DNA of 64,000 nucleotides from Streptantibioticus rubrisoli (GTDB lineage: Bacteria > Actinomycetota > Actinomycetes > Streptomycetales > Streptomycetaceae): assembly GCF_024436055.1 (NCBI RefSeq), contig NZ_JANFNH010000035.1, positions 1-64,000 on the forward strand. Direction: 5' to 3'. The first letter of the stretch is position 1, and the number at the start of each line of letters is the position of its first letter. The translations under genes were made by a program, and so were the position numbers. Under the pieces are notes generated by a model. It searched no databases, was not told the DNA's origin, and worked only from the letters and a program-made list of their open reading frames with translations. Below, in pieces: positions 1 to 64,000 of the stretch.

Positions 1-179
1 GTTGAGGGTGGTGGAGGGCGACGAGATCGGCGCAGCGGCCCGGAGGGCCTCCGTTGAGGGTGGTGGAGGGCGACGAGATCGGCGCAGCGGCCCGGAGGGC
101 CTCCGTTGAGGGTGGTGGAGGGCGACGAGATCGGCGCAGCGGCCCGGAGGGCCTCCGTTGAGGGTGGTGGAGGGCGACG
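1..179. repeat. 52-bp tandem repeat array, three full copies plus a partial fourth
   Basis: Units run 1-52, 53-104 and 105-156, essentially identical, followed by a 23-base partial copy at 157-179. The array may continue left of the window. Read on the minus strand each unit is CACCACCCTC, AACG, GAG, a 12-base palindromic segment (GCCCTCCGGGCC), then GCTGCG. The same architecture occurs singly inside ackA and inside the glycosyltransferase gene at 55078. There are no unique spacers, so it is not a CRISPR array. It lies downstream of the enoyl-CoA hydratase gene. Confidence 0.95.
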
Positions 180-210
180 GGTGGGCTCAGCCGAACTGCC
201 GCTGTGCGGC

Positions 211-978
211 TCAGCCGAACTTCGCCTTGCCCGGCCCCTCTTCGACGAAGCTGCGCATGCCGATCTCCCGGTCCTGGGTCGCGAACAGCCCGGCGAACAG
301 GCCGCGTTCGACCGCCAGGCCGGTCTCCAGGTCCGTCTCCAGACCGCTGTCAACGGCCTCCTTGGCGGCGCGCAGCGCGAGCGCCGGTCCCTTGGCGAGC
401 TTCGCCGCCCAGGCGTGCGCCTCCTGGTAGACCTTCTCGGCCGGAACCACCCGGTCCACCAGGCCGATGGTCAGCGCCTCCTCGGCGGTGACCATCCGGC
501 CGGTGAAGATCAGGTCCTTGGCCTTGGCCGGGCCGACCAGCCGGGACAGCCGCTGGGTGCCGCCCGCGCCCGGAATCAGGCCGAGCAGGATCTCCGGCTG
601 GCCGAGCTTGGCGCTCTCCGCCGCGATCCGCACATCGGCGCACAGCGCCAACTCACAGCCGCCGCCCAGCGCGTAGCCGGTCACCGCGGCCACCACGGGC
701 TTGGGGATACGGGCCACGGCGGTGAACGAGTCCTGCAGCGCCCGGGCCCGTACCGCCATGTCCTCGTACCCCATGGCCTGCATTTCCTTGATGTCCGCGC
801 CCGCCGCGAACACCTTCTCGCCGCCCCAGACGACGACGGCTCGTACGTCGTCGCGCTGGGCGGCCTCCCGCGCGACCTCGCGCAGCCGGTCCTGGGTGGC
901 GGTGTCCAGCGCGTTCATCGGCGGACGGTCCAGACGGATGACGCCGACGCCGTCGGCGGCCTCAAGGTGAACAGTCAT
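211..978 (-). CDS. Enoyl-CoA hydratase/isomerase family protein
   Basis: A 255-residue crotonase-fold protein, the usual single-domain length. Enzymes of this family add water across 2-enoyl-CoA thioesters in cytoplasmic beta-oxidation and related acyl-CoA degradation. The oxyanion-hole segment FAAGADIKEM (about residues 57-66) and both catalytic glutamates of the hydratase subclass are present, E109 in GGGCELAL and E129 in QPEILLG, followed by GAGGTQRL. This supports a true hydratase rather than an isomerase that lacks one Glu. The ATG start opens directly onto the conserved N-terminus. The stop codon lies in the second copy of a short direct repeat (GGCTCAGCCGAACT at about 184 and 206), so the last few residues may be variable. 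The gene stands alone; the substrate cannot be read from sequence. Confidence 0.9.
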   Translation of the reverse strand: MTVHLEAADGVGVIRLDRPPMNALDTATQDRLREVAREAAQRDDVRAVVVWGGEKVFAAGADIKEMQAMGYEDMAVRARALQDSFTAVARIPKPVVAAVTGYALGGGCELALCADVRIAAESAKLGQPEILLGLIPGAGGTQRLSRLVGPAKAKDLIFTGRMVTAEEALTIGLVDRVVPAEKVYQEAHAWAAKLAKGPALALRAAKEAVDSGLETDLETGLAVERGLFAGLFATQDREIGMRSFVEEGPGKAKFG

Positions 979-1011
979 GGCCGAACGGTATCGCCTCCGG
1001 CCGCACGGGGG

Positions 1012-1034
1012 TTCCGGGGGCGAAGCCCCCGGAA
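1012..1034 (-). terminator. Perfect 10-bp hairpin with GAA loop
   Basis: TTCCGGGGGC, GAA, GCCCCCGGAA. It sits just past the stop codon of the minus-strand L,D-transpeptidase gene and upstream of the hydratase gene. It is a likely factor-independent terminator of the GC-rich actinobacterial type without a long U tract. Confidence 0.6.
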
Positions 1035-1041
1035 TGAGCCC

Positions 1042-2274
1042 CTACTGGCCCGCGGTCCACTGCGACCAGGGCATGTTCCAGCCGTTGAAGCCGTTGTCCG
1101 GCGCCACCGTCTTGTCGTTGGAGTTCTTGACCACCACCACGTCGCCGATCATCGAGTGGTCGTAGAACCAGGCGGCCGGTGTGCCGTTGTCGCCGCCGCC
1201 GCGGATGTCGTGCAGTCCGACGCAGCCGTGGCTGGTGTTCTCACTGCCGAACACCGAGGTGTCGCCCCAGTAGTTGCCGTGGATGAACGTCCCGGACTGG
1301 GTGAGCCGCATCGCGTGCGGCACGTCCTTGATGTCGTACTCACCGCCGAAACCGACGGTCGAGCCGTCCATCCGGGTCACCGGGTCCTTCTCGCTGATCA
1401 CCATCTGCCCGTTGTACGTGGTGTGGTCGGGCGCGCCCGCGGAGATCGGGATGGTTTTGATCGTCTTGCCGTCCTGCGTCACGGTCATCTCGTGCGAGGC
1501 GGCGTCCACGTAACTGACCTGGTTGCGGCCGATGGTGAAGTGCACGTCCTTGGACTGCGAGCCGTACACCCCCGGCGCGCCCTGTACACCGTTGAGCCGC
1601 AGACTCAACGTGACCTTGGTGCCAGGCGCCCAGTACTTCTCCGGGCGGAAGTCGATGCGCTGGTTGCCGAACCAGTGGCCGACGACCGGCACCGACGGGG
1701 AGGCGGTCACCTTGATGCCGTTCTGCACGGCCTTGGTGTTGTCGATCGGCCGGTTGAAGCTGATCGACACCTCGGTGCCGACGCCCACCGTGGAGCCGTC
1801 GTCGGGCGTGAAGAAGCCGATGAAGCCGTCCTTGGGGACGACCGTGGTGAACGTGGCGTGCTTGGCCGACTCACGGCCCTGCGCGTCCTTGGCGATGGCG
1901 TCCACCGTGTACTTGGTGGAGGTGCTGAGGTTGCTGTCCGGCACCCAGCTGGTGCCGTCCGACGAGATCCTGCCCGCGACCGCGGTGCCCTTGGCGTCCT
2001 TGACCTCGACCTGGGTCAACCTGCCCTGGTCCGCGGATATCTTGAGCGCGCCGCTGGTGGCTACGTCGGTCGCGCCGTCCTTGGGCGCGACGTTCACCAC
2101 GGCCTTCGACGCCTGCTGGTCGGATCCGGAACCGCTCTTGCCCTGGCCGGAATCGTGTCCGCCGCACGCGGTCGCCAACAGCAGCACCGCGCCGAGCGCC
2201 CCGGCCAGCAGACCCCGCCTGACGCCCGACGCCGCCCCCGCGGCCCGCCGCGCCCCCGGCTGATGTGACAGCAA
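1042..2274 (-). CDS. Lipoprotein L,D-transpeptidase (Ig-like domains plus YkuD domain)
   Basis: A 410-residue cell-envelope enzyme that should form 3-3 peptidoglycan cross-links. The N-terminus is basic and hydrophobic and ends in a lipobox (LLLATAC, Cys 37), so it is predicted to be a membrane-anchored lipoprotein. Tandem Ig-like (Big_5-type) domains follow to about residue 265, then the YkuD catalytic domain with HGNYWG and SHGCVGL; the nucleophile is Cys 351. This is the domain order of mycobacterial LdtMt2-type enzymes. The next gene upstream on the same strand (2487-3728) is a paralogue with the same architecture, so the pair looks like a tandem duplication. The 212-bp gap between them leaves room for an independent promoter. 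Confidence 0.92.
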   Translation of the reverse strand: MLSHQPGARRAAGAASGVRRGLLAGALGAVLLLATACGGHDSGQGKSGSGSDQQASKAVVNVAPKDGATDVATSGALKISADQGRLTQVEVKDAKGTAVAGRISSDGTSWVPDSNLSTSTKYTVDAIAKDAQGRESAKHATFTTVVPKDGFIGFFTPDDGSTVGVGTEVSISFNRPIDNTKAVQNGIKVTASPSVPVVGHWFGNQRIDFRPEKYWAPGTKVTLSLRLNGVQGAPGVYGSQSKDVHFTIGRNQVSYVDAASHEMTVTQDGKTIKTIPISAGAPDHTTYNGQMVISEKDPVTRMDGSTVGFGGEYDIKDVPHAMRLTQSGTFIHGNYWGDTSVFGSENTSHGCVGLHDIRGGGDNGTPAAWFYDHSMIGDVVVVKNSNDKTVAPDNGFNGWNMPWSQWTAGQ

Positions 2275-2486
2275 CTCGCCTCTCCCCCCTTGGCTTTACC
2301 TGAACAAGCGCCCTCCACGCTCGTCGATAGATAACCACACCCTTGATGGTCACCAAGCCACGGAATTGTCACCGTTCCGTCCCAGTCCACCGCGAACCGT
2401 CCGCAACTGGGTAGGGTGGGGCGGCCGTTCGTACGTTTCACGGCGAACGGGTTGCCGCCGCGGGGGCCGCCGTCAGGCGCACATGT

Positions 2487-3728
2487 TCAGGGCGAGGGCG
2501 CCGCCAACGCCGTCGCCGACCCCGCGAGCCACTGCGCCCAGGTCAGGTTCCAGCCGCTGAGCCCGTTGTCCGGGGCGACCGTCGCGTCATGCGCGTTGAC
2601 CACCTCGACCACGTCGCCCACCAGCGAGGTGCCGAAGAACCATCCCGCGGGCGTCTGCGCGCCGCCGCCCTTGACGTCGTACAGCCCGACGCAGCCGTGG
2701 CTGGTGTTCGCGGTGCCGAACGTCTCCTTGGGCGACCAGTAGTTGCCGTGCACGAAGGTGCCGGACTGGGTGAGCCGCATCGCGTGCGGCACGTCGGGGA
2801 TGTTGTACTCGCCGCCGTAGCCGACGGTGTCCCCGTTCATCCTGGTCACCGGCAGCTTCTCGGAGATCACCATCTTCCCCGCGTACGTGGCGTGTTCGGG
2901 GCTGCCGGTGCTCACCGGCAGGGTGCGCACCACCACCCCGTCCCGGCGCACGGTCATGGTGTGCGCCTCGGCGTCCACCACGCTGGTCTGGCTTCGGCCG
3001 ATGGTGAAGACCACGTCCTTGAACTGGCTGCCGTAGACACCGGGCGCGCCCTGTACGTCACGCAGCCGCATCCGCAGGTCGACCCTGGTACCGGGGGTCC
3101 AGTAGTGCTGCGGGCGGAAGTCTAGGCGCTGGGCGCCGAACCAGTGCGGCGCCACCTCGATGGCGGGCTGGGCGGTGACGGTGACCGCGCGCTCCACGGC
3201 GGCGCGGTCGACGACCGGGCGGTTGAAGGTGAGCGAAACGATCATGCCGGTGCCGACGGTGGCGCCCGACTCGGGCGTGTAGAAGGCGATGAGCCGGTGC
3301 TGCGGCACCAATGTGGTGAACTCGGCGTGCTTGGCGGCCCGCCGCCCGCCGGAGTCCTCGGCGAGCGCGTCCACCGTGTACCGGGTCTCCAGCGCCAGCT
3401 TGCCGGTCGGGTGCCAGGAGTGCCCGCCGGAGTCGATCTGGCCCGGCACCTGGGCGCCGGTGGCGTCGGCCACCTTGACCTGGGTGAGCACGCCACTGTC
3501 CACCGTCACGCCCAGCACCCCGGTGGGCGGCACCCCGGAGGCGCCGTCGTTCGGGGTGATCCGGATCGTGGCCTGGGAGACCGCCGGTCCGCCGGAGCCC
3601 GCGCCGCGCCCGTCCCCGGCCCCGCCACCGCTGCCCCCGGCGGCCCCGGTGCACCCGGTCAGCACCAGGGCGGCGACCAGCGCCGGTGCCGCGAACCGTG
3701 CCGGACGCGTGGTGGGGCGGGGCGGCAT
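2487..3728 (-). CDS. Lipoprotein L,D-transpeptidase, paralogue of the adjacent gene
   Basis: A 413-residue paralogue of the protein encoded at 1042-2274. The frame stays open further upstream, but I place the start at the ATG at 3728. That start follows a purine-rich GGGGGA site and gives a clean signal sequence with lipobox LVLTGC (Cys 26). Ig-like domains are followed by a YkuD domain with HGNYWS and SHGCVGLYD; the catalytic Cys is residue 346. Expected role: 3-3 cross-linking of peptidoglycan at the outer face of the membrane. Two copies side by side suggest dosage or condition-specific expression; the sequence does not show which. Confidence 0.9.
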   Translation of the reverse strand: MPPRPTTRPARFAAPALVAALVLTGCTGAAGGSGGGAGDGRGAGSGGPAVSQATIRITPNDGASGVPPTGVLGVTVDSGVLTQVKVADATGAQVPGQIDSGGHSWHPTGKLALETRYTVDALAEDSGGRRAAKHAEFTTLVPQHRLIAFYTPESGATVGTGMIVSLTFNRPVVDRAAVERAVTVTAQPAIEVAPHWFGAQRLDFRPQHYWTPGTRVDLRMRLRDVQGAPGVYGSQFKDVVFTIGRSQTSVVDAEAHTMTVRRDGVVVRTLPVSTGSPEHATYAGKMVISEKLPVTRMNGDTVGYGGEYNIPDVPHAMRLTQSGTFVHGNYWSPKETFGTANTSHGCVGLYDVKGGGAQTPAGWFFGTSLVGDVVEVVNAHDATVAPDNGLSGWNLTWAQWLAGSATALAAPSP

Positions 3729-4103
3729 CGCCGGTCCCCCGCGTCGTGCTTGCCCTGCGTCGCGGCGCGGTCCCGTCTGTGCCACGGCGGCGCGCGACCG
3801 GCGGCACCGCGGCGTCCCGCCGGTGGCCCGCGGCCGCGGGAGCCGCGACCCCGTCAAGGTCCCCCGGGCGGACCCCAGCACGCGTCCGGCCACCGATCCC
3901 GTACCCGGCAGTCCTCGTACCGCCCGGCGTACCCACGCAACCACTGCACTCGTCACGCCGGGGTCAACGACTTCCGGGACCACGGGTTCCGTGAGGACGG
4001 CGCCTTAACCGGGAATGACACCATGAAGCCACAACGGAGAACGGAACCGCGCGCGGTACGGGACACCGCGAAACGGTGCCGTAGAGCCGCGGGAGGCCAC
4101 TAC
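3729..4103. other. 375-bp divergent intergenic region between the L,D-transpeptidase gene and glgX
   Basis: It must carry promoters for both flanking genes. The frame upstream of glgX stays open, but the sequence encodes no recognisable protein in any frame. I see no convincing operator or hairpin. Immediately before glgX there is a good ribosome site (GGGAGG, 4091-4096). Confidence 0.5.
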
Positions 4104-6410
<2,307 letters not shown>

Positions 6411-6477
6411 AACCCGATGGGCGTTGTCGGTGGTCGCCTCTAGTCTCTGAAACGTGGCAGGGACGGAGGGGACGGCC

Positions 6478-8283
6478 ATGGGGGACGAAAGAGGCGGGGC
6501 GTGGCGTGCCCGGCGGAGCGCCGCGGAGCGGCGGTCGGCGGTGCGGTCACTGCTGCGGCTGTGGCCGTACGTACGGCCGCTGGCGCCGCGGCTGTTCGGG
6601 TCGATGGCGGTGGCGGTCGGCGCGTCGTGCATGGCGCTGCTCATCCCGCTGGTGCTCAAGTGGACGGTGGACGGGCCGGTCGCGCACCGGGATCCGGGCG
6701 GGGTGTGGCTGGGCGGCGGGCTGGTGCTGCTGCTCGGGCTGCTGGAGGCCGGGCTGTTCGGGCTGCGCCGCTGGCTGACCGCCCGGCCGATGGCCGCACT
6801 TGAGGCACGCATGCGGGCCGACCTCTACCGGCATCTGCAACGGCTGCCGGTCGCCTTCCACGACCGTTGGGGATCCGGGCAGTTACTCTCCCGTGCCACG
6901 GGCGACCTGCAGATCCTGCGGATGTTCCTGGCCTTTCCGCTGGTGTTCCTGGTGGTCAACTCGGCGACGATACTGGTCGGTTTCACCATCCTGCTCACCC
7001 AGCGGTGGACGCTGGGGCTGATCCTGCTGGTGCCCGCGGTGCCGCTGATAGTGCTGTGTACGTACTTCATGGGCCAGTACTCGCTGGCCTCGCGCCGCGC
7101 CCAGGACCAGATCGGCGATCTGACCACGCTGGTCGAGGAGTCGGCGCTGGGCATCCGGATCATCAAGGCGTTCGGGCGACACCGCAGCCAGGGCCAGGCG
7201 TTCCGCCGGGCCGCGCACGCACTGCTCGGCACCGAGCTGCGCAAGGCGCGGCTGCTGGCCGAGGTGTGGCTACTGGTGACGGCGGTGCCGGACGTGGCGC
7301 TCGGGGTGGCGCTGGTGATCGGCGCCGTGCAGGTGTCCGACGGCCAGCTGTCAGCGGGCACGCTGGTGGCGTTCTTGTCCACGGCGCTCGCGCTGCGCTG
7401 GCCGATCGAGTCGCTGGGCTGGCTGCTGTCGATGAGCAGCGAGTCGGCCACCGCGGCCGACCGGTACTTCGAGGTGATGGACACCGAGCTGCCGCCGGAC
7501 CACACCGCCGGGCCGGACGCGGTCAGTCGGGCCGGTGACGGGATCCGGTTCACCGGTGTCCAGTTCCGCTACCCGGACGCCCCGGACGGCACCCCGGACC
7601 TGTTGGCCGGGCTCGACCTGCACATACCCACCGGCCAGACACTGGCCCTGGTCGGCGCCACGGGCTCCGGCAAGACCTCGCTGACCGCGCTCATCCCTCG
7701 GCTGTACGAGGCGACCGGCGGCCGCATCACGCTGGACGGGATGGACATCGCGCGACTGCCGAAGGAGCGTTTGCGCGCCATGGTCTCGACGGCCTTCGAG
7801 GAGCCGACGCTGTTCTCCGCGAGCGTCCGGGACAACGTGTTGATGGGCGCGGAGCAGGCTGGCGAGGCCGATCTGCGGTGGGCTTTGCAGACCGCGCAGT
7901 GCGGTTTCGTGCACGAGCTGCCGCAGGGGGTGGACACCCAGGTGGGCGAGCAGGGGCTGAGCCTGTCCGGCGGCCAGCGGCAGCGGTTGGCACTGGCCCG
8001 CGCGGTGGTGGGCCGCCCGCGCTTCCTGGTGCTGGACGATCCGCTGTCCGCTCTGGACGTGCACACCGAGGCGCTGGTGGAGGGCGCGCTGCGGGAGGTG
8101 CTGGCCACCACCACCGCACTGGTGGTCGCCCACCGGCCGTCCACCGTGCTGCTCGCCGACCGGGTGGCGCTGCTGTCCGGCGGACGCATCGCGGCCGTCG
8201 GCACCCATCACCAACTCCTGGCCGAATGCCGGGAGTACCGCCAGCTGATGTCCGGTGACGCCGACGACAGGAGCGCAGCCTGA
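6478..8283 (+). CDS. ABC exporter half-transporter, degenerate-site subunit
   Basis: A 601-residue TMD-NBD half-transporter with six predicted membrane helices in about residues 20-310 and an ATPase domain at the C-terminus. Walker A is GATGSGKTS and the signature LSGGQRQRLAL is canonical. The residue after Walker B is Asp (VLDDPLSALD) instead of the catalytic Glu, and the Q-loop reads FEEPTLF, with Glu where Gln is normal. These are the marks of the degenerate half of a heterodimeric exporter. The start is the ATG at 6478, preceded by GGAGGGG; a GTG at 6454 has no ribosome site. The stop overlaps the ATG of the partner gene, so translation is probably coupled. The transported compound is unknown. 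Confidence 0.9.
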   Translation: MGDERGGAWRARRSAAERRSAVRSLLRLWPYVRPLAPRLFGSMAVAVGASCMALLIPLVLKWTVDGPVAHRDPGGVWLGGGLVLLLGLLEAGLFGLRRWLTARPMAALEARMRADLYRHLQRLPVAFHDRWGSGQLLSRATGDLQILRMFLAFPLVFLVVNSATILVGFTILLTQRWTLGLILLVPAVPLIVLCTYFMGQYSLASRRAQDQIGDLTTLVEESALGIRIIKAFGRHRSQGQAFRRAAHALLGTELRKARLLAEVWLLVTAVPDVALGVALVIGAVQVSDGQLSAGTLVAFLSTALALRWPIESLGWLLSMSSESATAADRYFEVMDTELPPDHTAGPDAVSRAGDGIRFTGVQFRYPDAPDGTPDLLAGLDLHIPTGQTLALVGATGSGKTSLTALIPRLYEATGGRITLDGMDIARLPKERLRAMVSTAFEEPTLFSASVRDNVLMGAEQAGEADLRWALQTAQCGFVHELPQGVDTQVGEQGLSLSGGQRQRLALARAVVGRPRFLVLDDPLSALDVHTEALVEGALREVLATTTALVVAHRPSTVLLADRVALLSGGRIAAVGTHHQLLAECREYRQLMSGDADDRSAA

Positions 8284-10154
8284 TGACCGCCCTCGCCGAC
8301 CCGTCGGTGGACGGGAGCCACCCACAGGAGCCGGACCAGTCCGCTCCCGGGCCACCGCGCGACGACGCGTACGACCGCGATGTACTGCCCGCGCCCAAGG
8401 GCGCCTCGCGCGCGCTGCTGAGGCAGTTGGCACGCCCGTATCGGGCGCGGGTCTGGCTGGCGGCGGTGGTGCTGGTGGTGCAGCAGGCCGCTGTGCAGAT
8501 CGGCCCGCTGCTCGTGGCGTACGCCATCGACCGGGCGATCCCGGCGCTGCGCGGCCATGACCGGGGGCCGTTGGTCGCCACCGCCGTGGGGTATGTCGGC
8601 TTCGCCCTGCTCGGCGGGGTGTTGCAGCGGGCGTTCATCCGGCTGTCCGCCGTGATCAGCCAGGACGTGCTGCTGGATCTGCGCGGCCGGATCTTCCGGC
8701 ACGCCCAGGCGCTCGGCCTGGACTTCCACGAGCGCTACACCTCGGGGCGGATCATCGCCCGGGCGACCTCCGATGTGGAGGCGTTCCGCGAACTGCTCAC
8801 CGACGGGCTGCAGGAACTGCTCGGCGTGTGCCTGGCCGTGCTCTACATCGGTGTGGTGCTGCTCTGGCTGGACTGGGGGCTCGGCCTGTTCGCACTGGCC
8901 ACCGCGCTGCCGCTGGTGTGGACCACCCGGTCCTTCAGCCGCCGCTCCCAACAGGCCTACTCGCGCCGGTCCGCGGCGATCGCCAGTGTGATCGTGCGGT
9001 TCACCGAGACCATGAACGGGATCCGGCCGGTGCAGGCGTTCCGCCGGGAGCGGGCCAATGACGAGCGGTTCGTGGAGCTCAACCGCGTCCATGAGCGGGC
9101 GAACGGTGACGCGATCTTGGAGATGGGCCGGTTCAACGTCTTGTCCTGGCTGATCGCCAACACCTCGGTGGCGCTGGTGGTGCTGTGGGGCGCCTACCGA
9201 GTGGCGGCCGGTTCCCTGGAGTTGGGGGTGCTGGCGGCCTTCGTGCTGTATCTGCGGCGGCTGTACGCGCCGATCGATCCGCTGGGGATGTTCCTCAACT
9301 CCTGGCAGGCCGCCGCGGCTTCGCTGGAGAAGATCGCCGGACTGCTGGCGCAACGGCCGTCGGTGCCGGAGCCCGCGACGCCCCGCGAGCTTCCGGCCAA
9401 GCGCGGTGACCGCCCGGGCCGGGCGGTGGCGTTCGAGGGCGTGCGGTTCGCCTACCGCACCGGCGGCGAGGTGCTGCCCCGGTTCGATCTGGCGGTACCG
9501 GCGGGCCAGACGGTGGCGCTGGTCGGTGCGACCGGGGCGGGCAAGTCCACGCTGGCGAAGCTGCTGTGCCGGTTCTACGACCCCACCGAGGGCCGGATCA
9601 CCCTCGACGGCGTGGACCTACGGGAGTTGCCCACACCGGAGTTGCGGCGCGGGGTGGTCATGGTCACCCAGGAGTCGTTCCTGTTCTCCGGCACGGTCGC
9701 GGAGAACATCGCGCTGGGCAACCCGGACGCCACCCCGGCACAGATCGAGGCCGCGGCCAAGGCGATCGGCGCGCATGACTTCATCGCGGCGCTGCCCGAG
9801 GGGTACGCCACGGATGTCCGTAAGCGCGGTGGCCGAATATCGGCGGGGCAGCGCCAGTTGGTGGCGTTCGCCCGGGCGCTGCTGGCCGATCCGGCGGTAC
9901 TGGTGCTGGACGAGGCGACGTCCTCGTTGGACATCCCCGGCGAACGCGCGGTGCAGCAGGCCATGGCCACGGTGCTGCACGGCCGCACCGCGCTGATCAT
10001 CGCGCACCGCCTGTCCACGGTGGAGATCGCCGACCGGGTCCTGGTCATGGCCGACGGCCGGATCATCGAGGACGGCACGCCGTCCCAACTCATCGCCACC
10101 AGCGGCGACTTCGCCCATCTGCACCAGGCCTGGCGGGACAGCCTGGTCGGCTGA
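8283..10154 (+). CDS. ABC exporter half-transporter, catalytic-site subunit
   Basis: A 623-residue TMD-NBD protein, the partner of the preceding gene, with which its ATG overlaps by one base (TGATG). Walker A is GATGAGKST, and Walker B carries the normal catalytic Glu (VLDEATSSLD), with H-loop IIAHRLSTV. The signature motif is changed to ISAGQRQ. In a heterodimer this altered signature faces the Asp-substituted Walker B of the partner. One composite site should therefore be catalytic and the other should bind ATP without efficient hydrolysis, as in TM287/288 or TmrAB. It is predicted to be an exporter in the cytoplasmic membrane. It lies between glgX and glgP, but nothing in the sequence links it to glucan metabolism. 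Confidence 0.9.
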   Translation: MTALADPSVDGSHPQEPDQSAPGPPRDDAYDRDVLPAPKGASRALLRQLARPYRARVWLAAVVLVVQQAAVQIGPLLVAYAIDRAIPALRGHDRGPLVATAVGYVGFALLGGVLQRAFIRLSAVISQDVLLDLRGRIFRHAQALGLDFHERYTSGRIIARATSDVEAFRELLTDGLQELLGVCLAVLYIGVVLLWLDWGLGLFALATALPLVWTTRSFSRRSQQAYSRRSAAIASVIVRFTETMNGIRPVQAFRRERANDERFVELNRVHERANGDAILEMGRFNVLSWLIANTSVALVVLWGAYRVAAGSLELGVLAAFVLYLRRLYAPIDPLGMFLNSWQAAAASLEKIAGLLAQRPSVPEPATPRELPAKRGDRPGRAVAFEGVRFAYRTGGEVLPRFDLAVPAGQTVALVGATGAGKSTLAKLLCRFYDPTEGRITLDGVDLRELPTPELRRGVVMVTQESFLFSGTVAENIALGNPDATPAQIEAAAKAIGAHDFIAALPEGYATDVRKRGGRISAGQRQLVAFARALLADPAVLVLDEATSSLDIPGERAVQQAMATVLHGRTALIIAHRLSTVEIADRVLVMADGRIIEDGTPSQLIATSGDFAHLHQAWRDSLVG

Positions 10155-10157
10155 GAG

Positions 10158-10194
10158 CCCCCCGCCCACCCACTGAAGAAAGGGCGGGCGGGGG
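10158..10194. terminator. GC-rich hairpin between convergent ABC exporter and glgP genes
   Basis: CCCCCGCCCACCC (10159-10171) pairs with GGGCGGGCGGGGG (10182-10194) at 12 of 13 positions. It lies just after the exporter stop codon and before the glgP stop codon, so it could terminate both transcripts. Confidence 0.65.
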
Positions 10195-10226
10195 AACTCC
10201 ACACAATCCGCAGCCGGGCAGGCCAG

Positions 10227-12875
10227 CTACCGCAGGACCCCCGCCGTCATCCCCTCGGCCTCCGCCGGAACGGCGATCAGCCCGAGCTCAGCGGCGGACG
10301 CCAACAGCGGATGCGCCGGCAGAACCCGCACCGTGTACCCGAAGGGCCCACTGCGGTCCAGCTCCAGCGGCCCCTCGAACAGCCAGCGCCCGTCAAGGTC
10401 CGGGCGGCCCCCCGGCTTGAGGGAGACCGCCGAAGCGTCGGTGATCCGGTCGGAGTCGTCCACCCGCCCGGACACCACCTGCACGTCCACGTCCGCCGGG
10501 TCGAGACCGCCGAGCGCCACCCGTACCCGCAGCGCCAGCGCGGAGCCCAACTCGACGGTGCCGCCCGCCGATCCGGCCTCCACATGGTCGATGGCCACCC
10601 GGGACCACTGCTCGCGCACCCGGGCCTTCCAGGCGCTGAGGTCCCGTGCCGCCTCGGCGGTCACCGTACGGTGGGCGCGGGCGGCGGGCGCGTACAGCTC
10701 GGAGACGTAGTCCCGCACCATGCGCCCGGCCAGCACCTTGGGTCCCAGGGTCACCAGGGTGTGCCGGACCATCTCGATCCAACGCCGTGGCAGCCCCGTA
10801 CCGTCGGTGTCGTAGAAGCGGGGTGCGACCTGTGTCTCGATCAGGTCGTACAGGGCGGCCGCCTCGATGTCGTCCCGCCGGGCCCCATCTTCCTCATTCG
10901 AGGCGGGTCCACCAGATCCGTCATCAGCCGTAGGAATCGCCCAGCCGTTGTTGCCGTCGAACCACTCGTCCCACCAGCCGTCCAGCACCGACAGGTTGAG
11001 GCAGCCGTTGAGCGCCGCCTTCATCCCCGACGTGCCACACGCCTCCAACGGCCGCAGCGGGTTGTTCAGCCAGACGTCGCAACCGGGGTAGAGCCGCTGG
11101 GCCATCGCCATGCCGTAGTCGGGCAGGAAGACGATGCGGTGCCGCACCCGTGGATCGTCGGCGAACCGCACGAGTTCCTGCACCAGGCGCTTGCCGCTGT
11201 CATCGGCCGGGTGCGCCTTGCCCGCGACAACGATCTGCACCGGCCGCTGCGGGTGCAGCAGCAGCCGGGTGAGCCGCTCCTTGTCGCGCAGCATCAGGGT
11301 GAGCCGCTTGTACGAGGGCACCCTGCGGGCGAACCCGATGGTGAGCACATCGGGGTCCAGCACCTCGTCGGTCCAGCCCAGTTCGATGTCCCCGGCGCCG
11401 CGCTGCCGCCAGGAGGCACGCAGCCTGGCCCGTACCTCCTCGACCAGTTGCTCGCGCAGGTTCCGCCGGACCTCCCAGATCGCCGCGTCGGGAATGTTGG
11501 CCACCGACTCCCAGCTGTGCGAGCCGCCGACCGCCAGGGCGTCCTCGGTGCGCTGCACCCCGACCTGGTGGGCGCCGAGCCGGAACACCTCGGGAGCCAC
11601 CCACGTCGGCGCGTGCACGCCGTTGGTGATGGACCGGATCGGCACCTCCTCGGGGTCGAATCCCGGCCACAGCCCGGCGAACATCTGGCGGCTGACCGCG
11701 CCGTGCAGGGTGCTGACCCCGTTGGCGCGCTGGGCCAGTCGCAGCCCCATCACCGCCATGTTGAACACCCCGGGGTCACCGCCCGGGTAGTTCTCCCGGC
11801 CCAGCTCCAGCACCCGGTCCAGGTCGACGCCGGGCAGTTCGCCGCCGTCGCCGAAGTGGCGGCCGATCAGTTCCAGGGCGAACCGGTCGATCCCGGCGGG
11901 GACGGGGGTGTGGGTGGTGAAGACGGTTCCGGCGCGCACCGCCTCCAATGCCGCGTCGAACTCCAACGCGTCCGGCCCGTCGTGCAGTTCACGGATCCGC
12001 TCCAGGCCGAGGAATCCGGCGTGGCCCTCGTTGGTGTGGAACACCTCCGGTTCGGGGTGCCCGGTCAGCCTGCAGTAGGTGCGCACCGCGCGCACTCCGC
12101 CGATGCCCAGCAGCATCTCCTGCAGCAGCCGGTGTTCGCTGCCGCCGCCGTAGAGCCGGTCGGTGACCTCGCGTTCGCTGGCGTTGTTCTCCTCCACGTC
12201 GGAGTCGAGCAGCAGCAGCGGCACCCGGCCCACCTGCGCCGTCCAGATGCGGGCGCGCAGCGACCGCCCGCCGGGCAGCGCCAGGGTGACCAGGGCCGGG
12301 CTGCCGCCCGGCTCGCACAGCGGGGTCAACGGGAGTTCGTTCGGGTCCAGGACCGGGTAGTGCTCCTGTTGCCAGCCCTCGCGGGACAGCGACTGCCGGA
12401 AGTACCCGTGCCGGTAGAGCAGTCCGACGCCGATCAGCGGCACGCCGAGGTCACTGGCGGCCTTGAGGTGGTCACCGGCCAGGATGCCCAACCCACCAGA
12501 ATACTGCGGCAGGGCTGCGGTGATACCGAATTCGGGCGAGAAGTAGGCAATGGCGGACGGGAGTTCAGAGCCTTGCGACGCGCTCTGGTACCAGCGCGGA
12601 TTGGTCAGGTAGTCGGAGAGGTCCTCGGCCGCGGCGGTCAACCGCCGCAGGAAACGGCGGTCCTCGGCGAGTGCCGCCAGCCGCTGCGCTGGTACCGAGC
12701 CCAGCAGCCGCACCGGGTCGCCGCCCGCGGCCCGCCATCCGCCGGGGTCGACGGACTGCAACAGCTCACGGGTCTCCTGGTGCCAGGACCAGCGCAGATT
12801 CTGGGCCAGCTCGCCGAGCGGGCGCAAGGGTTCGGGGAGGACCGTACGGACGGTGAATCGACGGATAGCCTTCAC
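10227..12875 (-). CDS. glgP: Alpha-glucan (glycogen/maltodextrin) phosphorylase, GT35
   Basis: An 882-residue actinobacterial-type phosphorylase that releases glucose-1-phosphate from alpha-1,4-glucan ends in the cytoplasm. The N-terminal DUF3417 segment (about residues 15-120) is followed by the GT35 fold. The PLP-binding Lys is K619 in CGTSGMKAALNG. It is divergent from glgE, sharing a 401-bp regulatory gap. A run of roughly a dozen extra-looking residues (GSGGPASNEEDGA) follows PTADD just after the PLP motif. The DNA there, 10893-10920, partly matches the dispersed repeat seen in ackA. The ATG start opens on the conserved MKAIRRFTV N-terminus. Confidence 0.93.
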   Translation of the reverse strand: MKAIRRFTVRTVLPEPLRPLGELAQNLRWSWHQETRELLQSVDPGGWRAAGGDPVRLLGSVPAQRLAALAEDRRFLRRLTAAAEDLSDYLTNPRWYQSASQGSELPSAIAYFSPEFGITAALPQYSGGLGILAGDHLKAASDLGVPLIGVGLLYRHGYFRQSLSREGWQQEHYPVLDPNELPLTPLCEPGGSPALVTLALPGGRSLRARIWTAQVGRVPLLLLDSDVEENNASEREVTDRLYGGGSEHRLLQEMLLGIGGVRAVRTYCRLTGHPEPEVFHTNEGHAGFLGLERIRELHDGPDALEFDAALEAVRAGTVFTTHTPVPAGIDRFALELIGRHFGDGGELPGVDLDRVLELGRENYPGGDPGVFNMAVMGLRLAQRANGVSTLHGAVSRQMFAGLWPGFDPEEVPIRSITNGVHAPTWVAPEVFRLGAHQVGVQRTEDALAVGGSHSWESVANIPDAAIWEVRRNLREQLVEEVRARLRASWRQRGAGDIELGWTDEVLDPDVLTIGFARRVPSYKRLTLMLRDKERLTRLLLHPQRPVQIVVAGKAHPADDSGKRLVQELVRFADDPRVRHRIVFLPDYGMAMAQRLYPGCDVWLNNPLRPLEACGTSGMKAALNGCLNLSVLDGWWDEWFDGNNGWAIPTADDGSGGPASNEEDGARRDDIEAAALYDLIETQVAPRFYDTDGTGLPRRWIEMVRHTLVTLGPKVLAGRMVRDYVSELYAPAARAHRTVTAEAARDLSAWKARVREQWSRVAIDHVEAGSAGGTVELGSALALRVRVALGGLDPADVDVQVVSGRVDDSDRITDASAVSLKPGGRPDLDGRWLFEGPLELDRSGPFGYTVRVLPAHPLLASAAELGLIAVPAEAEGMTAGVLR
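10881..10920 (+). repeat. Weak candidate copy of the dispersed palindromic repeat, inside glgP
   Basis: CTC (10893-10895), ATTC, GAG (10900-10902), then GCGGGTCCACCA and GATCCG. GGGTC can pair with GATCC with one wobble pair. The preceding ten bases match CACCACCCTC at 7 of 10 positions. The tail GCTGCG is not conserved, so membership of the family is uncertain. Confidence 0.3.
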
Positions 12876-13276
12876 GGTACGACGGTAGCGGCGCGAAGGC
12901 CGGTTTCACTCGAAGTCCGCTTTCCTCGTCGAGGATCCGCAGATCTTTTGCGTCAGCGGCGTGTCCGCGGTTTGGCCGATTCCCTTCCCTACCGGTGCCT
13001 TGTACAGGACGATTTCCTACGTAAGGCTTCCCTGTGGCACCCGCGGTGCTCCGGGGGGTGCGGTACAACCGGTTCACCCTTACGGCCCTGACGCGTCATC
13101 TGGCCGCGGTTCCCCGGTCATCGACTCGTCACCGCTTCACCCCTTCGTACGAGCGTCCTCGGTCCGAAAGATGGTGTTCAACAGGAGCCTGCGGGAAGGC
13201 TTCCAGAACGCCCCGCACCCTGTTACTCCGTCATGTCTCGTCCATTCCAACCGAGTGAACGCGCACAGGAGCGGCC
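12876..13276. promoter_or_regulatory. 401-bp divergent control region between glgP and glgE
   Basis: This gap must hold the promoters of both the phosphorylase gene and the glgE operon. Its base composition is less GC-rich than the flanking genes and no frame looks coding. A short palindrome AACCGGTT lies at 13067-13074 within a TACAACCGGTTCA context, a possible regulator site. I could not pick out convincing -35/-10 pairs. A ribosome site AGGAG lies just before the glgE ATG. Confidence 0.5.
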
Positions 13277-15364
13277 ATGCGCACGAGTGCACAGTCGAGG
13301 GAGCAGATAGAAAAGGCAATGGGGGCACCAAGAAAACGTAACGAGGCAAGTCCAGGTGAACACATGATCGGCCGAATCCCCGTACTGGATCTCCGCCCGC
13401 TGGTGGACTGCGGCAGGCGTCCCGCGAAGGCCGTGGTGGGCGAGACCTTCCAGGTCTCCGCCACCGTCTTCCGCGAGGGCCATGACGCGGTCGCCGCCAA
13501 CGTGGTACTGCGGGACGCGGCGGGCCGGTCCGGCCCCTGGACCCCGATGCGTGAACTCGCCCCGGGCACCGACCGCTGGGGCGCGGAGGTCACCCCGACG
13601 GCCGAGGGCCGCTGGACGTACACCGTGGAGGCCTGGTCCGACCCGCTGGGCAGCTGGCGGCACGCCGCCCGGATCAAGGTTCCGGCCGGGATCGACACCG
13701 AGCTGATGCTGGCCGAGGGCGCGGCGCTGCACGAGCGTGCGGCGGCCGGGGTGCCCAAGAAGGACGGCCGCTCGGTGGTGCTGGACGCGGTGGACGCGCT
13801 GCGGGACGGCAAGCGCACCGCCGAGGAGCGGCTGGCCGCCGCCCTGGCCGAGGAGGTCGTGGCGGTGCTCGACCGGTTCCCGCTGCGTGAGCTGGTCAGC
13901 GCCTCGCGGCCGATGCCGGTTCAGGTGGAGCGCACCAGGGCGCTGTTCGGCTCGTGGTACGAGTTCTTCCCGCGCTCGGAGGGCGCGGTGCTGCGCGAGG
14001 GCGTCCCGCCGCGTTCGGGGACGCTGCGCACCGCGACCGAGCGGCTGCCCGCGATCGCCGCGATGGGGTTCGACGTGGTGTACCTGCCGCCGATCCACCC
14101 GATCGGCACCGCGTTCCGCAAGGGTCCCAACAACTCGCTGACCGCCGGGCCGTACGACGTCGGCTCGCCCTGGGCGATCGGCTCGCCCGCCGGTGGGCAT
14201 GACGCGGTCCACCCGGACCTGGGCACGATCGATGATTTCGACGCGTTCGTGTCCCGGGCCAGGCAACTGCGGCTGGAGGTGGCACTTGACTTCGCGTTGC
14301 AGTGTTCTCCCGATCACCCCTGGGTCGACAAGCACCCCGAATGGTTCGCACACCGTATCGACGGTTCGATCGCCCATGCGGAAAACCCGCCCAAGAAGTA
14401 CCAGGACATCTTCCCGCTGGCATTTGACACGGATATGCGCGGCATCACCAGGGAGACCCTGCGGGTGCTGCGGCACTGGATGGAGCACGGGGTGCGGATC
14501 TTCCGGGTGGACAATCCGCACACCAAACCGGTGGTGTTCTGGGAAAGGGTGATCGCGGAGATCAACCGCACCGACCCGGACGTGATCTTCCTGGCCGAGG
14601 CGTTCACCCGCCCGGCGATGATGCACACGCTGGCCGCGATCGGTTTCCAGCAGTCGTACACCTATTTCACCTGGCGCAACAGCAAGGCGGAACTCACCGA
14701 ATACCTGGCCGAGTTGAGCGGGGAGGCCGCCGCCTACATGCGGCCCAATCTCTTCGTCAACACCCCGGACATCCTCAACGCCTATCTGCAGCACGGTGGC
14801 CGCCCGGCGTTCGAGGTCCGGGCGGTGCTGGCCGCCACGCTCTCGCCGACGTGGGGCATCTACTCCGGCTACGAGCTGTGCGAGAACACCCCGGTGCACG
14901 AGGGCAGCGAGGAGTACCTGGACTCCGAAAAGTACCAACTGCGGCCGCGTGACTGGGCGCGTGCGGAGGCCGAGGGCCGCTCCATCGCGCCGCTGATCAC
15001 CCACCTGAACCGACTGCGGCGGCGCCACCCCGCGCTGCAGTACCTACGGAACCTGAGGTTCCACGCTTCCGACAACGACGCGATCATCGTGTACTCCAAG
15101 CGCGCCCGCACGCCGGAGGGTTCACACGACACCGTTGTGGTGGTCGTCAACCTCGACCCGTACCACACCCGTGAGGCGACCGTTTCGTTGAACATGCCGG
15201 AGCTCGGCCTCGACTGGCACGAGACCGTCCCGGTGCGCGACGAGCTCACCGGTGAGACCTACCAATGGGGCAGGGACAACTATGTGCGCCTGGAACCGGG
15301 CTCCCGCCCCGCGCACGTGCTGTCCCTGCGACCGTCCTCAACGATCGGAGGGTCACCCAATTGA
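13277..15364 (+). CDS. glgE: Alpha-1,4-glucan:maltose-1-phosphate maltosyltransferase GlgE (GH13_3)
   Basis: A 695-residue cytoplasmic enzyme that transfers maltosyl units from alpha-maltose-1-phosphate to the non-reducing end of a glucan. The N-terminal domain starts at [12 protein letters not shown], and the GH13 barrel follows from about residue 210. The nucleophile is D412 in [10 protein letters not shown], the acid/base is E441 in FLAEAF, and D498 in NTPDIL is the transition-state-stabilising Asp. The C-terminal part carries a short beta-sandwich. The ATG at 13277 follows AGGAG; internal ATGs at 13319 and 13364 are weaker alternatives. It is the first gene of glgE-treS-pep2-glgB. Its stop overlaps the TTG start of treS, which points to translational coupling. 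Confidence 0.96.
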
Positions 15365-17076
15365 CAGTCAACGAACCCGTCCAGGACACCTTCGAGGACA
15401 CGCCCGCCAAGGACCGTGACCCCGACTGGTTCAAGCGCGCGGTCTTCTACGAGGTGCTGGTCCGCTCCTTCCAGGACAGCAACGGCGACGGCATCGGCGA
15501 TCTGCGGGGCCTGACCGCCAAACTGGACTACCTCCAGTGGCTCGGGGTCGACTGCCTGTGGCTGCCGCCGTTCTTCGCCTCGCCGCTGCGTGACGGGGGG
15601 TACGACGTCTCCGACTACACCGCCGTACTACCGGACTTCGGTGACCTCGCCGACTTCGTGGAGTTCGTCGACGCCGCACACCAACGCGGCATGCGCGTCA
15701 TCATCGACTTCGTCATGAACCACACCAGCGACCAGCACCCGTGGTTCCAGGCCTCCCGTACCGACCCGGACGGTCCGTACGGCGACTACTACGTCTGGGC
15801 CGACGACGACAAGAAGTACCAGGACGCGCGGATCATCTTCGTCGACACCGAGACCTCCAACTGGACCTTCGACCCGGTGCGCAAGCAGTACTTCTGGCAC
15901 CGCTTCTTCTCCCACCAGCCGGACCTCAACTACGAGAACCCCCGGGTGCAGGAGGAGATGATCGCCGGGCTGCGGTTCTGGCTGGATCTCGGCATCGACG
16001 GCTTCCGCCTCGACGCGGTCCCGTACCTGTACGCCGAGGAGGGCACCAACTGCGAGAATCTCCCGGCGACCCACGCCTTCCTGAAGCGGGTGCGGGCCGA
16101 GATCGACGCCCACTACCCGGACACCGTGCTGCTCGCCGAGGCCAACCAGTGGCCGGAGGACGTGGTCGACTACTTCGGCGACTTCCCCAGCGGCGGGGAC
16201 GAGTGCCACATGGCGTTCCACTTCCCCGTCATGCCGCGCATCTTCATGGCGGTGCGCCGTGAGTCCCGCTACCCGGTCTCGGAAATCCTGGCCAAGACGC
16301 CTCAGATCCCAGCGAACTGCCAGTGGGGCATCTTCCTGCGCAACCACGACGAGTTGACGCTGGAGATGGTCACCGACGAGGAACGCGACTACATGTACGC
16401 GGAGTACGCCAAGGACCCGCGGATGCGCGCCAACATCGGCATCCGACGAAGGCTGGCGTCCCTGCTGGACAACGACCGCAACCAGATCGAGCTGTTCACC
16501 GCCCTGCTGCTGTCGCTGCCCGGCTCGCCAATCCTCTACTACGGCGACGAGATCGGGATGGGCGACAACATCTGGCTGGGCGACCGCGACGCGGTGCGCA
16601 CCCCGATGCAGTGGACCCCGGACCGCAACGCCGGGTTCTCCTCCTGCGACCCGGGACGCCTCTTCCTTCCGACGATCATGGACCCGGTCTACGGCTACCA
16701 GGTGACCAACGTCGAAGCCCAGATGAGCAGCCCGTCGTCGCTGCTGCACTGGACCCGCCGGATGATCGAGATCCGAAAGCAGAACCCCGCCTTCGGACTC
16801 GGCTCCTACACCGAACTGGCGTCGAGCAACCCGGCGGTACTGGCCTTCCTGCGCGAGGCACCCTCCGCGGAGGGGCAGCGCGACGACATCGTGCTGTGCG
16901 TGAACAACTTCTCGCGGTTCCCGCAACCCACTGAACTGGACCTGCACACCTGGGAAGGGCGCCACCCGGTCGAGCTGATCGGCGGCGTGCGCTTCCCGGC
17001 CATCGGCGAACTCCCCTACCTGCTCACGCTGGCGGGGCACGGCTTCTACTGGTTCCGGCTGCGCCGCGACGTGTAG
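15361..17076 (+). CDS. treS: Trehalose synthase TreS (trehalose-maltose isomerase, GH13)
   Basis: A 571-residue GH13 enzyme that interconverts trehalose and maltose; in this pathway it supplies maltose to the kinase Pep2. Start: the TTG at 15361 lies in AATTGA, overlapping the glgE stop, with GGAGGG upstream. This gives [18 protein letters not shown], the family N-terminus. Catalytic residues are D218 in [12 protein letters not shown]260 in LLAEANQW and D330 in [10 protein letters not shown]. The N-terminal segment [20 protein letters not shown] is typical. There is no fused maltokinase domain; that activity is encoded separately by the next gene. Confidence 0.95.
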
Positions 17077-17135
17077 GGCGGCTGGAGTTCGCGATGGGTT
17101 CGATGCGGGGGCAGCTCCCCGGTCCCCCAAGGGAT

Positions 17136-17155
17136 TCGGGGGCGCGCCCCCGAAG
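17136..17155 (+). terminator. 20-bp perfect palindrome between treS and pep2
   Basis: TTCGGGGGCGCGCCCCCGAA, lying 60 bases after the treS stop and ten before the pep2 start. It belongs to the GC-rich CCCCCGAA-type hairpins scattered in this window. In the middle of the operon it could attenuate transcription or protect the mRNA end; which one cannot be told from sequence. Confidence 0.5.
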
Positions 17156-17165
17156 AAAGGACACC

Positions 17166-18596
17166 ATGTCGGATACCTCGCGGCTCCGCCCTGAGACCAC
17201 CACCGACACCGCGGTACGGGCGCGGGGGCCGCTCGCGCCCTCCGGGCTGCTGCGGTCGCTGACGCCGCTGTTGCGCGGGTGGCTGCCGCGGCAGCGGTGG
17301 TTCGCCGGAAAGGGGCGGCCGATCTCCGGTTTCGCGCTGGTCAGCGCGGTCGAGCTGCTGCCGCTTGACGGGCGGCTCGGCGGCGCGGGCCTGCTGCATC
17401 TGCTGCTCGACGTACAGCAGCCGAACCTGCCACCGGACTGCTACCAACTGGTCCTCGGCACCCGCCGGTTGCTGCCACCCGCGCTGGCCCCCGCACTGGT
17501 CGGCCACGCCACCGACGGCCCGCTGGCCGGGCTGACGGTGTACGAGGCGCTGTACGACGCCCGGCTGGCCACCCTGCTGCTGGAGCGGCTGCGCACCCCC
17601 GGGCGCACCGGGCCGCTGCGGTTCTCCGCCGAGTCCGATGCCACGATCCCGTCCGGGCTGCCGCCCCGGCTTTCCGGCATCGAGCAGTCCAACTCCTCGG
17701 TGGTCTACGGAGATACGTTTATCCTCAAGCTGTTTCGCCGGGTCTCCCCCGGCACCAACCCCGACCTGGAACTCTCCCTCGCCCTGGCCCGTGGCGGATC
17801 CGACCGGGTGGCCGCTCCGGTGGCCTGGATGGAGGCGCTGGGGCTGCACGAGGAGCCCGCGACGCTCGGGGTACTGCAACGGTACCTGCCCGGCTCCGCC
17901 GACGGCTGGCAGTTGGCGCTGACCGCGGTGGCCGAGGGCTCGGACTTCACCGGGCAGGCGCACGCGCTGGGCGCCGCCACCGCCGAGGTGCACACGGCGC
18001 TGGCCACCGCGCTGCCCGGGGCGACCCTGCGCCGCCCGCAGATCCGGCTGCTGGCCAGCGCGATGGCCGAACGGCTGGACGCCACCGTGGCCGCCGTCCC
18101 GGCGCTGGCCCGCTACGCCGAGGGGCTGCGCGGCGCCTTCGGTGACCTGGACCAACTCGCCGACGCCGGTGTGGAGTTGCCCGCCCAGCGGATCCACGGC
18201 GACCTGCACCTCGGCCAGGCGCTGCACACCGCCGCACAGGGCTGGGTGCTGATCGACTTCGAGGGGGAACCCGCCCGTCCGCTCGCCGAACGGCGCCGTC
18301 CGCAGCCCTTCGTACAGGACATCGCGGGCATGCTGCGGTCCTTCGACTACGCGGCCCGGCACCGCGATCCGGCCGCGCCGGGCGCCGCCGACTGGGCCGA
18401 GCGGCACCGCGCCGCCTACTGCGCCGGGTACGCGGAGCGCTCCGGGCACGATCCGCGCGACGCCCGGGTGCTGCTGCGCGCGTACGAGACCGACAAGGCG
18501 GTGTACGAGGTGCTGTACGAGGCCCGGCACCGACCCGAGTGGCTGCCCATCCCGATGGCCGCGATCCAGCGGCTCAGCCAGCCCGCCGACCGCTGA
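17166..18596 (+). CDS. pep2: Maltokinase Pep2 (ATP-dependent maltose 1-kinase)
   Basis: A 476-residue cytoplasmic kinase that makes alpha-maltose-1-phosphate, the GlgE donor. It has the aminoglycoside-phosphotransferase-like fold. The N-terminal part includes [17 protein letters not shown] (about residues 40-56), the catalytic loop is IHGDLHLGQ (D346), and the metal-binding Asp is D364 in VLIDFEGEP. The start is the ATG at 17166, with GAAAGGA seven bases upstream; an in-frame ATG at 17094 would translate the palindrome at 17136 and lacks a ribosome site. It sits between treS and glgB. Confidence 0.93.
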
Positions 18597-18630
18597 CCCC
18601 CAATCCAACGCCGATCAGGAGGACTTGACC

Positions 18631-21006
18631 GTGATTCCCCGCGACTCCAATCGCCCGTCCCCCGGGGAGACGGCATCCGTTGTACCGGCAACCTTCCTCC
18701 CGTACGCCCCCGGCACCCAGCCCGAGGCCTCCGCCCGCGGCTACACCCCCGGCAACCGCCCGCCCGCCTCCGGCACCGCCCCCCGCCGCAGGCCGCCCAC
18801 GCCCGCGCCCGCGGGCGGTCCGGCGCCGTCCCGTCCCCCCGCCGTGCGCCACGCACCACCGGCACCGGCGACGCCGGGCGGCACGCTGGACCCCGGCGAG
18901 GTGGACCGGCTGCTGGCCGGGGCGCACCATGACCCGCACGCGCTGCTGGGCGCGCACCGCACCGACGGCGGGATCGTGGTGCGCGCGCTGCGCCCGTACG
19001 CCCGGGCAGTGGCCGCGCTCGTCGACGGGGCGCGGGTGGAGCTGCACTCGGAGGGCCGCGGGCTGTTCAGCGCGGTGCTGCCGCTGGCGGAGATCCCCCC
19101 GTACCGGCTGGCGGTGACGTACGACGACGGCGAGTACCAGGTCGACGACGGGTACCGGCTGCTGCCGTCGCTGGGCGAACTGGATCTGCACCTGATCGGC
19201 GAGGGACGCCACGAGGAGCTGTGGCGGGCGCTGGGCGCACAGGTGATGACCCACCAGGGCGTGACCGGAACCCGGTTCGCGGTGTGGGCGCCGAACGCGC
19301 GCGGCGTGCAGGTGGTCGGCGACTTCAACTACTGGGACGGCACCGGCCATCCGATGCGCTCGCTGGGCGCCACCGGGGTGTGGGAGCTGTTCGTGCCGGG
19401 GATCGGCGAGGGCACGCTCTACAAGTTCCGGATCACCACCCCGGACGGTGGCCAGGTGGTCAAGGCCGATCCGATGGCCCGGCGCACCGAGGCGCCGCCC
19501 GCCACGGCATCGGTGGTGGAGGTCTCCCGCCACACCTGGCAGGACGCCGAGTGGCTGGCCCGCCGCGGCAACCGGCCGGTGCACCAGGCGCCGTTCTCGG
19601 TCTACGAGGTCCATCTCCCGTCCTGGCGGCCGGGCCTGTCGTACCGCGAACTGGCCGAGCAACTCCCCGCCTATGTCAGGGACTTGGGCTTCACCCACGT
19701 CGAGCTGATGCCGATCGCCGAGCACCCGTTCGGCGGCTCGTGGGGCTACCAGGTCACCTCGCACTACGCCCCCACCGCCCGGCTAGGCACCCCGGACGAC
19801 TTCCGGTACCTGGTGGACGCCTTGCACCGGGCCGGGATCGGGGTGCTGATGGACTGGGTGCCCGCGCACTTCCCCAAGGACGACTGGGCGCTGGCCCGGT
19901 TCGACGGCACCCCGCTGTACGAGCCGGACGACCCGCGCCGTGCCGAGCACCCCGACTGGGGCACGTTGGAGTTCGACTTCGGCCGGACCGAGGTGCGCAA
20001 CTTCCTGGTCGCCAACGCGGTCTACTGGCTTGAGGAGTTCCATATCGACGGGCTGCGGGTGGACGCGGTGGCCTCGATGCTCTACCTCGACTACTCGCGC
20101 GAGGACGGCCAGTGGTCGCCCAACGCCTTCGGCGGCCGGGAGAACCTGGACGCGGTCGCGTTCCTGCAGGAGATGAACGCCACCGTCTACCGCCGCTGCC
20201 CCGGCGTCGTCACCGTCGCCGAGGAGTCCACCGCCTGGGACGGGGTGACCCGTCCCACCGACTCGGGCGGCCTGGGCTTCGGGCTGAAGTGGAACATGGG
20301 CTGGATGCACGACACGCTGCGCTACCTCTCCCATGAGCCGGTGCACCGCAGGTACCACCACGGCGACATGACGTTCGCCATGGTCTACGCGTACTCCGAG
20401 AACTACGTGCTGCCGATCTCGCACGACGAGGTGGTGCACGGCAAGCGCGCCCTGGTCGCCAAGGCGCCGGGGGACTGGTGGCAGCAGCGCGCCACGACCC
20501 GCGCCTATCTGGCCTTCATGTGGGCGCATCCGGGCAAGCAACTGCTGTTCATGGGGCAGGAGTTCGCGCAGGGCGCGGAGTGGTCGCACGACTCGGGGCC
20601 CGACTGGTGGCTCACCGACCCCGGGTACAGCGCGGCCGGTGACCACACCGGGGTACGGGACCTGGTACGCGACCTCAACACGTGCTACCGGGCCACGCCC
20701 GCGCTGTGGCAGTTGGACACCGACCCCGCGGGCTTCGCGTGGATCGACGCGCACGCCGCGGACGACAACGTGGTGTCGTTCGTCCGGTACGACACCGACG
20801 GGAACGCGCTGGTCTGCGTCAGCAACTTCTCACCGGTGGTGCGCCAGGCGTACAAGATCGCGTTTCCGTCGGGCGGTGGCGAGTGGCGCGAGGTGCTGAA
20901 CACGGACAGCCTGGCGTACGGCGGGAGCGGGGTCGTCAACAGCGTCGCGGTGTCCGGGTCGTTGACGTTGCCGCCGCTGGCGACCGTCTGGCTGCGGCCG
21001 GTGTGA
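18631..21006 (+). CDS. glgB: 1,4-alpha-glucan branching enzyme GlgB (GH13_9)
   Basis: A 791-residue enzyme that introduces alpha-1,6 branches into the glucan made by GlgE. The GTG start is set by AGGAGG at 18617-18622; the TTG at 18625 is too close to it. The first 75 residues are a Pro/Ala-rich low-complexity tail. An N1 domain follows, then a CBM48 ([18 protein letters not shown]) and the GH13 barrel. Nucleophile D478 is in [11 protein letters not shown]531 in VAEESTAW and D599 in [10 protein letters not shown]. It is the last gene of the operon; there is a 34-bp gap after pep2. Confidence 0.95.
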
Positions 21007-21093
21007 ACCTCCGAAAGCCGTCATCGGTTTTCGGCCATGATTCAGCGGAACACACGGTGAGTTACGGGCGGTAGCCAGTCGTACGCTGACCGA

Positions 21094-21753
21094 GTGCCAC
21101 CTCCCTTCGATCCTGCCTCCGCGCGGCGCCTTCGCCAGCAACTTGGGATGTCGCATGCCCATGTTTCCCATGGAATGTGGGCGTCATATGGTCTGCGTGT
21201 CCTGCCCGAGACGGTGTTGGCGTGGGAGCGCGGCCAGGCCGTGCCCAGTGAGCAGGAACTGGCCGCGCTGGCCGCCGCGTTGTGGTGCGCGCCCGCGGAC
21301 CTGCTGGGGGCGCCCACCACGTTGCGCGAGTACCGCTGGGCCCGGGAGCTGGCGCTGGAGGACGTGGCGTTCGCGGTGGGCCTGCGGGCCGCGCGGTACG
21401 CGCGGATGGAGGACGAGGACCATTGGACCGGGGACGCCCGCCAGACGGCGGCGCTGGCGGAGGTTCTGGGCCTGACCCCGGCCCAGGTGGTGGCCGTGAC
21501 CGGCCGGGAGCAGAAGCTGGCCGAATACCTGCGCTCAGCGGCCTCGGTCCGCTGGCAGCCCTACGTTCGGCCGGTGAGCGGCATCGTGGCGCTGCCACGG
21601 GAACGGATCGAGCGCGCCCTCGGCCAACTCCACGAGGAGTACCACTCCTTGATGACCTCCACCCTGAGCTGGAGCGGGACCGCTTCCCCGGAGGACAAGG
21701 GCGGACCGTTCCTGGCCCGGATCCTGGACCGCTTCTGGGAGTTGGCACAGTGA
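21094..21753 (+). CDS. Helix-turn-helix (XRE-like) DNA-binding protein
   Basis: A 219-residue protein with an XRE/Cro-type helix-turn-helix in residues 8-68, including VLAWERGQAVPSEQELAALA. A second, weaker HTH-like repeat follows at about 74-125 (LALEDVAFAVGLRAARYARM). The C-terminal 90 residues have no domain I recognise. The GTG start is 87 bp after glgB on the same strand, so it could be read through from the glucan operon. A role as regulator of that operon is inference only. The gene ends 75 bp from the convergent MFS gene, in a conserved intergenic repeat. Confidence 0.75.
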   Translation: MPPPFDPASARRLRQQLGMSHAHVSHGMWASYGLRVLPETVLAWERGQAVPSEQELAALAAALWCAPADLLGAPTTLREYRWARELALEDVAFAVGLRAARYARMEDEDHWTGDARQTAALAEVLGLTPAQVVAVTGREQKLAEYLRSAASVRWQPYVRPVSGIVALPRERIERALGQLHEEYHSLMTSTLSWSGTASPEDKGGPFLARILDRFWELAQ

Positions 21754-21761
21754 CCTGCGGT

Positions 21762-21817
21762 GAGTTCGCAACCGCCGGACCACTCCATCGTGGTTGCTCG
21801 CCGTCACGGCGGCTTTT
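21762..21817. terminator. Partial copy of the composite intergenic repeat with hairpin and T-run
   Basis: GTGGTTGCTCGCCG followed by TCA, CGGCG and TTTT (stem 21799-21803 with 21807-21811). It lies between convergent genes. The flanking words (GAGTTCGCAACCGCCGG, then TCGTGGTTGCTCGCCGTC) match those at about 54660-54720 and, inverted, 61800-61850. Confidence 0.55.
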
Positions 21818-21828
21818 ACGGCGGCGCG

Positions 21829-23424
21829 CTACCTTCGCGCCCCCTCCAACTCCCGCTCCACGGTGGCGTCAGCCGAAGCCTCCGCCCGGCGGCGAAGCGG
21901 CAGCAAAGCCGCCACCAGCACCGTGCCGACGCCCAACACCACCGCCCCCACCAGGCTGGTGTGCGCGACCGCGTCAGCGAACGCGCCCCGCACCGCGTGC
22001 ACCATCGCCGCCCCCTGTCGCGGACCCGCCTGGGCCGCGATCTTGCCCGCGACGGCGAGCCCGGCGCCAACCGAGTCCCGCGCCGCCGACAGTGCGGCGG
22101 ACGGCAGTTGACCGCGCACCGCCTCCGCGAGATGCGACCCGTACGAACCGGACAGCACCGAGCCCAGGATGGCGATCCCCAGCGACCCACCGAGCTCCAG
22201 CGAGGTGTCGTTCACGGCGCCACCGACCCCCAACTCCGACTCCGGAAACGCCCCCATGATCGCGTCGGTGCACGGCGAGAGGCTGAGCCCGATCGCAAGG
22301 CCGAGCACCACCAGCGGAACCACCAGGTCCGAGTACCCGGACCCGGCGTCCACCCGGGTCAGCAGCGCCAGCGCCACCGTGCCGCCGACCATGCCCGCGG
22401 TGACCGTCACCTTCATGCCGAGCCGCGGCGTCAGCACCCCGGTCAGCGCGGCGCCGACGAACACCGCACCGGCGAGCGGCAGCATCCGTACCCCGGTGTC
22501 CAACGGGCTGTAGCCGAGGACGAACTGGAGGTGCTGGGTGAGGTAGTAGAAGGCCCCGAAGACGGCGAGGAAGAACAGCCCGACGGCGAGGTTGGACCCG
22601 GCGAAGCCACGGTCGCGGTACCGCCGTACGTCCAGCACCGGACGCGGATGCCGCAACTCCCAGAGCACGAAGGCGATCAGGCCCACCCCGGCGATCACGG
22701 CGGCGGTGATCGCCGCGGTGCCCCACCCGAAGTGCGGTCCCTCGATGATCATGTAGACCAGCGCGCCGAGCGAGACCACCGACAGCAGTCCGCCGACCCC
22801 GTCGATCCGCCCCTGGTGCCCCGCCCGGGACGGCGGCACCAGCACCAGCGCTCCGGCCATCGCCACGACCACCACCGGAACGTTGATCAGGAACGTCGAG
22901 GACCAGCCGTGGTCCTGCAGCAGCACCCCCGCGACCAGCGGTCCGACCGCGATGGCGAGCCCCGCGGTCGCCGTCCACATGGTGATCGCCTTGGCCCGCT
23001 CCGCCTTGGGGAAGGTCGCGGCCAGCAGCGACAGCGTGGCGGGCATGATCATGGCCGCGCCGACACCCATCACGGCCCGCGCCGCGATCACCCCGGAGGC
23101 GCTGTGCACCAGTGACCCGGCGACCGAGGCCCCACCGAAGACCGCGAGCCCGAGCTGCAGCGCGCCCCGACGGCTGTACTTGTCGCCGATCGCGCCCAGC
23201 AGCAGCATCAGCGCCGCGTACGGCACGGTGTAGGCGTCGATCACCCACTGCAGATCGGAGCTGGTCAGGCCGAGATCCGCGGTCATGTCGGGAGCCGCGA
23301 CAGTGAGCGAGGTGTTCGCCATCACGATGATCAGCAGGCTCAGGCACAGCACCAGCAGCGCCCACCACCGGCGGGCGTACGGTCGGCCCGTCGGCTCGAC
23401 CGGTTCGGTCAGGACAAGGCGCAC
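21829..23424 (-). CDS. MFS drug/metabolite efflux transporter, DHA2 (14-TM) family
   Basis: A 531-residue integral membrane proton antiporter of the EmrB/QacA type, with about 14 hydrophobic helices. The motif-A loop LGAIGDKYSRRG lies near residue 80. It contains motifs typical of 14-TM exporters, such as GVGAAMIMPATLSLL near residue 120. The start is the GTG at 23424, with AAGGGGGA upstream. It is divergent from a TetR gene (23580), and the gap holds three TTGCAC-type palindromes. This is a classic pump-repressor arrangement, so the pump is probably induced by a ligand of that TetR protein. The substrate is unknown. Confidence 0.92.
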   Translation of the reverse strand: MRLVLTEPVEPTGRPYARRWWALLVLCLSLLIIVMANTSLTVAAPDMTADLGLTSSDLQWVIDAYTVPYAALMLLLGAIGDKYSRRGALQLGLAVFGGASVAGSLVHSASGVIAARAVMGVGAAMIMPATLSLLAATFPKAERAKAITMWTATAGLAIAVGPLVAGVLLQDHGWSSTFLINVPVVVVAMAGALVLVPPSRAGHQGRIDGVGGLLSVVSLGALVYMIIEGPHFGWGTAAITAAVIAGVGLIAFVLWELRHPRPVLDVRRYRDRGFAGSNLAVGLFFLAVFGAFYYLTQHLQFVLGYSPLDTGVRMLPLAGAVFVGAALTGVLTPRLGMKVTVTAGMVGGTVALALLTRVDAGSGYSDLVVPLVVLGLAIGLSLSPCTDAIMGAFPESELGVGGAVNDTSLELGGSLGIAILGSVLSGSYGSHLAEAVRGQLPSAALSAARDSVGAGLAVAGKIAAQAGPRQGAAMVHAVRGAFADAVAHTSLVGAVVLGVGTVLVAALLPLRRRAEASADATVERELEGARR

Positions 23425-23446
23425 GGCTCTCCCCCTTCAGAAGATC

Positions 23447-23509
23447 TTGCACATGACCGTGCAATTACACAGCCATGTGCAAGTTACGTCATTGCACAGC
23501 GATGTGCAA
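23447..23509. promoter_or_regulatory. Three 18-bp TetR operator-like palindromes
   Basis: O1 is 23447-23464 (TTGCACATGACCGTGCAA). O2 is 23465-23482 (TTACACAGCCATGTGCAA), directly abutting O1. O3 is 23492-23509 (TTGCACAGCGATGTGCAA). The consensus is TTGCACA, four bases, TGTGCAA. The array starts 23 bp from the MFS start and ends 71 bp from the TetR start, the expected place for autoregulation plus pump repression. Confidence 0.85.
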
Positions 23510-23579
23510 AATGAGGGGAGGGCGGACACCCGTAGGATTCGCGGGCACCCATCCGCTGCACCCACGGAAGGAACCGGGG

Positions 23580-24185
23580 ATGACCGGCCGAGCCGACGCC
23601 AACCGCCGCCGTCTGATGGACGTCGCGCTCGCCGAGCTGCTGCGCGACCCCGACGCGAGCATGGACCAGATCGCCCGCGCCGCGGGCGTGGTGCGCCGCA
23701 CCGTCTACGGGCACTTCCCCAGCCGCGACGCGCTGATCAGCGCACTGACCGACGACGCGGCCGACGCGGTGGCCGCCGCGCACTTCGCCGCGCAGGACGG
23801 TGTCGAGGACCCGGCCGAGGCGCTGGCCCGCAGCATCCTCGCCGTATGGGAGATCGCCGACCGCTACCGGCTGCTGGTCTCGCTCGCCCAGCGCAGCGTG
23901 ACGATGGAGGGCATCCGGCAGCGGCTGGCACCGGTCCGCCGCTCCTGCACCGAACTGCTGCAACGCGGCCTGAAGCAGGGCGTGTTCAGCTCGCCGCTGC
24001 CCGCGCAGGCGCTCGCCCATGTCCACGAGCAGGTGCTGTTCGGCCTGATGGAGGCGGTCAACGACGGTGCGCTACCGCCGGAGAGTGCGGGCAGCGCCGC
24101 CGCCGTCACCGCACTGACGGCAGCGGGCGTACCCGCTGACCGCGCCACACGGCTGGCGGACGCGGTGAGCACTTCGGCCAGCTAA
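23580..24185 (+). CDS. TetR/AcrR family transcriptional regulator of the adjacent efflux pump
   Basis: A 201-residue TetR protein. The N-terminal HTH lies at residues 6-55 (ANRRRLMDVALAEL, then GVVRRTVYGHFPSRDALI), with an all-helical ligand/dimer domain after it. I chose the ATG at 23580, with GGAAGGA upstream; the reading frame stays open to 23475, but that stretch contains the operator palindromes. It is divergent from the MFS exporter gene. The inferred role is to repress both genes by binding the three palindromes at 23447-23509 until a ligand is bound. Confidence 0.9.
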   Translation: MTGRADANRRRLMDVALAELLRDPDASMDQIARAAGVVRRTVYGHFPSRDALISALTDDAADAVAAAHFAAQDGVEDPAEALARSILAVWEIADRYRLLVSLAQRSVTMEGIRQRLAPVRRSCTELLQRGLKQGVFSSPLPAQALAHVHEQVLFGLMEAVNDGALPPESAGSAAAVTALTAAGVPADRATRLADAVSTSAS

Positions 24186-24229
24186 GAGATCGTCTTCTCC
24201 TGACGTCTCATCCCGGAACCGGCGTTGTC

Positions 24230-24250
24230 CCGCCGCTCCACCGGCGGTTT
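24230..24250. terminator. Short hairpin with T-run after the TetR gene
   Basis: CCGCCG (24230-24235) pairs with CGGCGG (24242-24247), followed by TTT. It lies between the convergent TetR and ArsR-type genes. Confidence 0.5.
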
Positions 24251-24282
24251 CGTATGTCGCGTGCTCGGTCGGCTGCGGTCGG

Positions 24283-25269
24283 TCAGACCAGGGTGGTTAC
24301 CGGAAGTCGCTGGTAGAGGACGTGTCTGGAGCTGCGGGTGCGCCGGATGAGCCCAGCGCGGTGCAGGATCTGCAGGTGGTAGGAGACAGTCGCCGGGCTG
24401 AGGTGCAGGCGCCTGGCGAGGTCCCCGGTGGTGCGAGGCTGTGCGAGTTCGGCCAGCACGCGCGTCCGGGTTTCCCCGATCAGTTGCTCTACCTGCCTGG
24501 GGCGGTCGACGTCTAGCGGTAACGCTGGGTAGACGACCAGCGGCGTGCGCGGGTCCGGGGCGTCGTCGGGGGCGCCCGCGCAGAATACCGCTCGGTTGAC
24601 GAAGGCGCTGGGTATGAAGATCACGCTGTCGGCGTCGATCGTCATCTGGTGCGGGCCGGGCGTGGGCAGTCGGAGGTCCAATCCGCCGTCGCGCCATTGC
24701 AGGTTGCCGGCCAGCTGATTGATCGTGTCCGCCCAGCCGCGTCGGGCGATTGCGGCGGCTCTGACGGTGATGTCGGCTTCCAACCGGGCGCGGAGGCCTG
24801 GCCAGTGCGGGGCGAGGGCTGCCCGCCAGAACTGCTCCAATTCGTCCGCGAGGCGTCGGGCGAAGTGGCCCTCTCCTCGGTCCAAGGCCGTAAGGAGCAG
24901 TCGCGGCGGCTTGCGCGCCGTGGACTGGTCCCAGGAGTGGCCGCCGATGGCCCCGGACATCTCGTAGCGGATGCGCTCCGCGGAGGCCGTGGCCACCTGG
25001 TGGAAGGCGATGTCCGGCTCGGCGTCGAAGGAAAGCGGTTCGGGCCGTAAGAAGTCGGGTTGGTAGCCGAGGGGACCGCCGCTGCCAACTACAGCCAGCA
25101 GCCCCAGACATCGGCCTGACATGACCTCGGTGGCCCGCGCGCCCCAACGCGCATCGAGCGACTGCGGCGCGCGACCGGGAGCGAAGAGCAGATCGGCGGC
25201 CGCACCCAGCGGACAGATCGCGAATCTGGCCCGGCCGAGCCCTTGCGCCCCTAGCTCGATTCGGATCAC
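24283..25269 (-). CDS. ArsR-type winged-helix regulator with DUF5937-like N-terminus
   Basis: A 328-residue regulator. The C-terminal 70 residues form an ArsR winged helix (TTGDLARRLHLSPATVSYHL, then ILHRAGLIRRTRSSRHVLYQ). The N-terminal 240 residues match the actinobacterial DUF5937-type domain found with such helices, from memory of that family. The start is the GTG at 25269 with AGGGGGG five bases upstream; an ATG at 25302 has no ribosome site and lies in the palindrome region. No CxC metal site is seen near the recognition helix, so metal sensing is not supported. It is divergent from the secreted I36 protein gene. Confidence 0.75.
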   Translation of the reverse strand: MIRIELGAQGLGRARFAICPLGAAADLLFAPGRAPQSLDARWGARATEVMSGRCLGLLAVVGSGGPLGYQPDFLRPEPLSFDAEPDIAFHQVATASAERIRYEMSGAIGGHSWDQSTARKPPRLLLTALDRGEGHFARRLADELEQFWRAALAPHWPGLRARLEADITVRAAAIARRGWADTINQLAGNLQWRDGGLDLRLPTPGPHQMTIDADSVIFIPSAFVNRAVFCAGAPDDAPDPRTPLVVYPALPLDVDRPRQVEQLIGETRTRVLAELAQPRTTGDLARRLHLSPATVSYHLQILHRAGLIRRTRSSRHVLYQRLPVTTLV

Positions 25270-25575
25270 ACAGGCCCCCCTTCGATCGTTTTTGAATCTC
25301 ATCGAATCATTCGACGGCCGACTCGGGACCGGGTTTCCTGGTGCATGTCCGGATATCGCATGGCAGCGCCAGAGCCGGGTTGTCCGACCTCCGGGCCCTG
25401 GTGGCCAGCCCACGCATCGTTGAACTCGTCGCCAAAGGCGAGTCACCGAAGTTCTGACGGAAGCTCGTCGATCCACAACTCTTTGACGCCTACTCGCAAG
25501 CAGGGCGACCTGCCTTCCTCAGCCCTTCGGCAGAGGACCCCAGGGGCCGCTCTGCACCAGGGGAGGAACCCAACC
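25270..25575. promoter_or_regulatory. 306-bp divergent control region with AT-rich palindromes
   Basis: Near the ArsR start there are TTCGAT (25281-25286) and ATCGAA (25301-25306), which are inverted repeats, and the 13-bp palindrome TCGAATCATTCGA (25302-25314). These AT-rich words in GC-rich DNA are a likely operator for the ArsR-type protein. The rest, toward the I36 gene, shows no coding frame; a ribosome site GGGAGG precedes the I36 ATG. Confidence 0.55.
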
Positions 25576-26148
25576 ATGAACGCACGCAAGGCTTTGGCCC
25601 TCGCCGTGGCCGCCACGGCCCTCGGAGGCGGCCTCGTCTTCGCCCCGTCCGCCCACGCCGCGAGTGCCAGCCCGACGGCGGCTCACTTCGAGGCCCAGGC
25701 CCGCAATGCGGGACTCACCACCGCACAGGCAACCGGGCTGCAGCGGCGCGTGGACACCACCGTGGCGCAGTACGGCGGCAAGCAGGTGGCAGCCAACTCG
25801 GTGCAGCTCGCCAGCGGAGGCACTCTGGTCGTCACCGTGCCGGGCGAGAACTCCGTAAGAAACCCGCACACCCTCCAGCCGGACACAGCCTGTCCGTACG
25901 GAGACTTCTGCGCCTACAAGGGCACCGACTACACCGGTTACCAGTTCAAGATGGGGGCGTGTGGAACCTACGAACTCCCCGGTTCTGGATGGGGCGGTTC
26001 CGGCTCCTGGATCAACAACCAGACCCAGTCGTGGATGACCGGGCTCATGTACGACCATCACATGAACTTCGTGTACCAGACGCCGCCCCCGCCCTCCAGC
26101 GATCCCAACGGCAACTGGAAGCCCATCTGGTACATCAACAACTGCTAG
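25576..26148 (+). CDS. Secreted peptidase-inhibitor family I36 protein
   Basis: A 190-residue exported protein. A Sec signal peptide spans residues 1-28 (cleavage after SAHA). A linker of about 85 residues follows, then an I36/crystallin-like domain from CPYGDFCAYKGTDYTGY through WINNQTQSWMTGLMYD. Cys residues in CPYGDFC, GACGTY and the final INNC could form two disulfides. I36 proteins such as the Streptomyces metalloproteinase inhibitor SMPI block extracellular metalloproteases; inhibition by this protein is inferred, not shown. The linker could act as a propeptide. The start is the ATG after GGGAGGAA. A strong terminator follows. Confidence 0.8.
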   Translation: MNARKALALAVAATALGGGLVFAPSAHAASASPTAAHFEAQARNAGLTTAQATGLQRRVDTTVAQYGGKQVAANSVQLASGGTLVVTVPGENSVRNPHTLQPDTACPYGDFCAYKGTDYTGYQFKMGACGTYELPGSGWGGSGSWINNQTQSWMTGLMYDHHMNFVYQTPPPPSSDPNGNWKPIWYINNC

Positions 26149-26160
26149 CGCAACCTCGCC

Positions 26161-26190
26161 AAGGGTCCGTCAGCCTGCTGACGGACCCTT
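26161..26190. terminator. Perfect 13-bp hairpin, probably bidirectional
   Basis: AAGGGTCCGTCAG, CCTG, CTGACGGACCCTT. It lies between the convergent I36 and dicarboxylate symporter genes, 12 bp after the former. The A-rich and T-rich ends suit both directions. Confidence 0.85.
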
Positions 26191-26207
26191 CGGCGTGCTG
26201 GGCCTCC

Positions 26208-27557
26208 TCAGGCGGCCACGGGCCGCTTCGCGCCCTCGGCCCCCGACGACTGGACGTTCTCGTCCAACTCCACCTCCTCGAACGGGAGTTGACCTGCGAG
26301 TACCGCACGCGCGCGGTCCCGGTCGAACTCCTTGGTCAACGTGCCGATGACCACCGTCGCGACCGCGTTGCCCGCGAAGTTCGTCAACGCCCGTGCCTCG
26401 CTCATGAACCGGTCGACGCCGACGATCAGCCCCACGCCGTCCACCAGGTCAGGACGGTGCGACTGCAGTCCGCCCGCCAGGGTGGCCAGGCCCGCGCCGG
26501 TGACACCGGCCGCGCCCTTGGAGGCGATCACCATGAACACCAGCAGGGAGATCTGCTGCCCCAGCGCCATCGGCTTGCCGAGCGCGTCCGCGACGAACAG
26601 CGAGGACATCGTCAGATAGATCGCGGTGCCGTCGAGGTTGAACGAGTAGCCGGTCGGCACGGTGATGCCGACCACCGGGCGGCTCACGCCCAGGTGCTCC
26701 AGCTTCGCGATCAGCCTCGGCAGCGCCGACTCCGACGAGGAGGTCGACAGGATCAGCAGGAACTCCCTGGCCAGATAGCGCAGCAGCGAGAACACGCTCA
26801 CCCCGCATATCAGCCGCAGCACGCCGCCGAGCACGACGAGCACGAACAGCAGACACGTCGTGTAGAAGCCCACCATGATCACGGCGAGTGCCTTGAGCGC
26901 CCCGAGGCCTGTGGCGCCGACCACCGCCGCCATCGCGCCGAACGCCCCAACGGGCGCCGCCCACATGATCATTGACAGCACCCGGAAGACCAGCTTCTGG
27001 ATGTGCCCGATGCCGCGCAGCACCGGCTCCCCCGCACCGCCCATCGCCTGCAGCGCGAAGCCGACCAGCAGCGCCACCAGCAGCGTCTGCAGCACCTGCC
27101 CGGTGGTGAACGCGGACAGCAGCGTCTTGGGGATGATCCCCAGGACGAAGTCCGTACCGCCCTCGCTGGCTCCCGCGGCCTGACCGTGCCCGGCGGCCTT
27201 CGCCGCGGCGGTCAGATGCAGACCGCTGCCCGGGTGCAGGAAGTTGCCCACGGCCAGCCCGATGGCCAGCGCCACCGTGGACATCACCAGGAAGTAGCCG
27301 AGCGCCAGCCCGCCCACCGCGCCGACCTTCGCGGCTTTGCGTACCGAGCCGATGCCCAGCACGATGGTGCAGAAGATGACCGGCGAGATCATCATCGTGA
27401 TCAGGCTGACGAAGCCGGTGCCGAGCGGCTTCAGCTCCTTCGCCGCACCGGGCGCGGCCAGCCCCAGCGCGATTCCGGCCAACACCGCGGCGATGACGGC
27501 CAGATACAGGTAGTGGGTCCGGTCGCGGCGCGGGCGCGCGGGCGTCGGCTCTGCCAT
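26208..27557 (-). CDS. dctA: Dicarboxylate/cation symporter (DAACS family, DctA-like)
   Basis: A 449-residue membrane symporter, predicted to take up C4-dicarboxylates (or glutamate/aspartate) with H+ or Na+. The family signatures are visible: the serine-rich loop STSSSESALP, then PTGYSFNLDGTAIYL near residue 315, and a second re-entrant loop with SKGAAGVTGAG. The start is the ATG at 27557 with AGGAGG seven bases upstream; the frame runs further upstream but through the divergent promoter. The divergent gene pair at 27679 is a DcuS/DcuR-type two-component system, which supports dicarboxylate as substrate and sensor-controlled expression. Confidence 0.9.
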   Translation of the reverse strand: MAEPTPARPRRDRTHYLYLAVIAAVLAGIALGLAAPGAAKELKPLGTGFVSLITMMISPVIFCTIVLGIGSVRKAAKVGAVGGLALGYFLVMSTVALAIGLAVGNFLHPGSGLHLTAAAKAAGHGQAAGASEGGTDFVLGIIPKTLLSAFTTGQVLQTLLVALLVGFALQAMGGAGEPVLRGIGHIQKLVFRVLSMIMWAAPVGAFGAMAAVVGATGLGALKALAVIMVGFYTTCLLFVLVVLGGVLRLICGVSVFSLLRYLAREFLLILSTSSSESALPRLIAKLEHLGVSRPVVGITVPTGYSFNLDGTAIYLTMSSLFVADALGKPMALGQQISLLVFMVIASKGAAGVTGAGLATLAGGLQSHRPDLVDGVGLIVGVDRFMSEARALTNFAGNAVATVVIGTLTKEFDRDRARAVLAGQLPFEEVELDENVQSSGAEGAKRPVAA

Positions 27558-27619
27558 CGTTTCCTCCTGAGGTACCACCGGTGTCCCGACCGGTCGGTTC
27601 CGGCGACTATGCGCGCCCG

Positions 27620-27637
27620 ACGTGACGACGGTCACGT
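27620..27637. promoter_or_regulatory. Crp-like palindrome between dctA and the two-component system
   Basis: ACGTGACGACGGTCACGT has 7-bp arms around GACG. It contains GTG, six bases, GTCAC, which fits the GTG(N6)GNCAC consensus I recall for Streptomyces Crp. It lies in the 121-bp divergent gap, 63 bp from the dctA start. A response-regulator site is the alternative. Confidence 0.55.
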
Positions 27638-27678
27638 TTGCGTTCATAGAGTTCACGCGACCTGTGCACACTGGCCCC

Positions 27679-29292
27679 ATGCCGATAGCCCGCCGTGCGC
27701 CCAAGCCCCGCGCCGGGCGTCCGCGCAGCCTGGCGGGCCAGTTGTTCGCCATGCAGGTCGTCGTGGTCGCCGTGGTCCTCATCTGCTGCGCCGTACTGGC
27801 CTACAGCTACGCCCAGCGGCAGGCCGAGAGCGACGCGCGGGACAAGGTGACCGCCACCGCCCGCGCCATCGCCGACTCACCGACAGTGCACACCGCCGTC
27901 CACGCCGCGAACCCCACCGCCGTGCTCCAGCCGTACGCCGAGCGGGTCCGCAAGGACACCGGCGTCACCTTCGTCACGATCATGAACCCGGCCGGTGTCC
28001 GCTGGACCCATCCCGACCCCCGGCAGATCGGCGGACACTTCCTCGGCGACACCGCGCCCGCGCTGCACGGCCGGACGTTCACCGAGACCTACACCGGCAC
28101 CCTCGGCCGTTCGGTCCGGGTGGTGACTCCGGTGCAGGACGGCGGCAGGGTTACCGCGCTGGTCAGCGTGGGGATCACGGTCGCCGCCATCAGCAGTGAG
28201 GAGCGCGGCCACCTCGCCGCGCTGATCGGTGTGGCGCTGGCCGCCCTCGCGGTGGGCGACGCGGGCACGTACGTCGTCAACCGGCGGCTGCGGCGGCACA
28301 CCCACGGCATGGGCGCCGAGGGCCTGAGCCGGATGTACGACTACCACCAGGCGACGCTGCACGCGGTGCGCGAGGGGCTGGTGCTGCTGGACGCCGAGCG
28401 GCGCGTCGCCCTGTGCAACGACGCCGCCCGGGAGTTGCTGGACCTGCCGGAGGGGGCGGTCGGGCGGTACGTGTCCGAACTGGGCCTGCCCCCGTCGCTG
28501 ACCGGGGCGCTACTGGCCGCGGAACCCCGCGTGGACGAACTGCACCTGACCGAGGACCGCGTGGTGGTGGTCAACACCCAGCCGGTGAGCGGCGGACAGC
28601 AACGCGGCACCGTGGTCACCCTGCGCGACCACACCGAACTCCAGGCGCTCGCCGGAGAGCTGGACAACCAGCGCGGATTCACCGAGGCGCTGCGCTCCCA
28701 GGCCCACGAGGCGGCGAACCGGCTGCACACCGTCGTCTCGCTGATCGAACTGGGCCGGGTGGACGAGGCGGTCGAATTCGCCACCACGGAACTGGAGTTG
28801 GCGCAGGCGCTCACCGACCGGGTGGTCGCGGCGGTCGCCGAGCCGGTACTGGCCGCGCTGCTGCTCGGCAAGGCGGCGGAGGCGAGCGAACGCGGCGTGG
28901 AGTTCCGCATCACCGAGGACACCCGCATCGCGGACGACCTTCCGCTCAACCCCCGCGACCTGGTCACCATCCTCGGCAACCTGGTCGACAACGCGCTGGA
29001 CGCCGCCGTCGAGGGTGCGGCGGCCCGCCGCCCCTACGTCGAGGTCGCCGCCCGGGTCGACGGCGGCGAACTGCTGCTGCGGGTCGCCGACTCCGGCGGC
29101 GGGGTGGAGCCCGGGGCGCTCGGCGCGGTGTTCCGGCGCGGCTGGAGCACCAAGGGCGAGCACGGCCGCGGCATCGGCCTGGCCCTGGTCGAGCAGGCCG
29201 CCCGCCGGTGCGGCGGTACGGTCCGGGTCGAACGCGAGGTGGGCGCGGTGTTCACGGTACGGCTGCCGGTGCGTGAGGCCGCCCGATCATGA
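27679..29292 (+). CDS. Sensor histidine kinase, CitA/DcuS type
   Basis: A 537-residue membrane sensor. The first TM helix lies at about residues 22-46 (FAMQVVVVAVVLICCAVLAY), and an extracytoplasmic sensor domain follows to about residue 172. The second TM is in LAALIGVALAALAVG, then a PAS domain near residues 215-320. The dimerisation/phosphoacceptor helix is SQAHEAANRLHTVVSLIELG, with the SpoOB-type His, and the ATPase domain has N-box NLVDNALDA and GIGLALVEQ. In this family the extracytoplasmic PDC domain binds C4-dicarboxylates or citrate. I start it at the ATG at 27679, though no good ribosome site precedes it. Its stop overlaps the ATG of the response regulator. Confidence 0.88.
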   Translation: MPIARRAPKPRAGRPRSLAGQLFAMQVVVVAVVLICCAVLAYSYAQRQAESDARDKVTATARAIADSPTVHTAVHAANPTAVLQPYAERVRKDTGVTFVTIMNPAGVRWTHPDPRQIGGHFLGDTAPALHGRTFTETYTGTLGRSVRVVTPVQDGGRVTALVSVGITVAAISSEERGHLAALIGVALAALAVGDAGTYVVNRRLRRHTHGMGAEGLSRMYDYHQATLHAVREGLVLLDAERRVALCNDAARELLDLPEGAVGRYVSELGLPPSLTGALLAAEPRVDELHLTEDRVVVVNTQPVSGGQQRGTVVTLRDHTELQALAGELDNQRGFTEALRSQAHEAANRLHTVVSLIELGRVDEAVEFATTELELAQALTDRVVAAVAEPVLAALLLGKAAEASERGVEFRITEDTRIADDLPLNPRDLVTILGNLVDNALDAAVEGAAARRPYVEVAARVDGGELLLRVADSGGGVEPGALGAVFRRGWSTKGEHGRGIGLALVEQAARRCGGTVRVEREVGAVFTVRLPVREAARS

Positions 29293-29969
29293 TCCGGGTA
29301 CTGGTCGTGGAGGACGACCCGGTGGCGGCGAGCGCACACCGGATGTACGTCGAGCGGCTGTCGGGGTTCGAGGTGAGCGCCGTCGCGCACTCCGGCGCGG
29401 AGGCGTTGCGGTTCCTCGACCGCAACGCCGTTGACCTCGTCCTGCTGGACCTGCACCTACCGGACGGGCACGGGCTGCACGTCGTACGGTCGATGCGGGC
29501 CGCGGGGCACACGGCCGATGTGATCGCGGTGACCTCGGCCCGCGACCTGGACGTCGTCCGGCAGGCGGTCTCGGTGGGCGTGGTGCAGTACCTCCTCAAG
29601 CCGTTCACGTTCCCGGCCCTGCGTGACCGGATGGAGCGCTGGTCCCGCTTCCGCGACGAACTGGCGGGCGGCGGCAAGGCGGTCGGCCAGGACGAGGTGG
29701 ACCGCGCCCTGTCCGTACTGCGCGGCAGCCCGGTGGCGGCCACCCTGCCCAAGGGCCTGAGCGCGCCGACGCTGGACGCGGTGACGCGCGCGCTGCGGGA
29801 CGCGTCCGCTGACGGGCTGTCAGCCGGTCAGGCGGCAGCCGCGGTTGGCGTCTCCCGCATCACGGCCCGCCGCTATCTGGAACACCTGGTGGAGACGGGA
29901 CAGGCGGTACGCAGTCCGCAGTACGGTCAGGTGGGCCGCCCGGAGTTGTGCTACCGGCTGTCGCCGTGA
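29289..29969 (+). CDS. Response regulator, DcuR/CitB type
   Basis: A 226-residue regulator that overlaps the kinase gene by four bases (ATGA). The receiver domain has the acidic pocket EDD (residues 8-10), phosphoacceptor D54 in LLDLHLPDG and conserved K104 in YLLKPF. The C-terminal HTH is SAGQAAAAVGVSRITARRYL. The kinase-regulator pair is expected to activate the divergent dctA gene when dicarboxylate is sensed. The 3 prime end overlaps a convergent small gene by about 110 bp, which is unusual here. Confidence 0.9.
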   Translation: MIRVLVVEDDPVAASAHRMYVERLSGFEVSAVAHSGAEALRFLDRNAVDLVLLDLHLPDGHGLHVVRSMRAAGHTADVIAVTSARDLDVVRQAVSVGVVQYLLKPFTFPALRDRMERWSRFRDELAGGGKAVGQDEVDRALSVLRGSPVAATLPKGLSAPTLDAVTRALRDASADGLSAGQAAAAVGVSRITARRYLEHLVETGQAVRSPQYGQVGRPELCYRLSP

Positions 29970-30093
29970 GATGGGCTGCGCGCAGGTGCCGTTGGGTCAG
30001 CACCCGGCAGTCGGTCGCACGGCTGAGGTCCCGCTCGCGCCGGGCGACCTCTTCGGCGACGCGCAGCCGCGCGCACTCATCGCAGCCGCTCAC
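29860..30093 (-). CDS. Small CxxC protein of the Streptomyces accessory type
   Basis: About 77 residues starting VSGCDECARL, with C4 and C7 forming a CxxC pair, then an acidic/basic helix (RVAEEVARRERDLSRATDC) and RRH-like residues. I recall many short Streptomyces proteins of this pattern near XRE regulators; no function is known. GTG 30093 overlaps the preceding gene stop in GTGA. GTG 30102 is an alternative with three more residues. The last third is Pro/Thr-rich and runs antisense into the end of the response-regulator gene. It looks like read-through into non-native sequence, so the original stop may be lost. Confidence 0.5.
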   Translation of the reverse strand: MSGCDECARLRVAEEVARRERDLSRATDCRVLTQRHLRAAHLTATAGSTTPGGPPDRTADCVPPVPSPPGVPDSGGP

Positions 30094-30290
30094 CTCCCCC
30101 ACGCGTTGGCCTCCGCCACCCGCGCCCGCAACTCCTCCATCGGCTCAGCGGTACACACGTCTTCCCGCCGCGCACTCCAGGGGGCACCACCCCCCGCTGG
30201 CCGCAGACTCACCCGCCCGGCGTTCATCCCGAGCACGACCCCGACGCGGCCCGCCTTCATGTCCCGCACTACGGCCCCTACTTCGAGCAC
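30090..30290 (-). CDS. Small conserved protein, unknown function
   Basis: 66 residues starting VLEVGAVVRDMKAGRVGVVL and ending EELRARVAEANAWGR. The pattern (beta-rich VRD..RVG start, a Trp, then an acidic helix with EE.. RVAEAN) is one I recognise from short Streptomyces proteins encoded near XRE-type regulators. No activity is known. GTG 30290 follows GGCGGAG by seven bases and lies four bases after the methyltransferase stop, so the two genes are probably cotranscribed. It overlaps the next small gene by four bases. Confidence 0.6.
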   Translation of the reverse strand: MLEVGAVVRDMKAGRVGVVLGMNAGRVSLRPAGGGAPWSARREDVCTAEPMEELRARVAEANAWGR

Positions 30291-30294
30291 CGGC

Positions 30295-30981
30295 TCACTC
30301 CGCCGCCTGCACTGCATGAACCAGCAAAGTGCCCGTCGAACGGCCGTCAACCGGAGCCGGAATGACCCGCGCACTCACCTCCACGAACCCGTACTTGCGC
30401 AAGCGTGCGATCCACATGTTCGCCGTGTAGTCCCAACGCCTCACCACCAGCGGGTTTTCCGAATCGGGATCAGAGATGTACGAGGCCTGGCATCCGTAGC
30501 AGCCCTCCATCGGTGGCCGTTGGGAGAACGCGAAGACTCCGCGCGGGCGCAGGCGTTCAGACACTTTGGGAAGAATCACATCCGGGTCGGTGAACCACAC
30601 AGCACCGAATACGGAATACACCGCGTCGAAGAGTCCATCCACCTCGGTCAAGTAGTCGACAGCGTCGCAGCGGTGCAACTCCAGCCCCGGTGCACCACCC
30701 CACCGCTCCTCAGCCGCCTTGATCTGAACAAGGGACACGTCCACACCTACGGCCCGCACACCAAGGGTCGCGACATGAGCAAGGTTTCCGCCCTCCCCGC
30801 AGCCCAGTTCGAGGACCGACGCACCCTGACCAAGCCGCAGCAGTTCCGCCCCCGGCCCGTGATCGGGGAACTGGGTCCAGTTGAACCAGGTGCGCTCCCC
30901 CGCCGCGTTGGTCTCGCGTCGATGCGGTTTGGTCTGAGCGTAAGCGTCCCAAGGAGTTGCGTCGGTCACTCGTTTCCCCAT
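30295..30981 (-). CDS. Class I SAM-dependent methyltransferase
   Basis: About 228 residues. The SAM-binding motif I is VLELGCGEGGNLAHVA near residue 70, with an acidic residue following beta-2 (VGVDVSLVQ) and CDAVDYL as motif II. The N-terminal WDAYAQTKPHRRE is typical of a small-molecule or ubiE-like subgroup. The substrate is unknown. The start is uncertain: ATG 30981 or GTG 30969, which has GGGGAAA upstream. It follows the GRDP-like gene on the same strand with a 71-bp gap containing a 9-bp-stem hairpin, and it precedes the two small genes. Confidence 0.8.
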   Translation of the reverse strand: MGKRVTDATPWDAYAQTKPHRRETNAAGERTWFNWTQFPDHGPGAELLRLGQGASVLELGCGEGGNLAHVATLGVRAVGVDVSLVQIKAAEERWGGAPGLELHRCDAVDYLTEVDGLFDAVYSVFGAVWFTDPDVILPKVSERLRPRGVFAFSQRPPMEGCYGCQASYISDPDSENPLVVRRWDYTANMWIARLRKYGFVEVSARVIPAPVDGRSTGTLLVHAVQAAE

Positions 30982-30993
30982 TTCGATCGTTGG

Positions 30994-31026
30994 GTCAGCC
31001 GCCCGACTCGGCGCCAAGCGGCTGAC
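30994..31026 (-). terminator. 9-bp inverted repeat between the GRDP-like and methyltransferase genes
   Basis: GTCAGCCGC (30994-31002) and GCGGCTGAC (31018-31026), with a 15-base loop. Placed inside a likely operon it may attenuate expression or be an operator. Confidence 0.4.
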
Positions 31027-31052
31027 GTGTTCACTCAGAGGCACTCGTGCGG

Positions 31053-31520
31053 TTACTTCTTGCCGCTGCCACTGTTGGGACTGTTGCTGCATCCCGCGTG
31101 ACACTGAGTACATTTGGCGGCGACAGGCCAGAGCTCGGGGTCAACCGCGAAGCCTGCCGCCGTGATCGCCTCCAGAGTTTGGCGAAGCTGGATCTCCGAA
31201 GAGCCCTGGCCGATCCTGGAAGTCAGCTCCGGGTTGTGGTGGATGAACCGGCCTGCCACGTGTTCGCAGAACTCCGCGTACGGTTGCGTCCGGAGAATGA
31301 ACGCGTGCCAGAAGTCGTCCACAAGCTTGGACGGACTGAGGGGCAGATGCGTACGGGTGCTGGCGACCAGGAAGCCCACCATCTGCCCTACGCCCCGATC
31401 GGCCAGGCTCTCTGACATCTCTGGGTGCTTTCGACGGACGTCCTCGACCAGCGAGTCCCACAGTTCTGCGCTGAGCAGTGTTCGGGCATTGGTTGCGGGT
31501 CGTTCGTGAACGACTGTCAC
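31053..31520 (-). CDS. GRDP-like protein with Cys-rich C-terminal tail
   Basis: 155 residues. It resembles the glycine-rich-domain-containing-protein-like family (PF07173, by memory of its pattern): LVDDFWHAFI (W71, H72), YAEFCEHVAGRFIHH (C85, H94, H95) and ITAAGFAVDPELWP. It ends in C137, C140, H141 and C144 (CTQCHAGC) and a Ser/Gly/Lys tail, a possible metal site or modification target. The start is GTG 31520, because GGGAGG lies nine bases before it; the upstream ATG 31538 has none. It is first in a minus-strand group with the methyltransferase and two small genes, divergent from an XRE-TPR regulator. The function is unknown. Confidence 0.6.
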   Translation of the reverse strand: MTVVHERPATNARTLLSAELWDSLVEDVRRKHPEMSESLADRGVGQMVGFLVASTRTHLPLSPSKLVDDFWHAFILRTQPYAEFCEHVAGRFIHHNPELTSRIGQGSSEIQLRQTLEAITAAGFAVDPELWPVAAKCTQCHAGCSNSPNSGSGKK

Positions 31521-31628
31521 GGTCTTTCCCTCCCTCATGCGGCGGTTGTGGGGCCTTCCCCCTAACCCCTTGCTCGCTCCAGGTAACTCCCTGGCTACCC
31601 ACAGCGGTACTGTGGCGACAGCGGCAGG

Positions 31629-31645
31629 ACTTAAGAGCTTTAAGT
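31629..31645. promoter_or_regulatory. AT-rich palindrome in the divergent gap
   Basis: ACTTAA (31629-31634), GAGCT, TTAAGT (31640-31645). It stands out in GC-rich DNA and lies 29 bp before the regulator start and 108 bp before the GRDP-like start, so it is a candidate operator for the divergent XRE protein. Confidence 0.5.
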
Positions 31646-31674
31646 GGGCCACCAGGCAGAGGAGTTGATAGCCA

Positions 31675-33015
31675 GTGGGCGCACCGAAGCCAAACAAGGA
31701 TCTGGAGCGGCTGTACCGGGAGACCGGCTGGTCACTGCGCCAGTTCGCCCAGGAGGTCAATCGCATCGGCACCGAGCGGAAGACTCCCCTCAAGTACCGC
31801 GAGCCCTCCGTTCATCAGTGGCTCAAGGGCCACATGCCGAAGGCGGATGTGCGTCCTCTGATCGTTGAAGCCCTCTCGCGCAGGCTGCACCGTCCCGTCA
31901 CCCAGGCCGAGGCGGGGTTCCCCTCGCCATCCGGCCAGTCGAACACCCATCCAAGTACCTTGGAGGGGTTGGTCGATCTGGGGAGGCAGGACATGGACCC
32001 ATCCCGCCGCAGCGTCCTCGGCGCGGGTCTGTTCTCCGTCGCCCTCACAGTGCCCGGTTGGCAGGACGTGGTCGGCCGCATGGAAGCGATCCAAACCGGC
32101 CATACGCAGCGCATCGGCATGCCCGAAGTCGAGATGGTCATCGCGATGACCGAGCGAGTGTCCGAGCTGGACGACCAGTTCGGCGGACGGCACGCACGCC
32201 CCATGGCTGCCGCGTTCCTCGTGAACACGGTGGCCCCCTACCTACGGGCAGACGCTCCCGAACAAGTCCGGAAGGCGATGATGTCGGCCGCCTCGGATCT
32301 GTGCTATCTCACTGGCTACATGGCGGTGGACGAAGGTGTTCACGGGTTGGCGCAGCAGTACTACCTCAAAGCGCTGGAACTCGCCGGAGCGTCGGAAGAC
32401 CACCTCACGTACTGCACCACGCTGCGTGGAATGAGCGTCCAGGCAGTCGACCTGGGGCACAGCCGAGAAGCGATGCGGCTGGCGGATGCCGCAGCCGCCG
32501 CGTCCCCGCAGGCTGGCCCCCGGATGCGGGCCTTCCTCGCGGGCCAGCAGGCCCACGCCGCCGCCCAGATCGGTGATCGCAGCAACGCGCTGGCATATCT
32601 CCGGCAGGCGGAGGCGGCGATGGACAAGGCAGAATCCAGAGAGAAAGCCTTCGGCTCATACGACCCCGCTGCCCTGAACTACCACACAAGCCAAGTGCGT
32701 TACGAGTTGGGAGACGTGCACGGCGCCGTCGAAGCGATGCAGCAATCCGACAGGTTGCGCTACGCAGTGTACCGACGCACACGCGTGAAGGAACGCGCCC
32801 TCCTCGCCGAGCGGCAACTCGTAATCGGCCATTTGGAAGCCGCATGCGCCACGTGGAACCTGGTGCTGGATGACTACCCTCTCGTGCAGTCCGGACGCGC
32901 GGACCAGCGAGTGCGAACGATGTTCCAACTGATCCGGCGCTACCAGCAGAATCCTGCCGCCCGGGCGCTCTACGAACGTGCCCGGGTCATCGCTGGCGCA
33001 CCCCGTTCGGCCTAG
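31675..33015 (+). CDS. XRE-family regulator with TPR-like C-terminal domain and internal Tat-like segment
   Basis: 446 residues. The N-terminal 85 residues contain a helix-turn-helix (LRQFAQEVNRIGTERKTPLK, then SVHQWLKGHMP). Helical repeats of the TPR type fill residues 190-440, including YLKALELAGASEDHLTYC and ALAYLRQAEAAMDKA. Between them, at residues 107-130, is MDPSRRSVLGAGLFSVAL, which looks like a twin-arginine signal. The internal ATG of that segment (31993) has its own strong GGGAGG site six bases upstream. Such fusions recur in Streptomyces regulators. The GTG start at 31675 has GAGGAG upstream. It probably controls the divergent GRDP-like/methyltransferase genes. Confidence 0.8.
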   Translation: MGAPKPNKDLERLYRETGWSLRQFAQEVNRIGTERKTPLKYREPSVHQWLKGHMPKADVRPLIVEALSRRLHRPVTQAEAGFPSPSGQSNTHPSTLEGLVDLGRQDMDPSRRSVLGAGLFSVALTVPGWQDVVGRMEAIQTGHTQRIGMPEVEMVIAMTERVSELDDQFGGRHARPMAAAFLVNTVAPYLRADAPEQVRKAMMSAASDLCYLTGYMAVDEGVHGLAQQYYLKALELAGASEDHLTYCTTLRGMSVQAVDLGHSREAMRLADAAAAASPQAGPRMRAFLAGQQAHAAAQIGDRSNALAYLRQAEAAMDKAESREKAFGSYDPAALNYHTSQVRYELGDVHGAVEAMQQSDRLRYAVYRRTRVKERALLAERQLVIGHLEAACATWNLVLDDYPLVQSGRADQRVRTMFQLIRRYQQNPAARALYERARVIAGAPRSA

Positions 33016-33108
33016 TCCCGGCCGCGTCAGCGCGCTCTTGCCGGTGGGAGTCCCCATCCTGAATCGTGGAGCCACCCGTTCGACCGCGAGAGCGAGGGAG
33101 TCAGGGAC

Positions 33109-33300
33109 ATGCACGCAACCATTGGTGACCGGATCCGCATCATGGGCCGGAACGTCGGGCTGCAAGAGCATTCCGGCGAGATCATCGAGGTGCGGGGCGC
33201 CAGGGGCGAGCCGCCCTATCGCGTGCGGTTCGCTGACGGTCGCGAATCGCTGATCTTCCCCGGACCCGACTGCGTCATCGACAGGCGCGCCCAGGGCTGA
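33109..33300 (+). CDS. DUF1918 small protein
   Basis: 63 residues: MHATIGDRIRIMGRNVGL, then EHSGEIIEVRGARGEPPYRV and FPGPDCVI. This matches the compact beta-barrel DUF1918 family that is common in actinobacteria and found alone or near regulators. Its function is unknown; an SH3-like binding role has been suggested from the fold only. The ATG follows GAGGGAG. It stands 93 bp after the XRE-TPR gene on the same strand. Confidence 0.85.
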   Translation: MHATIGDRIRIMGRNVGLQEHSGEIIEVRGARGEPPYRVRFADGRESLIFPGPDCVIDRRAQG

Positions 33301-33441
33301 CGCGAAGCCCGCTTCCACCCTTGCGGGGGCGCCCACGAGGGCCATCAACCGCCGTCCACCTCAGGCGAGTTGGGCGTTCACACTACCGAGCGAGCCGAAG
33401 CCGCCCCAACCACCTCAAAGCATGCAAAGCGTACGACCTGT

Positions 33442-33470
33442 ACCGGCAGGATGTTGATCATCCTGCCGGT
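33442..33470. terminator. Perfect 12-bp hairpin before the secreted protein gene
   Basis: ACCGGCAGGATG (33442-33453), TTGAT, CATCCTGCCGGT (33459-33470), followed by TTCGTGG. It lies 20 bp before the next start codon, so it may be the terminator of the DUF1918 transcript or a 5 prime leader structure of the secreted-protein mRNA. Confidence 0.6.
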
Positions 33471-33490
33471 TTCGTGGTGAAGAGGTGGAT

Positions 33491-34036
33491 GTGAAGCGTT
33501 CTTGGCGCAAGGCCCGTAGGGCCTTGGGATATGTGGCCGCGACATCGGCTCTGCTGGCGGGGCCCGCGGCGCTTCCCGCGTCGGCCCACACGGCGGGCGG
33601 CTCCCATGCCGTGGTCACTTGCGTGGGCGGCGAGACCATCCGTCTTCAGCCGGGGTTGACGCTCCAGGCCCGGCACTCGCGCATCAGCGGCTACGCCGGA
33701 TACACCTGCACAGGCACGGACCCCGAGGTGAAGTGGGCGAAGTCGGTGATCGAGGGCGCCGGGGAGGCCAGCTGTCTCTCCCTCGACAGCACCGCCGTGG
33801 AGTGGATCACCTGGAACACCGGCGAACACAGCAGGGTGTTCTACCGAACCCACCACCTCGTCGAGCAACTGGCCGGTCAGACGGTGTCGTTGGTCGAGGG
33901 CAGGGTCGTCGAGGGCAGGTTCAAGGGCCGCACGGTGGCCTCGCCCGGCCTCCAGCTCACCCTCAGCCCACTGGACTGCGCCACTGACAGGGGCGTCGAG
34001 GCGATCAACGGGCCGACGACGCTGGTTTTCGCCTGA
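33491..34036 (+). CDS. Secreted protein of unknown function
   Basis: 181 residues with a Sec signal peptide (basic KRSWRKARRALG, a hydrophobic core and cleavage near LPASAHT). The mature part has four cysteines (VTCVGG, YTCTGTD, ASCLSLD, LDCATDR) that could form two disulfides. It is rich in beta-type residues (HHLVEQLAGQTVSLVEGRVV) with a regular V/G pattern. I recognise no catalytic motif. GTG 33491 is chosen because AAGAGG precedes it; GTG 33485 would add two residues. A perfect 12-bp hairpin just upstream could control it. Confidence 0.7.
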   Translation: MKRSWRKARRALGYVAATSALLAGPAALPASAHTAGGSHAVVTCVGGETIRLQPGLTLQARHSRISGYAGYTCTGTDPEVKWAKSVIEGAGEASCLSLDSTAVEWITWNTGEHSRVFYRTHHLVEQLAGQTVSLVEGRVVEGRFKGRTVASPGLQLTLSPLDCATDRGVEAINGPTTLVFA

Positions 34037-34289
34037 AATGCCGAAGCGCCAGGAGAGCTGGGCGACCTTGCTCGCCGAGCCGTTTGAAGGCCTTGAACAT
34101 GCCCTCGCTCTCACCCGCCTTGAGCGTGACCGCGCACTCGGCCGCACAGATGCCCCTGTACCCCACACCGAGGCACGCCGCGCCCTTCTTGAGGCCGCCG
34201 GGAGGGGCGAGCGCGCGCCGAGCGCCTCCGGCCAACCACACGGGCTCGGCGCCACCACCGCAACGTAGTTGGCCCGCGTTCGCACCCAT
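34005..34289 (-). CDS. Possible small protein or gene remnant
   Basis: A 94-residue frame whose middle part has strongly GC-biased third positions and reads like protein (GLKKGAACLGVGYRGICAAE, then CAVTLKAGESEGMFKAFKRL), with two Cys. Both ends look less convincing and it overlaps the end of the secreted-protein gene by 32 bp. It could be a short real gene whose last codons are degraded. A plus-strand frame at 34038-34268 competes with it. I do not recognise either product. Confidence 0.3.
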   Translation of the reverse strand: MGANAGQLRCGGGAEPVWLAGGARRALAPPGGLKKGAACLGVGYRGICAAECAVTLKAGESEGMFKAFKRLGEQGRPALLALRHFRRKPASSAR

Positions 34290-34317
34290 TGACCCGTCCC
34301 CGGCACGCCCTTACCGT
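34289..34317 (+). promoter_or_regulatory. Candidate housekeeping-type promoter of the sugar ABC operon
   Basis: TTGACC (34289-34294), a 17-bp spacer, then TACCGT (34312-34317). It lies 52 bp before the start of the solute-binding protein gene. Confidence 0.5.
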
Positions 34318-34368
34318 CACGGGGCAACCCGCAGCATCCCCTTCCGTCCACGTACCGAAGGAGGACCC

Positions 34369-35727
34369 GTGCGCCCCGCCCACTCCATCACCGTGCTCGC
34401 CGCCGCCGTCGCGCTCGCCGCCACCGCCCTTACCTCGTGCGGCAGTTCGACCGAACCGAAGAACACGATCAAGGTCGCCTACCAGCGCGTGCCGGATGAC
34501 AACGTTCGCATCATGGATGACTATCTCGGCCTGGTGAAGGGCCAGTTCGAGAAGGCGAACCCCGGCAAGCACATCGAGCTGATCCCGATCACCGCGGCGG
34601 AGAACGACTACTACGCCAAGTTGCAGCAGATGATGCGGTCCCCCAAGACCGCGCCGGACCTGGTGTACGAGGACACGTTCCTGATCAACTCGGACATCAA
34701 GGCGGGATATCTGCGGCCGCTCGACGGGTATCTGTCCGGCTGGCCCGCGTGGAGCCAGTTCGTGGACACCGCGAAGGCGGCGGCCAGAGCCCAGGACGGC
34801 AGGACGTACGGGGTGCCGGACGGCACCGACACCCGTGGACTGTGGTTCAACAAGGACATCTTCCGGAAGGCGGGGCTGCCCACCGACTGGCAGCCGAAGA
34901 CCTGGAACGACATCCTCACCGCCGCCCGCGCGGTCAAGGCCAAGGTCCCCGGTGTCACCCCGATCAACGTCTACACCGGGAAGGCGCCCGGCGAGGCGGC
35001 CGTGATGCAGGGCTTCGAGATGCTCGCGTACGGGACGGGTGCCGATCCGCTGTACGACCCGAGCACCCAGAAGTGGGTCCAGGGCAGCAAGGGCTTCTCC
35101 GATGCCCTCGACTTCGTACGGACCGTGTACACCGAGAAGCTTGGGCCGGACATCTCCGACGCCCTTGACCCGAACATCCAGCCGGTGGTCGGCACGGAGT
35201 GGATCCCGTCCGGCAAGCTCGCCATCGACCTCGACGGGTCATGGCTGGGGAACAACTGGATCAAGACCGGCGGCAAGCCCTGGCCGCAGTGGTCACAGGT
35301 GATGGGCACCGCCGCCATGCCGACGCAGCACGGTCAGGCGCCCGGCGCGGTCAGCATGTCCGGCGGCTGGACCTGGGCCATCCCCACCAGGGCCCAACAC
35401 CCGGACATCGCCTGGGACTTCATCAAGGCGATGCAGACCGAGCGGAACGCCGCCGAGTACGACATCCGCCAGGCGAACATCGCGGTACGCAAGGACGTGG
35501 CCGCCGACCACCGGTATCTGAGCTCGATGCCGGGCATCGGCTTCTTCACCAAGCTGGTGCGCTACACCCACTACCGTCCGGCGCTGCCGGTGTATCCGCA
35601 GGTGTCCACGGCGATCGGCGCGGCGATGGAGGCGGTCTCCACCGGCCAGTCCTCGACGGCGGCCGCCGCCAAGGCGTACGACCAGCAGTTGTCGTCGATC
35701 ACGGCCGGGGCCGTGGAGAAGCGGTGA
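34369..35727 (+). CDS. Sugar ABC transporter solute-binding lipoprotein
   Basis: 452 residues, family 1 extracellular solute-binding protein. The lipobox is LTSC with the lipid-attachment Cys at residue 24, so it is anchored outside the membrane. The mature part has the usual pattern: PDLVYEDTFLINSDIKAGYL, then YGVPDGTDTRGLWFNKDIF and PGAVSMSGGWTWAIP. It should bind an oligosaccharide and deliver it to the two permeases that follow. The GTG start has GAAGGAGGA upstream. The stop overlaps the GTG of the first permease gene. No ATPase gene is in the operon; a shared MsiK-type ATPase elsewhere is the usual solution in Streptomyces. Confidence 0.92.
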   Translation: MRPAHSITVLAAAVALAATALTSCGSSTEPKNTIKVAYQRVPDDNVRIMDDYLGLVKGQFEKANPGKHIELIPITAAENDYYAKLQQMMRSPKTAPDLVYEDTFLINSDIKAGYLRPLDGYLSGWPAWSQFVDTAKAAARAQDGRTYGVPDGTDTRGLWFNKDIFRKAGLPTDWQPKTWNDILTAARAVKAKVPGVTPINVYTGKAPGEAAVMQGFEMLAYGTGADPLYDPSTQKWVQGSKGFSDALDFVRTVYTEKLGPDISDALDPNIQPVVGTEWIPSGKLAIDLDGSWLGNNWIKTGGKPWPQWSQVMGTAAMPTQHGQAPGAVSMSGGWTWAIPTRAQHPDIAWDFIKAMQTERNAAEYDIRQANIAVRKDVAADHRYLSSMPGIGFFTKLVRYTHYRPALPVYPQVSTAIGAAMEAVSTGQSSTAAAAKAYDQQLSSITAGAVEKR

Positions 35728-36581
35728 GGCGAGCCCTTGTGCGGGGGCTGCCGGTGCTGCCCGCCGTGCTCCTGCTGCTGCTGTTCCTGGCCGGGCCGAT
35801 CGCGTACTGCGCGTACATCGCCTTCACCGACATGCGGTTGACCGGTGCGTCGGGCACGCACTTCGTGGGGCTGGCCAACTTCCGGCAGGCCTTCGCCGAC
35901 CCGGGTTTCCGCAACGCGGTGCTGCTGACCCTGCTGTTCACCGTGTTGTCCTCGATCGTCGGGCAGAACACGCTGGGGCTCGCTCTGGCCGCCGTGATGC
36001 GCCGCGCCTCCCGGCCGGTGCGCACCGTCACCGGGGGTGTGGTGATCGTCGCGTGGGTGCTGCCGGAGATCGTGGCGGCGTTCCTGCTGTACGCGTTCTT
36101 CCGCCGTGAGGGCACGTTGAACGCGATACTCGGCTGGCTCCATCTGCCCGGCCAGAACTGGCTGTTCACGCTGCCGGTGCTGGCGGTATCGCTGGCCAAC
36201 GTCTGGCGCGGCACCGCGTTCTCGATGCTGGTGTACTCCGCCGCGCTCGCCGAGATCCCGCAGGACGTCGCCGAGCAGGCGCAGGTGGACGGGGCGAGCG
36301 CGGCGCAGCGGATGTGGCATGTGACGCTGCCGATGATCCGCCGCTCGATCGGCACCAACCTGATGCTCAACACCTTGCAGACGCTGTCGGTCTTCGGCCT
36401 GGTGTGGGCGATGACCCGTGGCGGCCCGGGAAACCGCAGCCAGACGCTGCCGCTGTTCATGTACGAGAAGGCGTTCCAGGACAGCCTGATCGGCTACGGC
36501 ACGGCGGTGGCGCTGCTGCTCCTGGCGGTGGGGGCGCTGTTCTCAGTGCTGTATCTGCGGCTGCTACGGACGGAGGTGTGA
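35724..36581 (+). CDS. Sugar ABC transporter permease (MalF-type)
   Basis: 285 residues with six predicted membrane helices. The EAA loop that contacts the ATPase is EQAQVDGASAAQRMWHVTLP, near residue 190. The GTG start overlaps the stop of the binding-protein gene (GTGA), so translation is coupled. It forms the heterodimeric channel with the product of 36955-37827. The next gene is not the second permease but a DUF1876 gene. Confidence 0.9.
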   Translation: MRRALVRGLPVLPAVLLLLLFLAGPIAYCAYIAFTDMRLTGASGTHFVGLANFRQAFADPGFRNAVLLTLLFTVLSSIVGQNTLGLALAAVMRRASRPVRTVTGGVVIVAWVLPEIVAAFLLYAFFRREGTLNAILGWLHLPGQNWLFTLPVLAVSLANVWRGTAFSMLVYSAALAEIPQDVAEQAQVDGASAAQRMWHVTLPMIRRSIGTNLMLNTLQTLSVFGLVWAMTRGGPGNRSQTLPLFMYEKAFQDSLIGYGTAVALLLLAVGALFSVLYLRLLRTEV

Positions 36582-36647
36582 TGATGGCTTCCCGGCATGC
36601 GCCGCTGGTGGCCGCGAGCGAGGATGGTGTGGGAGAGGAGGATCGCC

Positions 36648-36917
36648 ATGGCGGACAAGTCCCTCACCATCGAGATCGGCATCACCGAGGTGGAACAGAT
36701 CACCCAGGCCGAGGCGCATCTGAGAGGTATCGGCACCTCGGAGCTGGTCGGCCGGGGGACGGCACGCTGCAACCCGGGCGACGAGAACATCCCGGACATC
36801 GGCGACGAGCTTGCCACCGCACGCGCGCTGAACGACCTGACCCACCAGCTGATGCACACCGCGACGTTGGACATCGAGGCACACACGAGTCGACGGGTCG
36901 ACCACCTGAGGATCTGA
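36648..36917 (+). CDS. DUF1876 (dsRBD-fold) small protein within the ABC operon
   Basis: 89 residues with a conserved segment LVGRGTARCNPGDENIPDIG and DELATARALNDLTHQLMHTA, the pattern of DUF1876 proteins, which are widespread in actinobacteria and have a double-stranded-RNA-binding-like fold of unknown function. The ATG at 36648 follows GAGGAGG. It lies between the two permease genes (67 bp after the first, 37 bp before the second) on the same strand, so it is probably cotranscribed with them. That position is unusual and suggests insertion into a permease pair. Confidence 0.75.
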   Translation: MADKSLTIEIGITEVEQITQAEAHLRGIGTSELVGRGTARCNPGDENIPDIGDELATARALNDLTHQLMHTATLDIEAHTSRRVDHLRI

Positions 36918-36954
36918 CCGTTGGCACACCGACGGCCCGGGCGGGGGCCGGTCG

Positions 36955-37827
36955 ATGACCGCCGCCCGGCGCGAGGGAGGGACGCCCCGGCGCGGGGCGC
37001 GTGTGCGCCGCCCGACCCGGCACCGGCTGGCCGCCGACGCGGCGCTGCTGCTGGTGGCCGTCGGGTTCGCGGTGCCGCTGGCGTGGCTGGTGCTGGCCTC
37101 GGTGGACCCCGAGGCGGGGCTTCGGGTGCGGGTGCCGTCGGCGCCGACGTTGGGCAACTTCTCGGCGGTGCTGACCGACGAGATCACCTTCACCCCGATG
37201 CTGAACAGTCTGATCCTGTGCGGCGGCGCCACCGCGCTCACCGTGGCGTGCGCGGTGCTGGCCGCCTATCCGCTGTCCCGGTACCGGTCCCGGCTGAACC
37301 GTCCGTTCATGCTCACGATCCTCTTCTCGACCTGTCTGCCGATCACCGCGATCATGATTCCGGTCTACGGGCTGTTCGTTCAGGTCAACCTGATCGACAC
37401 CGTGTACGGCACGATCCTGTTCCTGGCCGCCGCCCAACTGCCGTTCTGCGTCTGGCTGATGAAGAACTTCATGGACGGTGTGCCGATGATCCTGGAGGAG
37501 GCGGCCTGGACTGAGGGGGCGTCATTCCCCCAGACGCTGCTGCGGGTTGTGCTGCCGCTGATGGGGCCGGGTGTCACGGTGGTGACGATCTTCAGCTTCG
37601 TCGCCATGTGGGGCAACTTCTTCGTCCCGTTCATGCTGCTGCTCTCCCCGGACAAGATGCCCGCCTCGGTGACGATCTTCTCCTTCTTCGGCTCCTACGG
37701 AACGGTGGAGTACGGCCAGCTCGCCGCTTTCTCGATCCTGTACTCGCTGCCGGTGGTGCTGCTGTACGCGCTGATCTCGCGGCGGCTGGGCGGCGGGTTC
37801 GCGCTGGGGGGAGCGATCAAGGGCTAG
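36955..37827 (+). CDS. Sugar ABC transporter permease (MalG-type)
   Basis: 290 residues with a basic N-terminus and six predicted helices. The EAA loop is EEAAWTEGASFPQTLLRVVL, and the MalG-like periplasmic segment ends LGNFSAVL. It partners the permease at 35724. Its TAG stop overlaps the stop codon of the convergent pfkA gene, a tail-to-tail overlap of four bases with no terminator between them. Confidence 0.9.
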   Translation: MTAARREGGTPRRGARVRRPTRHRLAADAALLLVAVGFAVPLAWLVLASVDPEAGLRVRVPSAPTLGNFSAVLTDEITFTPMLNSLILCGGATALTVACAVLAAYPLSRYRSRLNRPFMLTILFSTCLPITAIMIPVYGLFVQVNLIDTVYGTILFLAAAQLPFCVWLMKNFMDGVPMILEEAAWTEGASFPQTLLRVVLPLMGPGVTVVTIFSFVAMWGNFFVPFMLLLSPDKMPASVTIFSFFGSYGTVEYGQLAAFSILYSLPVVLLYALISRRLGGGFALGGAIKG

Positions 37828-38849
37828 AAGACGGACTCGGCTTCCCGGATGCGGTCTTCCGGGACCCGCTTGAGCTCGGTGATGGCGTCCTTGAGCGGCA
37901 CCATCTCGATGTTGGTGCCGCGCAGCGCGGTCATATGGCCGAAATCGCCCCGGTGCGCGGCCTCCACCGCGTGCCAGCCGAACCGGGTGGCCAGCACCCT
38001 GTCGTACGCGGTGGGCACGCCGCCGCGCTGCACATGGCCCAGGATGACCGGCCGGGCCTCCTTGCCGAGCCGGGCGGCGAGTTCCTCGGCGAGCCGGGTG
38101 CCGATGCCCATGAACCGTTCATGGCCGTACGCGTCGATCTCTCCGTAGCCGTAGGCCATGGTGCCCTGGATCGGATGGGCGCCCTCGGCGGCGCAGATGA
38201 CGGCGAACTTCTTGCCGCGGGCGAACCGCTCCTCGACCATGGCGACCAGGTCGGCGGGGTCGAACGGGCGCTCGGGGACGCAGATGCCGTGCGCGCCGCC
38301 CGCCATGCCGGACTCCAGCGCGATCCAGCCCGCGTGGCGGCCCATGACCTCGACCACCATCACCCGCTGGTGCGACTCGGCGGTGGTCTTGAGCCGGTCG
38401 ATGGCCTCGGTCGCGACCATGACGGCGGTGTCGAAGCCGAAGGTGCGGTCGGTGGCGGAGATGTCGTTGTCGATGGTCTTGGGCACGCCGACCACCGGCA
38501 TTCCGGCGTCGGCGAGCATCCGGGCGGCGGTCAGGGTGCCCTCGCCGCCGATCGGGATCAGCGCGTCGATGCCGTACGCGCGGCACAGCTCGTCGGCGTT
38601 GTCGGCGGCCTCGTGCAGCCGGGCGCGCTCCAGCCGGGCGGAGCCGAGGATGGTGCCGCCGCGGGCCAGGATGCCGCTGACCGCGTTGAGGTCCAGCGGG
38701 CGGTAGCGGCCTTCCAGCAGTCCCTTGAATCCGTCCTCGAAGCCGATGACCTCGTCCCCGTGCCCGGCCAGGCCGCGGTGCACCACCGAGCGGATCACGG
38801 CGTTCAGGCCCGGGCAGTCACCGCCGGCGGTGAGGACTCCGATGCGCAT
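37824..38849 (-). CDS. pfkA: 6-phosphofructokinase, ATP-type group III
   Basis: 341 residues that phosphorylate fructose-6-phosphate in glycolysis. The nucleotide loop is GGDCPGLN. GGEGT has Gly at position 104, the residue that favours ATP over pyrophosphate, while K124 in PKTIDND is typical of the mixed-substrate group III. The catalytic Asp is D127. Streptomyces PfkA enzymes of this pattern are ATP-dependent. The start is the ATG at 38849, with CAGGAGA upstream. It is divergent from pta and convergent with the permease gene. Confidence 0.93.
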   Translation of the reverse strand: MRIGVLTAGGDCPGLNAVIRSVVHRGLAGHGDEVIGFEDGFKGLLEGRYRPLDLNAVSGILARGGTILGSARLERARLHEAADNADELCRAYGIDALIPIGGEGTLTAARMLADAGMPVVGVPKTIDNDISATDRTFGFDTAVMVATEAIDRLKTTAESHQRVMVVEVMGRHAGWIALESGMAGGAHGICVPERPFDPADLVAMVEERFARGKKFAVICAAEGAHPIQGTMAYGYGEIDAYGHERFMGIGTRLAEELAARLGKEARPVILGHVQRGGVPTAYDRVLATRFGWHAVEAAHRGDFGHMTALRGTNIEMVPLKDAITELKRVPEDRIREAESVF

Positions 38850-39077
38850 CGCGGTCAATCTCCTGTGTCGGGGGCGGCCGTTCGAGCCCGTGGGCCCAGG
38901 GGTCACGATGGGTGACCGTGATCGGATTACCAGATCCTTCATACCTTATGAGAACTTTGCGATGGCGGGGACCGGAGCGCATCCCCGGCCCGGCGCGCGC
39001 CGCACAGGGGTGCGGGTTAGCTTCGAAGGGCAGAGCAGGCGCGATACACCGATCGCGAAGAAGGATGGAGAACGCGC

Positions 39078-41189
39078 GTGACGCGCAGCGTGTACGTGAC
39101 CGGAATCGGACGCGGCGACGGCCGCCAGGTCGTGGAACTGGGGGTCATGGAGCTACTGACCCGCCAGGTCGACCGGGTGGGGGTGTTCCGGCCACTGATG
39201 CACGAGGGTCCCGACCGGCTGTTCGAGCTGCTGCGCGCCCGCTACCGGCTCAGCCAGGACCCGGCGACCGTCTACGGCCTGGGCTATGACGAGGCCGCCC
39301 GGCTCGCCGCCGAGCAGGGCACCGACGAACTGGTCTCCCGGCTGGTCGACCGCTTCCACGCGGTGGCCAGGAGTTACGAGTTCGTGCTGGTCCTCGGCTC
39401 GGACTACGCCGACACCCAGCTGCCCGCCGAGCTGAACCTCAACGCGCGGCTGGCCAACGAGTTCGGCGCCTCCGTCCTGCCGGTCGTCGGCGGCCTGGAC
39501 CACAGCGCCGACTCCGTCGTCGCCGAGGTGCACAACGCCCACCAGGCCTACGCCGACGAGGGCTGCTACATCCTGGCCATGATCGCCAACCGGGTCGCCC
39601 CGGACGCCGCCAAGATCGCCGCCGAGCGGCTCGCCAGCCGACTGCCGGTGCCGGTCTACGTACTGCCGGAGGAGCCGTCGCTGTCCGCGCCGACCGTGGC
39701 GCAGGTCGTGCAGAAGCTCGGCGCCGAGGTGCTGCTCGGCGATGACGCGGGGCTGGCCCGCAACGTGATGGACTTCGTGTTCGGCGGCGCCATGCTGCCG
39801 ACGTTCCTGCCCGCGCTGACCCCCGGCTGCATGGTGGTCACCCCCGGCGACCGGGCGGACCTGATCATCGGCGCGCTCGCGGCCCACTCGGCGGGCGCGC
39901 CGCCCATCGCGGGCGTGCTGCTCACCCTGGACGAGCGCCCCGGCCGGGACATCATGGCGCTGGCCGAGCGGCTGGCGCCGGGCACCCCGGTGGTCTCGGT
40001 GCCGGGCGGCTCGTTCCCCACCGCCGCCGAGCTGTTCGCGCTGGAGGGCAGGCTGACCGCGGCCACGCCGCGCAAGGCGGAGACCGCGCTCGGCCTGTTC
40101 GAACTGCACGTGGACACCGGCGAGTTGACCGACCGGCTGTCGGTGGCCCGCAGCGCCCGGGTGACGCCGATGATGTTCGAGCACGAGCTGCTGGAGCGGG
40201 CGCGGTCCGGCCGCCGCCACGTGGTGCTGCCCGAGGGCACCGAGGAGCGCATCCTGCGCGCCGCCGAGGTGCTGCTGCGCCGCAACGTCTGCGACCTGAC
40301 GCTGCTGGGCGACCCGGACGCGGTCCGCAAGCGCGCCGGTGAGCTGGGCGTCAACCTCGGCCTGGACGTCGAGGACCATGGCTCCGGCGCCATCGCCCGG
40401 GTGGTGGACCCGCAGACCTCGCCGCTGCGCGAGACCTTCGCGGAGCTGTACGCCAAGCTGCGCGCCCACAAGGGCATGACGGTGGAGCTGGCGCACGACG
40501 TGGTCGCCGACGTGTCGTACTTCGGCACCCTGATGGTGCAGGAGGGCCTGGCCGACGGCATGGTCTCCGGCGCGGTGCACTCCACGGCGGCCACCATCCG
40601 GCCCGCCTTCGAGATCATCAAGACCTCACCGGGCGCGTCGATCGTCTCCTCGGTGTTCTTCATGTGCCTGGCCGACAAGGTGCTGGTGTACGGCGACTGC
40701 GCGGTCAACCCCGACCCGGACGCCGAGCAGTTGGCGGACATCGCGATCCAGTCGGCCACCACCGCCGCCCAGTTCGGGGTGGAGCCGCGGGTGGCGATGC
40801 TGTCGTACTCCACCGGCACCTCGGGCTCCGGCGCGGACGTGGACAAGGTGCGCCGGGCCACCGAGCTCGTCCGGGAGCGCCGTCCCGACCTGGCGGTCGA
40901 GGGCCCGATCCAGTACGACGCGGCGGTCGACCCTGCGGTCGCGGCGACCAAGCTGCCGGGCTCGCAGGTGGCGGGCCGGGCGACGGTGCTGATCTTCCCC
41001 GACCTGAACACCGGCAACAACACCTACAAGGCCGTGCAGCGCTCGGCGGGAGCGATCGCCGTCGGCCCGGTGCTGCAGGGTCTGCGCAAGCCCGTCAACG
41101 ACCTCTCGCGCGGCGCGCTGGTCCAGGACATCGTCAACACCGTCGCCATCACGGCCATCCAGGCCCAGGGCGACGCCAACTCTCTGTGA
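39078..41189 (+). CDS. pta: Phosphate acetyltransferase, long form
   Basis: 703 residues that interconvert acetyl-CoA and acetyl-phosphate in the cytoplasm. The N-terminal P-loop-like domain starts at YVTGIGRGDGRQVVELGVME, a DRTGG domain follows around residues 220-330, and the catalytic PTA domain begins near residue 370 (MMFEHELLERARSGRRHVVL). Its signatures include SYSTGTSGSGADVDKV. The length matches the multi-domain E. coli type. The GTG start has GGAG upstream at a long spacing. ackA follows 35 bp downstream, so acetate overflow and assimilation genes are probably cotranscribed. The gene is divergent from pfkA. Confidence 0.95.
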   Translation: MTRSVYVTGIGRGDGRQVVELGVMELLTRQVDRVGVFRPLMHEGPDRLFELLRARYRLSQDPATVYGLGYDEAARLAAEQGTDELVSRLVDRFHAVARSYEFVLVLGSDYADTQLPAELNLNARLANEFGASVLPVVGGLDHSADSVVAEVHNAHQAYADEGCYILAMIANRVAPDAAKIAAERLASRLPVPVYVLPEEPSLSAPTVAQVVQKLGAEVLLGDDAGLARNVMDFVFGGAMLPTFLPALTPGCMVVTPGDRADLIIGALAAHSAGAPPIAGVLLTLDERPGRDIMALAERLAPGTPVVSVPGGSFPTAAELFALEGRLTAATPRKAETALGLFELHVDTGELTDRLSVARSARVTPMMFEHELLERARSGRRHVVLPEGTEERILRAAEVLLRRNVCDLTLLGDPDAVRKRAGELGVNLGLDVEDHGSGAIARVVDPQTSPLRETFAELYAKLRAHKGMTVELAHDVVADVSYFGTLMVQEGLADGMVSGAVHSTAATIRPAFEIIKTSPGASIVSSVFFMCLADKVLVYGDCAVNPDPDAEQLADIAIQSATTAAQFGVEPRVAMLSYSTGTSGSGADVDKVRRATELVRERRPDLAVEGPIQYDAAVDPAVAATKLPGSQVAGRATVLIFPDLNTGNNTYKAVQRSAGAIAVGPVLQGLRKPVNDLSRGALVQDIVNTVAITAIQAQGDANSL

Positions 41190-41224
41190 ATTCCGTTCCG
41201 TTCACGAAGGAAGAAACCGAACCC

Positions 41225-42427
41225 GTGACCGCGACCCGCGTCCTCGTCCTCAACTCCGGCTCCTCGTCGGTGAAGTACCAGCTCCTGGACATGGCCAGCC
41301 CCTCGCCCGCCACCACCCTCAACAGAGCGGCTGCGCCGCACAGCGACGATCACGGTTCCCGTCTGGCCTGCGGCATCGTCGAGCGGATCGGCGAGCCCGG
41401 CGGGGTCGCCGACCACGCCGCCGCGCTCAAGCAGGTGGCCGACGAACTGTCGGCGCAGGGGCTGGGCCTGGACTCCCCCGAGCTGGCCGCGGTCGGGCAC
41501 CGGGTGGTGCACGGTGGCACCCGGTTCACCGAGCCGACGCTGATCACCGACGAGGTGGTGGCCGAGATCGAGAAGCTGGTGCCGCTCGCGCCGCTGCACA
41601 ACCCGGCCAACGTCATCGGCATCAAGGTCGCCCGCGAGCTGCGGCCCGACCTGCCGCAGGTCGCGGTGTTCGACACCGCCTTCCACTCGACCATGCCGGA
41701 GGCCGCCGCCCGGTACGCCATCGACCGCGCCACCGCCGACCGGCACGGTGTGCGCCGGTACGGCTTCCACGGCACCTCGCACGCGTACGTCTCCCGGGCC
41801 ACCGCCGCGCTGCTGGGCAAGGAGCCGTCCGAGGTCAACGTGATCGTGCTGCACCTGGGCAACGGCGCCTCCGCCTCGGCGGTGCGCGGCGGGGTGTGCG
41901 TGGACACCTCCATGGGGCTCACCCCGCTGGAGGGCCTGGTGATGGGCACCCGCTCCGGCGACATCGACCCGGCGGTGATCTTCCATCTCGCGCGGGTCGG
42001 CGGGCTTGACGTCGACGAGATCGACACGCTGCTGAACAAGCGCAGTGGCCTGGTCGGGCTGTGCGGTGACAACGACATGCGGGAGATCGGCCGCCGGATG
42101 GCGGAGGGCGACGCCGACGCCCAACTCGCCTTCGACATCTACATCCACCGGCTGCGCAAGTACGTCGGCGCCTACACCGCGGTACTCGGGCGGGTGGACG
42201 CGATCGCTTTCACGGCCGGAGTGGGCGAGAATTCCGCCGCGGTGCGTGAGGCCGCGCTCGAAGGCCTCGAACCCCTCGGCATCGAGATCGACGCGGTACG
42301 CAACGCTGTGCGCGGCAACGTGGCACGGCTGGTCTCCACCGGGACCAGCCGGGTCGCGGTCGCCGTCGTCCCCACCGACGAGGAACTGGAGATCGCGCAG
42401 CAGGCCTACTCGCTGGTCCGCCCGTGA
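41225..42427 (+). CDS. ackA: Acetate kinase with an in-frame repeat insertion
   Basis: 400 residues that convert acetyl-phosphate plus ADP to acetate plus ATP. The N-terminus VTATRVLVLNSGSSSVKYQL is typical, as are HRVVHGG, FHGTSHAYVS, HLGNGASASA and TAGVGENS. Residues 25-43 (SPSPATTLN to SDDH) interrupt the usual passage LLDM(A)..GSRLA(C)G and have no counterpart in the acetate kinases I know. The DNA there, 41297-41353, is a copy of the dispersed palindromic repeat. The frame is intact, so the extra loop is probably tolerated. GTG 41225 is preceded by GAAGGAAG. It is the second gene of pta-ackA and lies 82 bp before pyk. Confidence 0.95.
   Translation: MTATRVLVLNSGSSSVKYQLLDMASPSPATTLNRAAAPHSDDHGSRLACGIVERIGEPGGVADHAAALKQVADELSAQGLGLDSPELAAVGHRVVHGGTRFTEPTLITDEVVAEIEKLVPLAPLHNPANVIGIKVARELRPDLPQVAVFDTAFHSTMPEAAARYAIDRATADRHGVRRYGFHGTSHAYVSRATAALLGKEPSEVNVIVLHLGNGASASAVRGGVCVDTSMGLTPLEGLVMGTRSGDIDPAVIFHLARVGGLDVDEIDTLLNKRSGLVGLCGDNDMREIGRRMAEGDADAQLAFDIYIHRLRKYVGAYTAVLGRVDAIAFTAGVGENSAAVREAALEGLEPLGIEIDAVRNAVRGNVARLVSTGTSRVAVAVVPTDEELEIAQQAYSLVRP
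41297..41353 (+). repeat. Dispersed palindromic repeat inserted in frame in ackA
   Basis: CACCACCCTC (41311-41320), AACA, GAG, the 12-base palindromic segment CGGCTGCGCCGC, then ACAGCG. The palindrome GCGGC, TGC, GCCGC spans 41327-41339. Spacing of all parts equals that of the copy at 56464-56517 and of the tandem array at 1-179. The insert length is a multiple of three (57 bp, 19 codons by my estimate). Confidence 0.75.
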
Positions 42428-42509
42428 ACCGGGCCGGAACGGGAGGCCTCCGCAGGGGGGCAACCCGGTAAATTCCGGGCCGGAACAAAACATCGATAGG
42501 ATCGTCCAC

Positions 42510-43940
42510 ATGCGCCGAGCGAAAATCGTCTGCACCCTGGGTCCCGCCGTCGACTCCTACGACCAGCTCAAGACACTGGTCGAGGCCGGTATGAACGTGG
42601 CCCGGTTCAACTTCAGCCACGGCTCCCACGCCGAGCACGAGGAGCGCTACAACCGGGTGCGCAAGGTCTCCGAGGAGACCGGCCGCGCCGTCGGCGTCCT
42701 CGCCGACCTGCAGGGCCCGAAGATCCGCCTGGAGACCTTCGCCGACGGTCCGGTGGAGCTGGTGGCCGGTGACGAGTTCGTCATCACCACCGAGGACGTT
42801 CCCGGAGACCGGCACATCTGCGGGACGACGTACAAGGGCCTGCCCGGTGACGTCAGCCAGGGCGACCCGGTGCTGATCAACGACGGCAACGTCGCGCTGC
42901 GGGTCATCGAAGTCGACGGCCCGCGGGTGCGCTGCCTGGTGGTCGAGGGCGGCATCATCTCCGACCACAAGGGCATCAACCTGCCCGGCGCGGCCGTCAA
43001 CGTCCCCGCGCTGTCCGAGAAGGACATCGAGGACCTGCGGTTCGCGCTGCGCATGGGCGTGGACATGATCGCGCTGTCCTTCGTCCGGGACGCCAAGGAC
43101 GTCCGTGACGTGCACCGCGTCATGGACGAGGTGGGCCGCCGGGTCCCGGTCATCGCCAAGGTGGAGAAGCCGCAGGCGGTGGCCAACATGGAGGATGTCG
43201 TCGCGGCCTTCGACGGTGTGATGGTGGCCCGCGGCGACCTGGCGGTGGAGTACCCGCTGGAGAAGGTGCCGGTGGTCCAGAAGCGGCTGATCGAGCTGTG
43301 CCGCCGCAACGCCAAGCCGGTGATCGTCGCGACCCAGATGATGGAGTCGATGATCACCAACTCTCGGCCCACCCGCGCCGAGGCGTCCGACGTCGCCAAC
43401 GCGGTGCTGGACGGCGCGGACGCGGTGATGCTGTCCGCCGAGTCCTCGGTCGGCAAGTACCCGATCGAGACCGTCAAGACGATGGCCCGGATCGTCGAGG
43501 CGGCCGAGGAGGAGCTGCTCAAGCGGGGCCTGCAGCCGCTGGCGCCGGGCAAGAAGCCGCGCACCCAGGGCGGTGCGGTGGCCCGCGCCGCCGCCGAGCT
43601 GGCGGACTTCCTGGACGCCAAGACGCTGGTGGCCTTCACCAAGTCCGGTGACACCGCCCGGCGGCTGGCCCGCTACCGGGTGCCAGTGCCGGTGCTGGCG
43701 TTCACCACGGACGCGGCCACCCGCAACCAGCTCGCGCTGACCTGGGGCGTGCAGACCCACCTGGTCAAGCACGTCGACCACACCGACGCGATGGTCGACC
43801 TGGTCGACCAGGAGATGCTCAAGCTCAGCGAGTACGGCAAGGGCGACACCGTGATCATCACGGCGGGCTCCCCGCCCGGCGTCCCCGGCACCACCAACCT
43901 CGTCCGCGTCCACCACCTCGGCGGCGGCGCCCAGGACTGA
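42510..43940 (+). CDS. pyk: Pyruvate kinase
   Basis: 476 residues that convert phosphoenolpyruvate and ADP to pyruvate and ATP. Signature segments are RFNFSHGSHAEHEERYN, LADLQGPKIRLE, VIAKVEKPQAV and MVARGDLAVE near the magnesium site, then QMMESMI and TRAEASDVANAVLDGAD. The C-terminal domain covers about residues 350-476. The ATG at 42510 lies after a short AGGA. It follows ackA by 82 bp on the same strand and is followed by a strong hairpin terminator. Confidence 0.95.
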   Translation: MRRAKIVCTLGPAVDSYDQLKTLVEAGMNVARFNFSHGSHAEHEERYNRVRKVSEETGRAVGVLADLQGPKIRLETFADGPVELVAGDEFVITTEDVPGDRHICGTTYKGLPGDVSQGDPVLINDGNVALRVIEVDGPRVRCLVVEGGIISDHKGINLPGAAVNVPALSEKDIEDLRFALRMGVDMIALSFVRDAKDVRDVHRVMDEVGRRVPVIAKVEKPQAVANMEDVVAAFDGVMVARGDLAVEYPLEKVPVVQKRLIELCRRNAKPVIVATQMMESMITNSRPTRAEASDVANAVLDGADAVMLSAESSVGKYPIETVKTMARIVEAAEEELLKRGLQPLAPGKKPRTQGGAVARAAAELADFLDAKTLVAFTKSGDTARRLARYRVPVPVLAFTTDAATRNQLALTWGVQTHLVKHVDHTDAMVDLVDQEMLKLSEYGKGDTVIITAGSPPGVPGTTNLVRVHHLGGGAQD

Positions 43941-43992
43941 CCCTCGGGCCGGGGCGTACGCGGACCCGCGCACCGCGCCCACCCGCCCGTCT

Positions 43993-44030
43993 CCGGCACC
44001 CCGCGCCCGAGTGGGGTGCCGGTGCGTTTT
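43993..44030 (+). terminator. Perfect 10-bp hairpin with T-run after pyk
   Basis: CCGGCACCCC (43993-44002) and GGGGTGCCGG (44013-44022), then TGCGTTTT. It is a textbook factor-independent terminator, closing the pta-ackA-pyk group. Confidence 0.85.
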
Positions 44031-44135
44031 GAGTGGGCGACACGCCCGACCTTAAGGTGAACGGGCTCGCTCGTCGGTGGACGCACGAGCCATCGCCCCG
44101 GTGATGTCCGTTTCCCCCAGCCCCGGAGAAGCCCC

Positions 44136-45383
44136 ATGGTCGACGTAGCCCCGCCGCCCGACAGTTCCGCCGCCGAAAACGGCGCGGGGAGCTCCGGGAC
44201 GCGCGGGACGGTCGCCGACTGGCGGGTACGGCTCGCCGAGCTGCTGCGCCGCGAGCCGGTGACGATACGTTTCGCACGCCGCGAGGCGCTCAACGCCGCG
44301 GGCATCTACCTGGCCGTCTCGGCGCTCGCCTTCACCGTGCTGCTGCTGCTCTCGCACCACCTCGGCTACGGCGTGGTGCAGGTGCTGAGCAAGTGGGACA
44401 GCAAGAACTACCTCAGCGTCGCCGAGCACGGCTACCCCCACCACCTCAGCTACCAGCGCGACGGCATACCCAAGTGGTCCACGCTCGCCTTCTTCCCGCT
44501 GGTCCCCGCGCTGATAAGAGCCGTCCACCTGGTCACCGGCCTCGGCTACCCGTACGCGGGCGTGGTGGTCTCCTGGCTGGCCGCCACCGCCGCCGCGGTC
44601 GGGGTGCATACCCTGGCCCGCTCGGTGCTCGGGCGGCGCGTCGGATACGCGTGCGTCGGGCTGTGGGCGTGCTCCCCGTACGCGTTCGCGCTGTGGGTGC
44701 CGTACTCCGAGGCGTGCTTCAGCGCGGTGCTGATGTGGGCGCTGATCGCGGTCATCGCCCGCCGCTGGGTGGCCGCGGGGGCGCTCACCGCGCTGGCGGG
44801 GACGATCAGGCCGACCGCGTCGGTACTGGTCGGCGTGCTGGTGCTGAGCGCGATCTGGGCGCTGCTGCGGCGCCGGGACGGCTGGCGGCCGTGGCTGGCG
44901 CTGGGGCTGGCGCCGCTCGGGCTGGTGTTCAGCTGGCTGTACCTGGGCAGCCGGGTGGGCCGGTGGGACGGCTGGTTCGAGGCGGAGAAGGCCTGGGGGC
45001 AGTCCTTCGACTTCGGCCGCGGCTCGCTGCACTTCCTCAAGCAGGTGGCGACCTACCAGCACATCGACATCCGCTATCCGGTGGTGCTGGCGCTGATACT
45101 GCTGGTCGCGGTGGCCGTGGTGGCGCTGGCGATGGACCGCAAGGTGCCGTGGCCGCTGGTGCTGGCGCTGGCCGGGGCCTGGGAGCTGATGTTCGGCACG
45201 CCCGGCTCCCCGCTGTCCAAGCCGCGCTTCATGCTGCCGTTCCTGCCGGTCCTGCTCCTGCTGGTGGCCCGCCCGGTCGCCCGGCTGCCCCGGCTGGTGC
45301 AGGGGTGCCTGTACGGCTGCGGGGCGGTGTTCGCCGGGTGGTACGGGGTCGGGCTGCTGATGTTGTTCAGGTGGTCACCGTGA
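44136..45383 (+). CDS. PIG-V-like mannosyltransferase/GT-C membrane protein
   Basis: 415 residues with about eight to ten predicted membrane helices after a 50-residue soluble N-terminus. The first loop has WDSKNYLSVAEHGYPHHLS, resembling the WD..Y..IA..GY signature of GPI mannosyltransferase II (PIG-V) and its bacterial relatives. Further helices carry FFPLVPALIRAV and GTIRPTASVLVG. This points to a polyprenol-phosphate-sugar-dependent transferase acting on the outer face of the membrane. The neighbours encode a nucleotidyltransferase and a polyprenol-phosphomannose synthase, which supply the donor. The start is the ATG at 44136. The stop lies 203 bp before the next gene. Confidence 0.7.
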   Translation: MVDVAPPPDSSAAENGAGSSGTRGTVADWRVRLAELLRREPVTIRFARREALNAAGIYLAVSALAFTVLLLLSHHLGYGVVQVLSKWDSKNYLSVAEHGYPHHLSYQRDGIPKWSTLAFFPLVPALIRAVHLVTGLGYPYAGVVVSWLAATAAAVGVHTLARSVLGRRVGYACVGLWACSPYAFALWVPYSEACFSAVLMWALIAVIARRWVAAGALTALAGTIRPTASVLVGVLVLSAIWALLRRRDGWRPWLALGLAPLGLVFSWLYLGSRVGRWDGWFEAEKAWGQSFDFGRGSLHFLKQVATYQHIDIRYPVVLALILLVAVAVVALAMDRKVPWPLVLALAGAWELMFGTPGSPLSKPRFMLPFLPVLLLLVARPVARLPRLVQGCLYGCGAVFAGWYGVGLLMLFRWSP

Positions 45384-45511
45384 GCAGATCCGGTGAAAAG
45401 TCCCTGAGAACCGGTGAGAACTCACTGAGCGCGGGCGCCGTGACCCGGCCCGCCACAGCGGCGTTCACTACGATGCCCGGCACGTTGTTCCACGCGGTGT
45501 CACCACCCGTG

Positions 45512-45539
45512 TGGACAACCCGCTGCAAAAGCGTAGGTA
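45512..45539 (+). promoter_or_regulatory. Candidate promoter upstream of the nucleotidyltransferase gene
   Basis: TGGACA (45512-45517), a 16-bp spacer, TAGGTA (45534-45539). The adjoining GGTAG/CTACC inverted repeat (45536-45550) could be an operator overlapping the -10 region. Confidence 0.4.
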
Positions 45540-45586
45540 GTATCCCTACCCGTCCGTCGACCCGTAAGTGATTGAGGTACTTGTCA

Positions 45587-46666
45587 GTGGAAGCGATCCT
45601 CCTGGTCGGCGGGAAGGGCTCCCGTCTCCGCCCCGTCACGGAATACACGCCCAAGCCGATGGTGCCGACCGCCGGTGTGCCGTTCCTCGCCCACCAGCTC
45701 GCCAAGGCCCGGGCCGCGGGCGTCACCCACGTGGTGCTCGCCACCTCCTACCTGGCCGAGGTCTTCGAGCCGTACTTCGGTGACGGCTCCGACCTGGGGC
45801 TGCGCGTCACGTACATCCACGAGACCGAGCCGCTGGGCACCGGTGGCGCGATCCGCAACGCGGCCGACGCGCTGACCTGTGGCCCCGACGAGCCGGTACT
45901 GATCTTCAACGGTGACATCCTCACCGGCCTGGACATCGCCGCCCTGGTCGACAGCCACCGCGCGGCGGGCGCCGACGTCTCGCTGCACCTGACCCGGGTC
46001 GAGGACCCCAGCGCCTTCGGCCTGGTCCCCACCGACGAAGCCGGCCGGGTGCTTGCCTTCACCGAGAAGCCGCAGCGCCCCGAGGAGATCGTCACCGACC
46101 AGGTGAACGCCGGTTGCTACGTCTTCCGCCGCTCGGTGATCGACACCATCCCGGCGGGCCGCGTGGTCTCCGTGGAACGCGAGACGTTCCCGGGGCTGCT
46201 CCAGTCCGGTGCGCACCTGCACGGTGTGGTGGACCAGACGTACTGGCTGGACCTCGGTCGCCCGGCGGCGCTGATCCAGGCCTCCGCGGACCTGGTGCGC
46301 GGTGTCGTGCGCTCGCCCGCCGTACCGGGCAAGAACGGTGAGTTCCTGGTGCTGCCGGGCGCCACCGTGGAGGAGGGCGCCAAGCTCTCCGGTGGGACCG
46401 TGGTGGGCGCCGGTTCGTTCGTCGCGGCGGACGCGGTGATCGAGGGCTCCATCGTGCTGGACGGCGCACGCGTCGAGTCCGGTGCCCAGGTGCGCGCCTC
46501 GCTGGTGGGCGCCGGAGCACGCGTCGGCTCGCGTACCGTACTGGAGAACGCCGTGATCGGAGACCGGGCCGAGGTCGGCGAGGACAACGAACTGCAGGGC
46601 GGGGCGCGAGTGTGGTGCCACTCGACGATCCCCGACGCCGCGATCCGCTTCTCCCCGAAGCCATAA
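45587..46666 (+). CDS. Sugar-1-phosphate nucleotidyltransferase (GDP-mannose/NDP-glucose pyrophosphorylase type)
   Basis: 359 residues. The N-terminal nucleotidyltransferase fold has LVGGKGSRLRPVTEYTPKPM, and there is an acidic metal-ligand segment FNGDILTGLD near residue 110. The C-terminal hexapeptide-repeat beta-helix runs from about residue 255 to the end, for example GGTVVGAGSFVAAD and ENAVIGDRAEVGED. Mannose-1-phosphate guanylyltransferase is the most likely activity because polyprenol-phosphomannose synthase follows; a glucose enzyme cannot be excluded. The GTG 45587 start is set by GAGG at 45575; the upstream TTGs at 45581 and 45572 are poorer. The next gene starts 29 bp after the stop. 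Confidence 0.8.
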   Translation: MEAILLVGGKGSRLRPVTEYTPKPMVPTAGVPFLAHQLAKARAAGVTHVVLATSYLAEVFEPYFGDGSDLGLRVTYIHETEPLGTGGAIRNAADALTCGPDEPVLIFNGDILTGLDIAALVDSHRAAGADVSLHLTRVEDPSAFGLVPTDEAGRVLAFTEKPQRPEEIVTDQVNAGCYVFRRSVIDTIPAGRVVSVERETFPGLLQSGAHLHGVVDQTYWLDLGRPAALIQASADLVRGVVRSPAVPGKNGEFLVLPGATVEEGAKLSGGTVVGAGSFVAADAVIEGSIVLDGARVESGAQVRASLVGAGARVGSRTVLENAVIGDRAEVGEDNELQGGARVWCHSTIPDAAIRFSPKP

Positions 46667-46695
46667 GGGCGCGGCCCGACAGAGAAGACCACCTG

Positions 46696-47520
46696 ATGAC
46701 GACGACGACCCCCCAGGCAGTCCCGACGACCACCGCACTGCGTCGACCGGTACAGCTCCCCCCGCAGTGGAGCGGCATCCCGCTGACCGTGGTGATGCCC
46801 ACCTACAACGAGGCCGAGAACCTGCCGGGGATGGCCGAGAGGCTGATGGCGCTCGACCTGCCGGGGCTGCGGCTGCTGGTGGTGGACGACAACAGCCCGG
46901 ACGGCACCGGTGAGGTCGCCGAGCGGCTGGCCGAGCGGTACAACGAGCCGGACCGCACCCGCATCTCGGTACTGCACCGCACCGCCAAGGACGGCCTCGG
47001 CCGCGCCTACGCGGCGGGCATGGACCAGGCGGTCGCGGACGGCGCCCAGTACGTGCTGCAGATGGACGCCGACGGCAGCCACCCGGTGGAGTACGTGCCG
47101 CAGATGCTGGGCACGGCGCTGTCCACCGGCGCCGGGTTCGTCGTCGGCAGCCGCTACGTGTGCGGCGGTCGGCTCGCCGAGGAGTGGGGCCTGCACCGCA
47201 GGCTGCTCTCCCGCTGGGCCAACGCCTATGTGAGCACCGTGCTGCGCACCGGGCTGCGCGATGTGACCGCGGGCTTTTGCATGTGGCGGGCCGACGCGGT
47301 CACCGAGATGAAGCTGTCCGAGGTGCGCAGCAACGGCTACAGCTTCCAGGTCGAGCTCAAGTACCAGGCGGTGCGCGCCGGTTACACGGGCGTCGAGGTG
47401 CCGATCCACTTCGAGGAACGGCAGATCGGCGCGTCCAAGATGACCCTGGGCGTGCAGGTCGAGTCAGCCATCCTGCCCTGGCGTCTGCGACTGGACTCCT
47501 CACGTGCCCGCCGCGGCTGA
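46696..47520 (+). CDS. ppm1: Polyprenol monophosphomannose synthase (GT2)
   Basis: 274 residues. A GT2 catalytic domain begins at LTVVMPTYNEAENLPGM, with DDNSPDGTGE and the metal-binding DAD in QMDADGSHP; late motifs are AGFCMWRADAV and VPIHFEERQIGASKM. It is expected to transfer mannose from GDP-mannose to a polyprenol phosphate at the inner leaflet, feeding GT-C mannosyltransferases. The first 25 residues are a Thr/Pro-rich leader. There is no C-terminal membrane anchor, so it is the single-domain, actinobacterial Ppm1 catalytic type. Its last codons overlap the next gene by 17 bp. Confidence 0.88.
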   Translation: MTTTTPQAVPTTTALRRPVQLPPQWSGIPLTVVMPTYNEAENLPGMAERLMALDLPGLRLLVVDDNSPDGTGEVAERLAERYNEPDRTRISVLHRTAKDGLGRAYAAGMDQAVADGAQYVLQMDADGSHPVEYVPQMLGTALSTGAGFVVGSRYVCGGRLAEEWGLHRRLLSRWANAYVSTVLRTGLRDVTAGFCMWRADAVTEMKLSEVRSNGYSFQVELKYQAVRAGYTGVEVPIHFEERQIGASKMTLGVQVESAILPWRLRLDSSRARRG

Positions 47521-49069
47521 GCGGACCACGCCGGGAACCGGCGGACCGGAGGGGCGCATAGCGCGCCTGGGCCGGTCCGCCCAGACCCGTTGGCAGGCCG
47601 CCGGTCTGCTGGAGAAGGCGGTGTCCGCCGCCGCGCTGCTGGTCGTCGTGTTCCTCGCCGTGATGGTGGTCAAGCTCCCTTGGGCGGGCGACCTGGGCAT
47701 CCATGCCGCCACCCTTGAGCGGCTGCGCCACGATCTCGGCAACCCGGGCGATCCACTGGTCAAGGCGGACGTCAACAGCCCGTACTACTCACCGTGGATG
47801 CTGTTCCTGGCGCTGATCGGCAAGATCAGCGGCGCGACCACGTTCCAGGTGCTGCACCTCGCCGCGCTGATCAACCTGGTGCTGCTGGTCACCGGCATCC
47901 GGCAGTTCGTCCGTACCCTCACCACCCGTCGAGCGGCGGTGCCGCTGGCGATCCTGTGCGTCACGCTGCTGTACGGCTGGGAGCTGTTCACCTGGAGCGG
48001 CTTCCCCGGGGCCACCTCACTGGCACTGTGCATCGCCTATCCCAGCACCTTCGCCATGGGGACGGCGTTCCATCTGTGGGCGATGCTGCGCACCGCCCTC
48101 GCCAGGGACTGGGGCCTGGCCCGGTACCTCGCGCTCGGCGCGCTGCTGGCGGTGGTGGCGCTCAGCCACCAGTTCACCGGCGTGGTGACGGTGTTCGGGC
48201 TGCTGGCGATACTGCTCGGCGCGCGGCCCTGGCCGGGCAAGGCCGCCTGGCTTCGGATCGGCGCCGCGGCGGCGCTGGCGCTGGCGATCCTGCTGGTCTG
48301 GCCCTACTACTCGTTCTTCTCGCTGCTGAGCGTCGGCGGCCTGGAAGCCGTTCACCAACCGCTCTACCAGCACCTGGTCTCCCGGTTCGGTCTGCTGGCA
48401 CTGGGCATCGTGGCCCTGGCGCTGCGGTTCCGGCGGGACCGGCGCGATCCGCTGGTGCTGTTCTTCGCCTTCGGCGCGCTGGTGTACGCGGTGGGCGGGC
48501 TGACCCAGCACTGGTCGTACGGGCGGGTGCTGCCCGCGGTCTTCATCTCCGCGCAGGTCGCGCTGGCGGTGGAGCTGGCGGGCGAGGCGGGTCGGCGGGT
48601 GCGGCGGATCCTGGTGCCGGTCACCGCGGCGGCGCTGCTGGTCGGTTGCTGGTCACAGGTCGGGGCGCTCAACTATGTGGCGTCCATGGAGTCGGTTCCG
48701 GTACTGGGCAGTGCGCCGACCCAGCATGAGTGGGGCGGCTACCAGTGGATCACCGAGCATGTGAAGTACGGCCAGGTGATCATGACGAAGGACTACTTCG
48801 CCCTCCGCCAGGCGCCCGCGTACGGGCCGTACACGGTCGAGTCCGGCTACCCCGACTTCTTCCTCAAGAACGAGGCGCAGCGCGCGAAGGACACCAGGAG
48901 GTTCTTCGCGAAGTCCACTTCGCGTGCCGAGCGGCTGGCGCTGCTGCGCAAGTACCACGTGCGCTGGGTCATCCAGTTCCGTAGCGACGGCGGGTTCGCC
49001 GCTGGCGACCCCGCCCTCAAGAAGGTGGCCTCCGGCCCGGATGGGGAAATGCTGCTTAAGGTGGTCTGA
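47504..49069 (+). CDS. Multi-pass membrane protein, probable GT-C-type glycosyltransferase
   Basis: 521 residues with roughly ten predicted helices between about residue 40 and 405. A soluble C-terminal domain carries VIMTKDYFALRQAPAYGPY and ALLRKYHVRWVIQF. The first extracytoplasmic loop has WAGDLGIHAATLERLRHDLG, an acidic loop of the type seen in polyprenol-sugar-using transferases. Family assignment is tentative; no named domain is certain. GTG 47504 overlaps the end of the polyprenol-phosphomannose synthase gene, so the two are coupled, which supports a polyprenol-phosphomannose-dependent role outside the membrane. It ends just before the tandem repeat at 49076. Confidence 0.6.
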   Translation: MPAAAERTTPGTGGPEGRIARLGRSAQTRWQAAGLLEKAVSAAALLVVVFLAVMVVKLPWAGDLGIHAATLERLRHDLGNPGDPLVKADVNSPYYSPWMLFLALIGKISGATTFQVLHLAALINLVLLVTGIRQFVRTLTTRRAAVPLAILCVTLLYGWELFTWSGFPGATSLALCIAYPSTFAMGTAFHLWAMLRTALARDWGLARYLALGALLAVVALSHQFTGVVTVFGLLAILLGARPWPGKAAWLRIGAAAALALAILLVWPYYSFFSLLSVGGLEAVHQPLYQHLVSRFGLLALGIVALALRFRRDRRDPLVLFFAFGALVYAVGGLTQHWSYGRVLPAVFISAQVALAVELAGEAGRRVRRILVPVTAAALLVGCWSQVGALNYVASMESVPVLGSAPTQHEWGGYQWITEHVKYGQVIMTKDYFALRQAPAYGPYTVESGYPDFFLKNEAQRAKDTRRFFAKSTSRAERLALLRKYHVRWVIQFRSDGGFAAGDPALKKVASGPDGEMLLKVV

Positions 49070-49075
49070 GGTTCA

Positions 49076-49345
49076 GGTACTTGGGGGCTCCGCCCCCAAA
49101 CCCCCTGCGGGGCTGCGCCCCCGAACCCCCTTGGGGGCTGCGCCCCCAGGCCCCCCTCGGGGCTGCGCCCCCGGCCCCCTTGGGGCTCCCCGCCGCGACC
49201 CCCTTGAAGGCTCCGCCCCCGGCCCCTTTGGGGGGCTGCGCCCCCGAACCCCTTGAAGGCTCCGCCCCCGAACCTCTTGAAGGCTCCGCCCCCAAACCCC
49301 CGGCTACTTTGGGGGTTTGGGGGCGGAGCCCGCAAAACATCGGTC
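49076..49345. repeat. Array of degenerate 24-30-bp CCCC-GGGGGCTGCGCCCCC repeats
   Basis: About nine copies of a unit like CTTGGGGGCTGCGCCCCCGAAC, each itself a hairpin (GGGGGC, TGC, GCCCCC), fill the 270-bp gap between convergent genes. The last is in the opposite sense (GGGGGTTTGGGGGCGGAGCC). Individual units resemble the solitary hairpins at 1012, 17136 and 61774. No coding frame is supported. The array is likely to act as a terminator cluster or as a local amplification of an intergenic hairpin. Confidence 0.8.
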
Positions 49346-51025
49346 CTACTTCGTCAGGCCTCGGACGAGGCCGGAGACCTTGCGTAGGCCCGGGCCCGCC
49401 ACGCGGGCCAGCGTGGGCAGGTGGGGCTCGGCCCTCGCCAGAAGGCCCGCCCGCTCCCAGCGGACCTGGATGCGGCCCGCGCCGTGGCCCTCCGGCTCCA
49501 CCGTGACGGTGTGCTCGGCCATGCCGCGGTGGTACGCGATCCGCTTGCTCAGCGTCGGGAACTCCAGCGGAGCCAGCAGCAGGCCCGTGTTGTGCTGCCG
49601 GTGCTGGGTGATCGCCAGCACCGGATGCCGTACCCCGGCGAAGCCGTGCGGCGGCAGCGGCACCGCGGACAGGTCGATGGTGACCGTGCCCTCGAACAGC
49701 CCCGGCCGCACCGGATCCAGCCGGAACGACGCGCTCAACCGCTTGGCGGCGGGCGCCAGATGGACCGTCGCCACCACCGGGGCCATCGGCAACTGGTTGC
49801 CGGGGTCATAGGTGCGCACGTCCAGCGTGATCCGCGACCCCGCCTCCGGCACGATCCGGGTGATCTCGTGCCGCAGCAGCGCGTTCTTGAACGGACGGGT
49901 CCGCAGGTCCAGGTCGGAGATCTCCAGCTCCCGCGCCGAGGCGGGGTCGGCCGGAACCTGCGAGCCCCAGTAGACGTGCCCCGCGCCGTCCTCGGTCACC
50001 TCGCGCGGCGCCACCTCACGGCCCATGCCGCGGGAGGCCAACTGCGCCTCCTCGTACCGCCCGTCGCGCACCAGCTGGATCACCACCCGCTGGTCACGCG
50101 GCAGTCGGTGGAACGCCTCGGGGGCGAGCGTCTCCAGGTACGGGCCGACCTCGTCGGCGAACTGCTTGATCCACTCGTGGCTGCGGTACGGCAGGTCACC
50201 GGTGTACATCCGCAGGTCGTGCTTGAGGAACTTGAAGTCCTTGTCGGCCTTGATGGCCTCATGGCCGCTTTCGACCAGGAAGTCGTCGATCAGCCGGGCG
50301 ACGTTGATCCGGTCCCGGACGTTCTCGATCCGGTGCCGCTGGTTGGAGATGGACAGCGCGCCCACCGCCTCGTACGGCGAGATGTACCAGCGGTAGCACG
50401 GGTCCGGCACGATGGTGAACGCCCGCGCCAGGCAGTACGCCTGGGCGGAGAACAGCTGGTCCTCGTAGTGGATGCCCTCGGGGAAGCGCAGCGAGTGCCG
50501 GTCGATGAACTCCCGGCGGTACATCTTGTTGGTCGACAGGTGCTCGAACAGCACGCCCGGGTGGTTCTCGATGCCGCGCACCGTCTGCCTCTTGGTGAAC
50601 AGGTGCGGATGCCAGGCCGACACCGACCCGGTGTCGGTGCGTACCCGCTCCACACCGCCCATCGCGAAGTCGACGGTGTCGTCCGCGCGCAGCTCGGCCA
50701 GCAGCAACTCCAGCGCGTTCTCGGGCAGTTCGTCGTCGCTGTCGAGGAACATCAGGTACGGCGCCTTGGCGATCTCGATCGCCGAGTTACGCGGGCGGCT
50801 GCAGCCACCGCTGTTCTGCGGCAGGCGGTTGTAGACGATGCGCTCGTCCTGCGCCGCCAGCGCACGGGCCACCTCGGGGGTGTTGTCCGTGGAGTGGTCG
50901 TCGCTGATGATGATCTCGATGTTGCGCAGCGTCTGACGGCGCAACGACTCCACCGCACGCGGCAGTCGCTCGGCGTCGTTGTAGACGATCACCGTGACGG
51001 TGACATCGGGGGCCGTCGGGGCCAT
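49346..51025 (-). CDS. GT2 family glycosyltransferase with C-terminal extension
   Basis: 559 residues. The N-terminal GT2 domain covers about residues 1-230: VTVTVIVYNDAERLPRAV, DDHSTDNT, then FLDSDDELPENALELLL with the DSDD metal motif. The second half includes a helical region and, from about residue 390, a beta-rich domain resembling sugar-binding modules. This class makes cell-wall polysaccharides such as teichoic-type polymers. The start is the ATG at 51025 with GGAGGA upstream; the frame stays open past it through low-complexity codons. The TagF-like gene (51112-53337) lies upstream on the same strand, 86 bp away. Confidence 0.85.
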   Translation of the reverse strand: MAPTAPDVTVTVIVYNDAERLPRAVESLRRQTLRNIEIIISDDHSTDNTPEVARALAAQDERIVYNRLPQNSGGCSRPRNSAIEIAKAPYLMFLDSDDELPENALELLLAELRADDTVDFAMGGVERVRTDTGSVSAWHPHLFTKRQTVRGIENHPGVLFEHLSTNKMYRREFIDRHSLRFPEGIHYEDQLFSAQAYCLARAFTIVPDPCYRWYISPYEAVGALSISNQRHRIENVRDRINVARLIDDFLVESGHEAIKADKDFKFLKHDLRMYTGDLPYRSHEWIKQFADEVGPYLETLAPEAFHRLPRDQRVVIQLVRDGRYEEAQLASRGMGREVAPREVTEDGAGHVYWGSQVPADPASARELEISDLDLRTRPFKNALLRHEITRIVPEAGSRITLDVRTYDPGNQLPMAPVVATVHLAPAAKRLSASFRLDPVRPGLFEGTVTIDLSAVPLPPHGFAGVRHPVLAITQHRQHNTGLLLAPLEFPTLSKRIAYHRGMAEHTVTVEPEGHGAGRIQVRWERAGLLARAEPHLPTLARVAGPGLRKVSGLVRGLTK

Positions 51026-51111
51026 GGGTCCTCCGGGAACTTCCTCGGCTGGGGGTCCGGGGGCTGGCCCCGGGGAAAATCCACTACAAGAGCTGTCCGG
51101 CGCCGCGGCGC

Positions 51112-53337
51112 TCACCGTGCGCCGTCGGCGACGAGTCGGGCGGCCACCTCCGGCGCGGGCGCCGGAGTGCGCTCCTCCAGTGGTATCACCGGCGGTACGT
51201 TCGCCTGCCCCAGGAAGACATGGCGTACCACCCGCTCGGCGGCGTGCCCGTCGTCGAAGTCGCAGAACTTCCGGCGGAACGCGGCGCGCTTGGCGGTGGC
51301 GTGCTCGTCCCGCCAGCCGCCGTCCAGGAACAGCCGCTCCACCTCCTCCTGGGTGCGGGCGACCGCGCCCGGGGACAGCTCGGTCAGGTCGAAGTAGACG
51401 CCACGGGTGACCGAGTAGGTCTCCCAGTCGTCCGCGAAGACCACTATCGGCCGGTCCAGGTTGGCGTAGTCGAACATCACCGAGGAGTAGTCGGTGATCA
51501 ACGCGTCGGAGGCCAGGCCGAGTTCCTCCACCGAGTCGTACCGCGAGACGTCGATGATCAGCCCGCGCCGGTGCAACTCCTCCAGCGGGGACAGGCCCCG
51601 GTCGTAGAAGTAGTGGCCGCGCACCAGCAGCACGAAGTCCTCGCCGAGGTTGCGGGCCATGCGCTCCAGGTCGAGGCGCGGCGTCCAGGTGGCCTCGTAG
51701 TCGCGGTGCGTCGGCGCGTACAGCAGCGCCTTGCGGCCCGGGGCGATGCCGAGGCGCTCACGGATGCGCAGCACGTCCTCGGCGGTGGCGGTGTAGTAGA
51801 CGTCGTTGCGCGGATAGCCGTAGTCGAGCGAGGTGAACGGCACCGGGTAGGCGCGCTCCCAGGTCTCGGTGGAGTGCGTGTTGGCCGAAACGCTGTAGTC
51901 CCAGCGGGCGCAACGCTCAAGCAGCGCCTCGTAGTCGACACCGCGCGAGGTGGCCGGGAACGGGATCTGGTCGGTGCCCATCCGCTTCAGCGGGGTGCCG
52001 TGGTGGGTCTGTACGTGGATCTGGCCCGGCCGCTTGATCACCGAGTCGGGGAAGTTGACGTTGTTGACCAGGTACTTGGCGCGCGCCATCACGCTCCAGT
52101 AGCGGCGGCTGCCCGGCACCACGTAGTCCACCCCGGCGGGCACCAGCGGCACGTCCGCGCGGCGCACCACCCACACCTGGCGGATGTTCGGGGCGAGTTC
52201 GGAGAGTTTGGCCGAGATCGCCGCCGGGCTGCAGGCGACACCGCGGTCCCAGTACGCGGAGAAGACCGCCAGGTCCTCCTCCAGCGGGTGCCGCAACTGC
52301 TCGCGGTAGGCGCTCTCCTTGGCCAGGTCCACCGCCTTGCGCTTGGCCTTCACCGCCAGCGTGCGCACGGTGCGGCGCTTGCGGTTGGCGGACTGCAGGG
52401 CGCGGTAGCCGGAGTACGAGTCGCGCTCCAGCATGGCGTGCCGCACGCCGTTGAGGTTCGACGGGCGCTGGTAGTCCTTCGGCTTGTAGCGCAGGAAGTG
52501 CTCGGAGGCGCGGTGGAAGAACGCGGCCTGCTCCCGCTCGTCCAGACCCGGCAGGGTGAGCACCTTCAGATAGCGGCGGATCATGCCGCTGAAGACGATC
52601 GCCCGGTGCTCGGCGAGCACGGGGCGGCGCTCCAGCAGCTCCCACAGCGCGTCGTACTGGTCGAAGAGGTTGAACTGGCCGCGCTCGCGCACCGGTGTCT
52701 CCGGCTCGCGGCGGCGCAGGCAGACCTTGTCGAGTATGGCGATCCGGTCGGCGGCCAGCAGGCTGCCGATGGCGGGCAGCACCTCGGCGTACTCGTCCTT
52801 GTCGAACAGCTCGCGGTGCGCCTCGTAGAAGTCGGCGCGCAGCACGCGGTTGCTGACCGTGGGGGTCAGGTGCAGCGTCTCCGGCTGCTGGTACACCGAG
52901 AAGACCTCGCGCCCGGGGGCGATGAACAGGCGGCCGTCGCCGCTGGCGATCGAGTCGTTCGACCAGTGCGAGCGGACGTGGTCGAAGACCACCGCGTCCG
53001 GCTCACCGGTCTCGGTGATCCGCTGGGCCAGCGCGCTCAGCGCGCCCTCGGTGAGGCAGTCGCGGCCGTCGATGAACAGCAGGTACTCGCCCTTGGCCTG
53101 CTCTGCGGCGGCGGCCCTGGCGGCACCGGAGGCCAGCGGCTCGGGGAGGTGGACGGCGCGTACCCGCTCGTCCCGCTCGGCGTACTCGTCGACGATGGCT
53201 CTCGTGGCGTCGGTCGAGCCGTTGTCCACGGCGATGACCTCGGCCTCTTCGGCGGGCAGGCCGAGTGCGCTGTCAAGGCACTCCCGGAGGTAGCCCTGGG
53301 CGTCGAGGGCGGTGACGATGACGCTGAACGTTGTCAT
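51112..53337 (-). CDS. Bifunctional GT2 / CDP-glycerol:glycerophosphotransferase (TagF-like)
   Basis: 741 residues. An N-terminal GT2 domain (VIVTALDAQGYLRECL, DNGSTDATRA, FIDGRDCL) covers residues 1-230. The C-terminal region from about residue 350 is a TagF/Glyphos_transf domain with THHGTPLKRMGTDQ, YAPTHRDYEATW and TDYSSVMFDYANL. TagF enzymes polymerise glycerol-phosphate from CDP-glycerol onto wall polymers. The fused GT2 domain suggests it also adds a sugar. Note that the GT2 metal motif is DGRD rather than DxDD, which could weaken its activity. The start is the ATG at 53337. It is divergent from galE. Confidence 0.87.
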   Translation of the reverse strand: MTTFSVIVTALDAQGYLRECLDSALGLPAEEAEVIAVDNGSTDATRAIVDEYAERDERVRAVHLPEPLASGAARAAAAEQAKGEYLLFIDGRDCLTEGALSALAQRITETGEPDAVVFDHVRSHWSNDSIASGDGRLFIAPGREVFSVYQQPETLHLTPTVSNRVLRADFYEAHRELFDKDEYAEVLPAIGSLLAADRIAILDKVCLRRREPETPVRERGQFNLFDQYDALWELLERRPVLAEHRAIVFSGMIRRYLKVLTLPGLDEREQAAFFHRASEHFLRYKPKDYQRPSNLNGVRHAMLERDSYSGYRALQSANRKRRTVRTLAVKAKRKAVDLAKESAYREQLRHPLEEDLAVFSAYWDRGVACSPAAISAKLSELAPNIRQVWVVRRADVPLVPAGVDYVVPGSRRYWSVMARAKYLVNNVNFPDSVIKRPGQIHVQTHHGTPLKRMGTDQIPFPATSRGVDYEALLERCARWDYSVSANTHSTETWERAYPVPFTSLDYGYPRNDVYYTATAEDVLRIRERLGIAPGRKALLYAPTHRDYEATWTPRLDLERMARNLGEDFVLLVRGHYFYDRGLSPLEELHRRGLIIDVSRYDSVEELGLASDALITDYSSVMFDYANLDRPIVVFADDWETYSVTRGVYFDLTELSPGAVARTQEEVERLFLDGGWRDEHATAKRAAFRRKFCDFDDGHAAERVVRHVFLGQANVPPVIPLEERTPAPAPEVAARLVADGAR

Positions 53338-53514
53338 GGAGTGACGGTTCCTGGGTGGGCGCGACGGGTACGGGGTGACGAGCGGCGATGAGTTCTGGGT
53401 GAATTTTTAGTTCTGAAATCCTACGGTAGGCAGTCCATGCCCCGCACATGTGTGTGCCCGGGCGCAGCACGGACCGGCCACACCCTACGGGAGCGGCCCC
53501 TTAGGGTGTCTGGC

Positions 53515-54483
53515 ATGACGTGGTTGATTACAGGCGGTGCGGGGTACATCGGCGCCCATGTGGCGCGGGCCATGGCGGAGGCCGGGGAGAAGGTCGTGGT
53601 GCTGGACGACCTGTCGACCGGCATCCCGGAGCGACTGCCCGAGGACATCCCGCTGGTGACCGGCTCCACGCTGGACCGCCAGGTGCTGGACCGCACCCTG
53701 GCGGAGCACGGCGTGACCGGCGTCGTCCACCTCGCCGCCAAGAAGCAGGTGGCGGAGTCGGTCGAGCAGCCGCTGATGTACTACCGGGAGAACATCCACG
53801 GCCTTGAGGTGCTGCTGGGCGCCTGCGCGGCCGCCGGGGTGCGGCACTTCGTGTTCTCCTCCTCCGCCGCCGTCTACGGCATGCCGGATGTGGACCTCGT
53901 CACGGAGGAGACCCCCTGCCTGCCGATCAACCCGTACGGGGAGACCAAGCTGGCCGGTGAGTGGCTGGTCCGCGCGGCGGGCAAGGCGTACGGGATGGGC
54001 ACCACGTGCCTGCGGTACTTCAACGTGGCCGGGGCGGCCAGCCCCGAGCTGGCGGACGTGGGCGTGTTCAACCTGGTGCCGATGGTCTTCGAGAAGCTGG
54101 ACGCGGGCGAGCCGCCGATGGTCTTCGGCGCCGACTATCCGACGCCGGACGGCACCTGCATCCGGGACTTCATCCATGTGCGGGACATCGCCTCCGCTCA
54201 TCTGGCGGCGGCGCGGCGGCTGGCCGCCGGGGCGACCGGTGATCTGACCGTGAACATCGGGCGCGGCGAGGGGGTGTCGGTCAGCGAGATGGTCCGGCGC
54301 ATCTGTGCCGTCACCGGGCATGAGGACGTCCAGCCCAAGATCCTGGACCGCCGCCCCGGCGACCCGGCCCGAGTGGTGGCCTCCGCGGCCCGTATCTTCG
54401 CTGAGCTGGGCTGGTCGGCCCAGTACGACGTCACCGAGATGATCGCCTCGGCCTGGGCCGGTTGGCGAGCGGCACGCGCCTGA
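53515..54483 (+). CDS. galE: NAD-dependent sugar epimerase, UDP-glucose 4-epimerase type
   Basis: 322 residues, extended SDR family. The NAD-binding motif is TGGAGYIGAH (residues 7-16), the catalytic triad is SSSAAVYG and YGETK, and LRYFNVAGA is the GalE-type motif. It should interconvert UDP-glucose and UDP-galactose; related substrates are possible. It supplies sugar donors to the flanking glycosyltransferases. The ATG at 53515 lacks a clear ribosome site; AGGG lies nearby. It is divergent from the TagF-like gene across a 177-bp gap with AT-rich sequence (TGAATTTTTAGTTCTG). Confidence 0.88.
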   Translation: MTWLITGGAGYIGAHVARAMAEAGEKVVVLDDLSTGIPERLPEDIPLVTGSTLDRQVLDRTLAEHGVTGVVHLAAKKQVAESVEQPLMYYRENIHGLEVLLGACAAAGVRHFVFSSSAAVYGMPDVDLVTEETPCLPINPYGETKLAGEWLVRAAGKAYGMGTTCLRYFNVAGAASPELADVGVFNLVPMVFEKLDAGEPPMVFGADYPTPDGTCIRDFIHVRDIASAHLAAARRLAAGATGDLTVNIGRGEGVSVSEMVRRICAVTGHEDVQPKILDRRPGDPARVVASAARIFAELGWSAQYDVTEMIASAWAGWRAARA

Positions 54484-55077
54484 CGGCGCGGGTGGGCCGT
54501 CCGACCGGGTCGGCTGCGGTACCGCCTCCGGCGCGGGGTGGGCCGTCCGGCCGGGTTGCGGTGCGGTACCGCCTCCGGCGCGGGGTGGGCGATCCGGCCG
54601 GGTCGGTTGCGGTACCGCCTCCGGCGCGGGGTGGGCGATCCGGCCGGGTCGGTTGCGGCCGGTTCGGCACCGCCGGTCCGCTTCTTCGTGGTTGCTCGCC
54701 GTCGTGGCGGGTCTTCTTTTGGGGCTCCGCCCCAAACCCCGGTGCCGGTTCTAGGGGGCTTCGCCCCCAATCCCCCGCGAAGGCCCGCCGGGGCTTGGGG
54801 CGAAGCCCAAAAAGACCCGCCGCGACGGCGAGCAACCACCACGGCGAAGACCGGCGGAACCCAAACGACCCCGCCCGGGCCTTGGCCAAGCCCACAATGA
54901 TCACCCGGGCTTGGGGCGGAGCCCCAACAAAAAACCCGCCGCGACGGCGAGCAACCACGACGGCGGAGTCCGGCGGAACCGAACGAACCGCAAGCCGCCG
55001 AACCCGCGACCCCCGCCGGAGGCGCCACCGCAACCCCCGAACCCGCGCCCCCGCCGGAGGCGTCGCCGTAGCGCGGG
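54484..55077. repeat. 594-bp intergenic region: 46-bp tandem repeats and composite inverted repeats
   Basis: 54487-54671 holds about four copies of a 46-bp unit (GGTTGCGGTACCGCCTCCGG, then GCGCGGGGTGGGC, then CCGGCCGGG). There follow two copies in inverse orientation (54697-54735 and 54799-54850) of GTGGTTGCTCGCCGTC with a T-run and GGGGCTCCGCCCC, and a third copy at 54900-54969. No frame has a recognisable product and none has a ribosome site. It lies between convergent galE and a glycosyltransferase gene. Confidence 0.8.
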
Positions 55078-56697
55078 CTAGCGCCGGAGACGGCGCCGTA
55101 CGACAGAAAGTGCACCCCGTAGGCCCGGAGCAACGCGGAGGGCCAACGCACCGTCCACCGTGGCGTACGGCTGGACCAGCAGGGCGCCGGAGCGCCTGCT
55201 GAAGACGGCCGCGCGGCGCAGGCCGGTCCTGACCGCCTGAGGGGCGGTGACCGTGTGGCCGCCGTCCGCGAAGGACACCCTCAGCCGTAGGTCGCGGACC
55301 GCCAGGTCCCCCTCGGCCAGTGCCGTGAAGTCGACCGGCACCTCGGCCGACCAGGCCGACCCCTGCGCGCTGAGGCCAGTGGTGTCAGAGGTGACCGTGC
55401 GGCCGGTGTGGCGGTCGACCCATTCGACGTCGACCGCGACCGGCCGAGCCGCCGCCACCCGCCCGTACAGCTCGTATACCCGAACCCGCAGCGTCCCCCG
55501 GACGGGACCGACCGTGAGCAACGCCTCAGCGGCGAGCGGCAGTTCACCGATCGGGCAGGTCACCAGCCCGCCGAGGGCGACCTCCGGCAGGTCCTCGCTC
55601 CACACCGCGCCGGAGGCGTACGGCGGCAGCAGCCGGGCCGGGCGGGCGGCGAGGGCTGCGAGCCGGGGCAGGTCGCGCGGTTCCGGCGCGGCCAGCACGA
55701 CCTGGGCGATGGTCCGCGCGGGCGCCGGTGCGGCGGCGAAGTCACGTTCCTCGAAGCCGCCGAGGTACTCCCGGGCCAGCCGCCACCACTCCCGCCGGTA
55801 CTCGGCGCCGCGCCCGCCGAGCTCACGTACGTACATCCGCACCGAGCGGTCGAGGAAGCTCGCCCGGGCGGCGCTGGCCAGCGTCTTCTCTCCCGCCTCG
55901 GTGTGGATCGCCCCCACCTGGCGGTGGGCCTCGATCCGGGAGCGCCAGTTGTCGATTCCGGCCCGGTCGAGGGAGATCGACAACCGCTTGGCGGCGCGCC
56001 GAACATGCCACACGTACACGGTGTCCGGCACCAGGGCGACCCGCGGCGCGGCGGCCAGCACGCGGGCAGTGAACACGAAGTCCTCGTAGACGAACCGGCC
56101 TTCGGGGAAGACGATGCCGTGCTCGCGCAGGAAGTCCGTGCGGTAGAGCTTGTTGACGCACAACGTGTCGTCCACCAACCGCGGTTCGGCCTCCGGCCGT
56201 TCGACGAGCGCGGGCAGCGCGTACAGCTCGGGCCGCCACAACGTGTCGCGCCCTTCGGGCAGTTCGCGCCGGACGCACTGGCCCGCGGTGACGTCCGCGC
56301 CCTGGGCGCGGGCGGCGGTCAGCAGTGCGTCGACCGCGCCGGGGGGCAGTACGTCGTCGCTGTCGAGGAACATCAGGTATCCGGAGTCGGCGGCGCGGAT
56401 GCCGTCGTTGCGCGGGGTGCCGCAGCCCCCGCTGTTCTCGGTCCGCCGCAGCACGCGCAGCCGGTGTCCCGCCCGGCGCCCACCACCCTCAAACGAGGCG
56501 CCAGGCGCCGCTGCGACCTCGGCGGCCAGCCGTTCCAGTACCTCGCCGGTGCCGTCGGTGGAGCAGTCGTCCACCGCGATCACCTCGGCGACGGCCGGTC
56601 CCTGGGCGAGCGCGGAGCGCACCGCGTCGGCGATGTGCGCGGCGTCGTTGTAGCCGATCACCACGATCGTCACCGCAGGCTGTTCGCTCGTCGTCAT
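55078..56697 (-). CDS. GT2 family glycosyltransferase with an in-frame repeat insertion
   Basis: 539 residues. The GT2 domain starts VTIVVIGYNDAAHIADAVRS, with DDCSTDGTGE and the metal motif FLDSDDVLPPGAVD. Its C-terminal half is beta-rich with a domain resembling that of the GT2 protein at 49346. Residues 61-78 (VAAAPGASF to RRAGH) look like an insertion between LERLAAE and RLRVLRRTENSGG, where homologues usually pass directly. The DNA is a copy of the dispersed palindromic repeat, inserted in the opposite sense relative to the gene compared with ackA. The start is the ATG at 56697 with a poor ribosome site. Confidence 0.85.
   Translation of the reverse strand: MTTSEQPAVTIVVIGYNDAAHIADAVRSALAQGPAVAEVIAVDDCSTDGTGEVLERLAAEVAAAPGASFEGGGRRAGHRLRVLRRTENSGGCGTPRNDGIRAADSGYLMFLDSDDVLPPGAVDALLTAARAQGADVTAGQCVRRELPEGRDTLWRPELYALPALVERPEAEPRLVDDTLCVNKLYRTDFLREHGIVFPEGRFVYEDFVFTARVLAAAPRVALVPDTVYVWHVRRAAKRLSISLDRAGIDNWRSRIEAHRQVGAIHTEAGEKTLASAARASFLDRSVRMYVRELGGRGAEYRREWWRLAREYLGGFEERDFAAAPAPARTIAQVVLAAPEPRDLPRLAALAARPARLLPPYASGAVWSEDLPEVALGGLVTCPIGELPLAAEALLTVGPVRGTLRVRVYELYGRVAAARPVAVDVEWVDRHTGRTVTSDTTGLSAQGSAWSAEVPVDFTALAEGDLAVRDLRLRVSFADGGHTVTAPQAVRTGLRRAAVFSRRSGALLVQPYATVDGALALRVAPGLRGALSVVRRRLRR
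56464..56517 (+). repeat. Dispersed palindromic repeat inserted in frame in the glycosyltransferase gene
   Basis: CACCACCCTC (56481-56490), AAAC, GAG, GCGCCAGGCGCC, GCTGCG. GGCGCC (56497-56502) pairs with GGCGCC (56504-56509). Spacing of the parts equals the tandem array at 1-179 and the ackA copy. The insert is a multiple of three (about 54 bp, 18 codons by my estimate). Confidence 0.75.
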
Positions 56698-56715
56698 GGC
56701 CAAGACCCTACACAG

Positions 56716-56754
56716 GTGGGCGCCGGTCCCCTCGGTGAAGGGACCGGCGCCCAC
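56716..56754. terminator. Perfect 15-bp hairpin
   Basis: GTGGGCGCCGGTCCC (56716-56730), CTCGGTGAA, GGGACCGGCGCCCAC (56740-56754). It follows the stop codon of the minus-strand secreted-protein gene and precedes the glycosyltransferase start. It is the likely end of the DUF6230 operon transcript. Confidence 0.85.
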
Positions 56755-56784
56755 CGTGCGGCTCCCGGAGTGGTCCGTAGGGTG

Positions 56785-58017
56785 TCAGCTGCGGTACACG
56801 TGCATGCCGGGAATGGTCAGCGTGCCGCCGAACTGTCCGGCCTGCACCACCGTGCAGTCGCTGAAGATGGCCAGCGGGACGTTGAGCGGCGGCGGGCTCT
56901 GCGGACTGAAGGTGACCGGAATCAGCCCGAAGAGGTTGCCGCTGATCTTCTCGGTGTACATCGTCACCGTTCCGTTCCGCATGGTCGACGTACTGCCGTC
57001 GCGGGCCTGCACGTTCCAGTGCGTGCCCAGCTCCCCCTCCGTGATCTGGTGGAGGTTCTTGATGTCCACCCCCGCGCTGGCGGTGAACTTCAGTACGTCC
57101 TTGACGGTGCCGTTCGCCGTCTTGACCTTGACGATGCCGTGGTAGTCCAGGCCCTTCAGGGTCAGCAGGTCCGTCTTGAGGATCCACGGCTGGTTGGGCA
57201 GCAGCGACGGCGTCTGCTCAAGTCCGGCGTCCGCCAGCGCCTTGGCGTTGTACGTCGGGCACGGGAACGGCTGTGGTCCACCGGATGACGACGGCGACGG
57301 CGCGGCGGACGGGCTGTCCGACGGGGTCGCGGTGGGGGTCGCCGACTTCGCCTGCTTGGCGGCGTTCTGCACGGCGTTCTTGACCGCGTCCGTCGTGCCC
57401 TGGGCCGTCGAACCGGCCGCGCTGGCCGGGGTGTTGGCCGTGGGGCTGGCGCTCGGGGTGGGCGTGGCGCTGGGGGTGGGCGTGGCGCTGGGCGCCGGGT
57501 TCGTCGAGGAGCCGCCGCCCAGCAGGCCCTTGAGCGTGTTGCCGAGGCCCAGCGGGTCCAGGGGGTTGTGGGACTGGGTGGGCGAGGGGGACGGACTGGC
57601 CGGGCGCGGCGCCGGGTTGGCCGGTGCCGTGGTGCTGGGCGTGGAACCGGTCGTGGACTGGCCGCTGTTGGACGTGTCCGTCTTCGTCGAGGGCGACGCG
57701 CTCGCGGTCGGGGCGGTCGCGGACGGCGAGGGGGTGGCGGACGGCGTCGCGGACGGCGAGCTCGACGGGGAGGGGCTGTCGGACTGGCTGACGCAGTGGT
57801 CACCGCTGAATGGGTTCTGCGGCAGTTCGTCGGCCTGCGCCAGTCGCGGGGTCAGCCCCATGCCCATCAGTACGGCGGTCGGCATCGCGGCCAGCGCGAT
57901 CGCCTTGCCGACGGGGGCCCGGGTCAGCAGTGACTTGCGGGGGGCCGCGTGCTTCGGCCCGGTTCTGGCCCGAGCGGCGCTGCCCTCGTTGTGGGCTTGG
58001 GACTCATCACCCCGCAC
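56785..58017 (-). CDS. Secreted or surface protein with long Ser/Thr/Pro/Ala-rich linker
   Basis: 410 residues. A basic N-terminus is followed by a hydrophobic signal (KAIALAAMPTAVLMGMGLTP), then about 170 residues of Ser/Thr/Pro/Ala-rich repeats (for example ATPTPSATPTPSASPT), which are likely glycosylated or cell-wall spanning. The C-terminal 150 residues form a conserved-looking domain: DYHGIVKVKTANGTVKDVLK, then EGELGTHWNVQARDGST and AIFSDCTVVQAGQFGGTLTI. GTG 58017 has GGGAGG upstream and lies within the end of the DUF6114 gene. The function is unknown. It is the third gene of the DUF6230-DUF6114 operon. Confidence 0.75.
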   Translation of the reverse strand: MRGDESQAHNEGSAARARTGPKHAAPRKSLLTRAPVGKAIALAAMPTAVLMGMGLTPRLAQADELPQNPFSGDHCVSQSDSPSPSSSPSATPSATPSPSATAPTASASPSTKTDTSNSGQSTTGSTPSTTAPANPAPRPASPSPSPTQSHNPLDPLGLGNTLKGLLGGGSSTNPAPSATPTPSATPTPSASPTANTPASAAGSTAQGTTDAVKNAVQNAAKQAKSATPTATPSDSPSAAPSPSSSGGPQPFPCPTYNAKALADAGLEQTPSLLPNQPWILKTDLLTLKGLDYHGIVKVKTANGTVKDVLKFTASAGVDIKNLHQITEGELGTHWNVQARDGSTSTMRNGTVTMYTEKISGNLFGLIPVTFSPQSPPPLNVPLAIFSDCTVVQAGQFGGTLTIPGMHVYRS

Positions 58018-58513
58018 GGTGCCTCCCGTTCGTGGAATCGTCGTCCAACCCGGTGCCGGAGAGCACCGGCCCGGCGATGACCGGTTCGGGGTCCCCGTCG
58101 GCGGCGGGCTGGGTCGGCGGAGCACCGGGCGCCCACGAGACGGACAGGCCGCCGCCGATCAGGGCGAGCAGGAAGCCCACCAGGAAGCCGCCGAAGTTGG
58201 AGACCACCAGCGACACCAGGGCCAGCAGGATGGCGGCCACCCCGGCGAAGACCCGGGCGGTCGACTGGAACCACATGGTGAAGCCGAGCACCACCAGCAG
58301 GACGCCGATGATCAGCGAGCCGGAACCGGCGGTGGTGGCCATCCGAACGGTCAACTGACCGAGGGTGAGGTTGGCATAGGGGAAGTACATGATCGGCAGT
58401 CCGCCCAGCAGCGTCAGCAGACCTGCCCAGAACGGGCGTTGGCCACGCCACGTACGGAAGGACCGGCGCCAACTGCCGATTCGGTCACGCGGTCCTAGCG
58501 ACTCGGCGCTCAT
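58007..58513 (-). CDS. DUF6114 membrane protein
   Basis: 168 residues with about four predicted helices: FWAGLLTLLGGLPIMYFPY, then LIIGVLLVVLGFTMWFQS, VFAGVAAILLALVSLVVSNF and FLVGFLLALIGGGLSV. The soluble C-terminal tail is Pro/Asp-rich. It matches the actinobacterial DUF6114 family, which is commonly adjacent to DUF6230 genes; the function is unknown. The start is the ATG at 58513 with GGGAG upstream. It overlaps the start of the following secreted-protein gene by 11 bp, so translation is coupled. Confidence 0.85.
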   Translation of the reverse strand: MSAESLGPRDRIGSWRRSFRTWRGQRPFWAGLLTLLGGLPIMYFPYANLTLGQLTVRMATTAGSGSLIIGVLLVVLGFTMWFQSTARVFAGVAAILLALVSLVVSNFGGFLVGFLLALIGGGLSVSWAPGAPPTQPAADGDPEPVIAGPVLSGTGLDDDSTNGRHRAG

Positions 58514-58567
58514 TGAAAACAGCTCCCTGCGACCGGCGATCGGTGGTTCGTTGGAGGTTGGCCGAGC

Positions 58568-58589
58568 GAGGGACAGCGAACCGTCCCTC
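58568..58589 (-). terminator. Hairpin between the DUF6230 and DUF6114 genes
   Basis: GAGGGAC (58568-58574) pairs with GTCCCTC (58583-58589), in the 101-bp gap. It is a possible attenuator that would raise the ratio of the secreted DUF6230 protein over the downstream products. Confidence 0.45.
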
Positions 58590-58614
58590 ACTCGCCCTAC
58601 TCAGTGGGAGTGCG

Positions 58615-59238
58615 TCAGTAGCACTCTTGCTTGCCCGTGAGCAGACGCAGGGACAGGCCACTGAGCTTGAAGGTGCCCGCGCTGGTGGCCCAAGCGGTCT
58701 GCTTGACGCCGGTCAGCGTGGCCGAGTCGGCTTCCTGGGCGAAACCGCCCGGGTCCGCGTGCTCGTTGCCGCCCTTCATACCGGGACCCTTGGTCTGGTC
58801 CCCGGCGGCGACGCCGATGTTGATGTTGTTGAACTGGGCGTCGGCGTTCAGCTGGTCCAGGTCGATGTAGAGGTTCTTCGCCTCGACCGGGGTTCCGTTG
58901 CCGCCCGCCTGGAGCCTCATGGTCACGTCGCCGACCAGCGGCACGGGCATGACCACGGACTGGCACATGTTGGTGATCTTGGCGTTCTTGAACGCCGAGA
59001 CCGCCACCGGGATGTTCTTACCGCCGTGCTGGACGTCATAGGCGCCGTACTGCAGGAAGCCCGTGCCGTCGAGCCTGTCGGTAGTGACCTTGAAATTCTG
59101 GCCGGAGACGCTGAACGACGCGGCGAGCGCACCCTGCGCGAGGGCGACGCCGATCGCGGCCGTGGCCGCGACACTGGGAACCATGACGACGGCGAACCGC
59201 TTCCATCTGGTTCCGCCACGAGTCGGCTCTGACTCCAT
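58615..59238 (-). CDS. DUF6230 secreted/membrane-anchored protein
   Basis: 207 residues. One hydrophobic segment (VVMVPSVAATAAIGVALAQG) near residues 17-36 acts as signal or anchor, followed by a beta-rich domain (SFSVSGQNFKVTTDRLDGTG, then FLQYGAYDVQHGGKNIPVAV). It ends with KLSGLSLRLLTGKQECY. This is the DUF6230 family of actinobacteria; the function is unknown. The ATG at 59238 has a perfect AAGGAGG site, so it is probably strongly expressed. It is the first gene of the DUF6230-DUF6114-secreted protein operon, with a 637-bp upstream gap. Confidence 0.85.
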   Translation of the reverse strand: MESEPTRGGTRWKRFAVVMVPSVAATAAIGVALAQGALAASFSVSGQNFKVTTDRLDGTGFLQYGAYDVQHGGKNIPVAVSAFKNAKITNMCQSVVMPVPLVGDVTMRLQAGGNGTPVEAKNLYIDLDQLNADAQFNNINIGVAAGDQTKGPGMKGGNEHADPGGFAQEADSATLTGVKQTAWATSAGTFKLSGLSLRLLTGKQECY

Positions 59239-59875
59239 GACTTTCCTCCTTCTCGGACGTACATCTCCGGTCCGGACTCGGGATCCGAACCTGGGATGGG
59301 AGAAGTGCTACGTCCTCGGGAAGGAGAGCGCCGTCATCGGGGGCCGTCGCGTTCAGGCGGACGACGGGTCCGAATTACCGGCGATCACCCCCGAGCGACA
59401 ACCACTGGCCACGCTCTCGCGCAACCTGCTGGACAGGCCCTGCCTTGGTGTGGCGGGGACCCCCCTGTCCTAGGACGGGCGGCGGTCGTCACCGCGCGTC
59501 CTGCTCGGTGGGGAATCCTTCACCCGCGCACCGACCGGCTTGCCGGGCTTGGGGGGAGGACCGAGCGTGGGCCTGATCGTGGTCCATTCGGGGCCGAGGC
59601 ACAAGGCCTTTCGTTACTAGTGAGTAACGCCGAGATAACCGCTGCGCGACCGGACAGCCTACTGCGAACACGCTGAGTGTTCGGGGCGCGGTCGACGGAG
59701 CCCGACATCGCGGGGCATAGCCGGACAGAAAAAGTCGCTTGACTTACTAGAGGTAACGGCAGTCGCCTTTCATCAAGATTTGATAAAGGCGACTGCCAAG
59801 CACACCTTCAAGCCGCCTGGCGATGGCGGCGGGTTACCGGGGGTTGACACCCGGTCATCGATCTTCGACGTGCGG
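59239..59875. promoter_or_regulatory. 637-bp gap upstream of the DUF6230 operon, with paired TTACTAG motifs
   Basis: No frame has a recognisable product. GTTACTAGTGAGTAAC at 59615-59630 is a palindrome with 6-bp arms. At about 59744-59757 there is TTACTAGAGGTAACG, a shortened relative. The shared pattern is TTACTAG, then GTAACG, a candidate operator. Beyond it a long hairpin (59758-59797) and a second (CCGGG/CCCGG near 59837-59857) face the convergent end of the thioredoxin gene. Confidence 0.5.
59758..59797 (-). terminator. Long near-perfect hairpin downstream of the thioredoxin gene
   Basis: GGCAGTCGCCTTT (59758-59770) pairs with AAAGGCGACTGCC (59785-59797), and the pairing continues through ATCAA/TTGAT with one bulged base. 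It is the strongest stem in this region and AT-rich in its inner part. It is likely the terminator of the minus-strand thioredoxin transcript, 79 bp after its stop. Confidence 0.7.
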
Positions 59876-60826
59876 TCAGAACAACACGCGGGCAAGCGCG
59901 GTGCGGGCCGAGGTCACCCTCGGGTCCTCCGCGCCGACCACCTCGAACAGTTCGAGCAGATGGAGCCGGACGCGCTCGCGGTCCTCCCCCGCGGTGCGCT
60001 TGACGGTGTCGACCAGCCGCCCGAAGGCGTCCTCGACGTGGCCGCCGACCAGATCGAGGTCGGCCGCCGCGATCTGTGCCGCCGGGTCGGTGGGGTTGTC
60101 GGCCGCCGCCTTGCGCACCGCCTGCTGGTCGGCGCCCTGCACCCGCTGCAACAGCTCGGCCTGCGCCAGCGCCAGCTTGGCCTCGATGTTGCCCGGGTCG
60201 TCGGACAGCACGTTCTTGTACGCCTGGATCGCCCCGCCCAGATCACCGCGGTCCAGCGCCTCGTGCCCTGCGGCCAGCACCGGGTCCATCGGCGGCTCCG
60301 GCGCGGCGGCGGGGGCCCCGCCGTCGACCTGGATGCCGGTGATGCCGAAGCGCTGCTCGGCCACCGCGATCAGCTGGTCGAACACCTCGCGGATCTGCGC
60401 CTCCGGGGCGGCGCCCTGGAACAGCGGCATCATCTGGCCGCCGATCACCGCGAAGACCGCGGGGATGCCGCTGACACCGAACTGCTGGAAGAGGAGCTGG
60501 TTGGCGTCGACATCGATCTTGGCGAGCAGGATCCGGCCCGCGTAGGACTCGGTGAGCCGCTCCAGCAGCGGGCCGAGCTGCTTGCAGGGCTCGCACCACT
60601 CGGCCCAGAAGTCGATGACCACCGGGACCTCGGCGGAGCGCTGGAGCACCTCGCGTTCGAAGGTCGCCTCGGTGACGTCGATCACCAACTGGGAGGGGGC
60701 GGCACCCTGGTCACCGCGGGCGGCCTGCTCACGCCGGGCCTGCTCCGCCTTCTGCTTGGCCTCACCGGCCGCCTTCACCGCGGCGAGATCGACCACGCCG
60801 CTCATGGACATGTTCCGTGGCTGCAT
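59876..60826 (-). CDS. Thioredoxin-TPR protein (CnoX/YbbN type)
   Basis: 316 residues. A thioredoxin domain at about 45-155 has the active site WCEPCK (C78, C81) and cis-Pro VSGIPAV. TPR-like helical repeats follow from about residue 185 (ALDRGDLGGAIQAYKNVL, then GNIEAKLALAQAELL). This is the architecture of E. coli CnoX, a co-chaperone; the retained CxxC pair suggests redox activity too. The 30 residues before the thioredoxin domain are Lys/Glu/Ala-rich and charged. The ATG at 60826 has GGGAGGA nine bases upstream. A cytoplasmic location is expected. Confidence 0.85.
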   Translation of the reverse strand: MQPRNMSMSGVVDLAAVKAAGEAKQKAEQARREQAARGDQGAAPSQLVIDVTEATFEREVLQRSAEVPVVIDFWAEWCEPCKQLGPLLERLTESYAGRILLAKIDVDANQLLFQQFGVSGIPAVFAVIGGQMMPLFQGAAPEAQIREVFDQLIAVAEQRFGITGIQVDGGAPAAAPEPPMDPVLAAGHEALDRGDLGGAIQAYKNVLSDDPGNIEAKLALAQAELLQRVQGADQQAVRKAAADNPTDPAAQIAAADLDLVGGHVEDAFGRLVDTVKRTAGEDRERVRLHLLELFEVVGAEDPRVTSARTALARVLF

Positions 60827-60976
60827 GAGGCCAATCCTCCCCCCTCGCCGGGACAAGCGTGAACAGCCCCTGGATACCCCACCGGAATGCGGGATATCCG
60901 TAAAGCGTGCACGCTGTGCGTTACGTCTGTAGTGCCTGTCCGCGCGGATCCCCATCCGCACGCGTGGTCGTCGCTC

Positions 60977-60999
60977 TTACGCTACGGGTCGTAGCGTAA
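60977..60999. promoter_or_regulatory. 23-bp TetR operator-like palindrome
   Basis: TTACGCTACG (60977-60986), GGT, CGTAGCGTAA (60990-60999), 10-bp perfect arms. It lies 86 bp before the GTG start of the TetR gene and 151 bp from the divergent thioredoxin start. Confidence 0.75.
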
Positions 61000-61084
61000 C
61001 TGTGCGGCACCCCCGCGCCGCAAGTGCTGAACGTGACTTTCACGTGATCTCCCTCACTGGCTACTTGGCGGTAGTGTCCGATGG

Positions 61085-61729
61085 GTGACCAGAACCGGAC
61101 GCCCGCGCAGCGCGGAGACGGATCTGGCGATCCTGGACGCGACCCGGGCCGCGCTGGTGGAGCTGGGTTGGGGCAAGCTCACGATGGGCGATGTCGCGGC
61201 GCGCGCCGGGGTCGCCAAGACCACGCTGTACCGACGCTGGGCCAACAAGAACGAACTGGTGGTCGACGCCGTCGCCGCCCTCTTCGACGAACTCCAACTC
61301 CCCGACAGGGGAAGCCTGGTGGCCGATGTCGAGGGCGTCGTGATGGAGTTCGCCGAGCTGCTGGAGCGGCCGGAGACCAAGACCGCGCTGATGGCGGTGA
61401 TCGCCGAGTCCACGCATGACGACGCGCTGCGGGTACGCATCCGCGAGGCGATCGTGGACCGGCAGAAGCGCCTGGTCGTGCTGGGCCGTCAGCGGGCCCA
61501 GGCCCGCGGGGAGCTGCCGCCGGACGTGCCGCCCGACGGCCGCGCGGGGGATCCGCTGGCCGAGCAGGCCGCCGCGCGCAACGCGGACCTGATCTTCGAC
61601 GTGATCGCGGGCGCGGTCGTGCACCGCATCCTGGTCAGCGGCGAACGCGTCGACTTCGCCTGGGCCCGGATGTTCTCCGCCCTCCTCGTAGGCGGCCTCC
61701 CAGCCGCGATGGCAGTCGCCGCGCGGTAG
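61085..61729 (+). CDS. TetR/AcrR family transcriptional regulator
   Basis: 214 residues. The HTH lies at about 10-58 (TDLAILDATRAALVELGW, then VAKTTLYRRWANKNELV). The C-terminal domain is all-helical and includes DVIAGAVVHRILVSGERVDF, typical of the TetR_C_11-type family. The GTG 61085 start lies 85 bp after a 10-bp-arm palindrome that is probably its own operator. It could also control the divergent thioredoxin-TPR gene; the convergent icmA gene has its own palindrome. The ligand is unknown. Confidence 0.85.
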   Translation: MTRTGRPRSAETDLAILDATRAALVELGWGKLTMGDVAARAGVAKTTLYRRWANKNELVVDAVAALFDELQLPDRGSLVADVEGVVMEFAELLERPETKTALMAVIAESTHDDALRVRIREAIVDRQKRLVVLGRQRAQARGELPPDVPPDGRAGDPLAEQAAARNADLIFDVIAGAVVHRILVSGERVDFAWARMFSALLVGGLPAAMAVAAR

Positions 61730-61773
61730 CGCCATGCGGCGCGCCTCAGGCTGCGACGGCGGCACCCGGTGGG

Positions 61774-61796
61774 GCTTGGGGGCGAAGCCCCCAAGC
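61774..61796. terminator. Perfect 10-bp hairpin with GAA loop
   Basis: GCTTGGGGGC, GAA, GCCCCCAAGC. It lies 44 bp after the TetR stop and before the convergent icmA end. It is of the same type as the one at 1012-1034. Confidence 0.65.
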
Positions 61797-61985
61797 ACTT
61801 CCCGCCGCGGCGGTGAGCAACCACGGCGTCGCAGCCCGGCGGTGCCGAACCCACCGCAACCCGGCGGAAAAGCGCGCCGCAGGCGGGACCGCAACCCGCC
61901 GATGAAGCGCCGCCGCAGGCGGTCGGCACCGCAACCCGGCCGATAAAGGCCGCCGCAGGCGGGACCGCAACCCCAACGGACCCGT
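61797..61985. repeat. Inverse copy of the composite intergenic repeat
   Basis: CCGCCGCGGCGGTGAGCAACCAC at 61802-61824 is the reverse complement of the TGGTTGCTCGCCGTC word found near 54690. It is followed by three tandem units of ACCGCAACCCGGC with GCCGCAGGCGGGA (61853-61965), the counterpart of the 46-bp units at 54487-54671. No coding frame is supported. It lies between the convergent TetR and icmA genes. Confidence 0.75.
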
Positions 61986-61993
61986 GCCGGAGG

Positions 61994-63694
61994 CTAGAAG
62001 CGTGCCGGTTCCGTGTAGCTGCCCCACAGGTCGCGCAGGGCGCCGCAGATCTCGCCGAGCGTCGCCTCCGCGCGAACCGCGTCCAGCATGGGCGCGATCA
62101 TGTTGCCGTCACCCCGCGCCGCGTCCACCATGGCCGCCAGCGCGGCCCGTACCGCCGCATCGTCACGTTCCGCCCGACGGGCGGCCAGCACGCGGACCTG
62201 CTCGCGCTCCACCTCGTGGCTGACCCGCAGGATCTCCAGGTCCCCGGTGACCGAGCCGGTGTGGCAGTTGACGCCCACCACCCGCTTGTCGCCCTTCTCC
62301 AGGGCCTGCTGGTACTGGAACGCGGACTCGGCGATCTCGCCGGTGAAGTAGCCGTCCTCGATACCGCGCAGGATGCCGGAGGTGATCGGCCCCACGGGGT
62401 GCTCCCCGTTCGGCACGGCGCGGGCGCCGAGTTCCCTGATCTTGTCGAAGATCCGTTCCGCGTCCGCCTCGATGCGGTCGGTCAGCGCCTCGACGTACCA
62501 CGAACCACCCAGCGGATCGGCCACGTTGGCGACCCCGGTCTCCTCCATCAGCACCTGCTGGGTGCGCAGCGCGATCTCCGCGGCCTGCTCGCTGGGCAGT
62601 GCGAGGGTCTCGTCCAGGGCGTTGGTGTGCAGCGAGTTGGTGCCGCCGAGCACGGCGGCGAGCGCCTCCACCGCGGTGCGCACCACGTTGTTGTACGGCT
62701 GCTGCGCGGTCAGTGAGACCCCGGCCGTCTGGGTGTGGAACCGCAGCCACTGCGCCTTCTCGGACGTGGCCCCGTACACGTCCCGCATCCAGCGGGCCCA
62801 AATCCGGCGTGCGGCACGGAACTTGGCGATCTCCTCGAAGAAGTCGACGTGCGCGTCGAAGAAGAACGACAGCCCCGGCGCGAAGGCGTTCACGTCCAGG
62901 CCCCGGGAAAGGCCGAGTTCGACATAGCCGAAGCCGTCGGCCAGGGTGTACGCGAGCTCCTGCGCGGCCGTCGCACCGGCCTCGCGGATGTGGTAGCCGG
63001 AGACCGAAAGCGGCTTGTACGCGGGGATTCCGGCCGCGCAGTGCTCCATCAGGTCACCGATCAGCCGCAGATGCGGCTCGGGCGCGAACAGCCACTCCTT
63101 CTGGGCGATGTACTCCTTGAAGATGTCCGTCTGGAGCGTGCCGTTGAGTACCGCCGGGTCGACGCCCTGGCGCTCGGCGGCCACCAGGTACATGCAGAAG
63201 ACCGGCACCGCGGGGCCGCTGATGGTCATGGAGGTGGTGACCTCGCCGAGCGGGATGTCCCTGAAGAGGATCTCCATGTCGGCGGCGGAGTCGATGGCCA
63301 CCCCGCAGTGCCCGACCTCGCCCAGCGAGCGCGGGTCGTCGGAGTCGCGGCCCATCAGGGTCGGCATGTCGAACGCGACGGACAGGCCGCCGCCACCGGC
63401 GGCCAGGATCATCTTGTAGCGCTCGTTGGTCTGCTCGGCGTTGCCGAAGCCCGCGAACTGGCGGATGGTCCAGGTGCGGCCTCGGTAGCCGGTGGGGTGC
63501 AGGCCCCGGGTGAACGGGTACTCACCGGGCCAGCCGATGCGTTCGAACCCGGGCACCACCGCGCCCTTGGGCGGGCCGTACACCGGGTCCACCTGGTCCC
63601 CGGACAGCGTGCTGAAGTCGGCCTCGCGCTTCTTGGCCTGGTCGTAGCGGGCCTGCCAGCGACGGCGGCCTTCCTCAATGGCTTCGGCGTCCAT
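61994..63694 (-). CDS. icmA: Isobutyryl-CoA mutase large subunit
   Basis: 566 residues, the substrate-binding subunit only; B12 is bound by a small subunit (IcmB) not in this window. It rearranges isobutyryl-CoA and n-butyryl-CoA, linking valine catabolism to butyrate and polyketide precursors. Two residues separate isobutyryl-CoA mutase from methylmalonyl-CoA mutase: F80 in [10 protein letters not shown] (Tyr in MCM) and Q198 in YIAQKEW (Arg in MCM). Both are of the isobutyryl-CoA mutase type here. The ATG start at 63694 lies only 9 bp inside a 20-bp palindrome that could be a repressor site. Confidence 0.93.
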
Positions 63695-63703
63695 GACTCA
63701 AAT

Positions 63704-63723
63704 TTACTTGGACGTCCTACTAA
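63704..63723. promoter_or_regulatory. 20-bp palindrome just upstream of icmA
   Basis: TTACTTGGACGTCCTACTAA with core GGACGTCC; arms match at 8 of 10 positions. It lies 9 bp upstream of the icmA start codon, where a bound protein would block RNA polymerase or ribosome access. The regulator is unknown. Confidence 0.6.
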
Positions 63724-63765
63724 TTGTCGATGGCCAACCGCTCCCCGGCTCGCAGGGAGCGTCGC

Positions 63766-64000
63766 TCAGGCCTTGGCCAGCTCCGGGGCCTCCGCGAACC
63801 GCGGCTCCAGCTCCCGGGTGATCCGGCGCTCGACGAAGAACGCGGCGGTCGGGATGGTCCCGGCCAGCAGCATCCACAGCAGCTTGCCGAACGGCATCTT
63901 CGCCTTGCTGCCCAGGTCGAAGGCGAGCACCAGGTAGAGCACGTAGAGCCAGCCGTGCGCGATGCCGATCACGGTGACGAACGCCGTCGCTCCGTTGACA
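63766..64000 (-). CDS. DUF3817 membrane protein, 5 prime part beyond the window
   Basis: The visible C-terminal part (about 78 codons) reads VTVIGIAHGWLYVLYLVLAF, then AKMPFGKLLWMLLAGTIPTA and AFFVERRITRELEP. AHG..Y..YL and the final FVERR are the signatures of the DUF3817 family, small actinobacterial membrane proteins with about three helices. The frame continues past the right edge without a stop, so the start is outside. The function is unknown. It lies 71 bp upstream of icmA on the same strand and might be cotranscribed. Confidence 0.8.
   Translation of the reverse strand, partial: VNGATAFVTVIGIAHGWLYVLYLVLAFDLGSKAKMPFGKLLWMLLAGTIPTAAFFVERRITRELEPRFAEAPELAKA

Follow-up and report, generated by a model that had tools for sequence, protein, structure and literature searches.

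Bacterial MITEs (ERIC, RUP, NEMIS and others) are non-coding, multi-copy elements that are moved in trans and leave a target duplication, which for several of them is TA. REP and REPIN sequences, which occur with RAYT, display a conserved short arm beside a hairpin and form tandem clusters, while MIRU insert at overlapping stop-start codons (ATGA) and carry small open frames. An excerpt of PMC4213456 describes MIRU as short dispersed tandem units, with lengths of 77 and 53 bp between senX3 and regX3, and gives M. leprae and the M. tuberculosis complex as their only hosts. The Rickettsia palindromic elements (RPE) are presented in an excerpt of PMC10969869 as palindromic repeats of about 150 bp that are inserted in frame in unrelated genes.

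The window, by which we mean the whole stretch of 64,000 nucleotides that was analysed (bases 1-64000 of contig C33, from a genome of 7.26 Mb in 103 contigs, here called G000 or the own genome), carries copies of a repeat of about 49 nt that resembles each of these systems in part. Like MIRU, it forms tandem units roughly in the range of 50-100 bp, here with spacings of 47-57 bp though not only between genes, and at three loci (L240, L242 and L256) it stands in TCATG, which is CATGA on the other strand, the likeness being one of description. Its different length, its covarying hairpin and its many copies inside genes set it apart from MIRU. In-frame insertion in protein genes is shared with RPE, again by description, but the element is only about 49 nt long, has a hairpin at one end only, is accompanied by a 5-bp duplication and belongs to another phylum. 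Like MITEs it is non-coding and multi-copy, is probably moved in trans and shows a target duplication (5 bp in 7/19 loci, though not at the window copy). It has no terminal inverted repeats, duplicates 5 bp rather than TA and is much shorter. In form, as a short arm plus hairpin in tandem clusters, it is like REP/REPIN; unlike these, it lies in frame within genes at 41 of 133 sites and shows a 5-bp duplication, and the Pfam model of Y1 transposases (PF01797) found nothing in G000, G001 or G002. With neither the inverted ends of a MITE nor the transposase and extragenic location of a REP/RAYT system, it is filed here as a short non-autonomous interspersed element. A search of open-licence PubMed Central (topics, arm DNA and peptide strings; titles) found no description of such an element. 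We consider it, with a probability of roughly 0.7, to be a non-autonomous mobile element of about 49 nt, made of a C-rich arm and a hairpin and copied in trans with a 5-bp target duplication.

The preliminary description had pointed to a copy of a repeat within a glycosyltransferase gene, at a place where homologues run on directly, and both observations hold. The strings that it named lie at 56480-56515, and the whole stretch (Table 1) is far beyond chance (E 1e-10) under a covariance model from which both gene copies of the window were withheld. From 61 genomes of the family that were searched, the 30 best loci were taken; in an alignment of the own protein with the 29 others, the loop is absent from all 29. 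Its presence in the own glycosyltransferase and in 0/29 homologues supports the reading as an inserted mobile repeat. At the DNA level the empty site is 48 bp shorter in two sister species, whose glycosyltransferases are 88% and 85% identical to the own protein, and in four further relatives. Among the genomes compared, this copy is private to the own genome. The same glycosyltransferase gene in G001 has two units (C22:350132-350233) immediately ahead of its aligned start.

Table 1. Coordinates of the element copies, their parts and the glycosyltransferase host gene in the window.
Feature	Position	Strand	Evidence
Truncated array unit at contig end	1..29	-	Covariance model; same-sequence units near end of contig C91
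Array unit 3	33..81	-	Covariance model
Array unit 2	85..133	-	Covariance model
Array unit 1, first full unit (arm CCCACCCGTCGCCC, hairpin GGCCC-TCC-GGGCC)	137..185	-	Covariance model, 70.6 bits
Older copy in ackA (PF00871), sense, reads PSPATTLNR	41295..41343	+	Covariance model, 56.0 bits, E 3e-13; same place in both sister species
Host gene: family 2 glycosyltransferase with private 16-aa insertion, antisense to element (VAAAPGASFEGGGRRAG)	55153..56697	-	PF00535, E 6.6e-26; empty-site orthologues
Left flank GGTGT, expected place of target duplication; unmatched on right	56463..56467	+	
Element copy in glycosyltransferase gene, 46 nt (CCCGCCCGGCGCCCACCACCCTCAAACGAGGCGCCAGGCGCCGCTG)	56468..56513	+	Covariance model, 46.3 bits, E 1e-10; no loop in 29/29 homologues
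Conserved C-rich arm CCCGCCCGGCGCCCACCACCCTCAA	56468..56492	+	Alignments A1 and A2; family logo with sharp 5' edge at CCC
Hairpin GGCGC-CAG-GCGCC	56497..56509	+	Sequence; register as in family stem analyses and model
Right flank CGACC; duplication not readable	56514..56518	+	

Relative to the 49-nt consensus, the window copy lacks 3 nt of the ACCACCACC run, and its loop is CAG and not of the usual TNC type. The 12-mer GCGCCAGGCGCC alone is unremarkable, with 9 matches in the window at up to one mismatch against 4.76 expected, a number reached in 7/100 shuffles. Searching the own genome with a 101-bp query gave 13 matching places at E<=0.001, the query site itself counted. The 13-mer CCACCACCCTCAA is present in 43 copies and its reversed control in none; two or more of these 43 matches (L014 and L046) come without the rest of the arm. 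Both gene copies lie on the plus strand of the window, one sense in ackA and the other antisense in the glycosyltransferase, in agreement with the opposite orientations relative to the gene that had been noted. Since the same sequence is read on both gene strands and also in non-coding-looking places (e.g. L011, a copy that lies between two genes by eye), it is the DNA rather than a protein loop that is conserved, again as proposed.

Across the family the consensus of about 49 nt reads CCC[R/T]CCCGTCGCCCACCACCACCCTCAA-NNGA, followed by a 5-bp hairpin with a 3-nt loop and then by about 4 nt. The 5' edge is sharp, with three C at 96-99% preceded by C (70%) and G (75%) in 108 upstream contexts of the exact 23-mer, and the 3' side decays past the hairpin in 106 downstream contexts of the 23-mer. 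Alignment A1 comprises 21 distinct units of the own genome whose rows were picked by arm and not by structure; L014 and L046, which have the 13-mer without the rest of the arm, and repeated units were excluded. In A1 the 5-bp stem is kept in 89.3% of cells, and 21 cells are doubly changed against 7.0 in shuffles, with 0/500 shuffles as high. MAFFT misplaced the arm of two A1 units with 3 nt missing, leaving the stem columns untouched. When 120 distinct units were read in a fixed register, at least 4 of 5 Watson-Crick pairs were found in 70, versus 9/360 control positions, and these 70 hairpin units contain 27 different stems and, in 62 cases, a TNC loop. A hairpin in any register is a weak control, with 5 pairs in 114/174 units versus 162/676 control positions, and the pair counts of alignment A2 are circular because its units were selected for intact hairpins, and were not used as evidence.

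Folded as single-stranded DNA, the consensus unit is no better than shuffles (z -0.45 and -0.04) and the window copy somewhat better (z -1.58 and -2.55). On the opposite strand the TNC loop is C-GNA-G, and an excerpt of PMC4686876 describes DNA mini-hairpins that have a GNA loop and a closing G-C pair as extraordinarily stable. The C-GNA-G loop of the opposite strand therefore suggests that the element may function as single-stranded DNA, the CAG loop of the window copy being of a different kind. Rfam gave no match at window positions 56380-56600 (up to E 5) or, for six loci, on the element itself (up to E 1); an Rfam Scr1601 sRNA match of 117 bits lies at L130:6232-6402, some 2 kb from a five-unit array. 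One site, before an rnz-like gene (L011, L218 and L195), is common to G000, G002 and G009, one of them having the stem GGCCC/GGGCC and the other two GGCGC/GCGCC, which is possibly a compensatory stem change in place; in G001 (L203) there is a hairpin without the arm.

The ends of the element were analysed by joining the flanks of 12 own and 20 sister-genome copies without the element and seeking the product in relatives. Among the 12 filled loci with aligned empty sites, the net gain is 54 bp at L250, L251, L253 and L258 (one of the two L251 pairs did not align) and some other multiple of three at L240 (60), L242 (51), L244 (60), L254 (48) and L257 (57). The gains at L241 (59), L243 (49 and 78) and L248 (61 and 98) do not fit, partly because of poor alignment. 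The modal gain of 54 bp corresponds to a whole number of codons (18) and is read here as 49 nt plus a 5-bp target duplication. When these 12 loci are taken with 7 from an earlier empty-site comparison and the duplications are read by eye, both flanking 5-mers agree with the empty host 5-mer at four or more of five letters in 7/19 loci (L010, L020, L023, L043, L240, L242 and L251), and 12/19 have no clear duplication. At 114 sites the identity between left and right flanks peaks at length 5 among lengths 2-11, reaching 0.370 versus a shuffled mean of 0.302; the best of 200 shuffles is higher still (0.374), and the signal is modest perhaps because many copies are old. At L240, L242 and L256 the left flank is TCATG and the right flank TCATG or TCATA, which would represent an ATGA stop-start overlap on the other strand. 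A target-site duplication at the ends, a feature raised in the preliminary description, is thus readable at other loci of the family and not at the window copy, where GGTGT stands against CGACC.

Coding calls from the longest open frame are unusable in this GC-rich genome and were replaced by the third-position composition of the flanks. By this measure, 41 of 133 distinct sites lie in frame between coding flanks (17 sense and 24 antisense); the remainder have flanks in different frames of one strand (5), on different strands (3) or not clearly coding on both sides (84). All but one of the in-frame insertions (40/41) use just two frames, which read PSP[TA]TTL in 16/17 sense cases and EGGGGRR in 24/24 antisense cases, and the two gene copies of the window, which stand outside the 41-site count, use the same two. 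Judged from CG dinucleotides in the flanks, that codon phase is favoured at only 59-61%. At a phase rate of 0.61, 40/41 has p = 4e-8, and a reduced figure of 29/30, in which 30 is a guess and which was used because orthologous sites may be counted twice, has p = 7e-6. Selection on the protein is the plain explanation for this bias, and targeting linked to codon phase the bolder one. Among 183 distinct units, five frames are open in 139, six in 6, four in 33 and three in 5, such that the element is indeed open in both orientations, as had been suggested, for five of the six frames, although all six are open in only those 6 units. The further idea of a sequence adapted to insertion in coding DNA is supported in part. 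A fitness of the element for genes is supported by its modal 54-bp gain and by the use in 40/41 cases of two of the five usually open frames; that it was selected for this fitness does not follow. The removal of gene-breaking insertions by host selection would produce the same in-frame pattern without any selection of the element, and the 84 sites without clearly coding flanks on both sides also weigh here. Taken as a whole, the earlier interpretation is partly supported.

A domain scan of host proteins was positive in 8/9 and identified a histidine kinase, PurK, bPH_11, a NIT-domain protein, a family 4 glycosyltransferase, a Ppx/GppA phosphatase, a sortase and a glutamine amidotransferase, the last of which was taken by eye for PurQ. 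In the bPH_11 gene (L006:1153-2001; L143, L099, L106, L180 and L182) the element is found at the same or nearby places in loci that span the own genus, Actinacidiphila and Streptomyces, with pyrimidine genes near some of them by eye; these sites represent either an ancient insertion or a tolerant linker that was hit repeatedly. In several Streptomyces (L092, L102, L113, L122, L149, L151 and L177) the element lies directly before a gene starting M[TS]NIPETG, which from our own reading of the sequence we take to be a putative penicillin-binding protein, and the hairpin runs into the ATG. A copy in G000 (L042) precedes a similar gene at another distance.

The ackA copy occupies the same place in both sister species, in one of which it is partly shortened, and so probably entered before their split. 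At the other end of the window, positions 1-185 form a tandem array of the element family, with 3.4 units of 52 bp on the minus strand. The contig starts inside this array. As contig C91 also carries units of this sequence, at 7533-7633 close to its end, C33 and C91 may be neighbours broken by the repeat. Many copies of the element are tandem, and 24 of 58 distinct unit-to-unit spacings of 47-57 bp are exactly 54. Units are nearly identical within an array and their stems differ between arrays, a pattern which fits slippage or unequal crossing-over after insertion. The window also contains other GC-rich tandem repeats (54484-54658, 49080-49301, 61853-61973 and 54987-55062; periods of 46, about 25/48/73, 40 and 38 bp).

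The distribution of the family was surveyed in 16 genomes using a model built from 34 units, with 150 candidates scored per genome and matches counted at E<=0.01. This gave 78, 92 and 55 matches in the genus (G000, G001 and G002, respectively), 36 and 45 in two genomes of one other genus (G009 and G023), and 13, 8 and 7 in G007, G017 and G033. G003 has 28 weaker matches in the absence of the exact 13-mer and perhaps holds a diverged subfamily. The other seven genomes had 0-2 matches. Across the phylum, a scan with stricter filters and 20 candidates scored per genome, which gives a lower bound, found a match at E<=1e-4 in at least 6 of 296 genomes. The exact 23-mer is present in at least 110 stretches from genomes of named species, and the matches listed include Streptomyces, Streptantibioticus, Nocardia, Nocardiopsis, Amycolatopsis, Allosalinactinospora, Actinacidiphila and Glycomyces. 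The exact 22-mer was not found in a viral contig collection, annotated phages gave no match to the element and plasmids gave one weak match.

Direct support for a mobile element comes from its dispersion, the sites that are empty in relatives, the covarying hairpin, the tandem units and the in-frame copies, together with the 5-bp duplication in part of the loci and the modal net gain of 54 bp. We envisage that an enzyme acting in trans would join the element ends to target strands cut 5 bp apart, whereupon 5 bp of target, often ending in CG, would be duplicated and 54 bp added. The 5-bp stagger would suit a reaction of the DDE/integrase type, and the 27 different stems with their mostly TNC loop (C-GNA-G on the opposite strand) suggest that the hairpin may be recognised as a structure. 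A G-quadruplex formed by the G-rich strand and recognition in the manner of integron attC sites are also conceivable. Tandem growth after insertion would proceed by slippage or unequal crossing-over, and within genes the element would survive as an 18-codon stretch resembling a flexible linker. A short duplication of constant length at unrelated targets is the mark of strand-transfer enzymes (DDE transposases and integrases). DDE transposons normally need terminal inverted repeats, and with its variable stem and no inverted ends the element is a poor fit to an ordinary DDE transposon: in the A2 consensus, the ends CCC[R/T]CCCG and CNGCGGCG, read inward and compared by eye, form no terminal inverted repeat. 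Inspection by eye of the 25 largest of 177 ORF clusters near 110 named copies found no transposase; these 25 reflect shared gene neighbourhoods or widespread families such as ABC ATPases and LacI-like regulators, and 70/177 clusters occur in three or more loci. A full-length partner element may be diverged or lie at a distance.

Other origins can be weighed against this reading. The element might be REP-like and moved as single-stranded DNA by a Y1 (HUH) tyrosine transposase of the RAYT/IS200 type, since a hairpin beside a conserved arm, a stem that tolerates sequence change and a GNA-type loop all suggest single-strand recognition. We regard this as improbable: PF01797 is missing from the search results not only for the three genomes of the genus but also for G007 and G009, all five of which carry 13-92 copies, and it appears in 4/24 genomes, two of which (G010 and G014) have no copy of the element. 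The 41/133 sites in frame in genes also speak against it, and Y1 transposases of the RAYT/IS200 type leave no target duplication. For Pfam-detectable enzymes, a Y1/RAYT mobiliser is largely refuted by the result for the genus. A retroposon, in which a hairpin RNA would be copied by a reverse transcriptase and then integrated, could account for the variable 3' side and sharp 5' side but is very unlikely, given that PF00078 was not found in G000, G002 or G007 and that the constant duplication length would argue against target-primed copying; PF00078 is present in G001, G009 and G023.

It is also unlikely that the copies are old and no longer mobile, kept by selection as RNA or DNA sites, for example at operon junctions, and passed on by inheritance and together with neighbouring genes in gene transfer. 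Some sites are common to several genera in the manner that this predicts, such as that before the rnz-like gene and the L006 gene site with copies at nearby places in L143 and Streptomyces loci, but there are private insertions at sites which are empty in the sister species, the window copy among them. It is scarcely credible that the loop is nothing more than a low-complexity protein insertion rich in Gly and Ala whose likeness to the repeat arose by chance. The genome is GC-rich and the 12-mer alone is not significant, yet this idea is refuted by the E value of the model, by the 29/29 homologues without the loop and by copies on both gene strands and in DNA that looks non-coding.

Building on the reading as a mobile element copied in trans, we tentatively raise a wider possibility that we hold with less than even confidence: an ultra-small class of elements, each with a 28-nt arm and a hairpin encoded as structure but no inverted ends, might be mobilised across the Actinomycetota by an enzyme that reads the folded hairpin and inserts with a 5-bp stagger, the 54-bp step and the two linker frames aiding spread through conserved genes in the form of an 18-codon linker. 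If mobility is accepted, the element would rank with the smallest mobile elements whose target duplication can be read and, on the exact 23-mer matches, would have spread to several families of Actinomycetota. It may also cause breaks in assemblies, as the contig of the window begins inside an array. It would have added linker-like stretches to acetate kinase, glycosyltransferases, PurK, a Ppx/GppA phosphatase and a sortase-domain protein, and two questions would become testable, namely which enzyme moves an element without inverted ends and how proteins tolerate the same 18 codons inserted repeatedly.
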